Shown: positions 1 through 64,000 of the stretch, in pieces
Layout: the number at the start of each line of letters is the position of its first letter
How positions within the stretch are numbered: position 1 is the stretch's first letter
From: Methylotenera sp.
Lineage (GTDB): Bacteria > Pseudomonadota > Gammaproteobacteria > Burkholderiales > Methylophilaceae
DNA length: 64,000 bases
NCBI GenBank assembly: GCA_021732405.1
Contig: JAKFVB010000036.1
Span: 1-64,000 of the forward strand
Direction: 5' to 3'
Notes under the pieces: model-generated
The model's input: only the letters and a program-made list of their open reading frames with translations
What the model was told of the DNA's origin: nothing
The model's database searches: none
Made by a program: the position numbers and the translations under genes

Positions 1-156
1 TGCGATTTCCCCTTAAAATTAAAATAAAACGAGTAATGTGTAGCAAAAGTAATATAGGGCTTAGCTTAAGCTGTTGTCAACGTTTTGTCATGGAATGCTA
101 TAAATAATTGTAAATTGATTACAATGCACTATTCACATGATTAACCCATCTCAATA

Positions 157-1650
157 ATGCAATTTTTTACCAGACTCCGTTTCGCTTTTCCTTACTTGTT
201 AGGCGCTTTTGCTGTTTTAGCATTTGCACCTTTTTACATCTTCCCTGCTGCGATATTGTCACTGGTTGGTATTATTTATTTATGGCTAAAAACAGACTCA
301 GCCAAATCTGCCTTTAAATTAGGCTTTCAATTTGGATTAGGTTTGTATGTTGTCGGTATTTATTGGATTTATATCAGCCTGCACGATTTTGGCGGCATGC
401 CTTGGTGGTTTGCAGGATTTGCTACCTTTTGCCTATGCGCTTTTATGGCGCTATTTGTGGGCTTGGTCGGTTATTTCAGCAAACGATTTGGCTTTTTAAT
501 CATCAGCGCGCCTGTTTTGTGGGGTTTATCTGATTGGGTACGTAGCTGGATTTTCACTGGTTTTCCATGGTTAACTTTGGGTTACAGTCAGGTTCCGCAT
601 AGCCCATTTGCAGGCTATATGCCAATTGTTGGCGTGTACGGCTTATCCGTTATTACTGCTTTTGTGGCGGCAATAATTGCGTGTTGGCTGGCAACGGCTA
701 ATCTTTCTAAGCTCTACAAGCGAAATGCAATTATCACTTTAGTGTTGATTATAGTCGCAGGCAATTTATTAAAAGCGGTTGAATGGTCAACGCCTATCGG
801 CAAACCAATCAACGCTACGCTCATACAAGGCAATATTGCGCAAGATACAAAATGGTCACCCGATACTGCGCAAAATACCATTAACACCTACATTAAAATG
901 GCAACAGCCAGCAAAGCGCAATTAATCGTGCTGCCAGAAACCGCGTTACCTGTGATTTCCAGCCGATTAGATGCAAGCATCACAGACACTTTAACCAATC
1001 ACGCCAAGCAAAATAATGGCGATATGATTGTGGGATTGGTTGAGTTAAATGAAAAAAGTGGTGAATATTTCAATAGCGCTTTTAGCTTTGGTACAGCGCC
1101 CACTCAAAGTTACGCTAAAAATCATCTAGTGCCATTTGGTGAATTTATTCCATTAAAACAAATATTTGGCTGGATTTACCGCGACTGGCTGAATATGCCG
1201 TTAAGCGACTTATCACGCGGCGGAGCGTATCAAACGCCGATGCAATTGGGTAATCAAAAAGTGGCGGTAAATGTTTGTTATGAAGATGTATTTGGTGAAG
1301 AAATCATTCAGCAATTACCTGCCGCCACGCTATTAGTGAATATTAGCAATGACGCATGGTATGGCAAATCGTACGCAGCAGACCAGCATATGCAATTTAG
1401 CCAAGCACGCGCATTAGAAACTGGGCGCATGATGCTACGCGCGACCAATACGGGGGCTACTGCGGCGATTGATACGCATGGTTATGTGATGGCGCATGCC
1501 CCACATGATGTAAAAACGACACTCAATGTGCAAGCACAAGGCTACTCAGGCATAACGCCTTATGTGCGCTGGGGCAATTGGCCATTTATTGTGTTTTGTT
1601 TTGGGGCTTTACTATTGCTACTTTGGCGAAAAAGAAGTTTTCTAAGGTAA
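157..1650 (+). CDS. lnt: Apolipoprotein N-acyltransferase
   Basis: Transfers the third acyl chain from phospholipid to the N-terminal cysteine of apolipoproteins at the periplasmic face of the inner membrane, the last step of lipoprotein maturation. The 497 residues give an N-terminal bundle of hydrophobic helices (about 1-205), a carbon-nitrogen hydrolase domain (about 215-460) and a final C-terminal membrane helix. The Glu-Lys-Cys triad of the family is visible: E261 in PETALP, K321 in AKNHLVPFGE and C374 in NVCYED. Length matches the family. The gene heads a co-directional run with glyQ, glyS, gmhB and plsC. The 156 bases upstream are AT-rich, with only a weak promoter candidate (TTGTCA at 74, TATAAA at 99, 19-base spacer). 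Confidence 0.96.
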   Translation: MQFFTRLRFAFPYLLGAFAVLAFAPFYIFPAAILSLVGIIYLWLKTDSAKSAFKLGFQFGLGLYVVGIYWIYISLHDFGGMPWWFAGFATFCLCAFMALFVGLVGYFSKRFGFLIISAPVLWGLSDWVRSWIFTGFPWLTLGYSQVPHSPFAGYMPIVGVYGLSVITAFVAAIIACWLATANLSKLYKRNAIITLVLIIVAGNLLKAVEWSTPIGKPINATLIQGNIAQDTKWSPDTAQNTINTYIKMATASKAQLIVLPETALPVISSRLDASITDTLTNHAKQNNGDMIVGLVELNEKSGEYFNSAFSFGTAPTQSYAKNHLVPFGEFIPLKQIFGWIYRDWLNMPLSDLSRGGAYQTPMQLGNQKVAVNVCYEDVFGEEIIQQLPAATLLVNISNDAWYGKSYAADQHMQFSQARALETGRMMLRATNTGATAAIDTHGYVMAHAPHDVKTTLNVQAQGYSGITPYVRWGNWPFIVFCFGALLLLLWRKRSFLR

Positions 1651-1681
1651 AATTAGACTTTTCGTTTAAGCAATATTAATC

Positions 1682-2620
1682 ATGGTATTGACCTTTCAGC
1701 AAATCATTTTAACTTTACAGCAATACTGGGATAAGCAAGGCTGTGCTTTGCTACAACCATACGATATGGAAGTCGGCGCAGGCACTTCGCATACGGCTAC
1801 ATTCTTGCGCGCACTAGGCCCTGAGCCTTGGAAAGCCGCCTATGTACAACCAAGCCGTCGCCCAAAAGATGGTCGTTATGGCGAAAACCCAAACCGATTG
1901 CAGCATTACTATCAGTACCAAGTGGTATTAAAACCCGCGCCATCTAATATTTTGGAGCTGTATTTGGGTTCACTGGAAGCGTTGGGTTTTGATTTAAAAC
2001 AAAATGATATCCGCTTTGTAGAGGACGACTGGGAAAACCCGACCTTGGGCGCATGGGGTTTGGGCTGGGAAGTCTGGCTCAATGGCATGGAAGTCACGCA
2101 ATTTACCTACTTCCAGCAAGTGGGTGGCATCAATTGCAAGCCAATCACGGGTGAAATTACTTACGGCTTAGAACGTTTAGCCATGTATTTGCAAGGCGTA
2201 GATAGCGTATACGATCTGCAATACTCTGAAAACGTAAAGTATGGCGATGTGTTCCACCAAAACGAGGTAGAGCAATCGACTTATAACTTTGAACATTCTG
2301 ATGTGGACTTTCTATTTACCGCTTTTATTGCGCATGAAAAACAAGCTACTAATTTAGTTGAACAAAAACTCGCCCTGCCCGCCTACGAACAAGTATTAAA
2401 AGCCGCGCATACCTTTAACTTGCTGGATGCGCGTGGCGCAATTAGCGTGACTGAGCGCGCTGCCTATATCGGAAAAATCCGCAATATCGCGCGTGCCGTT
2501 GCTGCTAGCTACCTTGATAGCCGCGCCAGATTAGGCTTCCCAATGGCGCCTAAGAATTGGGCAGATGAAGTATTAGCCGGTTTAGTAAAGTTAGAGTCAG
2601 CAAAGAAAGCAGTAGCATAA
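1682..2620 (+). CDS. glyQ: Glycine--tRNA ligase, alpha subunit
   Basis: Catalytic alpha subunit of the bacterial alpha2beta2 glycyl-tRNA synthetase; it forms glycyl-adenylate. The 312-residue protein starts [16 protein letters not shown] and carries the class II core with the typical stretch [19 protein letters not shown] near the N terminus. Length is close to the usual 300-odd residues. It begins 31 bases after lnt and is followed after 2 bases by glyS, the usual glyQS order, so the two subunits are almost certainly made from one transcript. Confidence 0.98.
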
Positions 2621-2622
2621 GC

Positions 2623-4746
2623 ATGGAAAAGAATCCACATAATAAAAACCTATTGGTTGAACTGTTTGTTGAAGAGTTACCGCCAAAAGCCTTAAATAAA
2701 CTGGGTGAAGCTTTTTCAAGCGTGTTATTTGAATCGCTGAAAACACAGGGTTTGACTTTAGAAAATGCTGCTGTCACCGCTTTTGCAACGCCACGTCGTT
2801 TAGCTGCGCATATCAAATATGTAGCCGATAAAGCGGCTGACAAGCAGATATCACAAAAGCTGATGCCTGCCAATGTAGGCTTGGATGCCAATGGCAACGC
2901 TAGCCCAGCACTCATTAAAAAATTGCAAAGTTTAGGCGCAGATGCGTCTGCCGTTGCAAACCTTAAAAATGACAATAACACGCTGTTTTTAGATGTGCTA
3001 CAAGAAGGTGTGACCCTGCAAGATGGTTTGCAAAAAGCATTGAATGAAGCGATTGCTAAATTGCCCATTCCTAAAGTGATGACTTACCAATTGCATGAGA
3101 ATACGCAAAATCCGGGTTGGGAAAGTGTTAATTTTGTGCGTCCTGCACATGGTTTAGTCGCTATGCATGGCAGCAGTACTATCGCGGTAAGCGCGCTGGG
3201 CTTAAATGCCAGCAATATTACGCACGGTCACCGCTTTGAGGCAAAACAGCCTGTGATTACCATTAAGCATGCCGATAGCTATGAACAACAACTTTCAGAC
3301 GAAGGCGCCGTGATTGCCAGTTTTGCCAATAGAAAAGCTGAAATCGCAAACCAGTTAAATGCGGCCGCGGCTAAGCAAAACCTAAAACCGATTGAAGATG
3401 ACGCATTATTGGATGAAGTGACTGCCTTGGTAGAACGCCCGAATGTGCTGCTTGGCCAGTTTGAAGAGGTGTATTTAGAAGTGCCACAAGAGTGCTTGAT
3501 TTTAACCATGAAGGCGAATCAAAAATATTTTCCGCTTTTAGATACTAATGACAAACTCACCAATAAGTTTTTAATCGTTTCCAACATCTCGCCAAAAGAC
3601 CCAAGCGCACTGATTGGCGGCAATGAGCGCGTAGTGCGCCCACGCCTGGCAGATGCGAAATTCTTTTTTGATCAAGACCGTAAAAAGACATTGGAAAGCC
3701 GCATTGATGGTTTAGATAAAGTGGTTTATCACAATAAACTTGGTTCTCAAGCTAAGCGGAATGGTCGAGTAGCGAAAATTGCGCAATCTATTGTTGAGAA
3801 AATAAATCCATCTCTAACGCTAAAAGTTGTAAAAGCTGCACGAATATCTAAAGCAGACTTGTTAACTGACATGGTAAATGAGTTTCCTGAATTGCAGGGT
3901 ATTATGGGGCGTTATTATGCACAGCATGAAGGCTTAGATGATGATATTGCTTTTGCCATAGAGGATCATTATAAGCCGCGATTTTCTGGTGATGAATTGC
4001 CACGTGAAACGGTTGGCATCGTTTTAGCTTTAGCTGATAAGTTAGAAACCCTAGTTGGTTTATTCAGTATTGGCGAAAAACCTACTGGTGACAAAGATCC
4101 TTTTGCTCTCCGCAGACAAGCACTTGGTATTCTCAGAATAATAATAGAAGCGAAAATTCCACTCAGATTTGGCGATATTATTATTGATGCTTTATCCCCA
4201 TTTAATTTAAGCTTTGATGATCAAGTAAAAACTGCATCTGCTATTCGTGAGTTTTGTTTTGATCGTCTAAGTATAAGTCTTCGCGATTTAGGGGCAAGTC
4301 CACAAGAAATAGATGCAGTTTTGTCAATTGCACCTCAATTTTTAAGTGAAATTCCAGAGCGCTTGAACGCTGTTCATACCTTCTCAACCTTACCAGAAGC
4401 CCCCGCCCTAGCCGCTGCCAACAAGCGCGTCAGTAATATCTTGAAAAAAGTAGAAGGTGAAGTAAAAGCGGAAGTAAACGCAAACTTACTGCAAGAACCC
4501 GCCGAAATCGCCTTAAACACAGCGCTAAGCAAAGTAAAACCAGAAGCGGATAAGCTATTTGAAAGTGGCGATTACACTGGCTCGCTGAAAGCTTTGGCGG
4601 CATTAAAAGCACCTGTCGATGATTTCTTTGATAACGTGATGGTGAATGCAGATGACCCTGCGCTGAAGGCGAATCGCTTAGGCTTATTGGCGACATTGCA
4701 TCAAACCATGAATCGCGTGGCGGATTTATCTAAGCTGGCAAGTTAA
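2623..4746 (+). CDS. glyS: Glycine--tRNA ligase, beta subunit
   Basis: The beta subunit of tetrameric GlyRS binds and positions tRNA-Gly. The 707-residue protein starts MEKNPHNKNLLVELFVEELP, with the family's LxVELxxEELPP opening, and ends in an anticodon-binding-like helical domain (…DDFFDNVMVNADD…NRLGLL). It begins 2 bases after glyQ. The stretch from about 3736 to 4395 reads differently from its flanks: fewer GCG/GGC codons and more ATA, AGA, CTC and TCT. This suggests a recombined segment, although the frame is intact and the protein looks full length. Confidence 0.97.
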   Translation: MEKNPHNKNLLVELFVEELPPKALNKLGEAFSSVLFESLKTQGLTLENAAVTAFATPRRLAAHIKYVADKAADKQISQKLMPANVGLDANGNASPALIKKLQSLGADASAVANLKNDNNTLFLDVLQEGVTLQDGLQKALNEAIAKLPIPKVMTYQLHENTQNPGWESVNFVRPAHGLVAMHGSSTIAVSALGLNASNITHGHRFEAKQPVITIKHADSYEQQLSDEGAVIASFANRKAEIANQLNAAAAKQNLKPIEDDALLDEVTALVERPNVLLGQFEEVYLEVPQECLILTMKANQKYFPLLDTNDKLTNKFLIVSNISPKDPSALIGGNERVVRPRLADAKFFFDQDRKKTLESRIDGLDKVVYHNKLGSQAKRNGRVAKIAQSIVEKINPSLTLKVVKAARISKADLLTDMVNEFPELQGIMGRYYAQHEGLDDDIAFAIEDHYKPRFSGDELPRETVGIVLALADKLETLVGLFSIGEKPTGDKDPFALRRQALGILRIIIEAKIPLRFGDIIIDALSPFNLSFDDQVKTASAIREFCFDRLSISLRDLGASPQEIDAVLSIAPQFLSEIPERLNAVHTFSTLPEAPALAAANKRVSNILKKVEGEVKAEVNANLLQEPAEIALNTALSKVKPEADKLFESGDYTGSLKALAALKAPVDDFFDNVMVNADDPALKANRLGLLATLHQTMNRVADLSKLAS

Positions 4747-4757
4747 GGCAAACCGAC

Positions 4758-5315
4758 ATGAAACTGGTTATTTTAGATAGAGACGGCGTTATCAATCAAG
4801 ATTCTGCTAACTTTATCAAAAACCCAAATGAATGGATTCCGATTGCTGGCAGCCTTGAGGCGATTGCATTACTGAATCAATCAGGTTTTCGCGTCGCCTT
4901 GGCAACTAATCAAAGCGGCATTGCGCGCGGCTTGTTTGATATGGTGACGCTTAATGCCATTCACGACAAAATGCACCGCGCGTTGGCTTTGGTGGGCGGA
5001 CGTATTGACGCGCTATTTTATTGCCCACACGCAGCGGACGACCATTGCAATTGCCGCAAACCAAAAACGGGCATGATAGAAGATATTGGCCGCCGATTTT
5101 CGGTAGAGCTTGACGAAGTGTATGGCGTTGGCGATGCACACCGTGACTTAGTCGCTTTTGCCGATGCAGGCTGTAAACCGATTTTAGTTAAAACGGGTAA
5201 AGGTGAAGAAACGCTGGCTGAAGCAAGCCACTCTGACAAAATCTTGCCAAAAAACACCTTAGTTTTTGCTGATTTGGCCGAAGCAGTGCAACATATTATT
5301 ACTGAAGAGTACTAA
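4758..5315 (+). CDS. gmhB: D-glycero-beta-D-manno-heptose 1,7-bisphosphate 7-phosphatase
   Basis: HAD-family phosphatase that removes the 7-phosphate of heptose 1,7-bisphosphate in ADP-heptose synthesis for the LPS inner core. The 185-residue protein shows HAD motif I as DRDGVIN (D7 nucleophile, D9 acid/base). The GmhB-specific zinc-binding loop is C89-P-H91 followed by C97-N-C99. Motif IV is YGVGDAHRDL. It lies 11 bases after glyS and upstream of plsC; GmhB next to a PlsC acyltransferase is a common betaproteobacterial pairing of envelope genes. Confidence 0.93.
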   Translation: MKLVILDRDGVINQDSANFIKNPNEWIPIAGSLEAIALLNQSGFRVALATNQSGIARGLFDMVTLNAIHDKMHRALALVGGRIDALFYCPHAADDHCNCRKPKTGMIEDIGRRFSVELDEVYGVGDAHRDLVAFADAGCKPILVKTGKGEETLAEASHSDKILPKNTLVFADLAEAVQHIITEEY

Positions 5316-5364
5316 ATTAACACTTAAGTTAACACTTAAAAATAGTAAAAAACCGATTGATATA

Positions 5365-6072
5365 ATGCTACTTTTGCGCTCCGTACTCTTCTTTTTAGGC
5401 CAAGTGACTGCTGCGCCTATTTTTACTTTAGTGGCGTTTTTAGCACTGCCGCTTAATCCTATTACGCGCAATTACTTAATTTCTGGCTGGGCACGTAGTA
5501 TGATTTGGTGGCTGCGTATCACTTGCAATATTACCCACAAAATCAGCGGCTTAGAACATCTGCCAAGCACGCCTAGTATTATTTTATCTAAACACCAATC
5601 TGCATGGGAAACACTCGCATTTCAAGCGATTTTTCCTGAACAGTCTTATGTGATGAAGCGCGAATTATTGTGGATTCCTATATTCGGCTGGGGCTTAGCG
5701 ATGAGTTCGCCGATTGCCATTGACCGTAGCGCTGGCCGCGAGGCATTGAAAAAATTAGTTTCAAAAGGCAAAGATAGGCTCAGTAAGGGTTTATGGATAG
5801 TCATTTTTCCAGAGGGTACGCGCAAAGCGCCAGGTGAGCGCGGCAAATATCATATTGGCGGCGCATGGTTGGCCACACATACCAGCACGCAAATTGTGCC
5901 TGTTGCGCATAACGCAGGTGAGTTTTGGGCTAAGAACAGCTTTATTAAAAAACCAGGCCTGATTCAGATGCATATTGGGCCAGCCATACAAACAACCGGA
6001 TTAAAAGCAGATGCTGCGAATCAATTAGTTGAAGCGTGGATTGAAGCAGAAATGCTGGTGCTGAACCAATAA
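5365..6072 (+). CDS. plsC: 1-acyl-sn-glycerol-3-phosphate acyltransferase (PlsC family)
   Basis: Acylates lysophosphatidic acid to phosphatidic acid at the inner membrane. The ATG at 5365 gives 235 residues beginning MLLLRSVLFFLGQ, a membrane-anchoring helix. An earlier in-frame start at 5266 would overlap gmhB by 50 bases and add an unlikely polar leader, so I chose the later one. Motif I is KHQSAWETL (H-X4-E rather than H-X4-D, which I recall from betaproteobacterial homologues). Motif III is FPEGTR. The stop codon overlaps the start of the next gene by one base, suggesting coupling. Confidence 0.9.
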   Translation: MLLLRSVLFFLGQVTAAPIFTLVAFLALPLNPITRNYLISGWARSMIWWLRITCNITHKISGLEHLPSTPSIILSKHQSAWETLAFQAIFPEQSYVMKRELLWIPIFGWGLAMSSPIAIDRSAGREALKKLVSKGKDRLSKGLWIVIFPEGTRKAPGERGKYHIGGAWLATHTSTQIVPVAHNAGEFWAKNSFIKKPGLIQMHIGPAIQTTGLKADAANQLVEAWIEAEMLVLNQ

Positions 6073-6782
6073 TGGCGAATCAAATATTGACACTTGCCAA
6101 TGGTGAAACGATTTCTTATTTGCTAGAACATCGGCCGCGCCGCACCGTTGGGCTAAAAATTACGGCTGATGGCTTGGTGGTTCATGCCCCAAAGCGCATT
6201 TTTGCTTTTCAGCTTAATCAAATTTTGCAAGAAAAATCGGGCTGGATACTAAACAAATTGCAAGCACGCGCAGCTAATCAGGTAGCCGCGATTGAATGGG
6301 TAGATGGTGAACATTTGCTGTATTTAAGCCAAGATATTCAGCTAACTATTGTAAAAAATTCCAGCAACAAAGCCTTAGTTTTAGATGCCAACACATTAAT
6401 AATGGCAACCCCAACGCCAGATAATCATGCGCTGGTACACCGTAAAGTGGTGCATTGGTATCAAAAGCAAGCAATGGCAGATTTTGGCCGCCGATTAACT
6501 ATTTTAGCGGCTAAATTGGGTGTGCCAACGCCACCGTTAACGCTTTCTAACGCAAAATCACGCTGGGGTAGTTGCAATAGCCGTGGTGAAGTGCGGCTGA
6601 ACTGGCGCTTATTACAAGCGCCGCCGAACATTATTAATTATGTAATTTGCCACGAGTTAGCGCATTTAAAACAAATGAATCATTCCGCCAAGTTTTGGGC
6701 GGTGGTTGAAAGCTTGTTTCCCGATTACAAACAAGCCGAAAAAGCTTTGAAAGCGCTATCGCCGCAATTGCACCGCATGTAA
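6072..6782 (+). CDS. YgjP-like (DUF45/M48-type) metallopeptidase
   Basis: Predicted soluble zinc metallopeptidase of the DUF45/YgjP family; its substrate is not known to me. The 236-residue protein carries the zinc-binding HELAH motif at H194-E195-H198, with a third likely ligand at H204 in NHSAKFW. The family signature SRWGSCNSRG is at about 163-172. It has no signal peptide. The ATG overlaps the plsC stop (TAATG), so it is the last gene of the lnt-to-plsC run and ends before a strong bidirectional terminator. Confidence 0.88.
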   Translation: MANQILTLANGETISYLLEHRPRRTVGLKITADGLVVHAPKRIFAFQLNQILQEKSGWILNKLQARAANQVAAIEWVDGEHLLYLSQDIQLTIVKNSSNKALVLDANTLIMATPTPDNHALVHRKVVHWYQKQAMADFGRRLTILAAKLGVPTPPLTLSNAKSRWGSCNSRGEVRLNWRLLQAPPNIINYVICHELAHLKQMNHSAKFWAVVESLFPDYKQAEKALKALSPQLHRM

Positions 6783-6855
6783 ATTTACATTACCTGTAAT
6801 TTCGCATAAGAATTTTCTGCTAGCTTGATAAAGCAATCATCGTTGGTCAACATAA

Positions 6856-6878
6856 AAAAGGGGCTCAAAGCCCCTTTT
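6856..6878. terminator. Bidirectional rho-independent terminator
   Basis: A perfect 10-bp stem (AAAAGGGGCT / AGCCCCTTTT) with a CAA loop lies between two convergent genes. A-runs and T-runs on the two sides allow it to stop both the peptidase operon (plus) and the SCO1 gene (minus). Confidence 0.9.
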
Positions 6879-6887
6879 AATCTTTTA

Positions 6888-7493
6888 TTAATCTGTATTT
6901 TGCATTAATTTAGTCAGATCACTGGCAATATCAGCTGGTTTTTGACCATAATCCAAATAAAGTCTAATTTTTCCTTCTTTATCAAACACATACATACCCG
7001 CGCTATGGTCTATTGTGTAGTCAGTTTTGGCTTTATTTTCTACTTTTGAGTAATAAATTTTAAAGTTGCCTAATGTTTCGGCAGTCTCTTGCAAGCTACC
7101 CCATAAGCCAATAAAACGTGGGTCAAATGATGGAACAAATTGCGCCAACACCTCTTGCGTATCGCGCTGCGGATCTACAGTGACGAATATCACCTGCACT
7201 TCATCGGCTTTATTTCCCAATAACTTCATGGTTTGTTTCAAATCAACCATCGTTGTTGGGCAAACGTCTGGGCAATGCGTATAGCCAAAAAATAGCGTCA
7301 CTACCTTGCCTTTAAAATCACTCATGGTACGCATTTTGCCGTTGTGGTCTGTTAATGCTAATGGCTTAAGGAAATCTGCCCCTGTAATATCTGTGCCCAC
7401 AAAGCTTGCAGCTTTACTATCTGCGCCTGACTGGGCATTTGGGTTACAAGCACTTAAAAACAATACCAAGCCTGCTAATAATATTTTTTTCAT
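6888..7493 (-). CDS. SCO1/SenC/PrrC family copper chaperone lipoprotein
   Basis: Thioredoxin-fold protein used in CuA assembly of cytochrome c oxidase or as a periplasmic thiol-redox factor. The 201-residue protein has a lipoprotein signal with lipobox LSAC (C16). The copper-binding C74-P-D-V-C78 motif lies in GYTHCPDVCP and the distal ligand H163 in IDHSAGMYVF. All three metal ligands are present, so it should be functional. It is divergent from ilvE, with 119 bases between the two starts. No oxidase genes are in this window. Confidence 0.92.
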   Translation of the reverse strand: MKKILLAGLVLFLSACNPNAQSGADSKAASFVGTDITGADFLKPLALTDHNGKMRTMSDFKGKVVTLFFGYTHCPDVCPTTMVDLKQTMKLLGNKADEVQVIFVTVDPQRDTQEVLAQFVPSFDPRFIGLWGSLQETAETLGNFKIYYSKVENKAKTDYTIDHSAGMYVFDKEGKIRLYLDYGQKPADIASDLTKLMQNTD

Positions 7494-7612
7494 CGCTAAA
7501 ACTCCTATTAAACACTGTATTTTTTCAATATTTTGATTTTAACATGCATAGAGAAGTTCTCCCTTTAGTTTACAATAATGGTTTTGCAAAATTGATAGCT
7601 TTAAGGAATAGT

Positions 7613-8557
7613 ATGGCAAACCCAGCAGCAACTTCAGGCGGCATGGCAGACCGCGACGGCGTTATTTGGTATGACGGTAAAATGGTGAATTGGCGCGATG
7701 CCACTACCCACGTTTTAACACACACCTTGCACTACGGAATGGGCGTATTTGAAGGCGTGCGCGCATACAAAACTGATAAAGGTACTGCGATTTTCCGTTT
7801 GAAAGAACATACTGACCGCTTATTTAGAAGTGCGCATATCTTGGGCATGAAAATGCCATTTACCAAAGAAGAGCTGATGGAAGCGCAAAAAGCAGCGGTG
7901 CGTGAAAATAATCTGGAATCAGCCTATATGCGACCGATGGCGTTCTACGGCGCAGAGGCGATGGGCATTTCAGCTAAAACACTTTCAACGCATGTCATTG
8001 TTGCGGCTTGGAAATGGGGAGCGTATATGGGTCAAGAAGCACTGGATAACGGTATCCGTGTTAAAACCAGCTCGTTCTCACGCCATCATGTGAATATCAC
8101 CATGTGTAAAGCCAAAGCCAATGGCAACTATATGAACTCTATTCTGGCGCATCAAGAGGCAGCGCAAGATGGCTACGATGAAGCATTGCTATTAGACGTT
8201 GATGGCTTTGTTGCTGAAGGTTCTGGCGAAAATATCTTTATCGTGCGTAACGGCAAACTGTATACGCCTGATCTAACATCTGCTTTAGAAGGCATTACCC
8301 GCGACACTATCGTGCAATTAGCGGGTGAAATTGGTTTGCAAGTGATTGAAAAACGCATCACGCGCGATGAAGTGTATTCTGCAGACGAAGCCTTTTTTAC
8401 AGGCACTGCCGCAGAAGTAACGCCAATCCGTGAACTTGACCGCCGCAATATAGGCACTGGTACCGCTGGCCCTGTCACCAAGCAATTGCAAAAACTATTC
8501 TTTGATGTGGTTACTGGCAAATCTGCCAAGCATGCAGACTGGTTAACGCTAGTTTAA
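7613..8557 (+). CDS. ilvE: Branched-chain amino acid aminotransferase
   Basis: PLP-dependent class IV transaminase that makes Val, Leu and Ile from their 2-keto acids. The ATG at 7613 with AAGGA 7 bases upstream gives 314 residues starting MANPAATSGGMADRDGVIWY. The open frame extends back to 7406, but that extension runs into the divergent SCO1 gene. The stretch SSFSRHHVNITMCKAKANGN holds the catalytic lysine region, and FVAEGSGENIFIV is the class IV signature. It is followed after 35 bases by a zf-CHCC protein, an arrangement I associate with betaproteobacteria. Confidence 0.96.
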   Translation: MANPAATSGGMADRDGVIWYDGKMVNWRDATTHVLTHTLHYGMGVFEGVRAYKTDKGTAIFRLKEHTDRLFRSAHILGMKMPFTKEELMEAQKAAVRENNLESAYMRPMAFYGAEAMGISAKTLSTHVIVAAWKWGAYMGQEALDNGIRVKTSSFSRHHVNITMCKAKANGNYMNSILAHQEAAQDGYDEALLLDVDGFVAEGSGENIFIVRNGKLYTPDLTSALEGITRDTIVQLAGEIGLQVIEKRITRDEVYSADEAFFTGTAAEVTPIRELDRRNIGTGTAGPVTKQLQKLFFDVVTGKSAKHADWLTLV

Positions 8558-8592
8558 TTGTTAGAAAAGTCTAAGCAGAAGAAAGTATTTAA

Positions 8593-8781
8593 ATGTCAGA
8601 CGTTAAAGAGATAGAAGTCACCGCAAAAGACCTGCCCTTGCACTGCCCTACCAAAGAGGTAGCGCTTTGGGCAAGTCACCCGCGGGTATTTTTAGATGTT
8701 GCCGCAACAGGGCATGTTGCTTGCCCTTATTGCGGTACTCATTACAGATTAAAAGCAGGCGAAGTGATCTCGCATCACTAG
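8593..8781 (+). CDS. Zinc-finger (zf-CHCC, NDUFS6-like) protein
   Basis: Small 62-residue protein of the CHCC zinc-finger family, related to the mitochondrial complex I accessory subunit NDUFS6. Its bacterial role is not settled. The metal-binding residues visible are C18 (HCP), H30 (SHPRVFLDV), and C44 and C47 in ACPYCG, ending YRLKAGEVISHH. It lies in the ilvE transcription direction, 35 bases downstream, and 24 bases before the next gene. Confidence 0.88.
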   Translation: MSDVKEIEVTAKDLPLHCPTKEVALWASHPRVFLDVAATGHVACPYCGTHYRLKAGEVISHH

Positions 8782-8805
8782 TTTTAGTCTTCTCGCCATT
8801 CTTTT

Positions 8806-10179
8806 GTGAATTCCAATTATCCGCAAGACGATACCTTAAGCCTGCTTAAAGCAGGCCAGTTACAAGGCAGTACCCACCTTAAACTTCAGTGTGGCTTGAC
8901 CGAATTTCCAGCAGAAATCTTTACGCTAGCCGATACATTAGAAATACTGGATTTATCTGGCAACGCACTAAGCTCATTACCAGACGATATTGATAAACTG
9001 CATAAGTTACGGATTTTATTCTGCTCATCTAATCAATTTACGCATTTACCAGAGGCATTGGGTAAGTGCCACAGCTTAAGCATGATTGGTTTCAAGGCTA
9101 ATCAAATCAGCCATATTGCTGAAAACGCAATCCCCACGCAGGCCTTGCGCTGGTTAATCTTAACGGATAACGCGCTCAGTAGATTGCCCGATGCTATTGG
9201 CGATTGCCAGCATATGCAAAAACTGATGTTGGCAGGCAACCGGTTAAAAGAGTTGCCAGAAACGCTAGCAAACTGCAAAAAACTTGAGTTACTGAGAATC
9301 TCCGCCAACCAGTTGCAATCGCTACCTGAATGGCTATTTAGCTTACCTAAATTAAGTTGGCTGGCTTATGCAGGCAACCCATTTAGTGATGCCATTGAAA
9401 ACAAACTAATCGCAAAACAGGCTGTTACCCAGATTGATTGGGCAAGTTTACAGCTACAGCAACAACTAGGCGAAGGCGCTTCTGGTTTGATTTACAAGGC
9501 TCTTTGGCAAAAAGATGCACTTACAAACAAAGCGATTGCAGTCAAAATGTTTAAAGCCGATTTAACCAGTGATGGCCTGCCGCGCTGCGAAGTGCATGCT
9601 ACTGCTCTTGCTGGTCAGCACCCTAACTTGTTGGGCTTAGAGGGCATTATTAGCCAGCATCCCGAAGGTGCACAAGGCATGGCGATGCCGTTAATGAATA
9701 GTGATTTAACGGTGCTTGCAGACCCACCCAGCTTTGAATCCTGCAGCCGCGATGTTTATGCCGCCAGTACCAAATTTAGCCTGGGAAACGTATTAACTAT
9801 CGCGCACAGCATAGCCTATGTAGTTTCTCACTTGCATGTGCAAGGCATTACGCATGGCGATTTGTATGCGCACAATATACTCAGCAATAGCAATGATGAA
9901 GTTATATTAAGCGATTTTGGCGGAGCATCGTTTTTGCCTATAGATAATCTTGCTCAATCGTTTAGCCTGCAAAGAATTGAATCGCATGCTTTTGGGTGTT
10001 TGCTAGAAGAATTATTAACGCGTTGTGATGCTCACAATATAACAACTCAGGCATTATGGGCAATTCAGGCAGAATGCGCGCAAGCAAATAATACTAAAAG
10101 ACCTTTATTTAATGCAATTGAAGACAAATTAAATAGGCTAAGGCAAACATACTCTGCGCAAAGTACTATAAGCGTTTAA
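8806..10179 (+). CDS. Leucine-rich repeat protein fused to a Ser/Thr kinase-like domain
   Basis: The 457-residue fusion starts at GTG, 24 bases after the zf-CHCC gene. Residues about 25-195 hold seven or so leucine-rich repeats of the LxxLxLxxNxLxxLP type. Residues about 218-445 form a protein-kinase domain with a glycine-rich loop GEGASG (222-227), the ATP-binding lysine K247 in AVKMFK, catalytic loop HGDLYAHN (350-357; G in place of the usual R of HRD) and a DFG triad at 370-372. The key catalytic residues are therefore present and activity is plausible. No signal peptide or membrane segment is seen, so a cytosolic role is inferred. The C-terminal codons overlap convergent murI by 14 bases. 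The substrate is unknown. Confidence 0.9.
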   Translation: MNSNYPQDDTLSLLKAGQLQGSTHLKLQCGLTEFPAEIFTLADTLEILDLSGNALSSLPDDIDKLHKLRILFCSSNQFTHLPEALGKCHSLSMIGFKANQISHIAENAIPTQALRWLILTDNALSRLPDAIGDCQHMQKLMLAGNRLKELPETLANCKKLELLRISANQLQSLPEWLFSLPKLSWLAYAGNPFSDAIENKLIAKQAVTQIDWASLQLQQQLGEGASGLIYKALWQKDALTNKAIAVKMFKADLTSDGLPRCEVHATALAGQHPNLLGLEGIISQHPEGAQGMAMPLMNSDLTVLADPPSFESCSRDVYAASTKFSLGNVLTIAHSIAYVVSHLHVQGITHGDLYAHNILSNSNDEVILSDFGGASFLPIDNLAQSFSLQRIESHAFGCLLEELLTRCDAHNITTQALWAIQAECAQANNTKRPLFNAIEDKLNRLRQTYSAQSTISV

Positions 10180-11002
10180 CTTCGGCTGACTGACCCCACA
10201 ATTGGCTAATCACCTGCTTTGCATTTTCTGCATTACTATTCGTATAAAAAACAAGGTTTGCCGCTTTTTGTGATTCAGACAACAAACCCAGTTCTTGCAA
10301 GCGTTTTTGCAAATACTTAGCCACCGCCGCACCAGTATCAATCAGTGCAACTTCTTTACCCACTGCCTGCTCAATCAAAGGGCGCACGAATGGGTAATGC
10401 GTACAGCCTAAAACGATTGTATCTGCACCTTCATTTAATAGCGGTTTGCAGTACTGCTGAATCAATTTTAGGGTGTTTTCATGTGTTAACTCGCCGCGCT
10501 CAATGCACTCTACTAGGCCTACGCAGGCTTGCGTCACTACTTCTACATTACGACCATATGTTTCCAACAAAGCAGCGAACTGCGCACTTTTAAGCGTACC
10601 CACGGTTGCTAGCACGCCGATAATGCCGTTTTTAGTCGCGGCGGCGGCAGGCTTTACCGCTGGTTCCATGCCTATGATTGGAATATTAAAGCTGGGTAAA
10701 TCATATTTTGCACGCATGGCATCAATCGCCGCTGCAGTGGCCGTGTTGCAAGCCACCACTAAGGCCTTGGCGTTTTTTGCAATCAAGAAATCGGCAATCT
10801 CACAACAACGCGCTGTGATTTCGGCTGGGGTTCTGCCACCATAAGGCGCGTATTTGCTATCAGCCACATAGAGCAAATTTTCATGTGGTAGTAGTGCATG
10901 GATGTGCTTTAACACGCTAATGCCGCCAACGCCAGAATCAAACACGCCGATGGGGCTATTACGACTTAAAATTGACTGCTTATTCAATGAAAGTGAAGTC
11001 AT
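10166..11002 (-). CDS. murI: Glutamate racemase
   Basis: Makes D-glutamate for peptidoglycan by cofactor-independent racemisation. The 278-residue protein has the N-terminal GVFDSGVGG motif (D22 region) and the two catalytic cysteines, C85 in VVACNTA and C200 in VLGCTHYPF. Length fits the family. It is transcribed away from the cobalamin adenosyltransferase gene (49 bases between starts), and its 3' end overlaps the end of the convergent LRR-kinase gene. Confidence 0.96.
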   Translation of the reverse strand: MTSLSLNKQSILSRNSPIGVFDSGVGGISVLKHIHALLPHENLLYVADSKYAPYGGRTPAEITARCCEIADFLIAKNAKALVVACNTATAAAIDAMRAKYDLPSFNIPIIGMEPAVKPAAAATKNGIIGVLATVGTLKSAQFAALLETYGRNVEVVTQACVGLVECIERGELTHENTLKLIQQYCKPLLNEGADTIVLGCTHYPFVRPLIEQAVGKEVALIDTGAAVAKYLQKRLQELGLLSESQKAANLVFYTNSNAENAKQVISQLWGQSAEVKRL

Positions 11003-11051
11003 CGAAATACGATTGGATGATTTATAATGCTTGAATTATATAGGATTTTAA

Positions 11052-11603
11052 ATGGCAAATAGGCTTAGCAAAATTTACACGCGCACAGGCGATATGGGTA
11101 CTACAGGCTTGGGCGATGGCACACGCGTAGCAAAAGATAGTTTGCGTGTCGTAGCGATGGGCGATGTAGATGAGCTAAATTCTGTGCTTGGTTTATTATT
11201 GACAGAACCTGTATCTGCCAAAATTCGCGATTGCTTAACGCGTGTGCAGCATGATTTGTTTGATATGGGCGGCGAAATTTGCATGCCAGGCTATGACTTA
11301 ATTAAGCCTGAACGTGTGAAAGCCTTAGAAACAATTTTAGATGAGTGGAATGATAATTTACCACCATTAAAAGAGTTTATTTTGCCAGGTGGTAGCCGTG
11401 CTGCAGCTTATTGCCATTTAGCTAGAACCGTTTGCAGGCGTGCTGAGCGGCAAATGCATACCTTGAACGCACAAGAAAAAATCACTGAAATATCTTTACA
11501 ATATATTAATCGGCTATCTGATTTATTATTTGTGTTGTGCCGCGTTTTAAATGTAGAAGCTGGCATGCCTGATGTGCTGTGGAAAAATGAGTTTAAGAAA
11601 TAA
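11052..11603 (+). CDS. Cob(I)yrinic acid a,c-diamide / cob(I)alamin adenosyltransferase (PduO/MMAB type)
   Basis: Adenosylates cob(I)alamin from ATP to make coenzyme B12. The 183-residue protein shows the PduO-type N-terminal ATP-binding signature YTRTGDMGTTGLGDG, the VDELNS motif (D41-E42 region) and the RTVCRRAERQ helix. It begins 49 bases from divergent murI and ends 5 bases before pcnB. No other cobalamin gene is in the window, so whether it serves salvage or de novo synthesis cannot be judged here. Confidence 0.93.
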   Translation: MANRLSKIYTRTGDMGTTGLGDGTRVAKDSLRVVAMGDVDELNSVLGLLLTEPVSAKIRDCLTRVQHDLFDMGGEICMPGYDLIKPERVKALETILDEWNDNLPPLKEFILPGGSRAAAYCHLARTVCRRAERQMHTLNAQEKITEISLQYINRLSDLLFVLCRVLNVEAGMPDVLWKNEFKK

Positions 11604-11608
11604 TCAAT

Positions 11609-13024
11609 ATGATTAAAAGATTCCTGCAAAAAGTTTTTAGCAAAAGAACCAAAGCCACGGTTTCCATCAACCAAGCCGACAGCATTGATACCAGCATGGC
11701 TAAAAAAATCTTGGCCAAAACGCATAAAATTGATAAAAGCTTAATCAGCCAAGCGGCGCTAAAAACCTGCGATGGCTTGCAAAAAGCAGGTTTTGAAGCC
11801 TTTATTGTAGGTGGTGCAGTGCGCGATTTACTGCTGAATTACAAGCCGAAAGATTTTGATATTGCGACCAATGCCACACCAGAAGAAGTCAACCGCGTAT
11901 TCCGTCGTTCACGTATTATTGGCCGCCGTTTTCGTTTGGTGCATGTGTTATGGGGGCAAGAGACGATTGAGGTATCGACATTCCGCGGCCATCATGACGC
12001 TGTTTCTTTAGCTTCTGGCGGTGCTCAAGCCGCCAGGGAAGGTGATGCCAAAACCAACGACAGCGGCCGCATTATCCGCGACAATATTTTTGGTAGCGTT
12101 GAAGAAGATGCCGCGCGCCGCGACTTTACAGCTAATGCTTTGTATTACAACCCTGCCAATGAAGATGTCTTGGATTTTCACAACGGCGTAGCCGATATTA
12201 AAGCCAATCTATTGCGCATGATTGGCGACCCGCTGACGCGCTACCAAGAAGACCCTGTACGCATGTTGCGTGCTGTACGCTTATCGGCAAAATTGGGCTT
12301 AAAAATCGATGCAGCCACTCAAGCGCCTATCGCCAAGAACGCAGATTTGCTACAAGACGTGCCGCCTAGCCGTTTATTTGATGAGATGCTAAAGCTGTTT
12401 TTGTCAGGCCATGCCATTGAAAGTGTGAATACCTTGCGCGCACAGCATTTGCATCATGGATTACTGCCGATGCTGGATGTAGTGCTAGAGCAGCCAATGG
12501 GCGAACGTTTTGTGATGCTTGCCCTTAAGAATACCGATGACCGCATTCTGGCGGGAAAATCGGCTAATCCCAGCTTTTTATTCGCCTGTTTGCTGTGGCA
12601 TGAAGTGCTAGCCGCTTGGCAAATTTATCAAGACAAAGGTGAAAGCTTTATCCCAGCGCTGCATATGGCGATGAATGAGGTGATTGCCACGCAAGCGGAA
12701 AAACTGGCGATTCATAATCGGCATACTGCCACCATGAAAGAGATTTGGGGTTTACAACCGCGCTTTGAGCAGCGCGCTGGCAAACGTCCTTTTGGTATTT
12801 TAGAGCATCCGCGCTACCGCGCTGGCTATGATTTTTTACTATTACGCTGTGACTCTGGCGAAATGGATGCTGATTTGGGTACTTGGTGGACCACCTTTGC
12901 AGAAGCCAAACCAGATGAACGCACTAGCATGCTGCTACCAGACACCGCACCAAAAAAGCGCCGCAAACGTAGCCGCAAAAAACCATTGGCTAGTGATAAA
13001 ACAATATTGGGATCCATTGAATAA
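11609..13024 (+). CDS. pcnB: Poly(A) polymerase I
   Basis: Adds 3' poly(A) tails that mark RNAs for decay. The 471-residue protein belongs to the class II nucleotidyltransferase family: GGAVRDLLL at about 68-76, catalytic aspartates D82 and D84 in KDFDIAT, and the RRDFTANALYYNP and DPVRMLRAVR motifs that separate the family from simple guesses. The tail PKKRRKRSRKKP is strongly basic, typical of PcnB and likely RNA-binding. The stop overlaps the folK start (TAATG), a frequent pcnB-folK arrangement. The 5-base gap from the upstream gene suggests one transcript. Confidence 0.93.
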   Translation: MIKRFLQKVFSKRTKATVSINQADSIDTSMAKKILAKTHKIDKSLISQAALKTCDGLQKAGFEAFIVGGAVRDLLLNYKPKDFDIATNATPEEVNRVFRRSRIIGRRFRLVHVLWGQETIEVSTFRGHHDAVSLASGGAQAAREGDAKTNDSGRIIRDNIFGSVEEDAARRDFTANALYYNPANEDVLDFHNGVADIKANLLRMIGDPLTRYQEDPVRMLRAVRLSAKLGLKIDAATQAPIAKNADLLQDVPPSRLFDEMLKLFLSGHAIESVNTLRAQHLHHGLLPMLDVVLEQPMGERFVMLALKNTDDRILAGKSANPSFLFACLLWHEVLAAWQIYQDKGESFIPALHMAMNEVIATQAEKLAIHNRHTATMKEIWGLQPRFEQRAGKRPFGILEHPRYRAGYDFLLLRCDSGEMDADLGTWWTTFAEAKPDERTSMLLPDTAPKKRRKRSRKKPLASDKTILGSIE

Positions 13025-13551
13025 TGCCAGCAATGTACGAACACACTGCCTACATTGCACTGGGCAGCAATTTGCAAGACCCTGTTTTACAAGTAAATAA
13101 TGCATTTGATCGCTTAGATAAGCTGCCTAAAACCAATGTAATCAAAACTTCCAGCTTATATTTAACAGAGCCTTTGGGTTATGACCCTGAGCAATTAAAG
13201 TCGATACCTGAATTTATTAATGCAGTCGCTGAGGTGAGTACTGATTTAAGTCCAACAGAATTGTTAGATGCCATATTGGGCATTGAAAATGAAGCCGGAC
13301 GCGAACGCCCCTATGCTAATGCGCCACGCGTGTTAGATTGCGATTTATTGCTTTATGATGATGTTGTGATGCGTACCGAAAAACTAACACTGCCGCACCC
13401 GCGAATGCATTTGCGCAGTTTTGTATTACTGCCCTTGGCTGAAATTGCACCCAAATTAACGCTACCAAGCCTAACACTTCGCGATGGTGGCAATATTGTA
13501 GAATTAGTCCAAACTTACTTAAATCAAGGCATTAAGAAATTAGACATCTAG
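13024..13551 (+). CDS. folK: 2-amino-4-hydroxy-6-hydroxymethyldihydropteridine pyrophosphokinase
   Basis: Transfers pyrophosphate from ATP to hydroxymethyldihydropterin in folate synthesis. The 175-residue protein has AYIALGSNLQDP at the N terminus and the HPPK signature around PRVLDCDLLLYDD, with magnesium ligands D105 and D107. The start is drawn at the ATG overlapping the pcnB stop; a second ATG three codons later (MYEHTAYIALG) is equally possible. The next gene starts at the base after the stop codon. Confidence 0.94.
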   Translation: MPAMYEHTAYIALGSNLQDPVLQVNNAFDRLDKLPKTNVIKTSSLYLTEPLGYDPEQLKSIPEFINAVAEVSTDLSPTELLDAILGIENEAGRERPYANAPRVLDCDLLLYDDVVMRTEKLTLPHPRMHLRSFVLLPLAEIAPKLTLPSLTLRDGGNIVELVQTYLNQGIKKLDI

Positions 13552-14199
13552 ATGAGTATCTTTAATAAATATCCATATATAGTCGTTGAAGGCCCAATTG
13601 GCAGTGGGAAAACCACACTAGCCAGATTGTTAGCAGACAAATTTTCGGTGCAATTACTCAGTGAAAAGGCTGAAGCAAACCCGTTTTTACCGCGTTTTTA
13701 TCAGGATGCGCAGCGTTACGCATTGCCAACCCAGCTTTTTTTCCTGTTTCAACGCTCGCGCCAGATTGCGGATATGACGCAGCGCGATTTGTTTTCTGCG
13801 CCCACCGTTGCAGATTTTTTCTTGGAAAAAGATCCGCTATTTGCAAGGCTGAATTTGGATGATGAAGAGTATGCTTTGTATCACCAAATTTACACGCACT
13901 TGCAATTAAAATCGCCAAAGCCAGATTTGGTGATTTACCTGCAAACCCCAATTGACGAACTTGCAGAGCGTATTGAAGAGCGTAATATCAGCTATGAGCA
14001 AGAAATTCCACGAGAGTATATTGAGCGCCTAGCGGATGCTTACAGTGAGTTTTTTCACACTTATGATGCGTCACCTGTTTTGATAGTCAATAACGAAAAA
14101 CTCAATATAATCAAAGATGAAAGCGCTCTTAATTTGCTGGTAGACAGGATCTTGCAAATCAAAAGTAGCCGCGAATACTTCAATCCCAACTTTGATTAA
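13552..14199 (+). CDS. Deoxynucleoside kinase (deoxyadenosine/deoxyguanosine kinase family)
   Basis: Phosphorylates a deoxynucleoside for salvage. The 215-residue protein has the P-loop GPIGSGKT (14-21). It also shows the thymidine kinase/dNK-family features SRQIADM, YLQTPIDELAERI and a lid segment ERNISYEQEIP. The frequent genomic order pcnB-folK-dNK-panB-panC in this class of bacteria fits the context. Substrate preference (dA/dG versus others) cannot be read with certainty from the sequence. Confidence 0.9.
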   Translation: MSIFNKYPYIVVEGPIGSGKTTLARLLADKFSVQLLSEKAEANPFLPRFYQDAQRYALPTQLFFLFQRSRQIADMTQRDLFSAPTVADFFLEKDPLFARLNLDDEEYALYHQIYTHLQLKSPKPDLVIYLQTPIDELAERIEERNISYEQEIPREYIERLADAYSEFFHTYDASPVLIVNNEKLNIIKDESALNLLVDRILQIKSSREYFNPNFD

Positions 14200-14271
14200 G
14201 CTACTATCGCTTTAAAGCAAGGCCCATATGGGCTATTGTTTCATGCTGGTGTAAGGTGGATTATTGATTGT

Positions 14272-14817
14272 ATGCTATTTTATAGCCAATCATTAGGTAG
14301 CAAGTTGAAACAATTCGTCATTACTGTGAGTTTATTTTTGGTGTCGAACTTGGCTACCGCTAATCTCTTGCAACACAGCATTTCGCATGCTGTTGAACAC
14401 AAAAGCATCGTTGCTACTACACTTAAGTATGTTAACCCCCAAACAGTTAGCAACTTGGCAGATTTGTATCTTGACAATGAAAAGCTGTCTAAAATTGAAG
14501 TGGTGTATTCAAAACTATTTGAGTATTCATCACATATTAACCAAACAAGTGATCACGATGGGTTAAGGATATTTTGGAATCATGCGCTGATTAGCACGGC
14601 AATTGATGCAGCTACATCTCAAAAAGATCGGGCTAGCGCACACCTTGACAGCCGTCACGACATCTTGAAATTTGTGGCCAATAGCTTTAACGACAATTAT
14701 GTTAGCGATTTAGATAATACAGATACACATATTAATGAAGTGCCTTTACCCGCCGCTATTTGGTTATTTTCATCTGCCTTGATGTTATTCGCCTTTGCGC
14801 GCCGCAGCTCCATTTAA
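14272..14817 (+). CDS. Secreted protein with VPLPA-CTERM sorting signal
   Basis: Hypothetical 181-residue protein with a clear bipartite targeting architecture. The N-terminal signal peptide (KLKQFVITVSLFLVSNLATA) ends near residue 31. The C-terminal tail reads VPLPAAIWLFSSALMLFAFARRSS: a VPLPA motif, a membrane helix, then an Arg cluster. That is the TIGR-type exosortase recognition signal. The mature middle is polar with no domain I recognise. The start at 14272 is chosen because it places the signal peptide at the N terminus; an in-frame ATG at 14236 is also possible. A GCCCATATGGGC palindrome at about 14221-14235 may end the dNK transcript. No exosortase gene is in the window. Confidence 0.75.
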   Translation: MLFYSQSLGSKLKQFVITVSLFLVSNLATANLLQHSISHAVEHKSIVATTLKYVNPQTVSNLADLYLDNEKLSKIEVVYSKLFEYSSHINQTSDHDGLRIFWNHALISTAIDAATSQKDRASAHLDSRHDILKFVANSFNDNYVSDLDNTDTHINEVPLPAAIWLFSSALMLFAFARRSSI

Positions 14818-14930
14818 AATTTAACGTATTTGCAACTCCCGTTTGTTGGCCCTTGTGTTAGAAGTGTCTCAGCCTCCCCATTTTCAGGATTACTGACAAT
14901 ATCAAAACAATTTCATTGTAAAATGTTGAT

Positions 14931-15743
14931 ATGTTGCTATCTCAATTAAATCAAAAAGTAAAAGCTGGTGAAAAACTCGCCATGCTAACCTGTTATGACG
15001 CCACTTTTGCCAAACTGATGGAAGAAGTAAAAGTCGATATTTTATTAGTCGGTGACTCATTAGGCATGGTGCTGCATGGCGCAGAAAATACGCTTAACGT
15101 CAGTATGCATCATATGACTTACCACACCAAAAGCGTGGCTGCAGGTGCGCCAAATACCTTTATTATTGCCGATATGCCGCTGGGTAGTTATGAGCATGAC
15201 GCAGAAGCTGCTTACAAAAATGCAGAGTGGCTAATCAAATCGGGCGCGCACATGGTGAAGTTTGAAGGCGGCGGCGACAAGGCCAATACTGCACAATACT
15301 TGATAGAGCGCGGCATTCCAGTCTGTGCGCATTTGGGTTTTACACCTCAGTCGGTCAACCAGCTTGGTGGCTATAAAATTCAGGGCAAAACCGCTGAAGG
15401 GGCTGCAAAAATCATGCAAGATGCCAAAGCAATGGCAAACGCTGGTGTCAGCTTTATCTTGCTGGAAATGGTACCCGCCAGCTTAGCCAAGAATATCACC
15501 GAAAGTCTAAATGTACCCACGATTGGCATTGGTGCTGGCGTGGATTGCAGTGGGCAAGTGCTTGTTCTGCAAGATTTGTTAGGTATTTACACTGGACCCA
15601 GCACTAAAAAACCTGCCGAATTCAAATCCCCACGTTTTGTGCGTAATTTTTTAAAAGATACTAATAGCGTGCAAAATGCAGTCGCTGCTTATGTTATTGC
15701 CGTTAAAAACAAAACGTTTCCAGCCCTAGAGCATAGTTATTAA
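14931..15743 (+). CDS. panB: 3-methyl-2-oxobutanoate hydroxymethyltransferase
   Basis: First committed step to pantoate: transfers hydroxymethyl from methylene-THF to 2-ketoisovalerate. The 270-residue protein has the family hallmarks MLTCYDATFAKLME, VGDSLGMVLHG, GAHMVKFEGG and CAHLGFTPQSV, and matches the usual length of about 265. It starts 16 bases before panC's start is reached (the gap after its stop is 16 bases), so panBC are co-transcribed. The 113 bases upstream contain AT-rich sequence with a possible promoter ending in TGTAAAAT, not convincing enough to list. Confidence 0.97.
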   Translation: MLLSQLNQKVKAGEKLAMLTCYDATFAKLMEEVKVDILLVGDSLGMVLHGAENTLNVSMHHMTYHTKSVAAGAPNTFIIADMPLGSYEHDAEAAYKNAEWLIKSGAHMVKFEGGGDKANTAQYLIERGIPVCAHLGFTPQSVNQLGGYKIQGKTAEGAAKIMQDAKAMANAGVSFILLEMVPASLAKNITESLNVPTIGIGAGVDCSGQVLVLQDLLGIYTGPSTKKPAEFKSPRFVRNFLKDTNSVQNAVAAYVIAVKNKTFPALEHSY

Positions 15744-15759
15744 CGCTCTATAATCTCGA

Positions 15760-16623
15760 ATGATGCAAATAATTAGTACTGTTGCCGAATTAAGACTAGC
15801 GCTTAATAATAAATCCAATACAGGCTTTGTGCCTACTATGGGCAATCTGCATGCTGGGCATATTCACTTAGTGAATCTTGCTAAACAGCATTCTGATTGC
15901 GTAGTAGTGAGTATTTTTGTTAATCCCCTGCAATTTGGCGTGAATGAAGATTTGGCCAATTATCCGCGTACCTTAGAAGCTGATTGTGAAAAACTGAAAG
16001 CGGCAGGTTGCGATATTGTATTTACGGCGACTGTGCGTGAGATGTATCCGCAAATGACGCAAACGGCGGAAGGCACTCAACTTAACCAAAGCATGACGAT
16101 TCAACCGCCCGATATTGCAAACGATTTATGTGGTGCCAGCCGCCCTGGCCATTTTGCAGGTGTGGCTACGGTGGTGGCTAAACTCTTTAATATTGTGCAT
16201 CCTCAAACGGCTTTTTTTGGTAAAAAAGATTTTCAGCAATTGTTTATTATTCGCGAATTAGTTAAACAGCTGAACTACCCTATTCAAATCATAGCGGGCG
16301 AAACTGTACGTGAAACAAGTGGCTTGGCATTAAGCTCGCGAAACGGTTATTTATCCGATGCCAAAAAGCAACAGGCGGCGCAACTTAACCAAGCCTTGCA
16401 AACTATTGCACAAGCGATTCAAGCGCAAAATTTTGAATTTGATTCACTAGAAAATGCCGCCAAAACCAAACTAAACGCGGCTGGATGGCAAGTTGATTAT
16501 GTCACTGTGCGCTCTGCACTCAGCTTACTGCCTGCAACTCCGGCAGATAGGCATTTGGTGATACTGGCTGCTGCAAAAATCGGCAACACGCGTTTAATTG
16601 ATAATATTGAATTATCGCTTTAA
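15760..16623 (+). CDS. panC: Pantothenate synthetase
   Basis: Condenses pantoate with beta-alanine using ATP. The 287-residue protein starts MMQIISTVAELR. The nucleotidyltransferase HIGH-like motif is seen in PTMGNLHAGHIHLV and the KMSKS-like motif in TSGLALSSRNGYLS. It follows panB by 16 bases and completes the two-gene panBC transcript. panD, which supplies beta-alanine, comes next but has its own promoter in the 88-base gap. Confidence 0.97.
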   Translation: MMQIISTVAELRLALNNKSNTGFVPTMGNLHAGHIHLVNLAKQHSDCVVVSIFVNPLQFGVNEDLANYPRTLEADCEKLKAAGCDIVFTATVREMYPQMTQTAEGTQLNQSMTIQPPDIANDLCGASRPGHFAGVATVVAKLFNIVHPQTAFFGKKDFQQLFIIRELVKQLNYPIQIIAGETVRETSGLALSSRNGYLSDAKKQQAAQLNQALQTIAQAIQAQNFEFDSLENAAKTKLNAAGWQVDYVTVRSALSLLPATPADRHLVILAAAKIGNTRLIDNIELSL

Positions 16624-16653
16624 CGATTTAAGGCGCTAAAAATACAAACATTT

Positions 16654-16682
16654 TTGCGATAAGTATTTGAAAAGACTATAAT
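16654..16682 (+). promoter_or_regulatory. Sigma-70 promoter for panD-rsfS-rlmH
   Basis: A -35 box TTGCGA (16654-16659), a 17-base spacer and a consensus -10 TATAAT (16677-16682). A transcript would start near 16689, just ahead of the GGAG ribosome-binding site at 16696-16699 and the panD ATG at 16712. Confidence 0.8.
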
Positions 16683-16711
16683 ACGCGTCCTTTTTGGAGA
16701 AACACCCATCC

Positions 16712-17092
16712 ATGCAAAGAACCATGCTTAAATCAAAACTGCATCGCGTGCATGTAACTCACAGTGAGTTGCATTATGAAGGCAGTTGTGCGATTGATGA
16801 GGCGCTATTAGAAGCCGCCGATATAAAAGAATACGAGCAAATCAATATTTACAACGTCACCAATGGCGAACGTTTTAGCACCTATGCAATTCGTGCTGAA
16901 CGCCATTCAGGCATTATTTCGGTGAATGGCGCTGCTGCGCACAAAGCACATCCCAAAGATATTATTATTATCGCCAGTTATGCACATTACACAGCGGCCG
17001 AGTTGCAGCAGTATGTGCCACAACTGGTCTATGTTGACAGCAATAACCGTATTTCAAATCAATCAAACGCAATCCCAGCACAGGCGGCATAA
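16712..17092 (+). CDS. panD: Aspartate 1-decarboxylase proenzyme
   Basis: Decarboxylates aspartate to beta-alanine for pantothenate. The ATG at 16712 gives 126 residues starting [20 protein letters not shown], the normal start of the family. An upstream in-frame TTG at 16694 overlaps the ribosome-binding site GGAG and is rejected. Self-cleavage between G24 and S25 in YEGSCAID creates the pyruvoyl group. The stop overlaps the start of rsfS by one base. Confidence 0.96.
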
Positions 17093-17466
17093 TGACAGTA
17101 GAAACAGAAGCAAATTACCTTGACGCCATGAAATTGGCGGTGATTGATGCACTTGAAGATATTAAAGGCTTTGATATTGCGGTGATGGATGTACGTAAAC
17201 TCACCAATATGACCAGCTATATGATTGTTGCCAGCGCAACTTCAAGCCGCCAAGCAAAAGCCATGGGCGATAATGTACGCGAAAAGCTAAAAGAAAAAGG
17301 CTATTCAATTCGCGGTACTGAAGGCGAAAAAGATGGCGAATGGGTATTGGTCGATTTAAACGATATTGTTGTGCATATTATGATTCCAACCACACGCGCT
17401 TATTATAATTTAGAGCAATTGTGGGGCGATGCAGAAGCACGCCGCGGCCATATCAAAACCGCTTAA
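17092..17466 (+). CDS. rsfS: Ribosomal silencing factor RsfS
   Basis: Binds uL14 on the 50S subunit and blocks subunit joining in starvation. The 124-residue protein shows the family stretch VRKLTNMTSYMIVASATSSRQAKAM and ends with the WVLVDLNDIVVHIM…YYNLEQLWGDA block. The ATG overlaps the panD stop. It is followed after 40 bases by rlmH, the near-universal rsfS-rlmH pair. Confidence 0.95.
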   Translation: MTVETEANYLDAMKLAVIDALEDIKGFDIAVMDVRKLTNMTSYMIVASATSSRQAKAMGDNVREKLKEKGYSIRGTEGEKDGEWVLVDLNDIVVHIMIPTTRAYYNLEQLWGDAEARRGHIKTA

Positions 17467-17506
17467 ATATCTATTTTTAACCGTTAAAACTGGTTAACTT
17501 AACGCT

Positions 17507-17986
17507 TTGAAACTGCGTATTATTTCAGTTGGTCACAAAATGCCTGGCTGGGTAGAAACCGCCTGCAACGAATACACTAAGCGCATGCCGCGCGAAGCCG
17601 TTGTTGAGATTGTCGAAATCAAACCCGAAAAGCGAGCAGCTGGTAACAGCACCGAAAACATCCAATTAATTGAAGCCAAACGTATCCTAGACGCTGTTGG
17701 CCGTGATTATTTGATTGCTTTAGATGAACGTGGCAGCGAAGTCACTACTTTACAGCTCGCTGAGCGATTTTCATCTTGGTTGGCTGGTAGCACAACAAAT
17801 GGTAGAGATGTTGCGCTTGTTATTGGCGGCGCAGATGGTTTGCATAATTCGGTTAAACAAAAAGCAGATTGGCTATGCAGCCTATCCAAACTCACCTTAC
17901 CACATGCAATGGTACGCATCCTGCTAACGGAGCAGTTGTATCGTGCCTATTCTGTTACACAAAATCACCCTTACCACCGCGAATAA
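17507..17986 (+). CDS. rlmH: 23S rRNA (pseudouridine1915-N3)-methyltransferase RlmH
   Basis: SPOUT-family methyltransferase that modifies pseudouridine 1915 in helix 69. The 159-residue protein starts at TTG (MKLRIISVGHKMPGWV); no ATG fits the conserved N terminus, so the rare start is well supported. The SAM-binding knot region shows LIALDERG, FVIGGADG-like VIGGADGL and the C-terminal LPHAMVRILLTEQLYRAY…HPYHRE signature. It closes the panD-rsfS-rlmH transcript. Confidence 0.95.
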   Translation: MKLRIISVGHKMPGWVETACNEYTKRMPREAVVEIVEIKPEKRAAGNSTENIQLIEAKRILDAVGRDYLIALDERGSEVTTLQLAERFSSWLAGSTTNGRDVALVIGGADGLHNSVKQKADWLCSLSKLTLPHAMVRILLTEQLYRAYSVTQNHPYHRE

Positions 17987-18008
17987 TCGTTCATTAATCA
18001 TTGGCACG

Positions 18009-18040
18009 CTATATGCTTTATATGTCAATAAAGCATATAG
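18009..18040. repeat. Perfect 13-bp inverted repeat downstream of rlmH
   Basis: Arms CTATATGCTTTAT (18009-18021) and ATAAAGCATATAG (18028-18040) are separated by six bases. The stem is AT-rich and not followed at once by a U-run. It may be a weak terminator for rlmH or an operator for the small gene at 18134; the sequence does not decide. Confidence 0.6.
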
Positions 18041-18133
18041 AAATGCATTTTTATTGCTAAAACGCCCTAAAAAGGTGAAAAGTAACTGTTTTAGCATCTT
18101 TTTGAATCAGCATGAATGGTTGAGGATTTTACG

Positions 18134-18421
18134 ATGGATAACAATGGCTTGGTCTTATTATCTAAATTTTCAGTATCTGCAAGAAAAATTATTGGCTCGG
18201 TTAACCCCGCTAAGCTTATTAAAGACAGTGAATATAGTGCAGAAATTTTTCAAAAAGTGTTTGAATTAGGCGATGAAGAACTGATTATGCTATCGCTAGA
18301 AGTGCAGGCAATGCTAGGGTTAATCACTGCCACGACGCCCGCAGCAAGCACAACAAAAGTTACCCCTATTAAACCTGTAGAAGTAGAAGAGAAAAAATAT
18401 ATGTATGGCGCAAGAAGTTAA
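18134..18421 (+). CDS. Hypothetical 95-residue protein
   Basis: I do not recognise this family. The ATG at 18134 has TGAGGA seven bases upstream, which decides the start over the in-frame ATG at 18116. The 95-residue protein begins MDNNGLVLLSKFSVSARKII. Its first two thirds look helical and amphipathic (SAEIFQKVFELGDEELIMLSLEV). A Thr/Ala/Pro-rich linker and an acidic-basic tail follow. No signal peptide or membrane helix is seen. It stands alone between rlmH and the photolyase, with a 13-bp inverted repeat upstream. Confidence 0.65.
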   Translation: MDNNGLVLLSKFSVSARKIIGSVNPAKLIKDSEYSAEIFQKVFELGDEELIMLSLEVQAMLGLITATTPAASTTKVTPIKPVEVEEKKYMYGARS

Positions 18422-18525
18422 GAATATTTAACAGATCAATACTTACGCCAATTTATATTTTCACACCCAATCATAAACATTAAGGTTTTGTTAAACTAGA
18501 CAGCTCATTTCTGGTCTGTCGTAGC

Positions 18526-20007
18526 ATGACTTATACAAAATCTTTAGATAATAAATCTACAAACAATCAATCATTAGTTTGGTTCAGACGCGATTTGCGC
18601 GATTTCGATCACGCCGCGCTTTATCACGCACTTAAATTATCTCAGCAAGTATTTTGTGTATTTGTATTTGATACCGAAATTTTAGATTTGCTGCCCAACA
18701 AAGCCGATAGGCGCGTTGAGTTTATTTGGGAGAGTGTTAAAGAATTAAAAGCTGCATTTCAAAAAAATGGTGGTGATTTAATCGTTAAGTATGGCGTTGC
18801 GCGTGAAATCATTCCGAACCTTGCCGCAGAATTACAAGTGAATGCCGTTTTTAGCAATCGCGATTACGAACCCAGCGCGGTCAATCGTGATAAATATGTT
18901 GCTGCTACCTTAGCAAAAAGCGATATTGCGTTTCATCAATTTAAAGACCAGGTTATTTTTGAAAAAGATGAAGTATTAAGCCTTAGCAATAAGCCCTATT
19001 CTGTATTTTCGCCGTATCGCAATGCCTCATTAAAAAAGCTAAACGACTTTTATTTAAAGCCCTATCCCGTTGATGCTTATATTCAGCACTTAGCGAAATT
19101 GCCTGTCAGTGAATTGATTAGCCTGGAAGCAATGGGCTTTAAACGCACCAATTTAAGTGAGATGCGCTTACCAATGGGCATGAGCGGCGGCGCAACGCTA
19201 TTTGAAGACTTTGAAAATCGCATGCATAAATATAAAGATGCACGCAACTTCCCTGCGGTTAAAGGAGTATCTTATCTTTCTGTCCATTTACGCTTCGGCA
19301 CGGTATCGATTCGCCATTTGGCGCGCACCGCCAAAAATATGGCCAATGCAGGGGCGGATAGTTGGCTTAACGAATTAATTTGGCGCGATTTTTACTTTCA
19401 AATTTTGTACCACAACCCGCAAGTGGCTTTGGGCAAATCTTTTAAAGCAGATTTAGAACATCTGCCTTTCCCAAATGATGAAAAACTATTTAAAGCGTGG
19501 TGTGACGGTAAAACAGGCTATCCATTAGTTGATGCAGCCATGCGCCAAATCAACACCACAGGCTTTATGCATAATCGTTTGCGCATGGTAGCAGCTAGCT
19601 TTCTAGTGAAAGATTTATTGATTGATTGGCGCCGGGGCGAGCGCTACTTTGCTGAGCATTTAATTGATTTTGATTTTTCTGCAAATAATGGTGGCTGGCA
19701 GTGGGCGGCTAGTACGGGTTGTGACGCACAACCTTGGTTTCGCATTTTCAACCCCATCACCCAAAGCGAAAAATTTGACGCAACAGGAAAATTCATCCGC
19801 AAATATGTGACAGAATTGAGTCAGTGCAGTGACAAAGAAATACATGCGCCCTGGCTTATTCCACCCATCAGGCAACAATCCATCCATGTTGTGATCGGTA
19901 AGGATTACCCCGAACCTGTTGTTGACCATGCCACACAACGAGCACTGGCCTTGAGTTTGTACAAATCCTGCATACCAAGCAAGGAAGAAATTGATTCTGA
20001 GGCATAG
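18526..20007 (+). CDS. phrB: Deoxyribodipyrimidine photolyase
   Basis: Light-driven repair of cyclobutane pyrimidine dimers. The 493-residue protein has the N-terminal antenna-chromophore domain (SLVWFRRDLRDFDHAAL from residue about 16). The C-terminal FAD-binding helical domain includes NELIWRDFYFQ, GYPLVDAAMRQ, TGFMHNRLRMV and the class I signature around NNGGWQWAASTGCDAQPWFR. The FAD- and lesion-binding blocks are complete. It is preceded by a 105-base gap and appears monocistronic. A cryptochrome role cannot be excluded, but the motif set favours CPD class I photolyase. Confidence 0.94.
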   Translation: MTYTKSLDNKSTNNQSLVWFRRDLRDFDHAALYHALKLSQQVFCVFVFDTEILDLLPNKADRRVEFIWESVKELKAAFQKNGGDLIVKYGVAREIIPNLAAELQVNAVFSNRDYEPSAVNRDKYVAATLAKSDIAFHQFKDQVIFEKDEVLSLSNKPYSVFSPYRNASLKKLNDFYLKPYPVDAYIQHLAKLPVSELISLEAMGFKRTNLSEMRLPMGMSGGATLFEDFENRMHKYKDARNFPAVKGVSYLSVHLRFGTVSIRHLARTAKNMANAGADSWLNELIWRDFYFQILYHNPQVALGKSFKADLEHLPFPNDEKLFKAWCDGKTGYPLVDAAMRQINTTGFMHNRLRMVAASFLVKDLLIDWRRGERYFAEHLIDFDFSANNGGWQWAASTGCDAQPWFRIFNPITQSEKFDATGKFIRKYVTELSQCSDKEIHAPWLIPPIRQQSIHVVIGKDYPEPVVDHATQRALALSLYKSCIPSKEEIDSEA

Positions 20008-20221
20008 TTATTGCTTTTAACTGTATGTCAATAAATTGCAGTGTGAATATTTCGCGTTAAATAACGTTGCTTTTACACCACTTTTTACGGTAATAAAAAT
20101 GGGCATCCATTTTATATATAGACAATACAAGCAGTGTCCGCCATAATACGTTATAATATTTGGTAAAAGTATGTTTCAAAAATAACGAATAAAGCCAATA
20201 TAACTTTAAGTGAAGATAACA

Positions 20222-20959
20222 ATGCATTCAAAATTAAATACATTATTTATTAGCTGCTTGCTAGCAATATTGGCAACTGGCTGCGCTACCACTAACAAAG
20301 ATCCGATTGAAAGCGTGAATCGTGGTGTGTATAAATTTAATGACGTAACCGATAAAGTGATATTAAAGCCTGTAGCAACCGCATACAAAACAGTAACGCC
20401 AACACCAATCCGCAAAGGCTTCAACAATTTCTTCAATAACTTAGGCTCTATTACAACCGTTCTTAACGACCTATTGCAGTTCAAATTTGCAGATGCTTTT
20501 ACTGATGCTGGCCGCTTTGTAATTAACTCAACCTTTGGCTTGGCTGGTTTTATTGATGTGGCTAGCATGGATAAAATACCCAATCACAAAGAAGATTTTG
20601 GTCAAACCTTAGGTTATTGGGGTGTTGGAAATGGTGCTTACTTAGTGATTCCACTGTTAGGCCCAAGCACGCTGCGTGATGCTACGGGTTTTGTGATTGA
20701 TAGAGTAACATCAGACCCGATTACCTATACGCACAATATTGGTGAAGTGCGCTTGCACAATCAATTACGTACCGCGCAATTGGTTGATGCTAGAACGCAA
20801 TTACTGGATGCTGGTGACCTTGTAGACAATGCATCGCTTGACCCGTATTCATTTATGCGCGACGCTTATTTACAAAGCCGTGCAAATTTAGTGGCTGATG
20901 GCGTAGCAACCAACAAAACAAATGATGATGGCTTTGAGCCAGCAGATGAAGATAAATAA
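20222..20959 (+). CDS. mlaA: MlaA (VacJ) outer-membrane lipoprotein
   Basis: Outer-membrane component of the Mla pathway that removes mislocalised phospholipids from the outer leaflet. The ATG at 20222 gives 245 residues with a lipoprotein signal and lipobox LATGC (C21). A GTG four codons earlier is possible but less likely. The MlaA core is clear: DPIESVNRGVYKFND, then NNFFNNLGSITTVLNDLLQ, RFVINSTFGLAGFID and DFGQTLGYWGVGNGAYLVIP. The rest of the mla operon is not adjacent. A TATAAT at 20152-20157 lies upstream, without a clear -35 box. Confidence 0.95.
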   Translation: MHSKLNTLFISCLLAILATGCATTNKDPIESVNRGVYKFNDVTDKVILKPVATAYKTVTPTPIRKGFNNFFNNLGSITTVLNDLLQFKFADAFTDAGRFVINSTFGLAGFIDVASMDKIPNHKEDFGQTLGYWGVGNGAYLVIPLLGPSTLRDATGFVIDRVTSDPITYTHNIGEVRLHNQLRTAQLVDARTQLLDAGDLVDNASLDPYSFMRDAYLQSRANLVADGVATNKTNDDGFEPADEDK

Positions 20960-20989
20960 TCTGCAGTACCACTTACACCTACAATAAAG

Positions 20990-21017
20990 AAGCCTTTCTA
21001 GGTGAAAGGCTTTTTTA
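20990..21017 (+). terminator. Rho-independent terminator after mlaA
   Basis: A 9-bp stem AAGCCTTTC / GAAAGGCTT with a 5-base loop is followed directly by a run of six T. It sits between convergent mlaA and pmbA. Confidence 0.88.
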
Positions 21018-21052
21018 TTGGTTAATGACAGTACAAATATTAAGCACTAACA

Positions 21053-22399
21053 CTAATCGCTGGCAGATCCAGTAGCCACAGTCATCTGCTCTATCAAAAT
21101 AGAGCCTGTCAGTTTTGAGCTATTCTTAATCACATCGTTACCAACAGCAATAATTTGATTGAACATGTTTTTCATATTGCCCGCAATCGTAATTTCCTCA
21201 ACTGGATAAGCAATCACGCCATTTTCGACCCAAAACCCAGCAGCACCGCGCGAATAATCGCCTGTTACCATATTTAAGCCATGTCCCAACACTTCGGTTA
21301 CCAATAATCCTGTACCCATTAATTGCAACAATTCAGCAAAGCTTTGCCCTGTGGGTTGCACAATCAAATTATGGCTACCGCCCGCATTGCCTGTGCTTTG
21401 CATGCCCAATTTGCGGGCTGAATAGCTAGACAACATATATCCTTGCAATATGCCATTTCCTACCAACTGGCGCGCATGCGTCGCCACACCTTCACTATCA
21501 AAGGGGCTACTGGCAACGCCTTTTTTGATGTGCGGATCTTCGGTGATATTCAAAACGCTTGAAGCTACTTTTTTACCCAAACTATCCAGCAAAAAAGAGG
21601 ATTTTCGATATAAACTTCCGCCAGAAATCGCGCCAATCAAAGATGAAATCAAACCAGAAGCCAACGGCGCTTCAAACAAAACGGGATATTGCCCAGTTTG
21701 AATCGTACGCGCGCCTAAGCGCCTGATAGTGCGCTGGCCAGCCACATTGCCGACATAGCTGGCGGAATCCATGTCTTTAAAATCACGTGCGCTGGTGTAC
21801 CAATAATCGCGCTGCATATTGCCGTTATCTTCAGCAATCACCGAGCAGCTGATGCTATGGCGCGAACTGGCATAACCACCTACAAAGCCATGACTATTGG
21901 CATAAGCAAAGATGCTTTCAGAGTTCGATACGCCTGCGCCTTCTGAATTGGTGATGCGTTTTTTATCCACATCAATCGCGGCGGCTTCACACGCTTTTGC
22001 AATTTCAACGGCTTCATCCACACTTAATTGCCAAGGATGATATAAATCCAAATCTGGCAGCTCTGTTGCCATCAGCTGAGCATCGGCCAAGCCACAAAAA
22101 GGGTCTTTTGCCGTGTATTTAGCAATATTACATGCCGCTTCAACCGTGTCTATTAGCGCTTGCGGGCTTAAATCAGAGCTGCTGGCATGGCCTTTTTGCT
22201 GGCCAAAGTAAACGGTAACCGAAATGCCTTTATCACGGTTATATTCGATATTTTCAGTTTCACCCAAGCGCACCGATACATTTTGGCCTGTGCCAAAACT
22301 CACTTCGGTTTCAGCAGAAGACGCGCCAGCCTGCTTGGCGGTTTTAAGCACATCTTGCGTGATTTGTTGTAATTGTTGCAGATTAATTGAAGCGTCCAT
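21053..22399 (-). CDS. pmbA: PmbA/TldE metallopeptidase
   Basis: Partner of TldD in the TldD/TldE protease, which processes small peptides such as microcin precursors and unfolded substrates. The 448-residue protein shows the family features VRLGETENIEYNRDKGISVTVYFGQQKGHASSSD (in blocks), NSEGAGVSNSES, FVGGYASSRHSIS and the C-terminal GDYSRGAAGFWVENG and EEITIAGNMKNMF blocks. It is divergent from darP with 80 bases between starts, the familiar pmbA/yjgA arrangement in proteobacteria. tldD is not in the window. Confidence 0.94.
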   Translation of the reverse strand: MDASINLQQLQQITQDVLKTAKQAGASSAETEVSFGTGQNVSVRLGETENIEYNRDKGISVTVYFGQQKGHASSSDLSPQALIDTVEAACNIAKYTAKDPFCGLADAQLMATELPDLDLYHPWQLSVDEAVEIAKACEAAAIDVDKKRITNSEGAGVSNSESIFAYANSHGFVGGYASSRHSISCSVIAEDNGNMQRDYWYTSARDFKDMDSASYVGNVAGQRTIRRLGARTIQTGQYPVLFEAPLASGLISSLIGAISGGSLYRKSSFLLDSLGKKVASSVLNITEDPHIKKGVASSPFDSEGVATHARQLVGNGILQGYMLSSYSARKLGMQSTGNAGGSHNLIVQPTGQSFAELLQLMGTGLLVTEVLGHGLNMVTGDYSRGAAGFWVENGVIAYPVEEITIAGNMKNMFNQIIAVGNDVIKNSSKLTGSILIEQMTVATGSASD

Positions 22400-22479
22400 T
22401 GTGGGGTTTGATTAATTCAAATGACTAAAACTGTTATCATACCGTAGCCAACATCAAAGCCACTAGAAACCACACAATC

Positions 22480-23022
22480 GTGACCGAAAAAAACTACTCA
22501 ATAGAACCAGACGCTGATTTACCCATCAGCAAAACTAAGCTAAAAGCCGAGGCAGATGCACAGCAAGCCATTGGCAAAAAGTTGATTGATTTATCCAAAG
22601 AAAAATTAATTAAACTTAATTTGCCAGAAACCTTATTTGAGGCGGTGATGGAGGCAAAACGCTTAACCGCAAACGGCGCTGTGCGCAGGCAATTACAATA
22701 TCTTGGCCGTTTGATGCGTGACGTAGATAGCGCACCTATCGTTGAGCAGCTACAAGCGTGGGAAGGCAAAAATACGCAAGAAAATGCGCGTTTTCACACC
22801 ATGGAACGCTGGCGTAGCCGCTTGATTGCAGAGCCAAATGCTTTGCAAGAATTTTACAGCCAGTTTCCTGATGCCGATATTCAACAATTGCGCACTTTAA
22901 TCAGAAATGCGCAACGTGAAGAGGCGGCGCAAAAACCACCTAAAAGTAGTCGCGAATTGTTTAAATTGATTCGCGAATTAAGTGAATCTGCCAATTCTGA
23001 AATTGTGAATGATGATGAATAA
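22480..23022 (+). CDS. darP: Ribosome-associated protein DarP (YjgA)
   Basis: Promotes late 50S subunit assembly; formerly YjgA/UPF0307. The 180-residue protein starts at GTG and carries the DUF615 core: SKEKLIKLNLPETLFEAV, RQLQYLGRLMRDVD and WRSRLIAEPNALQEF. It is highly charged and helical, as expected of the family. It is divergent from pmbA. Its end overlaps the nhaD start by 14 bases. Confidence 0.93.
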   Translation: MTEKNYSIEPDADLPISKTKLKAEADAQQAIGKKLIDLSKEKLIKLNLPETLFEAVMEAKRLTANGAVRRQLQYLGRLMRDVDSAPIVEQLQAWEGKNTQENARFHTMERWRSRLIAEPNALQEFYSQFPDADIQQLRTLIRNAQREEAAQKPPKSSRELFKLIRELSESANSEIVNDDE

Positions 23023-24451
23023 ACGCTTACTTAACACTATTTTTATCTCGATTTTTTTTGCGCTATTTCAGGCGTCAGCAATTGCTGCTAGTGGCAATGC
23101 TGACACTACGCGTTTTGATTTAACAAATCATTGGATAGGCTTTGCCGCGATTGCGATTTTTGTAATCGCCTATATTGCCGTGATTGCAGAAGAGTTTATT
23201 CATCTTCCTAAATCAAAACCAGTGATGCTGGCTGCTGGTATCATTTGGGCGGGCATTGCTTGGTATTACCAAGCGCATGGCGTGCCGCATGCAGCTGAAG
23301 TGGCTTTGCGTCACAACTTATTAGAATATGCCGAGCTGATGCTGTTTTTAATTGTCGCCATGACCTTTATTAACGCACTGGATGAGCGTCATGTATTTGA
23401 AGCTTTACGCACTTGGCTAATTCGCAAAGGACTGAGTTACCGCGCGCTATTTTGGGTAACTGGCGGATTGGCCTTTATCATCTCGCCTATTGCAGATAAC
23501 CTCACCACGGTACTGTTGATGTCATCTGTTGTGCTGGCGGTGGGTGGTAGCAATAAAGCTTTTGTGTTGCTGGCTTGTATTAACTTAGTAGTGGCCGCCA
23601 ATGCTGGTGGTACTTTTAGCCCATTTGGTGACATTACAACACTGATGGTTTGGCAAAAAAATATTCATACCTTTAACGGTAGCGTTAATTTCTGGTCATT
23701 TTTTAGTTTGTTTGTACCTGCCCTAGTCAATTGGCTTGTGCCAGCAGCACTCATGCATTTTTCAGTTCCACAAGAAAAACCTAAGGGCGTTAGCAACCAA
23801 TTACCGATGAAACGCGGGGCATTAGCAATGATTGCGCTGTTTGTCATCACCATCGCCATGGCTGTTGCATTTCACCAATTTTTACACCTGCCACCCGTAA
23901 TGGGCATGCTTACTGGCTTAAGTTTGCTGATGTTTTATAGCTATTATTTAAAAATGACGGGGGAGCACACTAAATTTAACGATGATATGGAAGACATCAA
24001 CAATCCTGTGCCATTTGATATTTTTAGAAAAATCGCCAGAACTGAATGGGATACGCTATTTTTCTTTTATGGTGTGATTTTATGCGTGGGTGGTTTGGGT
24101 TTTATTGGCTACTTAACCGTATTGTCGCAAGCGATGTATATTGGTTTAGGCGCCACCACAACCAATATTGCCATTGGCGTTATTTCTGCATTAATCGATA
24201 ATATTCCAGTGATGTTTGCCGTATTAAGTATGATGCCTGATATGTCGGTTGGGCAGTGGCTATTGGTGACATTAACGGCTGGGGTTGGCGGCTCATTGCT
24301 ATCTATCGGCTCAGCGGCTGGCGTTGCTTTAATGGGTCAGGCAAAAGGCGCTTATACATTTTTCGGCCATTTAAAATGGTTACCCGCTATTGCAGTTGGT
24401 TACGCGGCTAGTATTGCAACGCATTTGTATATTAACGGCCATTTATTTTAA
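23009..24451 (+). CDS. nhaD: Sodium:proton antiporter, NhaD type
   Basis: Inner-membrane Na+(Li+)/H+ antiporter of the ion-transporter superfamily. The 480-residue protein begins with a cleavable-looking leader (LLNTIFISIFFALFQASAIAA) followed by about a dozen hydrophobic helices. Conserved-looking blocks are ISPIADNLTTVLLMSS, ANAGGTFSPFGDITTLMVWQ and SALIDNIPVMFAVLSM, with charged residues in the membrane. Three consecutive ATG codons (23009, 23012, 23015) compete as starts. It overlaps darP by 14 bases, suggesting coupling. Confidence 0.93.
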   Translation: MMMNKRLLNTIFISIFFALFQASAIAASGNADTTRFDLTNHWIGFAAIAIFVIAYIAVIAEEFIHLPKSKPVMLAAGIIWAGIAWYYQAHGVPHAAEVALRHNLLEYAELMLFLIVAMTFINALDERHVFEALRTWLIRKGLSYRALFWVTGGLAFIISPIADNLTTVLLMSSVVLAVGGSNKAFVLLACINLVVAANAGGTFSPFGDITTLMVWQKNIHTFNGSVNFWSFFSLFVPALVNWLVPAALMHFSVPQEKPKGVSNQLPMKRGALAMIALFVITIAMAVAFHQFLHLPPVMGMLTGLSLLMFYSYYLKMTGEHTKFNDDMEDINNPVPFDIFRKIARTEWDTLFFFYGVILCVGGLGFIGYLTVLSQAMYIGLGATTTNIAIGVISALIDNIPVMFAVLSMMPDMSVGQWLLVTLTAGVGGSLLSIGSAAGVALMGQAKGAYTFFGHLKWLPAIAVGYAASIATHLYINGHLF

Positions 24452-24453
24452 TC

Positions 24454-24485
24454 AAAAAAAGGCGTTAAACCAACGGTTTAACGCC
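24454..24485. terminator. Terminator between nhaD and the PDZ gene
   Basis: A perfect 11-bp stem GGCGTTAAACC / GGTTTAACGCC with a 3-base loop. Seven A on the low side form a U-run for the minus-strand PDZ transcript. On the plus side the stem lacks a T-run, so termination of nhaD there is less certain. Confidence 0.82.
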
Positions 24486-24517
24486 CTAAATTAAACGAGT
24501 TAACGGATTTTTAAAGC

Positions 24518-25369
24518 TTAATTTCTGCGATTAATCTGCGCCTTGGCCATATTTTTTTCACCATTACGCTCATATTCCACTGCCACTTCTTTACCTTGAT
24601 GTTGGCGCACGATTGTAGACAATTCTTCTGGTTTATTTAAAGGGCTATCTGCCAGTTTGATTAATGTATCGCCACGCATTAAGCCTGCTTTAGCGGCAGG
24701 TGAATCTTTAATCACCGCAATCACTTTTAAGCCGTCAATTTCAGTTGCCTTTTCTGCTTCTTGAGATTCTTTTTTTGCCAACTTAATGACATGCACACCC
24801 AACAATGGTGCTGGCAATTTAGCCCAGTAGCTGGCGTAATATTTATAATTAGTTGGTTCTTCAGCCAAATCTTCTTCGCTCAGCTCTTTGCCTGCTTTCG
24901 CCGCCTCTTTAATCAACTGTATTTTGCTAGCACCTGTTTTAGCTGAACCGTACTTGCTGTACACCAACACGGTATCGGCTTTTAAAGTTTTGGCATGCTG
25001 CAAAGCTAGATCTGCAGGCACATCGCCCGCTGTAAAGCCTGATGAGCCCATCATGTCATAACCACTTTCTAGCATGGTAACGTCATCTTCTTCTTTGTGA
25101 TTGCTAACATACATCTTAGTATCTGGTGAGGCTTGCATCGATTTCAAATCGCCACTATTTTGCGATTTGTAGTTTTTTTCATACCAATTCTCAGCCGCAC
25201 TTAATTGCATTGCCGCAAATAAAATACCTGCAGCAAATAAACCAAGCAACATCATTTTTGGTTTAAGTGTTTTATTTTCTGCGGCGATTGCCTGCTTAGC
25301 GCTTAAACGCGCCAGAACTTTTGCATCTGTTGCTGTTTTTATCATTGAACGATTGGTTAAACCCGCCAT
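24518..25369 (-). CDS. Membrane-anchored PDZ-domain protein
   Basis: Hypothetical 283-residue protein. The ATG at 25369 with AAGGA upstream is chosen; the frame extends upstream to 25462 but would overlap divergent mog. Residues about 1-36 are cytosolic and basic, and about 38-57 form one membrane helix (MMLLGLFAAGILFAAMQLSA). A periplasmic region of unknown fold follows (about 60-195), then a PDZ domain (about 200-275) with GLKVIAVIKDSPAAKAGLMRGDTLIKLADSPL. There is no HtrA-type protease domain, so it is likely an adaptor or a regulator of a periplasmic or lipid-linked process. Its partner is unknown. Confidence 0.8.
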   Translation of the reverse strand: MAGLTNRSMIKTATDAKVLARLSAKQAIAAENKTLKPKMMLLGLFAAGILFAAMQLSAAENWYEKNYKSQNSGDLKSMQASPDTKMYVSNHKEEDDVTMLESGYDMMGSSGFTAGDVPADLALQHAKTLKADTVLVYSKYGSAKTGASKIQLIKEAAKAGKELSEEDLAEEPTNYKYYASYWAKLPAPLLGVHVIKLAKKESQEAEKATEIDGLKVIAVIKDSPAAKAGLMRGDTLIKLADSPLNKPEELSTIVRQHQGKEVAVEYERNGEKNMAKAQINRRN

Positions 25370-25450
25370 GAAATAATCCTTTACGATTGAAAATGCTATT
25401 ATTAGCGTTATTCGCGCTTTTATTTTACACGCAATATTAAAGACAAACAG

Positions 25451-26053
25451 ATGGCAAAACAATTCATTAAAATTGGTCTAATTTCCTCTAGTGACAGAGC
25501 ATCAAGCGGCATTTATGCCGATAAAGGCATCCCCAGCTTGCAAGAATGGCTAGATAAAGCGGTGATTACACCAATTGAATATCAAACACGCTTAGTGGCC
25601 GATGAACAAGAAGAAATTGAACAAATGCTGATTGATCTGGTGGACTACCAAGGTTGCCACTTAATTTTAACTACAGGCGGCACTGGCCCAGCCACGCGCG
25701 ATGTAACGCCAGATGCCACATTAAATATAGCAGATAAGTTAATGCCTGGATTTGGTGAGCAAATGCGCCAAATCAGCCTACATTTTGTGCCAACAGCAAT
25801 TTTATCTAGGCAAGTTGCGGTGATTCGCAAGCAATGCTTAATCATTAATTTGCCTGGCCAGCCCAAAGCCATTGCGCAAACCTTAGAAGGTTTAAAAGAT
25901 GATAGCGGCAATGTAAAAGTACATGGTATATTTGCCGCAGTACCTTATTGCTTAGATTTATTGGCAACAGATGAGTCACCCATGCCTTACCTTGAAACCC
26001 ATCAACATATTGTCAACGCTTTCCGACCCGCATCCGCTATTAAACGAACTTAA
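25451..26053 (+). CDS. mog: Molybdopterin adenylyltransferase
   Basis: Adenylates molybdopterin before molybdate insertion. The 200-residue MogA/MoaB-fold protein has IGLISSSDRASSGIYADKG at the N terminus, LILTTGGTGPATRDVTPDAT in the active site and NLPGQPKAIAQTL near the C terminus. Divergent from the PDZ gene with an 81-base shared control region, and followed by a VanZ-like gene after 16 bases. Confidence 0.94.
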   Translation: MAKQFIKIGLISSSDRASSGIYADKGIPSLQEWLDKAVITPIEYQTRLVADEQEEIEQMLIDLVDYQGCHLILTTGGTGPATRDVTPDATLNIADKLMPGFGEQMRQISLHFVPTAILSRQVAVIRKQCLIINLPGQPKAIAQTLEGLKDDSGNVKVHGIFAAVPYCLDLLATDESPMPYLETHQHIVNAFRPASAIKRT

Positions 26054-26069
26054 TTAATTTAGAGTCTTC

Positions 26070-26471
26070 ATGCATCACTTTTATCATCGCTTAAATTCAA
26101 ACACTGTGGCTAAAAAATGGGCTTTAATTATTTTTTGGCTGGCATTTGTCACAACCTGCATTTTAATGTTTATCCCCGGTGAGCCGCCCAAACAAACTGG
26201 CTTTAAACATTGGGATAAAATTCAACATGCAATTGCATTTATGCTACTCATAAAACTTGCTTGGTCTGCTTACCCCAGAAAAAAATATACGGCTGTTATC
26301 GCACTTGTTTTATTTGGTGCTGCAGTAGAAGTACTACAGTCCACGCTAACTACAACCCGAACAGGAACAACTGGTGATTGGGTTGCAGACATGGTCGGCA
26401 TTATGATTGGCATGAGTGTTTGTGCATTTATGCTTCAAAAAAATAGGCAACTCAAACCAATTCGCCGATGA
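26070..26471 (+). CDS. VanZ-like family membrane protein
   Basis: Small integral membrane protein of 133 residues with four predicted helices: about 15-35, 50-67, 72-90 and 107-123. The VanZ-like pattern is visible in HWDKIQHAIAFMLLIKLAW and GDWVADMVGIMIGM, where conserved polar residues (D, H, D-x-x-N/D) lie at helix ends. The function is unknown; some VanZ relatives affect glycopeptide tolerance, but that should not be assumed here. The stop overlaps thiL by four bases (ATGA). Confidence 0.82.
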   Translation: MHHFYHRLNSNTVAKKWALIIFWLAFVTTCILMFIPGEPPKQTGFKHWDKIQHAIAFMLLIKLAWSAYPRKKYTAVIALVLFGAAVEVLQSTLTTTRTGTTGDWVADMVGIMIGMSVCAFMLQKNRQLKPIRR

Positions 26472-27430
26472 CGCCTGAATTTAATCTGATTCACCAATTT
26501 TTTACGCGCCCTACTGCGCAAACCGATTTGAGCATAGGTGATGATGCTGCTTTAATTTCAGTCGCTAACGGTATGCAATTGGCTATCTCAGCCGATATGC
26601 TGGTAGCAGGCAGCCACTTTTTTGCCGATTGTGACCCTTATCAATTGGGCTGGAAATCACTGGCCGTGAACATATCCGATATGGCCGCAATGGGCGCGCA
26701 ACCTAAATGGGCAACTTTAGCCATTGCATTACCAAATATTGATGCTAACTGGTTAAGCCAATTCAGCGATGGTTTTTTTGCATGCGCCAGCCAGCACGAT
26801 GTGGATTTAATCGGTGGCGATACCACACGCGGGCATCTGGTAATTAGTATACAAATCATGGGCGAAGTGCCGATTGGCGCAGCAATCAAACGCAGTGGCG
26901 CGCAACTAAACGATGATATTTGGGTGAGCGGTAAGCTTGGTAGCGCTGCACTTGGGCTGGCACACTTGCAAAACACTTTAGCTGACAACCTTTTAAACGC
27001 CGATGATTTAGCGCTGTGTTTACAAGCTTTGCATGCACCAACACCACGCTCTGCGCTGGGCTTAAGCTTACGCGGCATTGCAACTAGCTGCATTGATATC
27101 TCAGATGGCTTACTAGCCGATTTAGGCCATATTTTAAATGCGTCCAACTGTGGCGCAACACTGGATTTAGCGGCAATTCCATGTATTAGCTTTTTAAAAG
27201 AATCATTAGAAAACCCAGCCATGCAAAGCTACATACTGGCTGGTGGTGATGATTACGAATTATGTTTTACTGCGCCAAAATCTGCGCGCGAAAATCTTAC
27301 AAAAATCAGCGCTCAACTTAACTGTCCGTTAACCCTGATTGGTGAAATCCATGCCGATACAGGCTTAAATGTAATGTATCAGAATAAAAAAATGAATATA
27401 TCTAAAAAAGGTTTTGATCATTTTGGCTAA
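26468..27430 (+). CDS. thiL: Thiamine-monophosphate kinase
   Basis: Makes thiamine pyrophosphate from thiamine monophosphate. The 320-residue PurM-fold protein has the metal/ATP-binding IGDDAALI motif, SADMLVAGSHF, DMAAMGAQPKW and VDLIGGDTTRG, and ends with the usual AGGDDYELCFTAP block. The start overlaps the VanZ stop (ATGA), and the end overlaps pgpA. thiL-pgpA-cinA is a widespread gene order. Confidence 0.95.
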   Translation: MTPEFNLIHQFFTRPTAQTDLSIGDDAALISVANGMQLAISADMLVAGSHFFADCDPYQLGWKSLAVNISDMAAMGAQPKWATLAIALPNIDANWLSQFSDGFFACASQHDVDLIGGDTTRGHLVISIQIMGEVPIGAAIKRSGAQLNDDIWVSGKLGSAALGLAHLQNTLADNLLNADDLALCLQALHAPTPRSALGLSLRGIATSCIDISDGLLADLGHILNASNCGATLDLAAIPCISFLKESLENPAMQSYILAGGDDYELCFTAPKSARENLTKISAQLNCPLTLIGEIHADTGLNVMYQNKKMNISKKGFDHFG

Positions 27431-27917
27431 TTCAACTCAGCCTAATTTCAAACTATTAATCGCGCATCCAGGCTATTTTTTTGCATTAGGTTTTGGTAGC
27501 GGCTTAGCGCCTAAAGCACCCGGCACATTTGGCACGCTTATAGGCTTGCCGCTGTTTTGGTTGATGCTAGATTTAACATTCTCCACACAGTTAACCATTA
27601 TTTTATTGTTATTTTTGCTAGGCATTTATTGTTGCGACAAAACTGGTAAAGCACTTGGCGTAAGCGATCATGGCGGCATTGTATGGGATGAGATTGTCGC
27701 CATAATGTTAGTGCTTACTTTTACACCTAATCAATGGCTATGGTGGTTAATAGCGTTTCTACTATTCAGATTATTTGATATCTGGAAACCGTATCCGATT
27801 CGTCAATTTGACGCAAAACTTAAAAATGGTTTTGGCGTGATGTTTGATGATTTATTAGCGGCTATTTACGCGATTGTGAGTTTAAAACTACTGCTATGGA
27901 CAAACTTCATACTTTAG
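27414..27917 (+). CDS. pgpA: Phosphatidylglycerophosphatase A
   Basis: Dephosphorylates phosphatidylglycerol phosphate to phosphatidylglycerol in the inner membrane. The 167-residue protein has GTFGTLIGLPLFW, IVWDEIVAIM (with catalytic acidic residues) and FRLFDIWKPYPI. Only TTG starts are available. TTG at 27414 is the longest; TTG at 27423 (LANSTQPN) is better spaced from AAAAAAGG at 27404-27411 and may be the real one. It overlaps thiL at its start and cinA by 22 bases at its end. Confidence 0.92.
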   Translation: MIILANSTQPNFKLLIAHPGYFFALGFGSGLAPKAPGTFGTLIGLPLFWLMLDLTFSTQLTIILLLFLLGIYCCDKTGKALGVSDHGGIVWDEIVAIMLVLTFTPNQWLWWLIAFLLFRLFDIWKPYPIRQFDAKLKNGFGVMFDDLLAAIYAIVSLKLLLWTNFIL

Positions 27918-28420
27918 CCGAAACACTGGGCGCAGCACTTAAAGCGCGCGGCTACGTGCTTATTTTGGCAGAATCTTGCACAGGTGGCATGGTGGCAGAA
28001 GCCGTTACTAGTGTTGCTGGTAGCTCTGCGTGGTTTGATAGGGCTTATGTCACTTATAGCAATCAATCTAAAATTGATTTGCTAAATGTGTTAAGTGAAA
28101 CACTTAACAACCATGGCGCAGTGAGCGAGCAAACAGCAACAGAAATGGCTCTAGGTTGTATAAATAAAGTCTGTTTAAATAAAGCTGGGGGTATTCATGG
28201 CAAAAATTTAATTGCTGGCAGCATTACAGGCATAGCAGGGCCAGATGGCGGAACGGCGCAAAAGCCAGTTGGTAGCGTCTGTTTTGCATGGGCAAGTTCA
28301 GATGCGCCAGTTCAAACTCAAACAAAAGTGTTCAGCGGTAATCGCCAACAAATTCGCCAACAAGCAACCGTTTTTATGCTGGAAAATCTTATCCAAAGAT
28401 TAATATCTGCCAACACTTAA
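27896..28420 (+). CDS. CinA-C family nicotinamide-nucleotide amidohydrolase
   Basis: PncC-type deamidase that recycles NMN to nicotinate mononucleotide. The 174-residue protein is only the CinA C-terminal domain: the catalytic serine lies in AESCTGGMVA (S27), with AYVTYSNQSK, GAVSEQTA and AGSITGIAGPDGGTAQKPVGSV all matching. It overlaps pgpA by 22 bases. In many bacteria this gene precedes recA directly; here a minus-strand gene intervenes. Confidence 0.93.
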   Translation: MDKLHTLAETLGAALKARGYVLILAESCTGGMVAEAVTSVAGSSAWFDRAYVTYSNQSKIDLLNVLSETLNNHGAVSEQTATEMALGCINKVCLNKAGGIHGKNLIAGSITGIAGPDGGTAQKPVGSVCFAWASSDAPVQTQTKVFSGNRQQIRQQATVFMLENLIQRLISANT

Positions 28421-28448
28421 CAGTTGCTTTAGGTGAATTTTTTAATCA

Positions 28449-28769
28449 TTAGCGATGGCCATGACCGCGATGACCTCTGTGTCCGCCGTTATTCCAACCA
28501 TGGCGATTACCCTGATAATTGCGATAGCCAAATGATGCACGCGGCGCATAATAGTGTGGGTTACTGTAAATTACTCTTGGCGCACCATAGTAAGCATGTG
28601 GGTAATAGACTACAGGCGGTGCAGAATAGTATCTAACGGGTGGTGCGTAATATCCATGACCATAACCACCAACATTAATGCCGACACTAAATGAATCACC
28701 AGCAGTTGCAGTTGAAACTGCCGCCGTGCTTATTGCTAAAACGACCAATAACGAACTTAATGTTTTCAT
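28449..28769 (-). CDS. Secreted Tyr/Pro/His/Gly-rich protein
   Basis: Hypothetical 106-residue protein. The ATG at 28769, preceded by GGAGG, is preferred over an upstream in-frame start at 28805. A signal peptide (TLSSLLVVLAISTAAVSTATA) ends near residue 24. The mature part is low-complexity: Y/P-rich repeats such as YYAPPVRYYSAPPVVYYP, then a Gly/His/Arg-rich tail (GGHRGHRGHGHR). Similar tail compositions can bind metals or polyanions, but no function can be assigned. It is convergent with cinA and divergent from recA. Confidence 0.75.
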   Translation of the reverse strand: MKTLSSLLVVLAISTAAVSTATAGDSFSVGINVGGYGHGYYAPPVRYYSAPPVVYYPHAYYGAPRVIYSNPHYYAPRASFGYRNYQGNRHGWNNGGHRGHRGHGHR

Positions 28770-28964
28770 ATTTCCTCCAATTAAAACAACACTCCCTACA
28801 CTCAAAACGTATTCGCATTTAAAAAGTTGACTACGGGTATCAACAATTATTATTTTTTCACTCCTAAATACCTTAGCAATAAGGAGCAGTTAAGCTTACG
28901 TTTAAGTGCAAAATATGGAATAATTAGTAGTTAATTAAGTCCCTCAAAATAAAGGCAAAACCAC

Positions 28965-29993
28965 ATGGATGACAACAAAAGCAAAGCTCTCGCCGCCGCA
29001 CTTTCACAAATTGAAAAACAATTTGGCAAAGGCTCTATTATGCGGATGGGCGATGCCGATATTGGCGAAGATATTCAAGCCGTCTCAACTGGTTCGCTAG
29101 GTTTAGATATCGCTTTAGGCATTGGCGGCTTACCACGCGGCCGTGTGATTGAAATTTATGGCCCAGAATCTTCAGGCAAAACCACACTGACATTATCGGT
29201 GATTGCCGAAATGCAAAAAGTCGGTGGCGTTGCCGCGTTTATTGATGCTGAGCATGCGCTTGACCCACAATATGCTGCTAAATTAGGTGTTAATGTACCA
29301 GAGCTATTGATTTCTCAGCCTGATACAGGCGAACAAGCGCTTGAAATCGTGGATATGTTAGTGCGCTCAGGCTCTGTGGATATTGTGGTAGTCGACTCAG
29401 TTGCCGCTTTAACGCCGCGCGCCGAGATTGAAGGCGAAATGGGCGATTCGCACATGGGCTTGCAAGCACGTTTAATGTCACAAGCTTTGCGTAAACTCAC
29501 AGGCAATATCAAACGTACCAATACCATGGTGATCTTTATTAACCAGATTCGCATGAAAATCGGTGTAATGTTTGGCAACCCAGAAACCACTACTGGCGGT
29601 AACGCGCTTAAATTCTACGCCTCTGTACGCTTGGATATTCGCCGCACTGGTGCAATCAAGAAAGGTGACGAAGTCACGGGTTCTGAAACACGCGTAAAAG
29701 TGATTAAAAACAAAGTCGCGCCGCCGTTTAAACAAGCTGAATTCGACATCATGTACGGCGAAGGCATTTCACGTTTGGGTGAAGTGATTGAGCTGGGTTC
29801 TAACCTAAAATTTGTGGAAAAAGCGGGCGCTTGGTATAGCTACAATGGCGAAAAAATTGGCCAAGGTAAAGAAAACGCCAAAGAATATCTGCGCGAACAC
29901 CCAGAAATGGCGGCCGAAATCGAGGCTAAAATCCGCGCTAATGCTAAAAAATTAGCTGATGCAATGCCATCTGCACGCACTGAGGATGACTAA
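28965..29993 (+). CDS. recA: Recombinase RecA
   Basis: Strand-exchange ATPase for homologous recombination and SOS coprotease. The 342-residue protein has Walker A GPESSGKT (66-73), [19 protein letters not shown], loop L2 around [26 protein letters not shown], and a C-terminal acidic tail ending ARTEDD. The 195 bases upstream hold no CTGT-N8-ACAG LexA box that I can find. A weak promoter candidate is TTACGT-17-AATAAT. recX follows after 21 bases. Confidence 0.99.
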
Positions 29994-30014
29994 CTTTAGT
30001 TATTGAGATTTTAA

Positions 30015-30488
30015 TTGTTTAATAAAAAATCTCAGCCTGAAAAATCGCTGCGTCAGCGTGCGCTAGAGTATTTAGGCAAGCGCGAATATTCATACAAAGA
30101 GTTAGGGCAAAAGTTAAAGCCTTACCTTGATGAAAATGATGATGCAGATAGTATTACCGCGATTTTGGATGATTTTAAAACGCGCGGCTGGTTAAGTGAT
30201 GCGCGCTTTACTGAACAAATGGTGCATGCGCGCAGGGCAAAATTTGGTAGCAGTAAAATCATTCATGAACTGCGTGAAAAAGGTGTTGAAAGCAGTTTAA
30301 TTGAAGGTGCGGTTGAGCAACTAAAAGAAACAGAATTGGCAAGCGCCAAAGAGATTTGGCAAAAAAAATATAAAAATGCACCCGAAAATCGCGATGAATG
30401 GGCAAAACAAGCCCGTTTTTTACAAAGTCGCGGGTTTGGTTTTGACACTATAAAAAAAGTACTGAATTTACAAACAGATGACGATTAA
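30015..30488 (+). CDS. recX: Regulatory protein RecX
   Basis: Binds RecA filaments and limits their activity. The 157-residue all-helical protein shows the RecX repeats: [46 protein letters not shown] and [16 protein letters not shown]. It starts at TTG ([10 protein letters not shown]); I see no better codon. It lies 21 bases after recA and overlaps alaS by 11 bases, the classic recA-recX-alaS order. Confidence 0.94.
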
Positions 30489-33129
30489 ATTAAGCAACCC
30501 TATCCCTGGCAAAGCGCCTAGCTCAAACGAAATCCGCCAAGCATTTTTAGATTTCTTTGCTTCCAAAGGCCATGAAATCGTTGCTTCCAGCTCACTGGTG
30601 CCGCATGGCGACCCTACCCTGCTATTTACCAACGCAGGCATGAACCAATTTAAAGACGTATTCTTAGGTTTTGATAAACGCAGCTATACGCGCGCGACTT
30701 CAAGCCAAAAATGTGTACGAGCTGGCGGCAAGCACAATGACTTGGAAAACGTCGGCTATACCGCACGTCATCATACTTTCTTTGAGATGCTGGGAAATTT
30801 TAGCTTTGGCGATTATTTCAAAGTTGAAGCAATTAGCTATGCGTGGGAATTGCTGACCGAAGTCTTTCAATTACCAAAAGACAAACTCACTGTTACCGTT
30901 TATGCCGACGATGATGAAGCATACAACATTTGGCATAACACGATTGGCGTACCTAAAGAACGCATTATCCGTATTGGCGATAACAAAGGCGCACGTTACG
31001 CTTCTGATAACTTTTGGATGATGGGCGATACTGGCCCCTGCGGCCCTTGCACAGAGATTTTCTATGATCATGGCGAACATCATTTCGGCGGCCCGCCAGG
31101 CAGCCCAGATGAAGACGGCGACCGTTTTATTGAGATCTGGAATAACGTATTTATGCAATTTAACCGTGATGAAGAGGGTGTCATGCATAAATTGCCTAAA
31201 CCAAGTGTGGATACGGGCATGGGTTTAGAGCGTATTTCTGCGGTATTGCAGCACGTGCATGCAAACTACGAAATTGACTTATTTACCACGCTAATCAATG
31301 CCGCTGCGCGCGAAACGCATACAGCTGATTTAAGCAGCCCAAGCCTAAAAGTGCTGGCCGACCATATTCGTGCTTGTAGCTTCTTAATTGCAGATGGCGT
31401 GATTCCGGGTAATGAAGGTCGTGGCTATGTGCTGCGCCGCATCATCCGTCGAGCCATTCGCCATGGTTATAAATTGGGCGCACGCAAGGCCTTTTTCCAT
31501 AAAATGGTGGCCGATTTAGTCACTGAAATGGGCTTTGCCTATCCTGATTTAAACGCAAATCAAGCACGCATCACCGACATGCTTAAACTGGAAGAAGACC
31601 GCTTTTTTGAGACGATTGAAAATGGCATGGCGATTTTGGAAACAGAATTGGCTGCCACTCAAAGCGTTTTTAATGGCGAAACTGCATTTAAGTTGCACGA
31701 TACCTATGGTTTCCCGCTAGATTTAACCGCAGATATTTGCCGCGAACGCAACGTAACGGTAGATACAACCGCATTTGATACCGCCATGGCGCGCCAAAAA
31801 GAGCAGGCGCGCTCGGCGGGTAAATTCAAAATGGCGACTAATCTGGACTATTCAGGCAATAGCACCGATTTCAAAGGCTACGATTCATTAGATACAAGCG
31901 CCACTGTTTTAGCGCTTTATAAAGACAGCATTGCAGTAGCATCTTTAAACGAAGGTGAGCAAGGCATTGTAGTGTTAGATAGCACACCGTTTTATGCAGA
32001 GTCTGGCGGGCAAATTGGTGACAATGGTATATTAAAATCTGACAATGGTATTTTTGCAGTAGAAGATACGCAGAAGATTCAAGCGGCTGTGTTTGGTCAT
32101 CATGGCGTATTAAAAACCGGCACACTCAACGTAGGTGATGTAGTGAAAGCCAATGTAGATATTGCATCGCGTAACGATACTATGCGTAATCACTCTGCCA
32201 CGCATTTGATGCACAAAGCCTTGCGCGAAGTATTAGGTGAGCATGTACAACAAAAAGGTAGCTTGGTCGATAGCGAAAAAACGCGTTTTGACTTTGTGCA
32301 CAATGCGCCCATGACGGATGCTGAAATCGCCAAGGTAGAGGCCCTTGTGAATGCTGAGATTTTAAGCAATGCTGCCACGCAAGCGCGCGTGATGGATATC
32401 GAATCGGCGCAGAAAACCGGTGCCATGATGCTGTTTGGCGAAAAATATGGCGATGAAGTGCGTGTGCTGGATATCGGCTCAAGCCGCGAGTTATGTGGCG
32501 GCACGCATGTACAAAGAACAGGCGATATCGGGCTATTCAAAATCATCAGCGAAAGCGGTGTTGCTGCTGGAGTGCGTCGTGTTGAAGCGACTACTGGTAA
32601 CGGTGCGTTGAAACTAATTAACAGCCAACAGGCATTAATCACCCAACTGGCCAGCGATTTAAAAGCGCCTGCTGGCGAAATCGTCAACAAAGTTGCACAA
32701 TTATCTGATCACGCTAAATCTTTAGAAAAAGAACTGGCGCGACTGAAATCAAAACTGGCCTCAAGCCAAGGTGATGATTTGTTAAGCCAAGCAATTGATA
32801 TCGCTGGTGCTAAAGTGTTAGCAGCCACATTAGAAGGTGCCGATGCAAACGCTTTGCGCGAAACCATGGATAAGCTGAAAGATAAACTTAAATCGGCAGC
32901 GATTGTTTTAGCCAGCGTCAATGAAGGCAAAGTAAGCGTAGCAGCAGGCATCACACCTGATTTGATCAGCAAAATCAAGGCTGGAGATTTGGTTAACTTT
33001 GTGGCGCAACAGGTTGGTGGCAAAGGCGGCGGCAAACCAGACATGGCAATGGCAGGCGGTACTGATGCCAGCCAACTACCAAAAGCATTAGCAAGTGTAA
33101 AAGACTGGGTAAGCAGCAAATTATCATAA
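30478..33129 (+). CDS. alaS: Alanine--tRNA ligase
   Basis: Charges tRNA-Ala and edits Ser/Gly mischarging. The 883-residue protein has the class II catalytic core at the N terminus ([34 protein letters not shown]). The editing domain has the zinc-binding H572-X3-H576 (HSATH) and C673-X3-H677 (CGGTH). The C-Ala domain at the end is Gly-rich ([16 protein letters not shown]). Length is near the family's 870-880. It overlaps recX by 11 bases. Confidence 0.98.
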
Positions 33130-33157
33130 AAACTTAACAATATTTTAGAGCTAAAAA

Positions 33158-34393
33158 ATGGCATTAATTGTACAAAAATATGGCGGAACATCCGTCGCGA
33201 ATCCTGAGCGTATTCGGAATGTGGCTAGGCGCGTTGCACGTTACAAGGCGATGGGGCATCAAATAGTCGTTGTCGTTTCTGCGATGTCTGGCGAAACCAA
33301 TAAGCTGATCGCACTAGCAAAAGAAGTGATGGCAGAACCAGATCCGCGCGAATTAGATGTAATGATTTCCACCGGTGAGCAAGTTACTATCGGCATGACT
33401 GCATTGGCGTTAATGGAGCTGGGCATCAAAGCTAAAAGCTATACGGGTACGCAGGTCAAAATCTTAACCGATGATTCGCATACTAAAGCGCGTATTTTAG
33501 ATATTGATGAATATAATCTCAAACAAGACCTGAATGATGGATATGTATGCGTGGTTGCTGGCTTTCAAGGCGTGGATGAATTTGGCAATATTACGACGCT
33601 GGGACGTGGCGGCTCTGATACCACTGGCGTCGCACTGGCAGCGGCTTTAAAAGCAGATGAATGTCAGATATACACTGATGTGGATGGCGTTTATACGACA
33701 GACCCGCGCGTGGTGCCTGAAGCGCGCCGCTTGGATAAAATCACCTTTGAAGAGATGCTGGAGCTTGCCTCACAAGGCAGCAAAGTATTGCAAATACGCT
33801 CAGTTGAATTTGCCGGTAAATATAAAGTGAAGTTACGTGTGCTTTCGAGTTTTGAAGATGAAGGCGACGGCACTTTGATCACATTTGAGGAAGATAGTAA
33901 GGAAAACGACATGGAAGACCCAATCATCTCTGGCATTGCTTTTAATCGCGATGAAGCCAAAATTATCGTACTCGGCGTGCCAGATAAGCCTGGTATCGCA
34001 TACCAAATCTTAGGCCCGATTGCTGACGCGAATATCGATGTGGATATGATTATCCAAAATACAGGTGCAGACGGCACAACCGACTTTACCTTTACTGTGC
34101 ACAAAAATGAAATGGGCAAAGCGCTGGCAGTGTTGCGTGAAAAAGTTCAAGGCCACATCAATGCGCGCGAAATCAGTGGCGATGACAAAATCGCCAAAGT
34201 TTCTGTAGTCGGTATCGGCATGCGTTCACACGTAGGTATCGCCAGCCAGATGTTCCGCACGCTGGCCGAAGAAGGCATCAATATTCAAATGATTTCAACA
34301 TCAGAAATCAAAATCGCCGTGGTCATCGATGAAAAGTATATGGAACTTGCCGTGCGTGTGTTGCACAAAGCATTTGAGCTAGAAGAAGCTTAA
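33158..34393 (+). CDS. lysC: Aspartate kinase
   Basis: Phosphorylates aspartate, the first step to Lys, Thr, Met and diaminopimelate. The 411-residue protein begins MALIVQKYGGTSVANPERI with the kinase signature, has GRGGSDTTGVALAAAL and IYTDVDGVYTTDPR, and ends with two ACT regulatory domains (from about residue 265). This fits a monofunctional, feedback-inhibited enzyme. Single-gene unit 28 bases after alaS, followed by a short hairpin. Confidence 0.96.
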   Translation: MALIVQKYGGTSVANPERIRNVARRVARYKAMGHQIVVVVSAMSGETNKLIALAKEVMAEPDPRELDVMISTGEQVTIGMTALALMELGIKAKSYTGTQVKILTDDSHTKARILDIDEYNLKQDLNDGYVCVVAGFQGVDEFGNITTLGRGGSDTTGVALAAALKADECQIYTDVDGVYTTDPRVVPEARRLDKITFEEMLELASQGSKVLQIRSVEFAGKYKVKLRVLSSFEDEGDGTLITFEEDSKENDMEDPIISGIAFNRDEAKIIVLGVPDKPGIAYQILGPIADANIDVDMIIQNTGADGTTDFTFTVHKNEMGKALAVLREKVQGHINAREISGDDKIAKVSVVGIGMRSHVGIASQMFRTLAEEGINIQMISTSEIKIAVVIDEKYMELAVRVLHKAFELEEA

Positions 34394-34423
34394 TAAAGAT
34401 AAATCTATTAATTGACTAAATTA

Positions 34424-34445
34424 GGCTTAGCATAAGCCGACTTTT
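34424..34445 (+). terminator. Short terminator after lysC
   Basis: The stem GGCTTA / TAAGCC with a GCA loop is followed by GACTTTT. It is six base pairs only, so moderate strength. It sits immediately before the tRNA promoter. Confidence 0.5.
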
Positions 34446-34447
34446 AA

Positions 34448-34476
34448 TTGATTTTTAAGGCAATTTCCAGTAATAT
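34448..34476 (+). promoter_or_regulatory. Promoter of tRNA-Ser
   Basis: -35 TTGATT (34448-34453), 17-base spacer, -10 TAATAT (34471-34476), then a GC-rich discriminator CGCGCCC. Such discriminators are typical of stringently controlled stable-RNA promoters. Confidence 0.7.
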
Positions 34477-34524
34477 CGCGCCCTTAATTCAGTAACATGA
34501 ATTGATAGCGTAAAGTCATAAAAC

Positions 34525-34618
34525 GGAGAGCTGGCCGAGTGGTCGAAGGCACTTCCCTGCTAAGGAAGCATACGGGCTTAAATCTGTATCGAGGGTTCGA
34601 ATCCCTCGCTCTCCGCCA
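34525..34618 (+). tRNA. tRNA-Ser(GCT)
   Basis: A 94-base cloverleaf with long variable arm. The acceptor stem is GGAGAGC/GCTCTCC, the anticodon stem CTTCC/GGAAG encloses CTGCTAA (anticodon GCT, reads AGC/AGU), the T-arm is GAGGGTTCGAATCCCTC, and the encoded 3' end is GCCA. Confidence 0.97.
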
Positions 34619-34670
34619 GTTTTATCCTTAAGAATGGTGTTTAGTTCTTTTAGAAACAAGCGGTTTAGAC

Positions 34671-34676
34671 TATAAT
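34671..34676 (+). promoter_or_regulatory. -10 box of tRNA-Arg promoter
   Basis: Consensus TATAAT followed by a GC-rich discriminator (GTCGCGC), 10 bases before the tRNA. The -35 region is AT-rich (TTTAGA at about 34649) and not close to consensus. The tRNA may also be read through from tRNA-Ser. Confidence 0.6.
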
Positions 34677-34685
34677 GTCGCGCAT

Positions 34686-34762
34686 GCGCCCGTAGCTCAG
34701 CTGGATAGAGTACTTGGCTACGAACCAAGGGGTCAGGAGTTCGAATCTCTTCGGGCGCACCA
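34686..34762 (+). tRNA. tRNA-Arg(ACG), integration target
   Basis: A 77-base tRNA: acceptor stem GCGCCCG/CGGGCGC, anticodon stem CTTGG/CCAAG with loop CTACGAA (anticodon ACG), T-loop GTTCGAA, and encoded CCA. Its last ten bases form the left direct repeat of the integrated element, so the 3' end seen today comes with the element. The acceptor stem is fully paired, so the tRNA should still work. The serine recombinase gene reads through its 3' half on the other strand. Confidence 0.98.
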
Positions 34763-36349
34763 ATCAGTGATAGAAGTGGGCACTTGTCTCAGGTGACCCA
34801 CTTTTATTTTGTCCATTGAAACTGCATGCATTAAAGCACCATAGCTGCCTTTTATCGTGGCAGTGTGATCAGTCACTACAATTTCATCCACTAGCAGGTT
34901 TAAATAACTTTTTGCGAGTGCCGAGTCTTTCGCTAAGAATTTAGTTTTCAAGGTGTTGGCAAATGCTTCTACTTGGCTGGACTTGAGCTGGTCTACAGAG
35001 AGCGAATGATCTCGTCGAACGCCAGCTAATTCGATTAACAGAGCATCTCGTGCCGACTTGTTTTGTTGAGCGCGTCTTTGTACAGTTTCATCTAAATCAA
35101 TCGTACCTGTCTCGATTGCCTCTAATAAACGCCCTTGCCGTTCTTCGATTAACTTCACTTGTCGATTGAGTTGGTTTACTCGCTCTTGCTGGGCGTCTTT
35201 TGAAGTTTTCATACGCTTGCGTAATGCCACCATCATGATTTGCACGCGACTTGGCGTAAATACCTGATCCGCTAATCTATTAAGCACTTGCTGATCAGTT
35301 TTCTCCATTGATAGGTTGCCGCTGCTGCAAGCCTCATTGCCTTTATTTTGGCGTGTGGTGCATTTATAGTATTTATAGCGTCCACTTCTGCCAGTCACTA
35401 ATGTCATGCTGCCACCACATTCGCCACACTTGATTAAGCCAGTCAGCAATGTCGGTGATGATGTGATACGTGGCGGCGTTTTGGCAGGTGCGCGCAGCTC
35501 GCGCTTGCGCCTCACCTGCTCAAAACTTGCCGCATCTACGATCAACGGAATAGGTGTTTTGATCCATTCAGTTGGTGCGCGTTTTTGGAGCGTTTTAGAA
35601 TCAATTACATTGAAATAGTAATCACCCATGTAAAGCGTATCAGATAAGACTTTATGCACTTTCTGAATACCCCAAACATTGCCCCGCATCAGCAAGCCTT
35701 TATCATTCATATGCTTTGTGATTTCTTTAATGCCGAGCACTTTGCCTTGATAGCCGTTAAGGTATAAGTCATAGATCATTTTGACAATGCCAGCCTCAGC
35801 TTCGTTAATTTGCAATTTCTTCTTTTTACGTCCGTGACTGCCTGATGTTTCAGTCGCAACTGCCATATAGCCGAAAGGTGGTTTTGAGCCGTTAAAAAAA
35901 CCCTGACGAGCATTTTCTTTCATGGCGCGTGAAGTGTGTTTAGAGTTCTCTTTAGAGTTATATTCATCAAAGGTGCTGATGATCCTTCTCATCATCTCCC
36001 CTGCTGAATCGTCTGTGGTTAATTGCGTTATGGAGATTACATTAACTTTATTCTTCTTAAGTTTGCGTTCATACACGCCAAACTGAATTGCATCTCGAAA
36101 AAAGCGTGAAAGGCTGTGAATGATAATGGCTTCAAATGCTTGAGGCTTTTGTGCTGCATCATGAATTAGCTGCTGGAATATCGGGCGTTTGTCATCCGTT
36201 GCAGATGCACCTGGTTCAATGTACTCATGCACGACTAAATTACCGTTAGCTTTGCACCATTCGTGTAGCTGTCTCAACTGATCAGGTATAGAAAGATCGT
36301 TGTCTGCTTGTCTAGTGGTTGAAACGCGAGCATATAGGGCTACGTGCAT
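34733..36349 (-). CDS. Large serine recombinase (integrase)
   Basis: Site-specific recombinase of the resolvase/invertase superfamily, presumably driving integration into tRNA-Arg. The ATG at 36349 with GGAG seven bases upstream gives 538 residues (a TTG four codons earlier is rejected). The catalytic domain starts MHVALYARVSTTRQ with the nucleophile S10, and RPIFQQLI and SLSRFFRD lie further on. A recombinase domain follows (PPFGY…), then a zinc ribbon (CGECGG…KCTTR…ACSSG, about 310-355) and a coiled coil (about 375-440). The last nine residues (WCARRDSNS) are encoded by the antisense of tRNA-Arg. It lies 19 bases after the 47-residue gene. Confidence 0.92.
   Translation of the reverse strand: MHVALYARVSTTRQADNDLSIPDQLRQLHEWCKANGNLVVHEYIEPGASATDDKRPIFQQLIHDAAQKPQAFEAIIIHSLSRFFRDAIQFGVYERKLKKNKVNVISITQLTTDDSAGEMMRRIISTFDEYNSKENSKHTSRAMKENARQGFFNGSKPPFGYMAVATETSGSHGRKKKKLQINEAEAGIVKMIYDLYLNGYQGKVLGIKEITKHMNDKGLLMRGNVWGIQKVHKVLSDTLYMGDYYFNVIDSKTLQKRAPTEWIKTPIPLIVDAASFEQVRRKRELRAPAKTPPRITSSPTLLTGLIKCGECGGSMTLVTGRSGRYKYYKCTTRQNKGNEACSSGNLSMEKTDQQVLNRLADQVFTPSRVQIMMVALRKRMKTSKDAQQERVNQLNRQVKLIEERQGRLLEAIETGTIDLDETVQRRAQQNKSARDALLIELAGVRRDHSLSVDQLKSSQVEAFANTLKTKFLAKDSALAKSYLNLLVDEIVVTDHTATIKGSYGALMHAVSMDKIKVGHLRQVPTSITDWCARRDSNS
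34753..34762 (+). repeat. Left attachment-site repeat (attL core)
   Basis: GGGCGCACCA, the last ten bases of tRNA-Arg, identical to 39159-39168. Bases on both sides differ from those at the right copy, apart from scattered matches. Confidence 0.8.
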
Positions 36350-36368
36350 GAGGTTCTCCAATTACAGT

Positions 36369-36512
36369 TTAAACATTCTGATCATCTTGCATCATCGCAA
36401 GAATTAAATCAGGCATAACCGATTCAATTAATGCTAATTCTTCAAGCGTAATATTGGCAGCAATATCTTGAGTGACATATTGAATGTCGAATTCTAAATA
36501 ATCTTCGTTCAC
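36369..36512 (-). CDS. Hypothetical 47-residue acidic protein
   Basis: A GTG start overlaps the stop of the preceding gene (GTGA), a strong coupling signal. The product begins (M)NEDYLEFDIQYVTQDIAANI and is very acidic, mostly helical by eye (TLEELALIESVMPDLILAMMQ). No family is recognised. It lies between the 83-residue gene and the recombinase in the same operon and is short enough to be missed by automatic annotation. Possible roles include accessory replication or recombination-directionality functions, but nothing in the sequence proves this. Confidence 0.6.
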   Translation of the reverse strand: MNEDYLEFDIQYVTQDIAANITLEELALIESVMPDLILAMMQDDQNV

Positions 36513-36760
36513 TCATTTGAGCACCCCCTTTCTTGCGTGGTATATTCCTGCCCATTCCTGTTTTTAATTGAATGATTTCCTTCATTCAATAATTGATCTA
36601 ATTCTGATTCTAAGCCGTTTTTGCCAAGCTCATCTAATACTAAACTTCTGTAAGCTTTGAATTGGTTTTCAGTCATAGCGATTTGCGCATATGTGAGTAT
36701 TTTACTTTTGCGAACATCCAGCAATGCTTTGATTGATTTTAATAAGTGAGCCGCTACCAT
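36509..36760 (-). CDS. Hypothetical 83-residue protein
   Basis: ATG at 36760 overlaps the rep stop by seven bases (ATGGTAG). The product starts MVAAHLLKSIKALLDVRKSK and is charged and helical (MTENQFKAYRSLVLDELGK; LESELDQLLNEG), with no membrane helix or Cys/His motif. I do not recognise the family. Its tight packing between rep and the 47-residue gene suggests a role in replication control or excision of the element. Confidence 0.7.
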   Translation of the reverse strand: MVAAHLLKSIKALLDVRKSKILTYAQIAMTENQFKAYRSLVLDELGKNGLESELDQLLNEGNHSIKNRNGQEYTTQERGCSNE

Positions 36761-37830
36761 TCGCCCAACTTCATTTCTTTAACACGTCTGTTTACATCCA
36801 TTTGCCAAGTCAACGGATCATGCAGCTCTGTAATACGATTTTGTAAATGCGAAAACGCTTCATCCATATAAGACTTGTCTGAACCTGTATAAAGCGCATC
36901 AATGGCAGCTACCCGTTTGACGTAGCCATAAACACTAATAGCGATATATGTTAAACGCTCATCTAATAAATCAAGTTCGTTTAAATCGCGCACTACACCC
37001 AAACCATACATTTGATTGACCCGTTGAATTAAGTCATCCCACAGTGGATGCAGTGCCCACCGTGATTTATTAGTATCGTTTGATTTGATTCTTAATGTGG
37101 TGTGTTCTTTTGTGAGTAGGCGCAGCAAATCGCCTTGACGTTCGTTCAAGCTTTCAAATGATGAAATGCCGAGCTTGCGGAGTTGGTCTTTTCTAATCTG
37201 CCATTCAATACGCCAAACATCTTGATCCATGCCCCATAGTTTAAAAAACCATGTCTTTTTGCTCTTTTCGTTGATTTCATCAACTTTGTTATATACGCGC
37301 AGCTTGACGAGATCAGAACCAATATCAAAGGTTTGCACTTTGCCATTTTTACGATGTTGAGTATCTTTTGCTGCAATGGTTACAAAGCTATCTTCATCAA
37401 AGTCAATTTCAGTTAGATGATAATCAAAAGCATAATCCACACGCGATAGGCGTTCGGGTTGATAAGGCATCATACCGATGGATTTAGCCCAAGCTAAAAA
37501 ACGATGATGTAAAGCTAAAGCCCCGTAATGCCATAGAGCAATGCTGCGAAACCTAACAAAGAAGTTTGGTTTATTAAACTCACCAAACTGAATCATGAAC
37601 GCATCGTTTTCGATGACGAACGGATAACCGCTTGAGGTACCGTGTGAGGCGATCAAAAATTCTTCTGATCCAATTTGAATCGGTTTAGGTTTGGTAACTT
37701 TCGCACGCACCATTGATTCTTTTTGTGCTGCCAGTTCAATAAAATCAAGCTTATAGTCATCAGTGCCGATTAGATAATAGGCGCATTCGATGGTGTCAAA
37801 GCCAGCAATAAGATGTTTGAATGTAAACAT
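36754..37830 (-). CDS. Replication initiation protein (Rep_trans/PF02486-like)
   Basis: Likely rolling-circle initiator that nicks the plus origin. The 358-residue protein shows features I associate with this family: an N-terminal GFDTIECAYY, FGEFNKPNFFVRFRSIALW, RLSRVDYAFDY, KLRVYNKVDEI (likely the catalytic Tyr motif) and WRIEWQIRKDQLRKLGISSF. The start overlaps the stop of the upstream RHH gene (TAATG) and the end overlaps the 83-residue gene, so expression is tied to the regulator. The family assignment is from motif pattern only. A related reading, a filamentous-phage initiator, is possible. Confidence 0.75.
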   Translation of the reverse strand: MFTFKHLIAGFDTIECAYYLIGTDDYKLDFIELAAQKESMVRAKVTKPKPIQIGSEEFLIASHGTSSGYPFVIENDAFMIQFGEFNKPNFFVRFRSIALWHYGALALHHRFLAWAKSIGMMPYQPERLSRVDYAFDYHLTEIDFDEDSFVTIAAKDTQHRKNGKVQTFDIGSDLVKLRVYNKVDEINEKSKKTWFFKLWGMDQDVWRIEWQIRKDQLRKLGISSFESLNERQGDLLRLLTKEHTTLRIKSNDTNKSRWALHPLWDDLIQRVNQMYGLGVVRDLNELDLLDERLTYIAISVYGYVKRVAAIDALYTGSDKSYMDEAFSHLQNRITELHDPLTWQMDVNRRVKEMKLGEW

Positions 37831-38261
37831 TACTTATCGAAGTCTGATTGCTTTAACCATAATTTATCGTGGTAAATATTTTCTGGTTTATCGTTGCCTA
37901 ATTCTCTTTCTAACTCTTTATATAAACCATTCACTAAGTTTCTATACTCATCACGCTTACCAGCAACAACAAAGAGAGGTTCATAATCAACCCCTTCATG
38001 ATCTGCAATTCGTTTTTCCAATAGCTCTTCTTCATAATTTAATGGTTGACCTTTTTGTATAGGTAAATTCAATTCGAGATTTTCTAAAGCAACTGTGAGC
38101 AAGTCTGCAACAATCTGGGTGCGATTTTTTTGTGGGTACATTATTTCTAGAGCTGCTATTTTTGCAGCAACATGCACAGGCAATCTAAAGGAAAATTGCT
38201 TGGAAACAAGCCTGCTATTGTCAGGGCTTGACCAAACATCATGTAAGTGTGCAGTTTTCAT
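37830..38261 (-). CDS. Ribbon-helix-helix type regulator
   Basis: First gene of the element operon, 143 residues. Residues about 20-63 fit a ribbon-helix-helix fold: a strand KQFSFRLPVH, helix VAAKIAALEIM, turn with N/R/T, and helix TQIVADLLTVALENLE. The C-terminal half is charged and helical. The gene lies next to two direct copies of CGAATGTC in its promoter, one overlapping the -35 box, so it probably represses its own operon. It may instead be a plasmid-copy or partition-type regulator. The stop overlaps the rep start. Confidence 0.7.
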   Translation of the reverse strand: MKTAHLHDVWSSPDNSRLVSKQFSFRLPVHVAAKIAALEIMYPQKNRTQIVADLLTVALENLELNLPIQKGQPLNYEEELLEKRIADHEGVDYEPLFVVAGKRDEYRNLVNGLYKELERELGNDKPENIYHDKLWLKQSDFDK

Positions 38262-38271
38262 ATAATTTATC

Positions 38272-38321
38272 CGAATGTCTATTGAATTTTGTTTAAATTA
38301 AATATATGTCATACGAATGTC
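38272..38321. repeat. Pair of CGAATGTC direct repeats (candidate operator)
   Basis: Copies at 38272-38279 and 38314-38321, each preceded by AT(A/C), 42 bases apart, about four helical turns. The upper copy overlaps the -35 box of the rep operon. They are candidate binding sites for the RHH protein. Confidence 0.6.
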
Positions 38322-38323
38322 AA
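38295..38323 (-). promoter_or_regulatory. Promoter of the rep/recombinase operon
   Basis: On the minus strand: consensus -35 TTGACA (38318-38323), a 17-base spacer and -10 TAATTT (38295-38300). The -35 box is embedded in TTGACATTCG, which includes the CGAATGTC repeat, so a bound repressor would block polymerase. Confidence 0.65.
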
Positions 38324-38341
38324 GTAATATTTTTCATTATT

Positions 38342-38369
38342 TTGATAATTGCAATTTTTAAACTATAGT
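38342..38369 (+). promoter_or_regulatory. Promoter of the cargo gene
   Basis: TTGATA (38342-38347), 16-base spacer, TATAGT (38364-38369). It would drive the divergent gene at 38474 through a leader containing a hairpin. Confidence 0.45.
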
Positions 38370-38391
38370 TTGCTTTATGTATTTATAGCCC

Positions 38392-38410
38392 CCCGTGTTA
38401 CATGCACGGG
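38392..38410 (+). other. Leader hairpin (attenuator or replication-origin candidate)
   Basis: CCCGTG / CACGGG stem with the 7-base loop TTACATG, followed by TTTTATAA. It sits between the divergent promoters and the cargo gene. It could act as a terminator/attenuator for the cargo gene. As the only strong GC hairpin in an AT-rich region of the element, it could also be the double-strand origin nicked by Rep. Confidence 0.45.
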
Positions 38411-38473
38411 TTTTATAAGCAATAATGTTTGATAAAAGGTTTTTTTGATGCCAATGTTATTAAGATCATAATA

Positions 38474-39115
38474 ATGAATAATCCAAATGGTGTTTATGGT
38501 TTCAGACGGATTATTTTTGACCAAAACATTTCTACAACACAGAATATTATTCTTATTCAAGGAGCTGATGCATTGTTAGCTACAATTCGATTAATAGAAA
38601 ATGTCCGTAAACTTGTAGATGAAAGCCCTCTTAAAAATGCTTACATATCTCCAGATATTCCCTTCACACTAAGCAATCTATGCTATCAGGCAGGATTGGC
38701 ATCAACAATTCTATTTAATGGATCTGCAAAAGGCTATAAAGAAAGTAAGCTTTCATTTAAGCTTCGAATTGAACGTGTAAATTATGTGAACCATTTGTGC
38801 AAAACTCAAGGACTAGAAACACCTACCCTCAAGAGTCGATCTATAAGAAATGCACTTACACATATTGATGAATACTTAGCCGATGCCTTAACAGCTGAGC
38901 CTAATGTAGCGTGGTTCATTGACACCGCCATAGAGTCACGTGATCAATTTGAACCTATTTCTGGATTAAAGACTAAATTTTGCCGAGCGTACATTAAAGA
39001 TGAAGACAAAATTATTCATCTAGATAAAGAAGTTTCTCTATTGAGTCTTCAAGAGGAGTGCACGGCATTGTTAGCAGTAGTCTTTGGTCAATCTGTATCT
39101 AAGGTGAGTCAATAA
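38474..39115 (+). CDS. Cargo protein with HEPN-like R-X4-H motif
   Basis: Sole plus-strand gene of the element, 213 residues from ATG 38474. A TTG at 38429 would add 15 residues and lacks support. The middle is helical and contains R125-N-A-L-T-H130, matching the HEPN nuclease motif R-X4-6-H with the common Asn after Arg. Helix SLSLQEECTALLAVVFG ends the protein. No MNT-type nucleotidyltransferase partner is present. HEPN proteins are ribonucleases in many toxin, abortive-infection and defence systems, so a defence or stabilisation role for the cargo is plausible, but the motif alone is short and could be chance. Confidence 0.6.
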   Translation: MNNPNGVYGFRRIIFDQNISTTQNIILIQGADALLATIRLIENVRKLVDESPLKNAYISPDIPFTLSNLCYQAGLASTILFNGSAKGYKESKLSFKLRIERVNYVNHLCKTQGLETPTLKSRSIRNALTHIDEYLADALTAEPNVAWFIDTAIESRDQFEPISGLKTKFCRAYIKDEDKIIHLDKEVSLLSLQEECTALLAVVFGQSVSKVSQ

Positions 39116-39158
39116 GATACTATAATCAATTCTGTCCAGTACCCAGCACTTTCATCTT

Positions 39159-39168
39159 GGGCGCACCA
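39159..39168 (+). repeat. Right attachment-site repeat (attR core)
   Basis: GGGCGCACCA, identical to the tRNA-Arg 3' end. Presumed to be the original chromosomal 3' end of the tRNA, since a terminator-like hairpin follows nine bases later. Confidence 0.8.
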
Positions 39169-39176
39169 TATAAAAC

Positions 39177-39214
39177 AAAGGCTTATAGTTTAACGACTGT
39201 AAGCCTTTTGTATT
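39177..39214 (+). terminator. Terminator stranded by the insertion
   Basis: A 12-bp stem (AAAGGCTTATAG / CTGTAAGCCTTT, one G-T pair), 8-base loop, then TTTTGTATTT. No gene directly upstream needs it now. Rejoined across the repeat it would lie nine bases after tRNA-Arg. Confidence 0.75.
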
Positions 39215-39325
39215 TACAGTACTCATGCGCCACATTTCAAGGCACTTATTAAATACCTGTAATTCCAAATTGCTTAATCTCCTTAAATTCAATACTATCG
39301 TTATCCAATAACTTGGATAATTCAG

Positions 39326-40804
39326 ATGATAAATGTTAAAAAATTAGATATTCAATATGGCTTTAATTTTGATAACAGCTATTTACAATTACCACCTATT
39401 TTCCATCAAAAACAACAGCCTACAACGGTAAACAACGCCAATATTGTACTTTTTAACGATGCATTAGCAACTGCTCTTAGTTTAAATACGGATATTGATA
39501 GAAAACAGAGTAGCCAATTTTTCGCAGGCAATTTGCTTTTAAATGGCAGTGAGCCTATCGCACAGGCTTATGCTGGACATCAATTTGGCCATTTCAATAT
39601 ATTAGGTGATGGGCGCGCAATATTGTTGGGTGAGCACATCACACCTAACAAACAGCGTGTTGATATTCAACTAAAAGGCGCTGGCAGAACACCTTACTCA
39701 CGCTCAGGCGATGGACGTGCAGCGCTAGGGCCAATGTTGCGCGAATATATAATGAGTGAAGCAATGCATGCGCTGGGCATTGCCACCACACGAAGCCTGG
39801 CAGTAGCAACAACTGGTGAACCAGTTTACCGCGAAGCCCCATACCCAGGCGCTGTGCTCACCCGTATAGCGGCAAGCCATATTCGTGTGGGTACATTCCA
39901 ATTTGCAGCGGCGACTCAAAATCAGCAACAACTTCAGGCGCTGACTGACTACACTATTCATAGACATTTTCCCGAAGTTGCCAATACAGACAATCCACCA
40001 CTTGAGCTATTAAAACGAGTGATTGATTTGCAAGCATTACTGATTGCCAAATGGATGCATGTGGGTTTTATTCATGGCGTTATGAACACTGACAACATGA
40101 GCATCTGTGGCGAAACCATCGATTATGGCCCATGCGCGTTTATGAACAGCTATCATCCTGAAACTGTGTTTAGCTCTATAGACACCAATGGCCGCTATGC
40201 ATTTGGCAATCAGCCTAATATTGCGCACTGGAATTTGATTAGACTTGCTGAAAGCTTATTGCCGCTGATTCATGAATCTGAAGAGCAATCGATAGCACTG
40301 GTGACAGCGTGTTTGCAAGAATTCCCGAATCAATTTTTTGCATACTGGCTAGCGGGTATGCGAAAAAAACTAGGGATTTTTAATCAGGAAGACGAAGATA
40401 TTAAGCTTGCAGAAGATTTATTGATGCATATGCAAAAAAATAAATCTGACTTTACCAATACTTTTAGGGCTTTGGCACAAGAGAGTACTGAGAGCCCAGC
40501 GCTATATCAAGATGCTGGATTTAAAAACTGGCTAACATTGTGGAAGGCCAGATTATCAAGGCAAAACGAAACGTTTGCTGACAGCATTGTGCTGATGCAG
40601 TCGGTTAACCCAGCAGTGATTCCCAGAAACCATCTGGTTGAAGAAGCGATTGATGCTGCGGTGAGTAACAATGACATGAGCCCGCTGCATAACCTTTTAT
40701 CAGTTTTGTCGAATCCGTATGCGGCTCTAGACCAGTCTTCCAAGTACACACAGCCACCTGCCCTTTTATTTGATGAAAAATATAAAACCTTTTGTGGTAC
40801 TTAA
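39326..40804 (+). CDS. selO: Protein adenylyltransferase SelO
   Basis: Pseudokinase-fold enzyme (YdiU/UPF0061) that AMPylates Ser/Thr/Tyr in proteins, linked to redox stress. The 492-residue protein shows QFGHFNILGDGRAILLGE, the catalytic-region blocks GRTPYSRSGDGRAALGPMLRE and GVMNTDNMSICGETIDYGPCAFM, and ends KTFCGT with a cysteine where eukaryotic forms have selenocysteine. It begins 211 bases past the element and is chromosomal. Confidence 0.94.
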   Translation: MINVKKLDIQYGFNFDNSYLQLPPIFHQKQQPTTVNNANIVLFNDALATALSLNTDIDRKQSSQFFAGNLLLNGSEPIAQAYAGHQFGHFNILGDGRAILLGEHITPNKQRVDIQLKGAGRTPYSRSGDGRAALGPMLREYIMSEAMHALGIATTRSLAVATTGEPVYREAPYPGAVLTRIAASHIRVGTFQFAAATQNQQQLQALTDYTIHRHFPEVANTDNPPLELLKRVIDLQALLIAKWMHVGFIHGVMNTDNMSICGETIDYGPCAFMNSYHPETVFSSIDTNGRYAFGNQPNIAHWNLIRLAESLLPLIHESEEQSIALVTACLQEFPNQFFAYWLAGMRKKLGIFNQEDEDIKLAEDLLMHMQKNKSDFTNTFRALAQESTESPALYQDAGFKNWLTLWKARLSRQNETFADSIVLMQSVNPAVIPRNHLVEEAIDAAVSNNDMSPLHNLLSVLSNPYAALDQSSKYTQPPALLFDEKYKTFCGT

Positions 40805-40887
40805 TCGTTCAAAAGTAGGTTTTCTGATTTTTCGGTCAATTTATAGGGTTAAGTCAAACTATTTACAATGCTGTCGGTCATGTATAC

Positions 40888-41751
40888 ATGCGTTTAATTC
40901 AATGTTTTTTCATTCTGTTATTAGCAGGTTTAATCAGCAACTGTGGATTTGTTCAAACTGCCTACAATAACGCGCCACAAGCGCTCAGCTGGTGGTTAGA
41001 TGATTACTTCGATTTTACCCAATCACAACAGTCTGCTTTAAACCCTGCGCTAAATCGGCTCCATAATTGGCACCGCCAGAATCAATTACCGCTCTATATT
41101 GCCACACTGAAGGATTTGCAAAGTAGCATTGCTAAAACACAAATAAGCACTAGCGAAGTCTGTGAAAAAACAGAAAATATTAAGGCGCTTTTTGGCGAGC
41201 TCCAATTAGAGTCTATTCCAATTATTGTGGATATCGCCCCATTTTTAAGCGATAAGCAAATGCAGTATTTCCAAACAAAGCTGGATAAACGCGCGCAAAA
41301 ATGGAAATCGGAGTGGTGGCAAGATACACCAGAGGCGCAAATTGAGATGCGATTAGAGAAAATTGAAAGCTTTTCTGAAAAACTCTATGGCGACTTATCT
41401 GAATCACAACAGACACTGTTAAAACAAAATCTTACAAAAACACCCATTAATCCCGCGCTTAGCTATGCCGAAATTCTCAGGCGCAATACAGATGCTTATG
41501 ACATTGTTTATGCATTAAACAAACAAGCAATCAGCCCAGAAAGCAAAGAAAAGCTGGTTAAAGCAGGTTTTGAACGATTGAAAAACAGTCCAAATCCAGA
41601 ATATCAAGCCTATGCAAATCAAATCAAACAGCGCACCTGCGAGATTATTGCCGACTTACATAACAGCACCAACGCCAAACAAAAACAACATGCTAACGAC
41701 TGGCTTGAAGGCTACATCACAGAATTTACTCGCTTATCTACCGTTAAGTAA
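40888..41751 (+). CDS. DUF6279 family lipoprotein
   Basis: Outer-membrane or periplasmic lipoprotein of unknown function, 287 residues. The signal ends with lipobox ISNC (C19 in LLAGLISNCG). The DUF6279 opening is typical: AYNNAPQALSWWLDDYFDFT, followed by Q/N-rich helical sequence with few prolines (LHNWHRQNQLPLYIATLKDLQ). It follows selO by 83 bases and precedes the yezD control region. Confidence 0.85.
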   Translation: MRLIQCFFILLLAGLISNCGFVQTAYNNAPQALSWWLDDYFDFTQSQQSALNPALNRLHNWHRQNQLPLYIATLKDLQSSIAKTQISTSEVCEKTENIKALFGELQLESIPIIVDIAPFLSDKQMQYFQTKLDKRAQKWKSEWWQDTPEAQIEMRLEKIESFSEKLYGDLSESQQTLLKQNLTKTPINPALSYAEILRRNTDAYDIVYALNKQAISPESKEKLVKAGFERLKNSPNPEYQAYANQIKQRTCEIIADLHNSTNAKQKQHANDWLEGYITEFTRLSTVK

Positions 41752-41837
41752 ACCGCGCAACATCTAAAGTAAACCCGCTTTAGCCCTCTGCTTCTAACAA
41801 ATGTTTTAATCCGCATTTAACTCACCCTATCTTGTTA

Positions 41838-41872
41838 TTTTTATATTCTTTTTAGTTATAACAATATAAAAA
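41838..41872. promoter_or_regulatory. Inverted repeat upstream of the sulfate locus
   Basis: Perfect 10-bp arms TTTTTATATT (41838-41847) and AATATAAAAA (41863-41872), 15 bases apart, with a GTTATAAC palindrome inside the gap. It is 80-odd bases before yezD. A LysR-type regulator such as CysB may bind here; this is inference. Confidence 0.4.
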
Positions 41873-41953
41873 CAAATTCTTTTTAATTCTTTAAGCGCCA
41901 CTTTATAGTGAGCGCATTCGCATTTAAACGGTGTGGCATTAAAGACTTAAACA

Positions 41954-42154
41954 ATGACTTCTTTACAAACAAATCAAGCAACATCACAAAGTACCCAACA
42001 GGTTTTGGATGCCATTTTGCGCGCTGTTCTTGAGTTAAAAAATGGCTCTGGTTTTGGTTCTATTGAGATTGTCATACATGAAGGCCGTGTGACGCAAATT
42101 GAAAAACGTGAAAAATTGCGCTTACAGCAAGCCATCACAAGTTTAAGAAAATAA
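41954..42154 (+). CDS. YezD family protein (DUF2292)
   Basis: Small 66-residue protein of DUF2292. The characteristic second half is GFGSIEIVIHEGRVTQIEKREKLR. Members of this family occur beside sulfate and sulfur-assimilation genes, and here it precedes the porin and sulfate transporter. The biochemical function is unknown. It reads as the first gene of the sulfur locus, although the 134-base gap to the porin contains a separate promoter. Confidence 0.85.
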   Translation: MTSLQTNQATSQSTQQVLDAILRAVLELKNGSGFGSIEIVIHEGRVTQIEKREKLRLQQAITSLRK

Positions 42155-42207
42155 TCATTTTCAATTAATCGCTACTTAACTGAAATAGACCATTTTATGA
42201 TGATCTT

Positions 42208-42232
42208 TTGACAGTTGAGCGCTCATCAATTT
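42208..42232 (+). promoter_or_regulatory. Promoter with palindrome ahead of porin-sulfate operon
   Basis: A -35 TTGACA (42208-42213) is followed three bases later by the 10-bp palindrome TGAGCGCTCA (42216-42225). A -10 would fall around 42231 (TTAAAG region), which is weak. The palindrome lies in the spacer, where a repressor or activator could act. Confidence 0.4.
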
Positions 42233-42288
42233 AAAGCAAAAGCTGTTTTGGACAACCAAGTTGCAGTTTAACTAAATAGGAAAAAAAG

Positions 42289-43998
42289 ATGCAACATAAG
42301 AAACAATTGATTAAAAAAAGGTTAGTTCAAACATTGCTGGCTAATGGTATTTTACTAGCCACCCAATCGGCATTTGCTGAAGATGCTGTGCATTATGAAA
42401 CTGACAAAGCACCAGCTAAATTGACGCAACCACAAGTTATCGCTGAAGATGCTGAACAAACGGAAAAAATCAAAGCCCGCTTAGCTGAAATTGAGGCAGA
42501 AGCAAAAGCCGCTGCAGTGGCTGCAAATATAGCAAAAAATGGTTATTACGTTGAACGCAGAAGTTATGGTACGGGCCGCGAAACCGAGCCGCCACGATAT
42601 GTTAAGCAATTGAATAAAACTTGGCTGGGCGAATATGACGCTTTTGCTGATGTTGACTGGCTGGACGTAGGGTTGGAGCATCGCTTTCGCTACGAATATA
42701 GGGACAATGATTTTAGGCGCTCGCGTGACACCTTAGATGAACCGTTTTTACATCGCACACGCGCCTATGTGGCCGTTAAAAATATCTTAGATCCACTGCG
42801 CTTTACTGTGGAAATATCAGACGCAAGGCGTAATCACAGCCAATTTACCCGTGATTTCGATACGCGAGATATTGATTATGCTGAACCACTTCAAGCTTAT
42901 TTAGAACTGTATTTCAAAGAAACGCCTTTGGGAAAAGATGATTTGGGCAATGAAAGGCCCATTAGCATTAAAGCTGGTCGTATGGCGTTTGAACAGATTG
43001 ATCGCCGTTTGATTGCACGCAATGAATGGCGGAATTCTACCAATACGTTTCAAGGTTTTCGTGCCAATATTGGCCAGCAAAAAAACGATTGGTCTTTAGA
43101 ATTGTTAGCGCTTAAACCTGTGCAGCGTTTTACAAACGAGCTGAATGAAGTGGATCACTCACAAGATTTTTATGGTGCGATTGGTGATTGGAGGCGTTGG
43201 TCAGAATATGTAACGCTATCGCCCTATTATTTAGCCTTAAAGCAAGATGGCGATAAAGTAGAGTTTGACGCCAACGGCAGGCCCGCTTTAGCAAACACAA
43301 AAATTGATCGCCATATCCATACTGCTGGCCTGCGCGCTTATGGCGTAGTGGGAAAATCTGGCTGGGATTACGACGTTAACTATGCCAAACAATGGGGTGA
43401 GCAAGATCGCCGCGCCAATAACGGTAATTTTATTGCAGAACTTGACCATGACGCTTACGCCTACAACTTAGAAGCTGGGTATACATTTACGCATGCATGG
43501 AAACCGCGTTTAAGCGCCAGCTACGGCTTTGCTAGCGGCGATAAAAATCAAACCGACACAGGCAATGAACGATTTGAGCGCTTGTTTGGCTTTGCACGCC
43601 CTTGGTCTAATAATGATTACTTTCAAATGGAAAACATCAGCGCGCCAAAAGTCCGCGCAGAGTTTGAACCGCAACTTTCATGGTTACCAGGTTTAAAAGT
43701 AGATGCTGGTTACAGCTGGTATCGTTTAGATAGCGCGCGTGACCGCTGGAATAATGCAGGGCTTCGCGATACCACAGGTCGCAGCGGTAAAGATGTGGGT
43801 GAAGAAGTTGACGTGCGTGTGCGATTTCCCATCAACAAATATTCCTCAGTTAACTTAGGTTATGCCTATTTTTGGGCGGGTGACTTTACCAAAAACACCA
43901 CGCGCAACGTCACTCCTGGCGGGCTAACTGTGGCTGATCCAACTCGCCGCGATAACTCAGAATTTTTGTACGCCGAATTTACCGTGGGCGCTTTTTAA
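42289..43998 (+). CDS. Alginate-export-type outer membrane porin
   Basis: Outer membrane beta-barrel, 569 residues, of the alginate_exp/OprE-like type. The signal peptide ends with LLATQSAFA. An Ala/Glu-rich coiled-coil-like stretch (KIKARLAEIEAEAKAAAVAA, about 64-83) follows. The rest is repeating amphipathic strands rich in aromatic residues, ending with a C-terminal Phe (FTVGAF), the usual barrel-assembly signal. RBS AGGAAAA is nearby. It is 39 bases before sbp and likely passes sulfate or sulfonates across the outer membrane; the substrate is inferred only from position. Confidence 0.85.
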   Translation: MQHKKQLIKKRLVQTLLANGILLATQSAFAEDAVHYETDKAPAKLTQPQVIAEDAEQTEKIKARLAEIEAEAKAAAVAANIAKNGYYVERRSYGTGRETEPPRYVKQLNKTWLGEYDAFADVDWLDVGLEHRFRYEYRDNDFRRSRDTLDEPFLHRTRAYVAVKNILDPLRFTVEISDARRNHSQFTRDFDTRDIDYAEPLQAYLELYFKETPLGKDDLGNERPISIKAGRMAFEQIDRRLIARNEWRNSTNTFQGFRANIGQQKNDWSLELLALKPVQRFTNELNEVDHSQDFYGAIGDWRRWSEYVTLSPYYLALKQDGDKVEFDANGRPALANTKIDRHIHTAGLRAYGVVGKSGWDYDVNYAKQWGEQDRRANNGNFIAELDHDAYAYNLEAGYTFTHAWKPRLSASYGFASGDKNQTDTGNERFERLFGFARPWSNNDYFQMENISAPKVRAEFEPQLSWLPGLKVDAGYSWYRLDSARDRWNNAGLRDTTGRSGKDVGEEVDVRVRFPINKYSSVNLGYAYFWAGDFTKNTTRNVTPGGLTVADPTRRDNSEFLYAEFTVGAF

Positions 43999-44037
43999 GC
44001 GATCACACTGATTAAGTAAACAACAAAAGGAATATAA

Positions 44038-45054
44038 ATGAATAATATCACCAAAATAATTGCCGCTTTGGCATTGGCTTTACCCTTAACTGCTTTACCT
44101 TTAACTGTAAGTGCAGCAGATATTACCTTGCTGAACGTTTCATACGACCCAACACGGGAGCTTTACCAAGATTTTAACGCCGCGTTTAGTAAACATTGGC
44201 TAGAAAAAACGGGGGATAAAGTCACTGTTAAAACTTCGCATGGCGGCTCTGGCAAACAAGCCCGTGCGATTATTGATGGCTTGGATGCAGATGTAGCGAC
44301 GCTGGCGTTGGCTTATGACGTTGATCAATTGGCCGAAAAAGCGAAGTTAATCCCCAAAGATTGGCAAAAACGCTTACCGCACAATAGTTCGCCTTACACA
44401 TCGACGATTGTATTGTTGGTGCGTAAAGGCAATCCTAAAAATATCAAGGATTGGGATGATTTAATTAAACCTGGAGTTTCTGTGATTACGCCAAATCCAA
44501 AAACCTCAGGCGGTGCACGTTGGAATTATTTGGCAGCTTGGGCATTTGCACAGAAAAAATACGGCAATGATGAAGCAAAAACCAAAGAGTTTGTCGGCAA
44601 ATTACTGAAAAACGTACCAGTTTTAGATACTGGCGCGCGTGGCTCAACCACCACTTTTGTAGAGCGCGGCATTGGCGATGTATTACTGGCCTGGGAAAAC
44701 GAAGCATTTTTAGCGCAAAAAGAATTGGGTGTTGGCAGGTTTGAAATTGTTGTGCCGTCATTGTCTATTTTGGCTGAACCGCCCGTCACAGTTGTCGACA
44801 AATTTGCCAAAAAACATGGTACTGAAAAAGTCGCCAAAGCGTATTTGGATTATTTATACACAGAAGAAGGCCAAGAAATTGCCGCAAAAAACTACTACCG
44901 CCCTACTTTGCAATCGGTGGCGAGCAAATATGAATCGCAATTCCCCAAAGTAAAGTTAGTGACTATTGACGAAGCGTTTGGCGGCTGGGCAAAAGCACAG
45001 AAAGTACACTTTTCAGATGGCGGCACTTTTGACAGAGTTTATCAAAATAAATAG
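44038..45054 (+). CDS. sbp: Sulfate ABC transporter, substrate-binding protein
   Basis: Periplasmic sulfate/thiosulfate-binding protein. The 338 residues include a signal peptide (about 1-25, cleavage after VSA) and the family's mature start [22 protein letters not shown]. Other features are [29 protein letters not shown], and [17 protein letters not shown]. The anion-binding stretches look intact. Ten bases downstream begins the Mop gene region, and the operon continues to cysT, cysW and cysA. Confidence 0.95.
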
Positions 45055-45150
45055 GTAACCATTATGAATAAAGCAATTTCAACCATTCAATACCCCACAA
45101 ATACCCAATTACTGGGCTTAAGCACAAACAATATTAAAGGAGAAAAAGTC

Positions 45151-45369
45151 ATGGCATTAATCGCAATCAATGTACGCAATCAGTTGCGTGGCAACATCAA
45201 AGCAATCGTTTGGGGAGATGTTGTCTCAGAAATCGAAGTAGAAACAGCGGCAGGCAACGTCACTTCGGTGATTACAACACGCTCAATAAAAGAGTTAAAA
45301 CTAGAAATTGGCACAGAAGTTTTAGCATTGGTAAAAGCAACCGATGTATCGATTGCAAAATTAAATTAG
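45151..45369 (+). CDS. Mop/TOBE domain molybdate-binding protein
   Basis: Single TOBE (Mop) domain, 72 residues: MALIAINVRNQLRGNIKAIV, then SEIEVETAAGNVTSVITTRSIKELKLEIGTEVLALVKATDVSI. These bind molybdate or other oxyanions as small multimers. ATG 45151 has a perfect AAAGGAG eight bases upstream, so it is chosen over the in-frame ATG at 45064, which would add 29 unrelated residues. Its presence between sbp and cysT suggests oxyanion buffering linked to sulfate/molybdate discrimination; this is inference. Confidence 0.85.
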   Translation: MALIAINVRNQLRGNIKAIVWGDVVSEIEVETAAGNVTSVITTRSIKELKLEIGTEVLALVKATDVSIAKLN

Positions 45370-45441
45370 CTTATCAACCTGACCAACTAAAAATCAGGCA
45401 GCTTGCTTTAGTGCTGCCTGAGCGATACTTAAGTAAACAAT

Positions 45442-46290
45442 ATGCACAAAAAATACAGTAAAAACGCAAAACAAAACATACTTCCAGGTTTTAATTTATC
45501 TCTGGGATTTACAATTTTCTATCTCAGTTTGATTGTGCTGATTCCGCTTTCAGCCGCGTTTATCAAAACCACCGAATTGAGTTTCAGTGAGTTTTGGGCG
45601 GTGGTGAGCGCACCAAGAGTGGTCGCGTCTTATCAGTTAACGTTTGGCGCATCGTTAATTGGCGCGCTCATCAACGCAGTATTTGGCCTACTCACTGCAT
45701 GGGTTTTGGTGCGCTACACGTTTCCAGGCAAAAAGATAATTGATGCGCTGGTGGATTTGCCTTTTGCGTTGCCAACTGCGGTGGCGGGTATTGCTTTAAC
45801 CGCTGTGTATGCTGGCAATGGCTGGATTGGCCAATGGTTAGAACCGCTAGGCATTAAAGTCGCATTTACGCCCATCGGCGTAATTGTCGCCTTAACATTT
45901 ATTGGCCTGCCATTTGTGGTGCGCACTGTGCAACCAGTGCTGGAAGATTTGGAAGCTGAAACCGAAGAAGCAGCGGCTAGCTTAGGCGCGAATCGCTGGC
46001 AGACGTTTACAAAAATTATTTTCCCTGCTATTTGGCCAGCGTTATTGACAGGTTTTGCTTTGGCTTTTGCTAGGGCGATTGGTGAATATGGTTCAGTGAT
46101 TTTTATTGCGGGCAATGTGCCTTTTGTGTCTGAAATTACGCCGCTGATTATTATCACCAAGCTAGAACAATATGAGTACGCTAGCGCAACGGCGGTTGCG
46201 GTGGTGATGCTGGTGATTTCATTTTTGCTGCTATTCGCGATTAATGGCTTGCAGTGGTGGGTGAATCGCCGCGCCACTGCGCTTACTTAA
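45442..46290 (+). CDS. cysT: Sulfate ABC transporter permease CysT
   Basis: Inner-membrane permease of the CysTWA sulfate/thiosulfate importer. The 282-residue protein has about six hydrophobic helices and the EAA loop that docks to CysA, EEAAASLGANRWQTFTKI. The typical blocks DLPFALPTAVAGIALTAVY and GEYGSVIFIAGN are present. It begins 72 bases after the Mop gene and is followed by cysW after 37 bases. Confidence 0.95.
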   Translation: MHKKYSKNAKQNILPGFNLSLGFTIFYLSLIVLIPLSAAFIKTTELSFSEFWAVVSAPRVVASYQLTFGASLIGALINAVFGLLTAWVLVRYTFPGKKIIDALVDLPFALPTAVAGIALTAVYAGNGWIGQWLEPLGIKVAFTPIGVIVALTFIGLPFVVRTVQPVLEDLEAETEEAAASLGANRWQTFTKIIFPAIWPALLTGFALAFARAIGEYGSVIFIAGNVPFVSEITPLIIITKLEQYEYASATAVAVVMLVISFLLLFAINGLQWWVNRRATALT

Positions 46291-46327
46291 CACATTAATC
46301 ATAGGTAAAAAACAAAAGGAATAATCG

Positions 46328-47227
46328 ATGTCAATTTCAACCACACTACCTGCATCGCAATACAGCAACTATCAAAATAAAGTCGCTCGCAGTCGCGCCA
46401 CATCAGAGCCTGTGTGGGTGCGCTGGACTTTGATTGCCATTGTATTGTTATTTTTAACCTTGTTTTTAATCGTGCCGTTGGCGGCGGTTTTTACCGAAGC
46501 TTTACGCAAAGGTTTTGACACTTACATCACCGCATTAACCGACCCAGATGCGCTGTCATCTATCAAACTCACCTTAATCGCAGCCGCGATTGCGGTGCCG
46601 CTTAATTTGGTGTTTGGGGTTGCAGCGGCGTGGGCAATCGCTAAATTTGAGTTTCGTGGCAAAAGCATACTCATCACTTTAATTGATTTACCGTTTGCGG
46701 TTTCGCCTGTGATTGCAGGTTTGATTTATGTACTGATTTTTGGCTTACAAGGCTGGTTTGGTTCGACTTTGTTGGATCACGATATTAAAGTGATTTTTGC
46801 GATTCCTGGCATTGTGTTGGCGACTATTTTTGTCACCTTTCCGTTTGTTGCGCGCGAGCTGATTCCTTTAATGCAAGCGCAAGGCAAAGAGGAAGAAGAA
46901 GCAGGTTTAGTCCTAGGCGCATCAGGTTGGCAGATTCTGTGGCGCATCACGCTGCCGAATGTGAAATGGGGTTTGTTATACGGCGTAATTTTAACCAATG
47001 CGCGCGCTATGGGCGAGTTCGGCGCGGTGTCAGTGGTTTCTGGGCATATTCGCGGGTTAACTAACACACTGCCTTTGCACGTTGAAATTTTATATAACGA
47101 ATACAACTACGCAGCGGCTTTTGCGGTTGCTTCATTACTCGCCATATTAGCGCTGGTGACGCTGGTGCTGAAAAGCTTTGTGGAATGGAAAGTAGCTAGA
47201 GATGCCCAAATTAATGAAAAGTCTTGA
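46328..47227 (+). CDS. cysW: Sulfate ABC transporter permease CysW
   Basis: Second permease subunit, 299 residues. A polar N-terminal segment (about 1-30) precedes six helices. The EAA loop is EEEAGLVLGASGWQILWRI. DLPFAVSPVIAGLIYVL and GEFGAVSVVSGHIRG are family features. RBS AAAGGAAT lies 9 bases upstream. It pairs with CysT to form the membrane channel. Confidence 0.95.
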   Translation: MSISTTLPASQYSNYQNKVARSRATSEPVWVRWTLIAIVLLFLTLFLIVPLAAVFTEALRKGFDTYITALTDPDALSSIKLTLIAAAIAVPLNLVFGVAAAWAIAKFEFRGKSILITLIDLPFAVSPVIAGLIYVLIFGLQGWFGSTLLDHDIKVIFAIPGIVLATIFVTFPFVARELIPLMQAQGKEEEEAGLVLGASGWQILWRITLPNVKWGLLYGVILTNARAMGEFGAVSVVSGHIRGLTNTLPLHVEILYNEYNYAAAFAVASLLAILALVTLVLKSFVEWKVARDAQINEKS

Positions 47228-47293
47228 TAGTAAATACTAAGTTAAAAATACTTAACCATTAAAAATGATGAAAAAATGAAACTGGATTAAAAC

Positions 47294-48358
47294 ATGAGCA
47301 TTGAAATTAAAAATATCAGAAAAAACTTTGGCAGCTTTAGTGCACTAAACGACGTGAGTTTGGATGTACCCAGCGGCGAGTTAGTCGCTTTGCTTGGCCC
47401 ATCAGGTTGCGGCAAAACAACTTTGCTGCGCATTATTGCTGGGCTTGAAACGCCCGATTCGGGAAGTATTCATTTTCATGGTGCCGATGCGACTGCGCAA
47501 AAAGTGCGTGAGCGCGAAGTGGGTTTTGTGTTTCAACACTATGCGCTGTTCCGCCATATGACTGTGTTTGAAAATGTCGCATTTGGCTTGCGCGTGCGTC
47601 CCAAAGAAACACGCCCAACGGATGCTGAAATTAAAAGACGTGTGCATGAGTTGCTGGAATTAGTGCAATTGGATTGGCTGGCAGACCGTTACCCACCGCA
47701 ATTATCAGGTGGCCAACGCCAGCGTATTGCCTTGGCACGCGCACTGGCCGTTGAGCCAAAAGTGTTATTGCTGGATGAGCCGTTTGGTGCGCTGGATGCC
47801 AAAGTACGCAAAGAATTACGCCGTTGGTTACGCCGCCTGCATGATGAATTGCACATTACTAGTATTTTTGTGACGCATGACCAAGAAGAAGCGCTGGAAG
47901 TATCAGATCGCGTAGTCGTCATTAACAAAGGTCAAGTCGAGCAAATCGGATCACCGCAAGAAGTTTACGATAACCCTGTGTCACCTTTTGTTTACCAATT
48001 TTTGGGTAATGTGAATCAGTTTCATAGCCAAATTCATCAAGGTGAAGCCAATATTGGTGGCGTAGGCTTAAAAATTAACGCCCATCACGATACCAAACAT
48101 AGTGCAGGCTTAGCTTACGTGCGCCCGCATGATATTGAAATCCATAAAGTGCGCAATGGCGAAGCGCCTGCTTTTGAAGCTGTGATTCATTATATTCATG
48201 CCATTGGCCCACTGGTTAGGCTGGAATTACAGCGTGCCGACCAAGAAGATTTGATTGAAGCAGAACTGACGCAAGAACGCTTTCGCGAGTTAGGTTTAAT
48301 CCAAGGTCAAAATGTATTTGTGTACCCAAGAAATGTGCGCGTATTTTTAAACGCGTAA
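47294..48358 (+). CDS. cysA: Sulfate ABC transporter ATP-binding protein CysA
   Basis: Energises sulfate import. The 354-residue protein has Walker A GPSGCGKT, the Q-loop in [12 protein letters not shown], the signature [15 protein letters not shown], Walker [13 protein letters not shown] and the switch H in [12 protein letters not shown]-terminal regulatory TOBE-like domain (about 240-354) follows. It closes the operon and is followed by an 18-bp hairpin. Confidence 0.97.
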
Positions 48359-48365
48359 ATAACTT

Positions 48366-48408
48366 AATGGCGCTGATTCAATACTTTACATATTGAATCA
48401 GCGCCATT
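48366..48408. terminator. 18-bp perfect hairpin between cysA and glgX
   Basis: AATGGCGCTGATTCAATA (48366-48383) and its exact complement (48391-48408) with a 7-base loop CTTTACA. It lies between convergent genes. There is no U-run, so it may terminate weakly or protect the 3' ends of the cys transcript. Confidence 0.65.
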
Positions 48409-48465
48409 GAGGATTTGAATAACTAATTTCTGGGCAAATTCAAATAGCTTGTTAGTCAAAGGTCT

Positions 48466-50535
48466 TTAGTTAGACTTAATTATTTCACCCTCATAAACAT
48501 AGATTGAGCGAGGCTGTAGTTGCAACTTATCATCTGATAAGCCTATATCTGTTGATAAAGTGCTATTGATTAAAGGCTTCCAATGATGCATATCACGACA
48601 TGGAATTTGCGCCTCTACAGCCACATGCGAAGCATTTATAAGTACCAATATAGATGGCTCATGTTTATTTGGCGGTGCAAATTTCACTATCATGGCTTTA
48701 TTATTAGGGTCTGCCCAGTGCTCACTGCTCATCGTTTCGCCATTTACGTTAAACCAAGTGACATCTGAATTACCATGTTCATTTAGCTTACCTGTTAAAA
48801 ATTCTACCCTAGATATTGCATTATGTTCTTTACGCAACTTTGCCAGCTCACCCACAAAATTGATTAAGCCATCATCGGCATTATCCCAATTGACCCAGCC
48901 AATTTCGTTATTTTGGCAATAGGTATTGTTATTGCCGCCTTGCGAGTTATTAAGTTCGTCTCCTGCCAACAGCATTGGCACACCTTGCGATAAAAATAAT
49001 GTTGCCAAGAAATTTCTTTTTTGTTGAGTGCGCAATGCGTTTATTTCTGCTGAATCGGTTTCACCCTCTGCACCGCAGTTCCAGCTACGGTTGTCGTTTG
49101 CACCATCTTTATTATCTTCGCCATTCGCTTCATTGTGTTTTTCGTTATAGCTCACCAAATCGTGCAGGGTAAAACCATCGTGCGCGGTAATAAAATTAAC
49201 GCTAGACCAAGGCCGGCGATGTTGTTCATTAAACAAATCGCTAGAAGCGGCAAATCGGCTTGAAAATTTAGCCAGCATACTTTCTTTGCCTGCCCAAAAT
49301 TCGCGCGTGACATCACGATAGTCGCCGTTCCATTCTGAAAAACCTGGTGGAAACGAACCCAACTGAAAACCACCTGGCCCTACATCCCATGGCTCTGCAA
49401 TTAATTTGCATTGGCTCAACACTGGGTCTTGCAGCATGGCATGAAATAAGGCGTGATCGCGGTTAAAGCCATGCTCATCGCGGCCTAGCGTTAGCGCTAA
49501 ATCAAACCTAAAACCATCAATACCATAAACGGTAGCCCACATGCGCAGGCTATCCATAATCATCTGCATCACCTTAGGGTGCGATGTATTCAATGCATTA
49601 CCACACCCCGTTAAATTGTCATAAAAGCGAGGGTTGCCAGGCAATTCTTTATAGTAGCTGAGGTTGTCGATACCTTTCCAAGAAAGTGTTGGCCCCAAAT
49701 GATTACCTTCACAAGTATGGTTGTACACCACATCTAAAATCACCTCTATGCCTGCCTCATGCAGGCTATCAACGGTTCTGGCAATTTCTTCTAACTCGCC
49801 CGATCCCATATAAGCAGGCTCTGGCGCAAAGTAAGATAAATTGTTATAGCCCCAGTAATTACTTAAATTTTTCTTTAGCAAGTAATCGTCTTGCGTAAAC
49901 GCATGAATTGGCAAAAGCTCAATAGCGGTCACGCCAATTTTTTGTAAATGGCTAATCAGGGCAGAATCACTTAAAGCAGCAAATGTGCCGCGAATATCCT
50001 GCGGAATTAGCGGATGTTGCATGGTTAAACCACGCACATGTGCTTCGTAAATCACACTTTTAGGCCAGCGAATATTGGGCTTGGGGGCTTTTGCTAATAT
50101 GGCACTATCAATGACTATGCCTTTGGGCATAAAAGCAGCGCTGTCGCGCTTATCCATCACCAAATCGGCATCGGCGGCATCACTTAATGTGTAGCCGTAT
50201 AATGAATCGTCCCACTTAATGGCGCCATGTAACTTTCTGGCATATGGGTCAAGCAATAATTTATTCGCGTTAAAGCGCTGTCCGTTGATTGGATCCCACG
50301 CGCCATCGACTCTGTAGCCATAACGCTGACCTGGCTTAATGCCCTCAAGATAGCCATGCCAGATACCATTTGTACATTCTTTTAAGGTGATACGTTCGGT
50401 TTCAGAGTGCCCATCTGCATCAAACAGACAAACCGTTACGCTGGTTGCATGATCTGAAAACAAGGCAAAGTTTGTGCCTTTACCATCAAAACTGGCACCT
50501 CTAGGATAGGGAGAGCCCTCTTTTAGCGTTGTCAT
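48466..50535 (-). CDS. glgX: Glycogen debranching enzyme GlgX
   Basis: Isoamylase-type enzyme that removes short branches from glycogen. The ATG at 50535 (AGGA upstream) gives 689 residues starting MTTLKEGSPYPRGASFDGKG. An in-frame start at 50589 would add an unrelated leader. The N-terminal CBM48 domain is at about 10-110 and the GH13 barrel follows with GFRFDLALTLG (nucleophile Asp), AEPWDVGPGG (acid Glu) and NFITAHDGFTLHDLV. No other glycogen gene is in the window. Confidence 0.95.
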   Translation of the reverse strand: MTTLKEGSPYPRGASFDGKGTNFALFSDHATSVTVCLFDADGHSETERITLKECTNGIWHGYLEGIKPGQRYGYRVDGAWDPINGQRFNANKLLLDPYARKLHGAIKWDDSLYGYTLSDAADADLVMDKRDSAAFMPKGIVIDSAILAKAPKPNIRWPKSVIYEAHVRGLTMQHPLIPQDIRGTFAALSDSALISHLQKIGVTAIELLPIHAFTQDDYLLKKNLSNYWGYNNLSYFAPEPAYMGSGELEEIARTVDSLHEAGIEVILDVVYNHTCEGNHLGPTLSWKGIDNLSYYKELPGNPRFYDNLTGCGNALNTSHPKVMQMIMDSLRMWATVYGIDGFRFDLALTLGRDEHGFNRDHALFHAMLQDPVLSQCKLIAEPWDVGPGGFQLGSFPPGFSEWNGDYRDVTREFWAGKESMLAKFSSRFAASSDLFNEQHRRPWSSVNFITAHDGFTLHDLVSYNEKHNEANGEDNKDGANDNRSWNCGAEGETDSAEINALRTQQKRNFLATLFLSQGVPMLLAGDELNNSQGGNNNTYCQNNEIGWVNWDNADDGLINFVGELAKLRKEHNAISRVEFLTGKLNEHGNSDVTWFNVNGETMSSEHWADPNNKAMIVKFAPPNKHEPSILVLINASHVAVEAQIPCRDMHHWKPLINSTLSTDIGLSDDKLQLQPRSIYVYEGEIIKSN

Positions 50536-50705
50536 TATTGCAGATCCTGTCAGAAAAAATGGTTGATATTTACGTATTTTAAATACCAACTGCCTATCTT
50601 AACTATCAGATAACAGACAATTTACTGTAGGAAAATTCTGACAACACGCAGTGTTACGGCTAATTTTCGTTGGGATTGATGAGCGCAAACTCAATACATG
50701 AATAC

Positions 50706-53507
50706 TTAATCGCCGCGTGAATGCCAAAATGACTCAAACGCTTCAGGCGTAGTCGGCTTTGAAAGTAAGTATCCTTGCGCATAATCGCAACCAGCATCTG
50801 CAAGCAAAGTATATTGCGCCTGCGTTTCTACGCCCTCTGCAATTACTTGCATACCAAGCTTATGCGCCATTAATATAATTGCCTCGCATAAACCAATATC
50901 ATTAGAATCGGTTGCCATATTTTTTACAAATGATTGGTCAATTTTAATGTAATCAATATCATATTTTTTTAAATAGGATAAAGACGAGTAACCCGTGCCA
51001 AAATCATCAATAGCCACTTGAATGCCTGCATCTCTAAATTTTAGCAATTTACTGGCCACGCTATCTGTTGCGTCAAGTAATGAGCTTTCCGTAATTTCTA
51101 CCACAATGCTGCCACCGGGCAGGCCCGTGTTTTCTAGGTGATGAATCCAAGTAAGGCTGGGGTTTTTAAATTGCACGGGGGATTTATTAATGCTGATTTG
51201 AAATGCTGGATGCAGCATCTCACGCCATTTTTTAACCTGCTGAATCGCCTCATGAAACACCCATTCGCCCAACTCATAAATAAGGCCTGTATCTTCAGCA
51301 ATCGGTATAAATTCGTTGGGGCTAATCAAGCCTAATTGTGGGTGGTGCCAGCGAATTAATGCTTCCGCCTTTAGAATTTTTCCCGTAGCCATTTCAATAA
51401 TAGGCTGATACACCAGCTTAAACTCATTTCGCTCCGCAGCGTGCCTAAGATCATTAGCCAAACGCATTCTAGATTGTGCAGCCACTTGCATAGATGGCGT
51501 AAAATAACTATAGCGATTGCGGCCCGCTGCTTTGGCAACGTACATCGCTTGATCAGCATTTTTTAATAAACTATCAAAATCAATGGCATCAGATGGATAC
51601 AAAGTAATACCAATACTGGCTGAAATATAAATAGGTTCTGCGCCCAGTTCAAAGGGCTTAATCAGTTGAGTCAGAATATTTTCAGCGATACGTTTTGAGT
51701 TTGTTATGCCATCCATTTCGCTTAAAAGAACCACAAATTCATCACCACCTAAGCGCGCGACTGTATCTGTCTCGCGTACACAGCCTTTTAAACGCACCGC
51801 TACTGCTTTCAACAAGTCATCACCCTTGTCATGGCCCATGGTGTCGTTCACTTCTTTAAAATGGTCTAGGTCTAAAAACATTACCGCCAGTGACAATCCT
51901 GTGCGCTCTAATTTTCTGATTTCTTGCTCTAGGCGATCTCTGAACATGCGGCGATTAGGCAAACTAGTCAACGCATCAAAGTTAGCTTGTTGCCAGATTA
52001 AATCTTCCGCTTGTTTTTGCTTACTAATATCGCGCACAATTCCCAGCACACTGCGCCTGCCACGAAACTCAACACGCGAGGCATGCAAATCCATCCAGAT
52101 AGACTGCTCACCACCTTTCATTAGAAACTCAGCCTGATAATGTTTTACTGGCTCTACATCATCACCAATGCGTAATAAAAATCGTTGATTCCACATATCT
52201 AAATACGCCGGCGCAACGACTTTCTCAAACGGCAAACCTACAAACTCTTCATAACTGTAACCCAGTATTTTTGGCAGAATAGGATTACAAAAAATAAAAC
52301 GGTAATCTTGCGCAACAAAAACACCATCTACCATCGCTTCTAACAAAGCACGCTGATTCGAATCACTCTCTCTTAAAGCTGCCTCAATTTTCTTAATATC
52401 ATTAATATCAGTGTGTGTGCCAACCACACGTTCAGATTTACCTTTTTCGGTAAAACTCACTACCTTGCCGCGACTAAGCACCCACTTATAATCACCATTT
52501 TTACAAAGAATACGATGCTCAACTGCATACCTCTGAGATTTACCAGTTATGTATTCTTTTAAGGATTTAAGTACATGGGGCAAATCTTCAGGATGTACTA
52601 ACTTCTCCCATTCAGTCACACTCGCGATAAGCTCATCCTCATCGTAACCTAACATTTCTTTCCACTGGCTTGAGTAAGTGACTTCTTTCGTCATTACGTT
52701 CCAATCCCAAACACCATCACGCGCGCCATCCAGTGCAAACTTCCAGCGCTCTTCATTCAAGCGGATGGCATCTAATAATTTAATATCTTTTAATACTAAT
52801 CGGCGCGTTAAAAAAACACCTATCGCCATCAATACAATCGTCAAAGCAATCATAAAAGTGACAATTAATGTCTGCGCCTTGCGAGATGCATCGCCGAGTG
52901 CATTAGAAAATGCATCTTCTACGGGCGTTAATTGAAAATTGATTTGATTCACTTGCGCGATAAGCTGATTGACCTTTTCTTGATTCGCATCACCACCAGC
53001 AATATGGCGGTGCATCTGTTCCACCAGCTCAACAATCTGCTCTATCATCTGGTCGCCCTGCTCCCAGTGCTCAATAGAGGGTTTCATTAAACTAGTATGT
53101 TGAAAGTTCAGAAACAACGTCACCATGCCAGAAACGTCGTCAGGGTTATTCTTGGCCTTAATAAATGCGTTATTAGCTTGCATAATATTAGGCTTAGATT
53201 TTTGCAAGGCCAAACGCGCAACTTTGTCTTGCAGGGGCACTTCTATCTCAAGTAAAAATTGCTGATAATCTAATTCAGCATGTGTTTCAGCATATCGATT
53301 TAAATGATAGATAGATTCTTTTTGCGATTTTGACCAAAAGCTTTCACCACTCACATAAGCCCTCACTGCAGACAACGCGCTCATGCTTACAACGCCAAGA
53401 AACAGTAAAAGCGCCACAATAAAACAAAATGGCCAGATAGTTTGTATCAGCTGCTTACTTACCGCAGTAATATTAAATAGTTGAATAAGTGATTTTTTAA
53501 TATTCAT
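50706..53507 (-). CDS. PAS-GGDEF-EAL cyclic-di-GMP signalling protein
   Basis: Membrane sensor of 933 residues that can in principle make and break c-di-GMP. A TM helix lies near residues 25-48, a helical periplasmic sensor follows to about 212, and a second TM is at about 213-235. Two PAS/PAC units follow (about 245-375 and 385-505). The GGDEF domain has the intact motif at 587-591 (RLGGDEF) and the EAL domain at 715-717 (KAEALIRW), followed by DFGTGYSSLSYLKKYDIDYIKID. Both catalytic motifs look intact; which activity dominates is unknown. Transcribed alone. Confidence 0.94.
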   Translation of the reverse strand: MNIKKSLIQLFNITAVSKQLIQTIWPFCFIVALLLFLGVVSMSALSAVRAYVSGESFWSKSQKESIYHLNRYAETHAELDYQQFLLEIEVPLQDKVARLALQKSKPNIMQANNAFIKAKNNPDDVSGMVTLFLNFQHTSLMKPSIEHWEQGDQMIEQIVELVEQMHRHIAGGDANQEKVNQLIAQVNQINFQLTPVEDAFSNALGDASRKAQTLIVTFMIALTIVLMAIGVFLTRRLVLKDIKLLDAIRLNEERWKFALDGARDGVWDWNVMTKEVTYSSQWKEMLGYDEDELIASVTEWEKLVHPEDLPHVLKSLKEYITGKSQRYAVEHRILCKNGDYKWVLSRGKVVSFTEKGKSERVVGTHTDINDIKKIEAALRESDSNQRALLEAMVDGVFVAQDYRFIFCNPILPKILGYSYEEFVGLPFEKVVAPAYLDMWNQRFLLRIGDDVEPVKHYQAEFLMKGGEQSIWMDLHASRVEFRGRRSVLGIVRDISKQKQAEDLIWQQANFDALTSLPNRRMFRDRLEQEIRKLERTGLSLAVMFLDLDHFKEVNDTMGHDKGDDLLKAVAVRLKGCVRETDTVARLGGDEFVVLLSEMDGITNSKRIAENILTQLIKPFELGAEPIYISASIGITLYPSDAIDFDSLLKNADQAMYVAKAAGRNRYSYFTPSMQVAAQSRMRLANDLRHAAERNEFKLVYQPIIEMATGKILKAEALIRWHHPQLGLISPNEFIPIAEDTGLIYELGEWVFHEAIQQVKKWREMLHPAFQISINKSPVQFKNPSLTWIHHLENTGLPGGSIVVEITESSLLDATDSVASKLLKFRDAGIQVAIDDFGTGYSSLSYLKKYDIDYIKIDQSFVKNMATDSNDIGLCEAIILMAHKLGMQVIAEGVETQAQYTLLADAGCDYAQGYLLSKPTTPEAFESFWHSRGD

Positions 53508-53580
53508 CGATTTAAAAAATTATTTTGTTGTAGTTATTTAATTATTATCCGCCATCAAATTTAACACAATATTCCATTTG

Positions 53581-53745
53581 GTATCAATTAGGATACACTT
53601 CATGCGTCGTTGAGCGAGATGAAGTACAAGGCGCACACAACGCAGCAACTGAGATAGTATGGGTTATACAGCGAGGTTGCGAGTAGCGCGCAACGCCGTA
53701 ATTCGCTCGCGTAGACACTATTGCGTCTATCCTTAGCTGAGTTAA
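53581..53745. other. Structured intergenic element between the signalling gene and recQ
   Basis: About 165 bases of GC-richer sequence in an AT-rich gap. It contains GTATC-N6-GATAC (53581-53596), GTTGCG/CGCAAC (53676-53694) and TAGAC-N8-GTCTA (53712-53729). No open frame or protein family is evident. It may be a dispersed intergenic repeat or a small RNA; only a genome-wide comparison can tell. Confidence 0.45.
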
Positions 53746-53751
53746 TCATGA

Positions 53752-55599
53752 TTAATCCGCCTCTAGCACTTGCAAAAAATCATCCCCATAGCGCTCTAAT
53801 TTAGCGCGGCCCACGCCTGTAATCTGACTCATCTCCGTTAGATTTTGTGGGCGCTGGTTTAAAATTTCCAGCAGCGTACTATCATGAAAAATCACATAAG
53901 GCGGTACGCCCTGTTCACGCGCTAACTCCAACCTTTTTGCCTTAAGTGATTGCCATAGTGGGTCATCGCTCAAACCATCATAAGCGGCTTTGGCATTCGA
54001 GCTGCGTTGCGCTTTGCTTAAACTAGCCTTGGCTTTTCCTGCCACTTCAATATCACGCCTTAACCATATTTCAGCCTCACCTTTTAATACTGGTCGCGCC
54101 GCTTCTGTCAGCTTTAAGCCGCCATAAGATTGAATATCCGCTTCTAAGTAGCCGCCCGCTACTAGCTGCCTGAACACGCTACTCCATTGTGTTTGAGCAA
54201 GGTTTTTACCCACGCCAAATACACTTAAGGTTTGATGATTAAACTGTAGTGTTTTAGCGTTGGATTTCCCCATTAACACATCCATTAAATGTACGACACC
54301 AAAACGCTGCCCTGTGCGATATACCGCAGACATTGCCATCTGAGCAGCCTGCGTGGCATCCCAAGTATCAACTGGATTGAGGCAGTTATCGCATTGGCTA
54401 CAATTGCCCGCATGCTGTTCACCAAAGTAGCGCAACAAGGTTTGGTGGCGGCAGTCTGTAGACTCACAAAAGCCCAGCAGCGCATCCAATTTTTGCCGCT
54501 CCACCTGCTTGCGCTCTTCTGGCGCATCACCAGAATCCAACATTTGGCGCATACTTACCACATCGCCCAAGCCATAAGCCATCCAAGCGTTTGCTGGCAA
54601 ACCATCGCGCCCTGCACGGCCTGTTTCTTGATAATAACTTTCCATACTTTTGGGTAAATCTAAATGCGCAACGAATCTCACATTCGGCTTATCAATACCC
54701 ATGCCAAAAGCGATGGTCGCCACAATAATCACGCCTTCTTCACGCAAAAATCGGCGTTGGTTTTGAGTGCGTACACTCACATCTAAACCAGCATGATAAG
54801 GCAGCGCATCCCAGCCGCGCTCTTTTAGCCAACTGGCGGTTTCTTCAACCTTTTTACGCGATAGGCAATACACAATGCCGGCATCATTGGCATGCTCAGA
54901 TTCTAAAAAGACCTCTAACTGTTCACGCGCTTTAAGTTTATGCGTCACGCGATAACGGATATTAGGCCTATCAAAACTTGCCACAAATTGACGTGCATTT
55001 TCCAGCGATAAACGCTCTACAATTTCAGCACGTGTAGGCGCATCGGCGGTAGCGGTCAGCGCGATGCGCGGCACGTTTGGAAACTGCGTATGCAAGGCCG
55101 TTAACTTGCGATATTCAGGCCTGAAATCATGCCCCCATTCCGATACGCAATGCGCCTCATCAATCGCAAAAAGCGCAATGCCCGTATGCATCTCAATCTG
55201 CTCTAATTGCGCCAAAAAACCGCTTAATAATAAACGCTCTGGCGCCACATACAAGATTTCCAAGTCACCTTGAATAAGCTGAGAAGTTACATGCCGCGAT
55301 TGTTCAGCATCTAAACTAGAGTTTAAAAACGCGGCTTTTACACCCAATTGCTGCAAAGCTTCTACTTGGTTTTGCATCAAGGCAATCAGCGGTGAAACCA
55401 CAATCGTAACGCCGCTACGCAATAAGGCAGGCAATTGATAACATAGGGATTTACCACCGCCAGTTGGCATTAACACCAGCGCATCGCCACCCGCTGTTAC
55501 ATGCTCAATAATGGCTTGCTGCTCACCGCGAAATGTGGAATAACCGAATACTTGGTGCAGGCGCTGCTGGGCGAGGCTGGTGAAAGTAGTTTTTAACAT
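53752..55599 (-). CDS. recQ: ATP-dependent DNA helicase RecQ
   Basis: 3'-5' helicase for recombination and fork repair. The 615-residue protein has [17 protein letters not shown], Walker [16 protein letters not shown], the DEAH box [35 protein letters not shown], and the RQC zinc site ([24 protein letters not shown] region). A C-terminal HRDC-like domain ends at LQVLEAD. All three RecQ regions are present. Confidence 0.97.
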
Positions 55600-55718
55600 T
55601 GCCAGTATTCTACACTGCGTGTAGATTCTGCTATTAAACTAGCTTAAAAAAACCTTGCATCCATTCGCAAACATCGCTAAAAAGAGAGTAATCTAGGTAA
55701 CTACTTTGGGAGTAAATA

Positions 55719-55940
55719 GTGAAAAAACCTTATTACATTGATTATCGTCAAGTGCCATTTGAAGGGCATGCGCATCGCTATCTTTGTGCCGAGTGCAAAG
55801 TAGAAACCACTACCATTAATGGCCAACTGAGTGGGCATTTAGAAACTTGCGCCTACAGGCTTGCCTTAGAAAAAGCAGGCTATGAATCAGGCGGAACTTG
55901 TCAAACGCCGGTCTCGTTAGATGCAGATGATGTTGATTAG
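55719..55940 (+). CDS. Small CxxC protein (hypothetical)
   Basis: 73-residue protein with a GTG start (GGGAG seven bases upstream). It has the zinc-ligand-like pattern C-A-E-C (LCAECKVETT) and, 15 or so residues on, H-x3-C (GHLETCAYR). It may bind zinc. No family is recognised. Convergent with the exonuclease gene (14-base gap). Confidence 0.7.
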   Translation: MKKPYYIDYRQVPFEGHAHRYLCAECKVETTTINGQLSGHLETCAYRLALEKAGYESGGTCQTPVSLDADDVD

Positions 55941-55954
55941 CTATCAACATAATT

Positions 55955-57346
55955 TTAAAGCATAATCAGCTGCGTTTTTGGGTTATTGATGACTTTAAGT
56001 AATAATTTATAGGTGTCTAAATCAAACTTAAACTGCGCGTTTTCTTGTAGTTTTTCCGCCAAATCGACATCATTCTCAACCATTCCTAGATACGTCCAAT
56101 ACTCAAAAATATGTAGCTGGGTTTTATCGTTTTCGCCATTATGTTCGCGGATACCAATTTTGCCAGCGTAAGGCCAGCTTTTTAATCGGTGCGCAATTAA
56201 GGCTTGTTGCAAGCGCAAGTAATGCATTTCTGGTGATTCTTTGCCGCAACATACGCCTTTACAACGTTTGATTTGGCTGGAAAAACAAGCGCCACTGCCT
56301 GCGGCTTCTAAACCTAAATAGCGCGGGCATAACTGGTGCGCCTCGGCAATGCTGCGCAAACTTTCTACAGCTTGGTGTTTGCTTTTAAACGTGCCAAATA
56401 ATTGGCCTAATTCAACTGGATTAATATCGCTTTCGCGCACTAATTCCAATAGATTTTTTGCCTCAAAATTAGTGTTAAGTTTCCAGCTACACAGTTGGCG
56501 CTCGTTGCGTAACTGGCGGTTGTAAATGGGTTGACGTTCTTTTACCAGTTTCGATTCTAACAATAGCGCGCTGAAGTCGCCTGCTGTCGTTATCCATTCA
56601 ACGCGTTTAATCTCTTGCGTGATGCGCATTTCTTTGGTGCTTGCGTGGTCGCTACTAAAATGGCTAAGTACGCGCGCGCGAATATTCACACTTTTGCCAA
56701 TATATAAGGGCAATTCATTATCGCCATAAAACAAGTAAACGCCTGGTGTTTCAGGCATATCGTCTAACAAGTTAGCATCTAAGTGCGATGGCAAACTGGG
56801 CGCGCTCATCAGCTTGGCGGCAGCATTTTTAATGGCCGCATCGCCTAGCTCTAATTGGGCGGATTCAATAAAGCCCAACATCACGTCTACATCGCCCATG
56901 GCGCGGTGGCGCGCAATAGTGGTGAGATTATGGCGTTGCATAATAGCATCTAAGCCATGGCTTTTGTGTTGCGGGTAGAGCATGCGCGAGAGCTTGACCG
57001 TACAAATCACCTTTTGACGCAATGTAATGCCAATACGCTTAAATTCCGATTTTAAAAAACCATGATCAAAACGCACGTTATGTGCAGCCAATACGCTACC
57101 TTCTAAAAAAGCCAGTAGCGTGTCAGCTACCTCTTTAAACAACGGTGCATTGGCGACCATTTCATTGTTAATGGTAGTCAATTGTTGAATAAACGCAGGA
57201 ATCGGCTGTTCTGGGTTCACTAAGGTTTGCCAGCGCGCAGTCTCTATGCCGTTATCAAATCGCACCAAAGCAATTTCTGTGATGCGGTCACGCAGTGGCG
57301 TGGCGCCTGTGGTTTCTAAATCTAAAAAAGTAACGGATGGTAGCAA
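55955..57346 (-). CDS. 3'-5' exonuclease fused to GIY-YIG nuclease (Cho/PolIII-epsilon like)
   Basis: The 463-residue fusion combines two nucleases. Residues about 5-170 form a DEDDh exonuclease like DNA polymerase III epsilon: TFLDLETTG (D9, E11), HNVRFDHGFLK, and RHRAMGDVDVM. From about 200 a GIY-YIG domain begins: PGVYLFYGDNELPLYIGKSVNIRARVLSHF, similar to UvrC/Cho. The C-terminal region holds a CFSSQIKRCKGVCCGKE cysteine cluster. It probably acts in nucleotide excision repair-type incision or damage processing. A real domain fusion is known in actinobacterial and proteobacterial genomes. Confidence 0.88.
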   Translation of the reverse strand: MLPSVTFLDLETTGATPLRDRITEIALVRFDNGIETARWQTLVNPEQPIPAFIQQLTTINNEMVANAPLFKEVADTLLAFLEGSVLAAHNVRFDHGFLKSEFKRIGITLRQKVICTVKLSRMLYPQHKSHGLDAIMQRHNLTTIARHRAMGDVDVMLGFIESAQLELGDAAIKNAAAKLMSAPSLPSHLDANLLDDMPETPGVYLFYGDNELPLYIGKSVNIRARVLSHFSSDHASTKEMRITQEIKRVEWITTAGDFSALLLESKLVKERQPIYNRQLRNERQLCSWKLNTNFEAKNLLELVRESDINPVELGQLFGTFKSKHQAVESLRSIAEAHQLCPRYLGLEAAGSGACFSSQIKRCKGVCCGKESPEMHYLRLQQALIAHRLKSWPYAGKIGIREHNGENDKTQLHIFEYWTYLGMVENDVDLAEKLQENAQFKFDLDTYKLLLKVINNPKTQLIML

Positions 57347-57389
57347 GTGTTAAACCACAAAATATGAATAGGTAAAAGTGTAGCTTGAA

Positions 57390-57545
57390 TTAATGTAAAA
57401 ACATGAAATAAATCATTAACCCAAAATATAAAAACGCAAAAAATCCCACAATCCAAAATACATTGAGCAGATTTTTATTGATGATTTTTAGCTGGTTTTC
57501 AATGGCCAATAGTTGCGCATCTTTTTCTTTGCTGTCAGTTAGCAT
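57390..57545 (-). CDS. Small membrane protein (51 residues)
   Basis: Start at 57545 (GAGGAAA seven bases upstream) gives MLTDSKEKDAQLLAIENQLK, an N-terminal charged helix, and then one membrane helix (VFWIVGFFAFLYFGLMIYFM). The longer frame from 57587 has no such support. The function is unknown. Upstream of the exonuclease on the same strand and divergent from the MOSC gene. Confidence 0.7.
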   Translation of the reverse strand: MLTDSKEKDAQLLAIENQLKIINKNLLNVFWIVGFFAFLYFGLMIYFMFLH

Positions 57546-57592
57546 GGTGCTTTCCTCTGTAAAATAATAGCCTCTGTAAAATATCATTTATC

Positions 57593-58162
57593 ATGACCAC
57601 GCCACCAGCAACTAATTCAGACTTACGCACGCTGACCACGCAATTTGCGCAAAATGGACGACTAAATGCGATTTATTTACGCCCTGCGCGTAATGTGCCC
57701 TGTGTGCAAACCACTCACGCAATGGCAATTGCGGGCCAAGGATTAATCGGTGACAGAACACTTAAAACACCTTCACGCAATCCACTGGGCTCAAATAGGC
57801 AAGTGACATTGATACAAGCAGAGCATATTGCGGTAATCGCTGCTTTTTTAAATAAACCGATAGATGCGGCTTGGTTAAGGCGTAATTTAGTCGTTTCTGG
57901 CATTAACTTACTGGCGGCCAAAAGCTTATTTAAAGACCAGCCTATGCAATTATGTATTGGTGAAGTGGTTTTAGAAATGACTGGCCCTTGCGAACCTTGC
58001 AGCAAAATGGAAGCGGCTTTAGGCAAAGGCGCTTATAACGCCATGCGCGGTCACGGCGGTGTGAATGCACGCATCATTATCGGTGGTGAAATAAAGTTAG
58101 GGGATATTGTGCGTTGCGTGACAACAAAAATACAAAGTGATGAGCAATCAGATTTGTTCTAA
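57593..58162 (+). CDS. MOSC domain-containing protein
   Basis: 189-residue protein with a MOSC fold, a molybdenum-cofactor-associated domain. Features are GQGLIGDRTLK, RNLVVSGINL, GEVVLEMTGPCEPCSKME (with a C-x2-C that could coordinate the pterin sulfur) and GHGGVNARIIIGGEIKLGD. Its role is probably reduction of N-hydroxylated or sulfur substrates, as in the YiiM/YcbX family; the length matches the standalone YiiM type. Cofactor genes other than mog are not close. Confidence 0.85.
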   Translation: MTTPPATNSDLRTLTTQFAQNGRLNAIYLRPARNVPCVQTTHAMAIAGQGLIGDRTLKTPSRNPLGSNRQVTLIQAEHIAVIAAFLNKPIDAAWLRRNLVVSGINLLAAKSLFKDQPMQLCIGEVVLEMTGPCEPCSKMEAALGKGAYNAMRGHGGVNARIIIGGEIKLGDIVRCVTTKIQSDEQSDLF

Positions 58163-58181
58163 CGGCTTAATTTTACTTAAG

Positions 58182-58364
58182 CTAGCGTTTATCGCGCGCT
58201 AGCATTGCTTCTGCATACATATTGCGATGCTTTAAGCAATCTGGGCTAGTTTTATCAGGGCAATGTGTGCGCAATTTGCAATCACAACTTTGTGCGATTA
58301 ATTGCTCAAGCTTGAGCAACATTGCATTGCCAACTTGTGCTGGAGATTTTTCTGTTCCCGACAT
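58182..58364 (-). CDS. Small cysteine-rich protein (60 residues)
   Basis: Hypothetical protein starting MSGTEKSPAQVGNAMLLKLEQL. Its C-terminal half has C-D-C-x5-C-x6-C (SCDCKLRTHCPDKTSPDCLK), suggesting metal binding. The start at 58364 is chosen because AAGGG lies 8 bases before it; an ATG two codons earlier is too close to the ribosome-binding site. Function unknown. Confidence 0.6.
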   Translation of the reverse strand: MSGTEKSPAQVGNAMLLKLEQLIAQSCDCKLRTHCPDKTSPDCLKHRNMYAEAMLARDKR

Positions 58365-58527
58365 TTGCATCCCTTTTAATTAAACACTTTGCTTTTAATA
58401 GTTACGTTGTATTTTACGCCATTTAATCTCATTAAAATTGCATCAAATTGACATATTAATACAATCATACTGACACATTCAAAAACGATAATACATTTTT
58501 AAGTCAGCAATTTTAAGGAGTTTAAAA

Positions 58528-58746
58528 ATGAAATTATTGAACCGATTGCGCGAGTTGCGCGAAGAGCAAGACCATGAAGCCTACGAGCCTGATGAGCATG
58601 CGTATGCTTATGACGATACTGATGAAGTGGATGATGAGCATTCAGACGTTATTGGCGTTGGCACCACTACTGTGGATGATATTATTCGCTTAAATGTAGA
58701 ACATCGCAATTTGCAAATAAGCATTTTGCATAACAGCGCAAATTAA
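58528..58746 (+). CDS. Small acidic protein (72 residues)
   Basis: Hypothetical protein with good RBS AAGGAG nine bases upstream. It begins MKLLNRLRELREEQDHEAYE and is rich in Asp, Glu, Tyr and His (DEHAYAYDDTDEVDDEH). No domain is recognised. It is tail-to-tail with galE (9-base gap). The upstream 160 bases are AT-rich with TTGACA and GATAAT elements at unfavourable spacing. Confidence 0.7.
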   Translation: MKLLNRLRELREEQDHEAYEPDEHAYAYDDTDEVDDEHSDVIGVGTTTVDDIIRLNVEHRNLQISILHNSAN

Positions 58747-58755
58747 GCGTATTGG

Positions 58756-59772
58756 CTAATTTTTAGCAAACCCGTTTGGGTTGCTTGATTGCCAATGCCA
58801 AGTATCGCGACACATATCTTCTAAATTGCGTGTTGCTTGCCAGCCCAATAAAGTCTTAGCCACGGTTGCATCCGCGAAGTTAATCGCCACATCGCCCAAG
58901 CGTCTGGGTAAAATTTCATACGGGATATTTTTTGCGCTATTTTTGGCAAAAGCGTTCACCACATCTAATACACTGTAACCAATGCCTGTGCCCAAGTTAA
59001 CAGTAATCATGGCTTGATTTTTAGCCAGATATTCCAGCGCAGCCACATGGCCATCGGCCAAATCCATCACATGAATATAATCGCGCACGCCTGTGCCATC
59101 GTGTGTGGCGTAATCGTTGCCAAACACGCGTAATTTTGCCAAACGCCCTACTGCAACCTGTGCCACGTAAGGCAATAAATTATTGGGGATTCCATTTGGA
59201 TCTTCGCCAATTAGCCCTGAATTGTGCGCGCCAATTGGATTAAAGTAGCGCAACAAAGCAATGCGCCAAGTATTATCCGCTTTGTGCAAATCGCGCAGAA
59301 TATCTTCAATCATTAATTTGCTGCGGCCGTATGGATTAGTGGCACTTAAGGGGAAATCTTCTTTGATTGGTACGCTGGCTGGGTCGCCATACACAGTGGC
59401 AGATGAGCTGAACACGATATTTTTAACACCAAATTCCGCCATCACTTCAAACAGATTAAGGCTGCCCACCACGTTATTATCGTAATAAAGCTGTGGTTTT
59501 TCAGTTGATTCGCCCACTGCTTTTAGGCCTGCAAAATGCACAACAGCGCTAATGCTATGCGCTGTAAAAATGGCACGCATCTCAGCTTTGTCGCGAATAT
59601 CAGCTTGAACAAACGTAAAAGTTTTACCTGAAATCTGGGTAACGCGTTTTAAAGATTCTGGTGAGCTGTTAGATAAATTATCAACGACTATAATCTCATG
59701 CCCTGCCACCAGCATTTGTACGCATGTGTGCGAACCAATATATCCTGCGCCACCTGTAACTAATATTGCCAT
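58756..59772 (-). CDS. galE: UDP-glucose 4-epimerase
   Basis: Interconverts UDP-glucose and UDP-galactose, supplying surface polysaccharide precursors. The 338-residue SDR protein has the NAD-binding VTGGAGYIGSHT (4-16) and the catalytic set S124, Y148 and K152 (FSSSATVYGD, NPYGRSKLM). GTGVRDYIHVMDLADGH is the substrate-side block. Length is typical. Confidence 0.95.
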   Translation of the reverse strand: MAILVTGGAGYIGSHTCVQMLVAGHEIIVVDNLSNSSPESLKRVTQISGKTFTFVQADIRDKAEMRAIFTAHSISAVVHFAGLKAVGESTEKPQLYYDNNVVGSLNLFEVMAEFGVKNIVFSSSATVYGDPASVPIKEDFPLSATNPYGRSKLMIEDILRDLHKADNTWRIALLRYFNPIGAHNSGLIGEDPNGIPNNLLPYVAQVAVGRLAKLRVFGNDYATHDGTGVRDYIHVMDLADGHVAALEYLAKNQAMITVNLGTGIGYSVLDVVNAFAKNSAKNIPYEILPRRLGDVAINFADATVAKTLLGWQATRNLEDMCRDTWHWQSSNPNGFAKN

Positions 59773-59851
59773 TTTTGATGCTTTTTTAAAATACGTAAAA
59801 CAGCATCATACTGCATAAATCACGTCTTTTTATGGCAAAAAAATGACGCAT

Positions 59852-59890
59852 CCCGAAAAGTTAACTCAAAAAATGGGTTAAGTTTTCGGG
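59852..59890. terminator. Hairpin between galE and the Crp-family gene
   Basis: Arms CCCGAAAAGTTAAC (59852-59865) and GTTAAGTTTTCGGG (59877-59890), one mismatch, 11-base loop. A T-rich run (ATTTTTTTG) lies beyond it on the minus strand. It is a likely terminator for the minus-strand Crp-family transcript, just past its stop. Confidence 0.6.
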
Positions 59891-59902
59891 TTAAGTAAGC
59901 AA

Positions 59903-60643
59903 TTAAGCATTAAATTTCATATTCTGTAAGCGCACCTGCTCGTTTTTTGCAGTGGCATAGCATTCGCAACTGCGGTCTTCTAAACCTTGGCGATCTAGCA
60001 CGGTGATTAAGCCGCGTTTATAGCTAATCACGCCAGCATCTTGCAGTTTTACAGCTGCGTCTGTCACGCTTTCGCGTCTAACGCCAAGCATGTTAGAGAG
60101 CATTTCTTGTGTCATTACAATTTGGTTAGAACTTAATCTATCCAAACTGAGTAATAAGCGGCGGCATAGTTGCTGGTCAATAGAATGATGACGATTGCAC
60201 ACGGCAGTTTGCGTCATTTGCGTGATCATTGCCTGTGAATAGCGCAATAGAATATTGAGCATTGCGCCGTCACGATTAATGGCGTTTTTGGCGGCTTGCG
60301 CGCGCATTCTATAACCTTTTCCCGCGCTTTGCACCAAAGCTTGGTTAGGGCTATTGCTGCCAGATAATAATAATGAAAGGCCCACAACGCCATCGTTGCC
60401 AACAACAGCGACTTCTGACGAATCGCCACTTTGAGTCATATATAATAATGATACGATTGCGGTGGTAGGAAAATACATGTATGCAGGCGTTTTGCCTGAT
60501 TCATACAGCACTTCGTTCAGCGAAAAATCCACTGGTTCCATATCTGGTTCCCACTGGTGCCATTCATTTTCTGACATGGCTGCCAACAGGTGATTTTGTT
60601 GAGGTAAAGACGCTGGATTAAATGATTGCGCTACGATACTCAT
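59903..60643 (-). CDS. Crp/Fnr family transcriptional regulator
   Basis: 246-residue regulator from ATG 60643 (AAGGGGAAAT upstream); an earlier in-frame start at 60670 is less supported. The N-terminal cyclic-nucleotide-binding-like beta-roll is at about 20-130, and the C-terminal helix-turn-helix is around 176-196 (MTQEMLSNMLGVRRESVTDAA). It has no Fnr-type N-terminal cysteine cluster; C223 and C225 (SCECY) lie at the C terminus instead. It therefore belongs to the heterogeneous Crp/Fnr group with unknown ligand. A perfect 24-bp palindrome lies 32 bases upstream of its start. Confidence 0.88.
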   Translation of the reverse strand: MSIVAQSFNPASLPQQNHLLAAMSENEWHQWEPDMEPVDFSLNEVLYESGKTPAYMYFPTTAIVSLLYMTQSGDSSEVAVVGNDGVVGLSLLLSGSNSPNQALVQSAGKGYRMRAQAAKNAINRDGAMLNILLRYSQAMITQMTQTAVCNRHHSIDQQLCRRLLLSLDRLSSNQIVMTQEMLSNMLGVRRESVTDAAVKLQDAGVISYKRGLITVLDRQGLEDRSCECYATAKNEQVRLQNMKFNA

Positions 60644-60675
60644 GATATTTCCCCTTTTTGAGGATTTCATGATGC

Positions 60676-60699
60676 GATTATTTAGTCCACTAAATAATC
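60676..60699. promoter_or_regulatory. Perfect 24-bp palindrome upstream of the Crp-family gene
   Basis: GATTATTTAGT-CC-ACTAAATAATC, exactly symmetric. It falls in the leader or promoter of the regulator gene (start 60643). An upstream TATAAT on the minus strand, near 60740, would place it in the early transcribed region. It is a strong candidate for an autoregulatory operator. Confidence 0.65.
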
Positions 60700-60868
60700 A
60701 GACACAATCGGATTATGATGTAAGCCAAATCCTACGTATTATATGTAAACTGTCTGTGCGGTAGCGTACGCTTAACTTAACCTTATTTTGCATACAATTA
60801 TTTCAGCAATTTTAAATTCTTTTTAAAATTTTATTGTCATTTATTTCCCATTAATAACAGAGCCTAAT

Positions 60869-61630
60869 TTGCCAAATACCATACGCATCGCCACTTTCAA
60901 TATTCATAAAGGCTTTAGCCATTTTAATGCGCGTTTTTCCTTGCATCAGCAGCGCGAATTACTACGCAATCTGCATGCCGATGTGCTTTTTTTGCAAGAA
61001 GTACAAGACGCGCATATTCATCATAGCAAGCGCTTTGCTGGCTGGCCTATGGCGGGGCAGGTAGAGTTTTTAGCGGATAGTATTTGGCCGCAATTTGCCT
61101 ATGGCAAAAATTCGGCCTATCCCGCTGGGCATCATGGCAACGCCTTGCTATCAAAATTTAATATTGCTAAAACCACGAATATTGATATTTCAGCACACCC
61201 AACAGAACAACGCGGCATGCTGCACTGCACCATTGAAGTGCCTGATTGGGATGCGCCTTTGCATGCCATTTGCGTGCACTTAGGTTTGTTTGCACACTGG
61301 CGGCGCCAACAACTAGGGCGAGTTGCAGATTATATCGAACAGCATGTACCAGCCAACGCGCCATTGATTATTGCGGGTGATTTTAATGATTGGAGCGCAC
61401 GCGCAGGCAAAGTTTTTGCCTCGCGCTTACAGTTAAAAGAAGTGTTTGAACACCACGCAGGCAAACATGCGCGTAGTTTTCCATCATGGCTACCCCTGTT
61501 AAGGCTAGACCGCATTTATGTGCGCGGTTTTGATATTCAGCAGGTTAAAGTGCATGCAGGCGCACATTTTGTTACAGTGTCTGATCACGCCATATTAACG
61601 GCAACCCTTTTAAAAACAGCGCATACATGA
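60869..61630 (+). CDS. Endonuclease/exonuclease/phosphatase family protein
   Basis: 253-residue EEP-fold hydrolase starting at TTG (MPNTIRIATFNIHKGFSHFN). Catalytic blocks TFNIHKG, FLQEVQD, ICVHLGLF, IAGDFNDW and VSDHAILTAT match the family's metal and phosphate-binding residues. It overlaps the cardiolipin synthase gene by four bases (ATGA), so a role in phospholipid metabolism or turnover is more likely than nucleic-acid cleavage. Substrate unknown. Confidence 0.85.
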   Translation: MPNTIRIATFNIHKGFSHFNARFSLHQQRELLRNLHADVLFLQEVQDAHIHHSKRFAGWPMAGQVEFLADSIWPQFAYGKNSAYPAGHHGNALLSKFNIAKTTNIDISAHPTEQRGMLHCTIEVPDWDAPLHAICVHLGLFAHWRRQQLGRVADYIEQHVPANAPLIIAGDFNDWSARAGKVFASRLQLKEVFEHHAGKHARSFPSWLPLLRLDRIYVRGFDIQQVKVHAGAHFVTVSDHAILTATLLKTAHT

Positions 61631-62784
61631 CCCAATTTATTGCGGGCAACCACATTCAATTATTACGCAATGGCACAGAGTATTTTCCTGCGCTAGTCAC
61701 TGCTATTGCGCAGGCAAAGCAGACGATTTATCTGCAAACCTATATTTTTGAAGTGGATGCGGCGGGCACTCAAATAGCAGATGCACTTAAAGCAGCAGCG
61801 CAACGCGGCGTAACGGTGCGCGTATTACTGGATGGATTTGGCTGTAAAGATATGCCTGCTGATTTTGTAAAAGCATTAAAAAAAGCGGGTGTGCAAATCC
61901 TGTTTTATCGACCGAAAATATCGCCTTGGACTTTCAAAAAAAATCGCTTGCGCCGCTTGCATCGCAAAGTAGTGGTGATTGATGAACAAATTGGGTTTGT
62001 GGGCGGCATTAATATTATTGATGACAATAATGTACCCAATGACATGCCACCACGCTTAGATTATGCCGTGCGCGTAGAGGGCGCGTTACTACCCAGCATG
62101 CTGGCAAGTGTACAAAAACTGTGGCGTAGAATTAAATTAACCCATTTACAAGCGTTAAGTATTGACGCAAAACCAACCATGAATGCCAAAAGTAGTATTA
62201 AAAAAGGCGTCAATGCTGCTTTTGTACTGCGCGATAATTTACTGCATAGACGCGATATTGAAAACGCTTACTTAACTGCTATTAATGCAGCAAAATCTGA
62301 AATTATGATTGCCAATGCGTATTTTGTACCAGGCAGGCGTTTTAGGCAGGCCTTATTAAAAGCAGCAAAGCGTGGCGTAAAAATTGAGCTGATATTGCAA
62401 GGCCGTATGGAATATTTTTTGATGTTTGCCACGCACGCTTTTTATAGTGTGTTTTTAAAAAGCGGCATTGCTATTTTTGAGTATCGCAAAAGCTATATGC
62501 ATTGCAAAGTAGCGGTGATTGACAACAGTTGGGCCACTGTTGGCTCTTCTAACATTGACCCTTTTAGCATGTTGCTGGCACGCGAAGCCAATATTGTGGT
62601 GCAAAACACGGCTTTTGCCAGCGAATTACGCACGGAAATTAGGCAATCCATTCAACAAGAAGCGATTCAAATAGATGCACAAGAGTGGCTACAAAGTCAT
62701 ACTTTTAAACGCTTTTTATCGTGGCTAGTATATGGCGCAGTGAGAGGTTTTTTAGGCTTAATTGGCTATTCAAAAGAACATTAA
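61627..62784 (+). CDS. clsB: Cardiolipin synthase (ClsB type)
   Basis: Condenses phosphatidyl groups into cardiolipin. The 385-residue PLD-superfamily protein lacks N-terminal TM helices, as ClsB does. It carries two HKD motifs: HRKVVVIDEQIGFVGGINI and HCKVAVIDNSWATVGSSNID. The start overlaps the upstream EEP gene (ATGA). The pairing of an EEP gene with clsB is a recurrent arrangement. Confidence 0.92.
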   Translation: MTQFIAGNHIQLLRNGTEYFPALVTAIAQAKQTIYLQTYIFEVDAAGTQIADALKAAAQRGVTVRVLLDGFGCKDMPADFVKALKKAGVQILFYRPKISPWTFKKNRLRRLHRKVVVIDEQIGFVGGINIIDDNNVPNDMPPRLDYAVRVEGALLPSMLASVQKLWRRIKLTHLQALSIDAKPTMNAKSSIKKGVNAAFVLRDNLLHRRDIENAYLTAINAAKSEIMIANAYFVPGRRFRQALLKAAKRGVKIELILQGRMEYFLMFATHAFYSVFLKSGIAIFEYRKSYMHCKVAVIDNSWATVGSSNIDPFSMLLAREANIVVQNTAFASELRTEIRQSIQQEAIQIDAQEWLQSHTFKRFLSWLVYGAVRGFLGLIGYSKEH

Positions 62785-62792
62785 GTGCTTAT

Positions 62793-63203
62793 TTAGTCAA
62801 TCCGATTCATGCGATTAAATACCCATTTTCCAACAGAAGCACTCACGCCACTTAACAGCGTGCCCCATGTAATATCAATCAGCGACAAACTGAGCGGCCA
62901 ATCTTTTAATAAGGCTAAATTGGTTAAATCGTAGCTGGCGTACACAAAAAACCCAAAAGTAGCGGCTGCCACAAAGGTGTTTTTAAGCCCTTTATGATGT
63001 CGATTAGGCATCAACGCAAACCACATTAAGCCAGATACATACACAAGATAAAACAAGCCCGCAAACAATAAATTAGGCTTAGCAGCCATTAAATGACCAA
63101 TACCTTGTTGGTAAACTGGCTGCGCAATCACGCTTAACCAAATAATATCTAATACAAACATCACAACGATGATGGTGAGATAGGCAGGTAAAAATTTTAA
63201 CAA
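62793..63203 (-). CDS. DUF2177 family membrane protein
   Basis: 136-residue integral membrane protein with four predicted helices (about 6-28, 44-63, 75-95 and 104-126). It has the DUF2177 features VMFVLDIIWLSVIAQPVY, FFVYASYDLTNLALLKDWPLSLSLIDITWGTLLSG. Function unknown; it is convergent with clsB. Confidence 0.85.
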   Translation of the reverse strand: MLKFLPAYLTIIVVMFVLDIIWLSVIAQPVYQQGIGHLMAAKPNLLFAGLFYLVYVSGLMWFALMPNRHHKGLKNTFVAAATFGFFVYASYDLTNLALLKDWPLSLSLIDITWGTLLSGVSASVGKWVFNRMNRID

Positions 63204-63296
63204 GATGAAATTTCCTATATCAATAAGGCGTAAGCATTAAAAAGATGCCATGCTTAATAGCGCATGTAGTTTAACCTAGTTAAAGTAGCTTAACTA

Positions 63297-64000
63297 TCAC
63301 GGTGTGCTGGCTGTTACGCGCCAAATGGTATTGCCTACATCATCTGCCACAAGCAATGCGCCGCTTTTGTCTAACGCCACGCCTACTGGTCTGCCATATG
63401 CATCACCTTGTGTACTCAAAAAACCAGTTAACACATCAATAGGCAACCCTGTTGGTTTGCCATTCAAAAAAGGTACAAAAATCACTTTATAGCCACTGCG
63501 CGGCTTGCGGTTCCATGAGCCGTGCTGACCAATAAACATACCGTTAGCAAACGCATCGGGCAAAGTTGTGCCTTGCGATGCTGCCAATCCCAGCGATGCT
63601 GTATGCGAACCTAGCGCATAATCTGGCGCTATTGCTTTAGCCACCAAATCAGGTTGTGGTGGTTGCACACGCTCATCCACATGCTGGCCATAATAGCTAT
63701 AAGGCCAGCCATAAAAAGCGCCATCTTGCACAGAAGTTAAATAATCAGGCACCAAATCACCGCCAATTTCATCACGTTCATTCACCACGGTAAATAAAGT
63801 ATTGCTCACTGGCTCCCAAGCCATGCCATTGGGGTTACGCAAGCCAGAGGCAAAAATACGGTAGGTGCTAGTTTTAATATCAACTTCTAATATGGCCGCG
63901 CGTTCAAATTCGGCTTGCATGCCATTTTCTGCTACGTTGCTGTTAGACCCTACAGTGACGTAAAGCTTGCTGCCTTCTGCATTCGCGATAATATTTTTAG
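63297..64000 (-). CDS. PQQ-type (sorbosone/glucose) dehydrogenase-like protein, partial
   Basis: The frame runs out of the window at 64000, so the N terminus is missing. The visible 234-235 residues form part of a soluble-glucose-dehydrogenase-type beta-propeller: [68 protein letters not shown], and [27 protein letters not shown]. The ATG at 63920 is internal, since conserved sequence continues upstream of it. Family members often are periplasmic; the signal peptide would lie outside the window. Confidence 0.85.

Follow-up and report, generated by a model that had tools for sequence, protein, structure and literature searches.

A 2011 paper described tRNA genes as rare integration targets of serine recombinases (PMC3218068), and the consulted sections of the 2014/15 Islander database paper give such integration as not known (PMC4383910). 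Phage phiRSM1 of Ralstonia, according to the available part of its description, both integrates and excises with a resolvase/invertase-type serine recombinase whose target is 13 bp of a tRNA-Ser gene, listed in Table 1 as the 3' end (PMC4471427). Mycobacterial AICEs in tRNA-Leu genes are described, in the portion of the source consulted, as combining a serine recombinase with a replication protein (PMC3218068), as does the element analyzed here. Streptococcal IMEs with Rep_trans/MobT relaxases are likewise small, integrate and encode a Rep_trans protein (PMC5704250, PMC7563843); in the excerpts at hand, those with site-specific serine recombinases are described as disrupting genes, and those in tRNA genes carry tyrosine integrases (PMC5704250).

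The locus described here lies in a 64-kb window, the whole stretch of DNA that was analyzed. Its initial annotation had called serine recombinases at tRNA genes less usual than tyrosine integrases. In the consulted text of these sources, they are rare but known from phiRSM1 and mycobacterial AICEs (PMC3218068, PMC4471427). We think it highly probable that the locus is a compact integrative element, in which a large serine recombinase (LSR) acts at the tRNA 3' end, the LSR gene spans the junction of a Rep-copied circle, and one slot holds cargo.

Insertion at tRNA-Arg and the empty site

ARAGORN places an intact tRNA-Arg(ACG), the target gene, at 34686-34762 (+ strand). The insert proper covers 4,406 bp (34763-39168), as delimited by the core copies, the empty site and the att geometry. 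The tRNA 3' end coincides with the left copy of a 10-bp core, GGGCGCACCA (attL, 34753-34762, +), which is repeated exactly at 39159-39168 (attR, +). The window contains exactly two exact copies of GGGCGCACCA, but a 10-mer repeat by itself is weak evidence: with up to one mismatch there are 9 matches, against 3.5 expected. We accept the insertion because the empty site in G008, a relative of the same genus, is decisive. There the site is uninterrupted, and the joined window flanks without the insert match over 389 of 389 bp at 99%. In another relative, G013, the joined flanks match contiguously over query positions 1-332 (93%). At the level of sequence, an integrative element at tRNA-Arg(ACG) is confirmed. 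The initial annotation had described the repeat-bounded 4,406-bp segment (under the limits 34753-39168) and the intact tRNA, and had proposed a search of relatives for the empty tRNA-Arg site; all of these are real.

Directly 3' of the tRNA is a strong hairpin with a T-rich stretch (34763-34820, +; dG -25.5, z -5.7). It is absent from the output of a simple terminator scan, and its antisense strand codes for the C-terminal part of the LSR; it is probably the replacement terminator of tRNA-Arg. Terminator scans place the probable original one at 39177-39208 (+), pushed 4.4 kb away by the insertion, and its counterpart in G008 directly follows tRNA-Arg. In the mechanism that we propose, the LSR would recombine the element's att site with the 3' end of the tRNA gene, which would stay intact and gain a new terminator.

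All six annotated genes are open frames. Overlaps had been claimed for four junctions; three of the four operon junctions do overlap, by 1 nt (RHH/rep), 7 nt (rep/83aa) and 4 nt (83aa/47aa). The 47-aa gene and the LSR gene are separated by 19 nt if the LSR starts at the ATG at 36349, or by 7 nt if an upstream TTG is used. Relics of the element family exist: G007 retains no more than tRNA-Arg, the att arm and the final 36 codons of the LSR gene, and only a Rep fragment was matched in G057. It is very unlikely that the window copy is such a decayed and immobile relic, as all its genes are open, both att arms and both cores are present, and the empty site of the relative is only about 1% divergent.

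The recombinase, its att site and a 47-aa partner

The LSR (34733-36349, - strand) has 538 residues as integrated and matches the Resolvase, Recombinase and Zn_ribbon_recom families above cut-off (PF00239, 96.6 bits; PF07508, 48 bits; PF13408, 63.1 bits). The ARVST catalytic-serine region is present in all seven aligned LSRs. The gene extends beyond the element and ends within the tRNA gene, at 34733, with the last codons antisense to tRNA-Arg. The earlier reading of a serine recombinase at the tRNA 3' end is supported. At the inferred circle junction (39168 joined to 34763), the frame would read on through 39109-39168 (-) to give a predicted 548-aa protein ending in CAQDESAGYWTELIIVSY. In all mapped elements (7 of 7), the LSR reading frame continues across the inferred junction and meets a stop 54-60 nt beyond it; the circle-form tails, of 17-19 residues, are alike among elements. 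Since the gene runs into the tRNA when integrated and stops past the junction in the circle, integration appears to part the circle tail from the LSR gene, with tRNA-antisense codons taking its place. The free and integrated states would then encode different LSR C-termini. Conservation of the circle tail may partly be conservation of the DNA site, because its SGHW is encoded by the att arm. One other frame also has a first stop at a comparable position (4-7 codons) in 6 of the 7 elements.

The element's att geometry is a conserved inverted pair around the core, CCAGTGCCCA-N13-core-N14-TGGGCACT. A search with arm plus core places the left arm, TGGGCACT, at 34777-34784 (+) and the right arm, CCAGTACCCA, at 39136-39145 (+). 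Right ends fit this one geometry in 7 of the 11 elements examined, as located with an 8-nt arm plus core; an inverted-repeat search with 30-nt arms had the right end of L065 alone among its best matches. The right ends of L020 and L064 are weaker: of 18 scored bases, 5 are mismatched in L020 and 4 in L064, against 7 and 6 at the respective runner-up sites. The 8-nt search found none for L022, L028, L066 or L067, and none was accepted for L163-L167. A difference between attR and attL of L023 at core position 7 suggests exchange within CCA, whereas the dyad of the arms is centred on core position 6. The L023 element stands in tandem with a tyrosine-integrase-bearing element; L086 (G031) was rejected as its plain empty site, as G031 has a tyrosine integrase there.

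Two small genes separate rep from the LSR gene. They encode an 83-aa protein (36509-36760, -), homologues of which adjoin Rep in most relatives, and a 47-aa protein (36369-36512, -), assigned as LSR partner from its position and a profile search. The rep-83aa-47aa-recombinase block of the initial annotation is conserved among relatives, with the 83-aa member in most. The 47-aa profile finds look-alikes directly upstream of related LSRs in other loci. Because each match is weak (best E 0.014, eighth 0.92; 5,005 ORFs), the case for a partner rests on where the matches lie. A motif regex, fitted after the sequences had been seen, occurs in 16 of 24 loci and in 4 of 4,824 background ORFs. The profile trained on Rep elements is the only independent test; its loci share ancestry, so the p-values are descriptive, and 9 of 33 other LSR loci were excluded because the LSR start is near a contig edge. 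The 47-aa protein is a candidate recombination directionality factor that may aid the LSR in excision. It offers a concrete lead in the hard search for such factors.

Rep, relatives and the cargo slot

Rep (358 aa, 36754-37830, -) stays below the Pfam cut-off for Rep_trans (PF02486; 22.4 of 29.6 bits, E 1e-4), and its sequence profile matches 4cij with E 0.0015. The first structure model, from 4 sequences (pLDDT 35.4), was useless and was set aside; the model used is based on 7 sequences (pLDDT 70.6). It aligns with the solved initiators 4cwe (Z 12.3) and 4cij (Z 12.0) over 209-217 residues, compared to 7.5 for the next unrelated fold, and Foldseek gives E 4.7e-9 for this fold. As modeled, Rep folds like the rolling-circle initiators of plasmids, which bears out the Rep_trans-like initiator of the initial annotation. 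Residues Y180, E185, D132, D136 and E209 are invariant in both alignments and may include the catalytic tyrosine and the three acidic metal ligands of such initiators. Rep probably copies the excised circle. The self-replication called plausible earlier is not established: 72,556 plasmid records yield two matches at 24-25% but neither a close Rep nor a free plasmid form of the element, and 50,697 phage records likewise lack a close Rep. A search of IMG/VR with the window Rep alone gave no match.

Seventeen further loci carry a related Rep (34-81% identity), and the LSR adjoins Rep in 18 of 18, including the window. One member (L022/L027) is carried by Methylophilus methylotrophus DSM 46235. 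An intact tRNA-Arg, -Asn or -Glu is found at the LSR end in 10 of the loci. The initial annotation had named relatives with the genes outside any tRNA and without a repeat boundary as a refutation, and two of the 18 (L107, L165), which show no tRNA at the LSR end, bear on this in part. In a distant sister family, Rep is accompanied by tyrosine integrases. The element family is not named in those parts of the open-licence literature that were searched.

Rep could also be a MobT-like relaxase of an integrative and mobilizable element that hitches onto a conjugation system, with replication secondary; we hold this to be a possible but doubtful account. In the sections consulted, Rep_trans proteins of Firmicutes ICEs are both relaxases and initiators, and one IME type uses Rep_trans as its relaxase (PMC5704250, PMC7563843). 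In G1186, one of the relatives, the block is adjoined by a gene matching Relaxase (E 5.9e-19) and by another that weakly resembles MobC. This separate canonical relaxase means that Rep need not be one. Furthermore, the excerpts describe MobT ICEs with TcpA coupling proteins in Firmicutes, and none was matched among the six proteins here, although 35 of 118 streptococcal IMEs with MobT-type relaxases also lack TcpA (PMC5704250, PMC7563843). No canonical relaxase family was matched among the six either (Pfam, PHROGs, NCBIfam), in line with the annotated lack of relaxase and coat genes.

We judge it unlikely that the element is a reduced filamentous phage, or a filamentous-phage satellite, that depends on a helper inovirus for packaging. 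The precedent is phiRSM1, whose serine recombinase acts at a tRNA-Ser gene in the text available (PMC4471427). Among viral structures, the Rep model matches replication proteins of Inoviridae, among others, and the L107 contig is one relative found in IMG/VR. Against this, no coat, Zot or assembly family was matched among the six proteins (Pfam, PHROGs, NCBIfam), though scans of this kind can miss very small coat proteins. By eye, no phage gene was recognized in L107, the one ORF of it given to Pfam matched no phage family, and the relatives' cargo is defense-like rather than morphogenetic. The integrative element that we favor, probably self-copying, presumably moves between cells.

The cargo position, of one to a few genes, is flanked by the regulator on one side and an att arm on the other, both of them fixed. 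The regulator (143 aa, 37830-38261, -) is RHH-like, as assigned by eye, and has no Pfam or NCBIfam family match. Of 10 elements whose cargo was screened with PADLOC, 7 match defense models there at E<1e-10, with PARIS-like, SIR2-HerA, Avs2 and PDC-M36 families among the relatives. For L022, L028, L066, L162, L165 and L167, the cargo adjoins the block but is unbounded, as no right end was found or accepted. The slot, which reaches from the regulator to the far att site, probably takes exchangeable cargo, with predicted defense genes in several relatives. The window copy carries a 213-aa open frame (38474-39115, +) that matches no defense family and for which a search of 148 other relatives gave no homologue. 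Its RNALTH could be a HEPN-type R-x4-H motif, and this cargo may itself act in defense.

Significance and comparison with known systems

Only tentatively do we propose that these loci form an undescribed family of very small, self-copying, defense-carrying elements. Their LSRs would be a clade specific to tRNA 3' ends, with its own att site inside the gene and a tail switched between circle and integrated forms; the 47-aa protein would be a new type of directionality factor and the 213-aa orphan an anti-phage gene, in that case an unknown one. With its visible att half-sites and a frame that runs across att, such an LSR clade opens the targeting of tRNA genes by these enzymes to direct tests and may provide new site-specific integrases. 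The cargo slot is a place to seek new anti-phage genes.

Actinobacterial AICEs carry a dsDNA-translocase transfer gene of the FtsK/TraB type; none was found among the six proteins here (Pfam, PHROGs, NCBIfam). Satellites of the P4-like and PICI types are small integrated elements with defense cargo, but no satellite gene is present among the six (PHROGs), and the integrase and initiator differ. Compared by description alone, and from part of its source, phiRSM1 is a 9-kb virion-forming phage, whereas no phage morphogenesis family is matched by the six proteins. The fold of Rep is common to RepDE (4cwc/4cwe), GstRep (4cij), both Rep_trans initiators, and MobT relaxases over about 210 residues; Rep differs from RepDE and GstRep in its low identity (15-18%), its score below the Pfam cut-off, its occurrence in Pseudomonadota and its coupling to an LSR. 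LSRs at tRNA genes are already known. What appears new here, and is absent from the initial annotation, is the tail swap, the att inverted pair, the 47-aa partner, the defense cargo and the sister family with tyrosine integrases.

Boundaries, genes and initiator fold

The element is real and precisely bounded. The tRNA-Arg(ACG) gene ends at 34762; the insert (34763-39168, 4,406 bp) begins directly behind it and terminates with a second copy of GGGCGCACCA, the final ten bases of the tRNA (the core). The initial annotation had proposed seeking an empty tRNA-Arg site in relatives, and one is present in the same-genus genome G008, where a 389-bp query of the joined flanks matches unbroken over its full length with 99% identity. 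In G013, positions 1-332 of this query are contiguous (93% identity). These uninterrupted sites demonstrate the insertion and locate its ends to the precision of the core repeat. Past the right core, positions 39177-39208 form a strong hairpin with T-rich tail (z -5.3). In G008 this hairpin sits directly 3' of the tRNA, and it probably served as the tRNA's original terminator before the insert displaced it. The post-tRNA position is occupied by an element-borne hairpin (34763-34820, dG -25.5 kcal/mol, z -5.7), which is not among the results of a simple terminator scan.

The minus strand encodes an RHH-like regulator (143 aa), the initiator Rep (358 aa), small proteins of 83 and 47 aa, and a large serine recombinase (LSR) with its stop codon at 34733, within the tRNA gene. 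A single cargo gene (213 aa) is on the plus strand. All three expected Pfam domains of the LSR score above cut-off; Rep falls below cut-off for Pfam Rep_trans (E 1e-4). A sequence profile of seven Reps matches the solved initiator 4cij (E 0.0015). The Rep structure modeled from seven sequences (pLDDT 70.6, residues past ~280 poorly modeled) resembles Rep_trans initiators, as had been suggested, with Z scores of 12.3 for staphylococcal 4cwe and 12.0 for 4cij (Foldseek E 4.7e-9); the next match is an unrelated fold (TBP, 7.5).

The Rep-recombinase family and its tRNA targets

Of 149 relatives, counting the window's own genome, six have a full-length related Rep, and G057 has a fragment; full-length copies also occur in 6/399 genomes of the order, 2/369 of the class and 8/398 of the phylum, draws that overlap. 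One more Methylophilus genome and one IMG/VR contig bring the set to 18 distinct loci (the window, L020-L024, L028, L064-L067, L107 and L162-L167). Fourteen of the 17 other Reps share 47-81% identity with the window's, and those of L165-L167 share 34-37%. The expected Rep-recombinase pairing holds throughout, with an LSR following Rep in 18/18 loci (truncated by the contig end in L162).

An intact tRNA gene lies at the LSR 3' end in 10 of the 18: tRNA-Arg(ACG) in the window and L023, tRNA-Arg(CCG) in L021, tRNA-Asn in L022, L028, L064, L065 and L164, and tRNA-Glu in L066 and L166. By eye, the LSR end overlies partial tRNA-like sequence, the 3' part, in L020, L024, L163 and L167. L020 has an intact tRNA-Asn ~13 kb upstream, and the intervening distant tyrosine-integrase relative (27-30% identity) suggests tandem integration. 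Contig ends truncate L067 and L162, and no tRNA was found at the LSR end of L107 or L165. A family relic in G007 (L144:458-615) consists of tRNA-Arg, then the att arm and only the final 36 LSR codons.

A second Rep family, more distantly related, accounts for 43 rows at 42 distinct places (L009-L019, L034-L063, L142 and L143; e.g. L072:6199-9799) and has frames of mostly 440-500 aa with 24-32% identity to the window-type Rep. Searched with integrase queries of which seven were drawn from these loci themselves, the 1.5-kb flanks contain a tyrosine integrase in 40/43 rows and a serine recombinase in 0/43. The same search of the related Reps gives a serine recombinase and no tyrosine integrase for 10/10 distinct full-length copies, and neither type for the L008 fragment. 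These pairings show two related initiator lineages that occupy one niche with unrelated integrases. Among seven tyrosine-type loci examined in more detail, five carry a tRNA (Arg twice, Met, Lys, Phe) where the integrase gene ends, in the same gene order; none was seen there in L069 or L075. The tyrosine-type Rep is often preceded upstream by a conserved ~250-300-aa protein, for which no Pfam or PADLOC match was found in the copies tested. Separately, a tyrosine-type Rep element in G703 has a PDC-M68B defence-candidate protein nearby (L071:10296-12017, E 3.7e-154), and in L146 (G031) a tyrosine integrase alone adjoins tRNA-Arg.

A tRNA-targeting LSR clade emerges from an LSR profile search of IMG/VR, which returned 31 loci, including L107. 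ARAGORN places a tRNA (Arg or Ser) over the LSR end in six (L109, L110, L117, L124, L131, L133), and 12 LSR C-termini, counted by eye, read DSN in the manner of an antisense tRNA T-arm; the remaining loci are truncated, frameshifted or unclear. L140 (NZ_CP011583.1), from an Enterobacter plasmid with resistance genes, has an LSR ~37% identical to the window's that adjoins trb conjugation genes.

Attachment sites and the recombinase frame

With the left end known, right ends were sought using an 8-base arm plus core. In 7 of 11 elements examined, the best site shares one spacing: CCAGT(G/A)CCCA or a variant, 13 bases and the ten-base core on the right; 14 bases and TGGGCACT on the left. The mapped elements measure 4,406 (window), 5,032 (L021), 4,389 (L065), 4,819 (L024), 5,919 (L023), 5,051 (L020) and 6,819 bp (L064). 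Of the 18 scored bases, 0-2 are mismatched at five of the seven right ends, 4 at that of L064 (runner-up site 6) and 5 at that of L020 (runner-up site 7). No right end was found by this search in L022, L028, L066 or L067, and no candidates were accepted for five later loci. The core tracks the host tRNA (GGGCGCACCA, GGGCGCGCCA, CGGGGAGCCA); in L020, L024 and L064, the right core matches the left contiguously over the last six bases only. Tyrosine-integrase C-terminal coding sequence lies just beyond the right ends of L023 (G080, tRNA-Arg) and L064 (G298, tRNA-Asn), where a serine-type and a tyrosine-type element share one tRNA 3' end in tandem.

Across the junction of the inferred circle (in the window, 39168 joined to 34763), the LSR frame is open in 7/7 mapped elements and reaches its stop 54, 57 or 60 nt past it. 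The seven tails are alike (WCAQDESAGYWTELIIVSY, WRAQAYEVGHWQEIILVP, WRAQEDESGHWKEKFSVI, WLPELGKSGHWLEVLRMP, WLAKTDKSGHWIMQVRI, WLTKTDKTENWIIKLFIT, WLTKTDKTGNWIIKILV) despite differing cargo and LSRs that are often just ~50% identical. Integration would swap this tail for tRNA-antisense codons (ARRDSNS, LGSNQG and similar). SGHW of the tail is encoded by the att arm, and its conservation may be that of the DNA. The first stop of one other frame is likewise near-constant in 6/7, falling after 4-7 codons in or beside the conserved arm and core; that of the remaining frame is scattered (13 to 27 codons). The near-constant LSR stop and the hydrophobic residues past the arm speak for additional selection at the protein level. 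Integration reportedly alters the integrase C-terminus of phage Mx8 IntP, a precedent. We infer that the LSR tail may control recombination direction.

A profile of seven 47-aa homologues from Rep elements also recovers homologues in L021, L023, L067 and L107; none was recognisable in L022. It was run against 5,005 ORFs from 24 of 33 loci with a related LSR but without this Rep, the other nine having the LSR at a contig edge. Single matches are weak (best E 0.014), and the top 8/8 and 12/17 end at most 150 bp upstream of the LSR and on its strand, a position occupied by 70 of the 5,005 ORFs. Shared descent among the loci inflates the p-value, yet the link in position is clear. By eye, many LSR-upstream proteins from small or medium ORFs (L108-L140) share a C-terminal motif, DDWPE-(I/V)PVTEAE(I/L)-VFEAWFGDL. 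A natural guess is that the 47-aa protein and these ORFs are candidate directionality factors.

Cargo, transfer and known elements

PADLOC was given the cargo proteins of ten elements (the window, L020, L022, L023, L028, L064, L066, L162, L165 and L167) from the set of 18, and seven have matches below 1e-10: PDC-M36A/B in L023 (E 8e-240), PDC-M36A-like in L064 (2e-22), the PARIS pair AriA/AriB in L066 (6e-30, 1e-20), Mrr-type endonuclease/PDC-S02 in L022 (8e-17; Pfam Mrr_cat 1.6e-30), PDC-S31 in L162 (2e-27), SIR2-HerA in L165 (1e-170, 4e-283) and Avs2 in L167 (3.5e-165). Both ends are mapped for L023 and L064 alone among these seven. L028 has a weak PD-T7-4 match (2e-5), and no PADLOC match was found for the window or L020. 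A search of the 148 other relatives gave no homologue of the window's 213-aa cargo protein; we take RNALTH in this protein to be a possible HEPN ribonuclease motif.

No transfer family match was found in the element. In L165 (4918-6650, G1186), a MobA/VirD2-type relaxase (E 5.9e-19) and a weak MobC-like gene adjoin the Rep-LSR block, which also neighbours the SIR2-HerA genes. Neither 72,556 plasmid records nor 50,697 phage records contain a close Rep. In the most likely joint functional reading, the LSR would excise and integrate the element, Rep would copy the circle, the RHH-like regulator would control the operon, and the cargo would "pay" by benefiting the host.

The element belongs with known kinds, namely LSR integrative elements and Rep_trans initiators. 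The Islander database paper of 2014/15 gives serine-recombinase integration at tRNA genes as not known (PMC4383910). An earlier AICE survey describes it as rare and cites phiRSM1 together with the eight mycobacterial serine recombinases at tRNA-Leu that the survey itself reports (PMC3218068); the activity of phiRSM-Int was shown experimentally (PMC4471427). Unusual here are an LSR specialised for tRNAs with the att site inside its own gene, its partner, and the defence genes that relatives carry as cargo.
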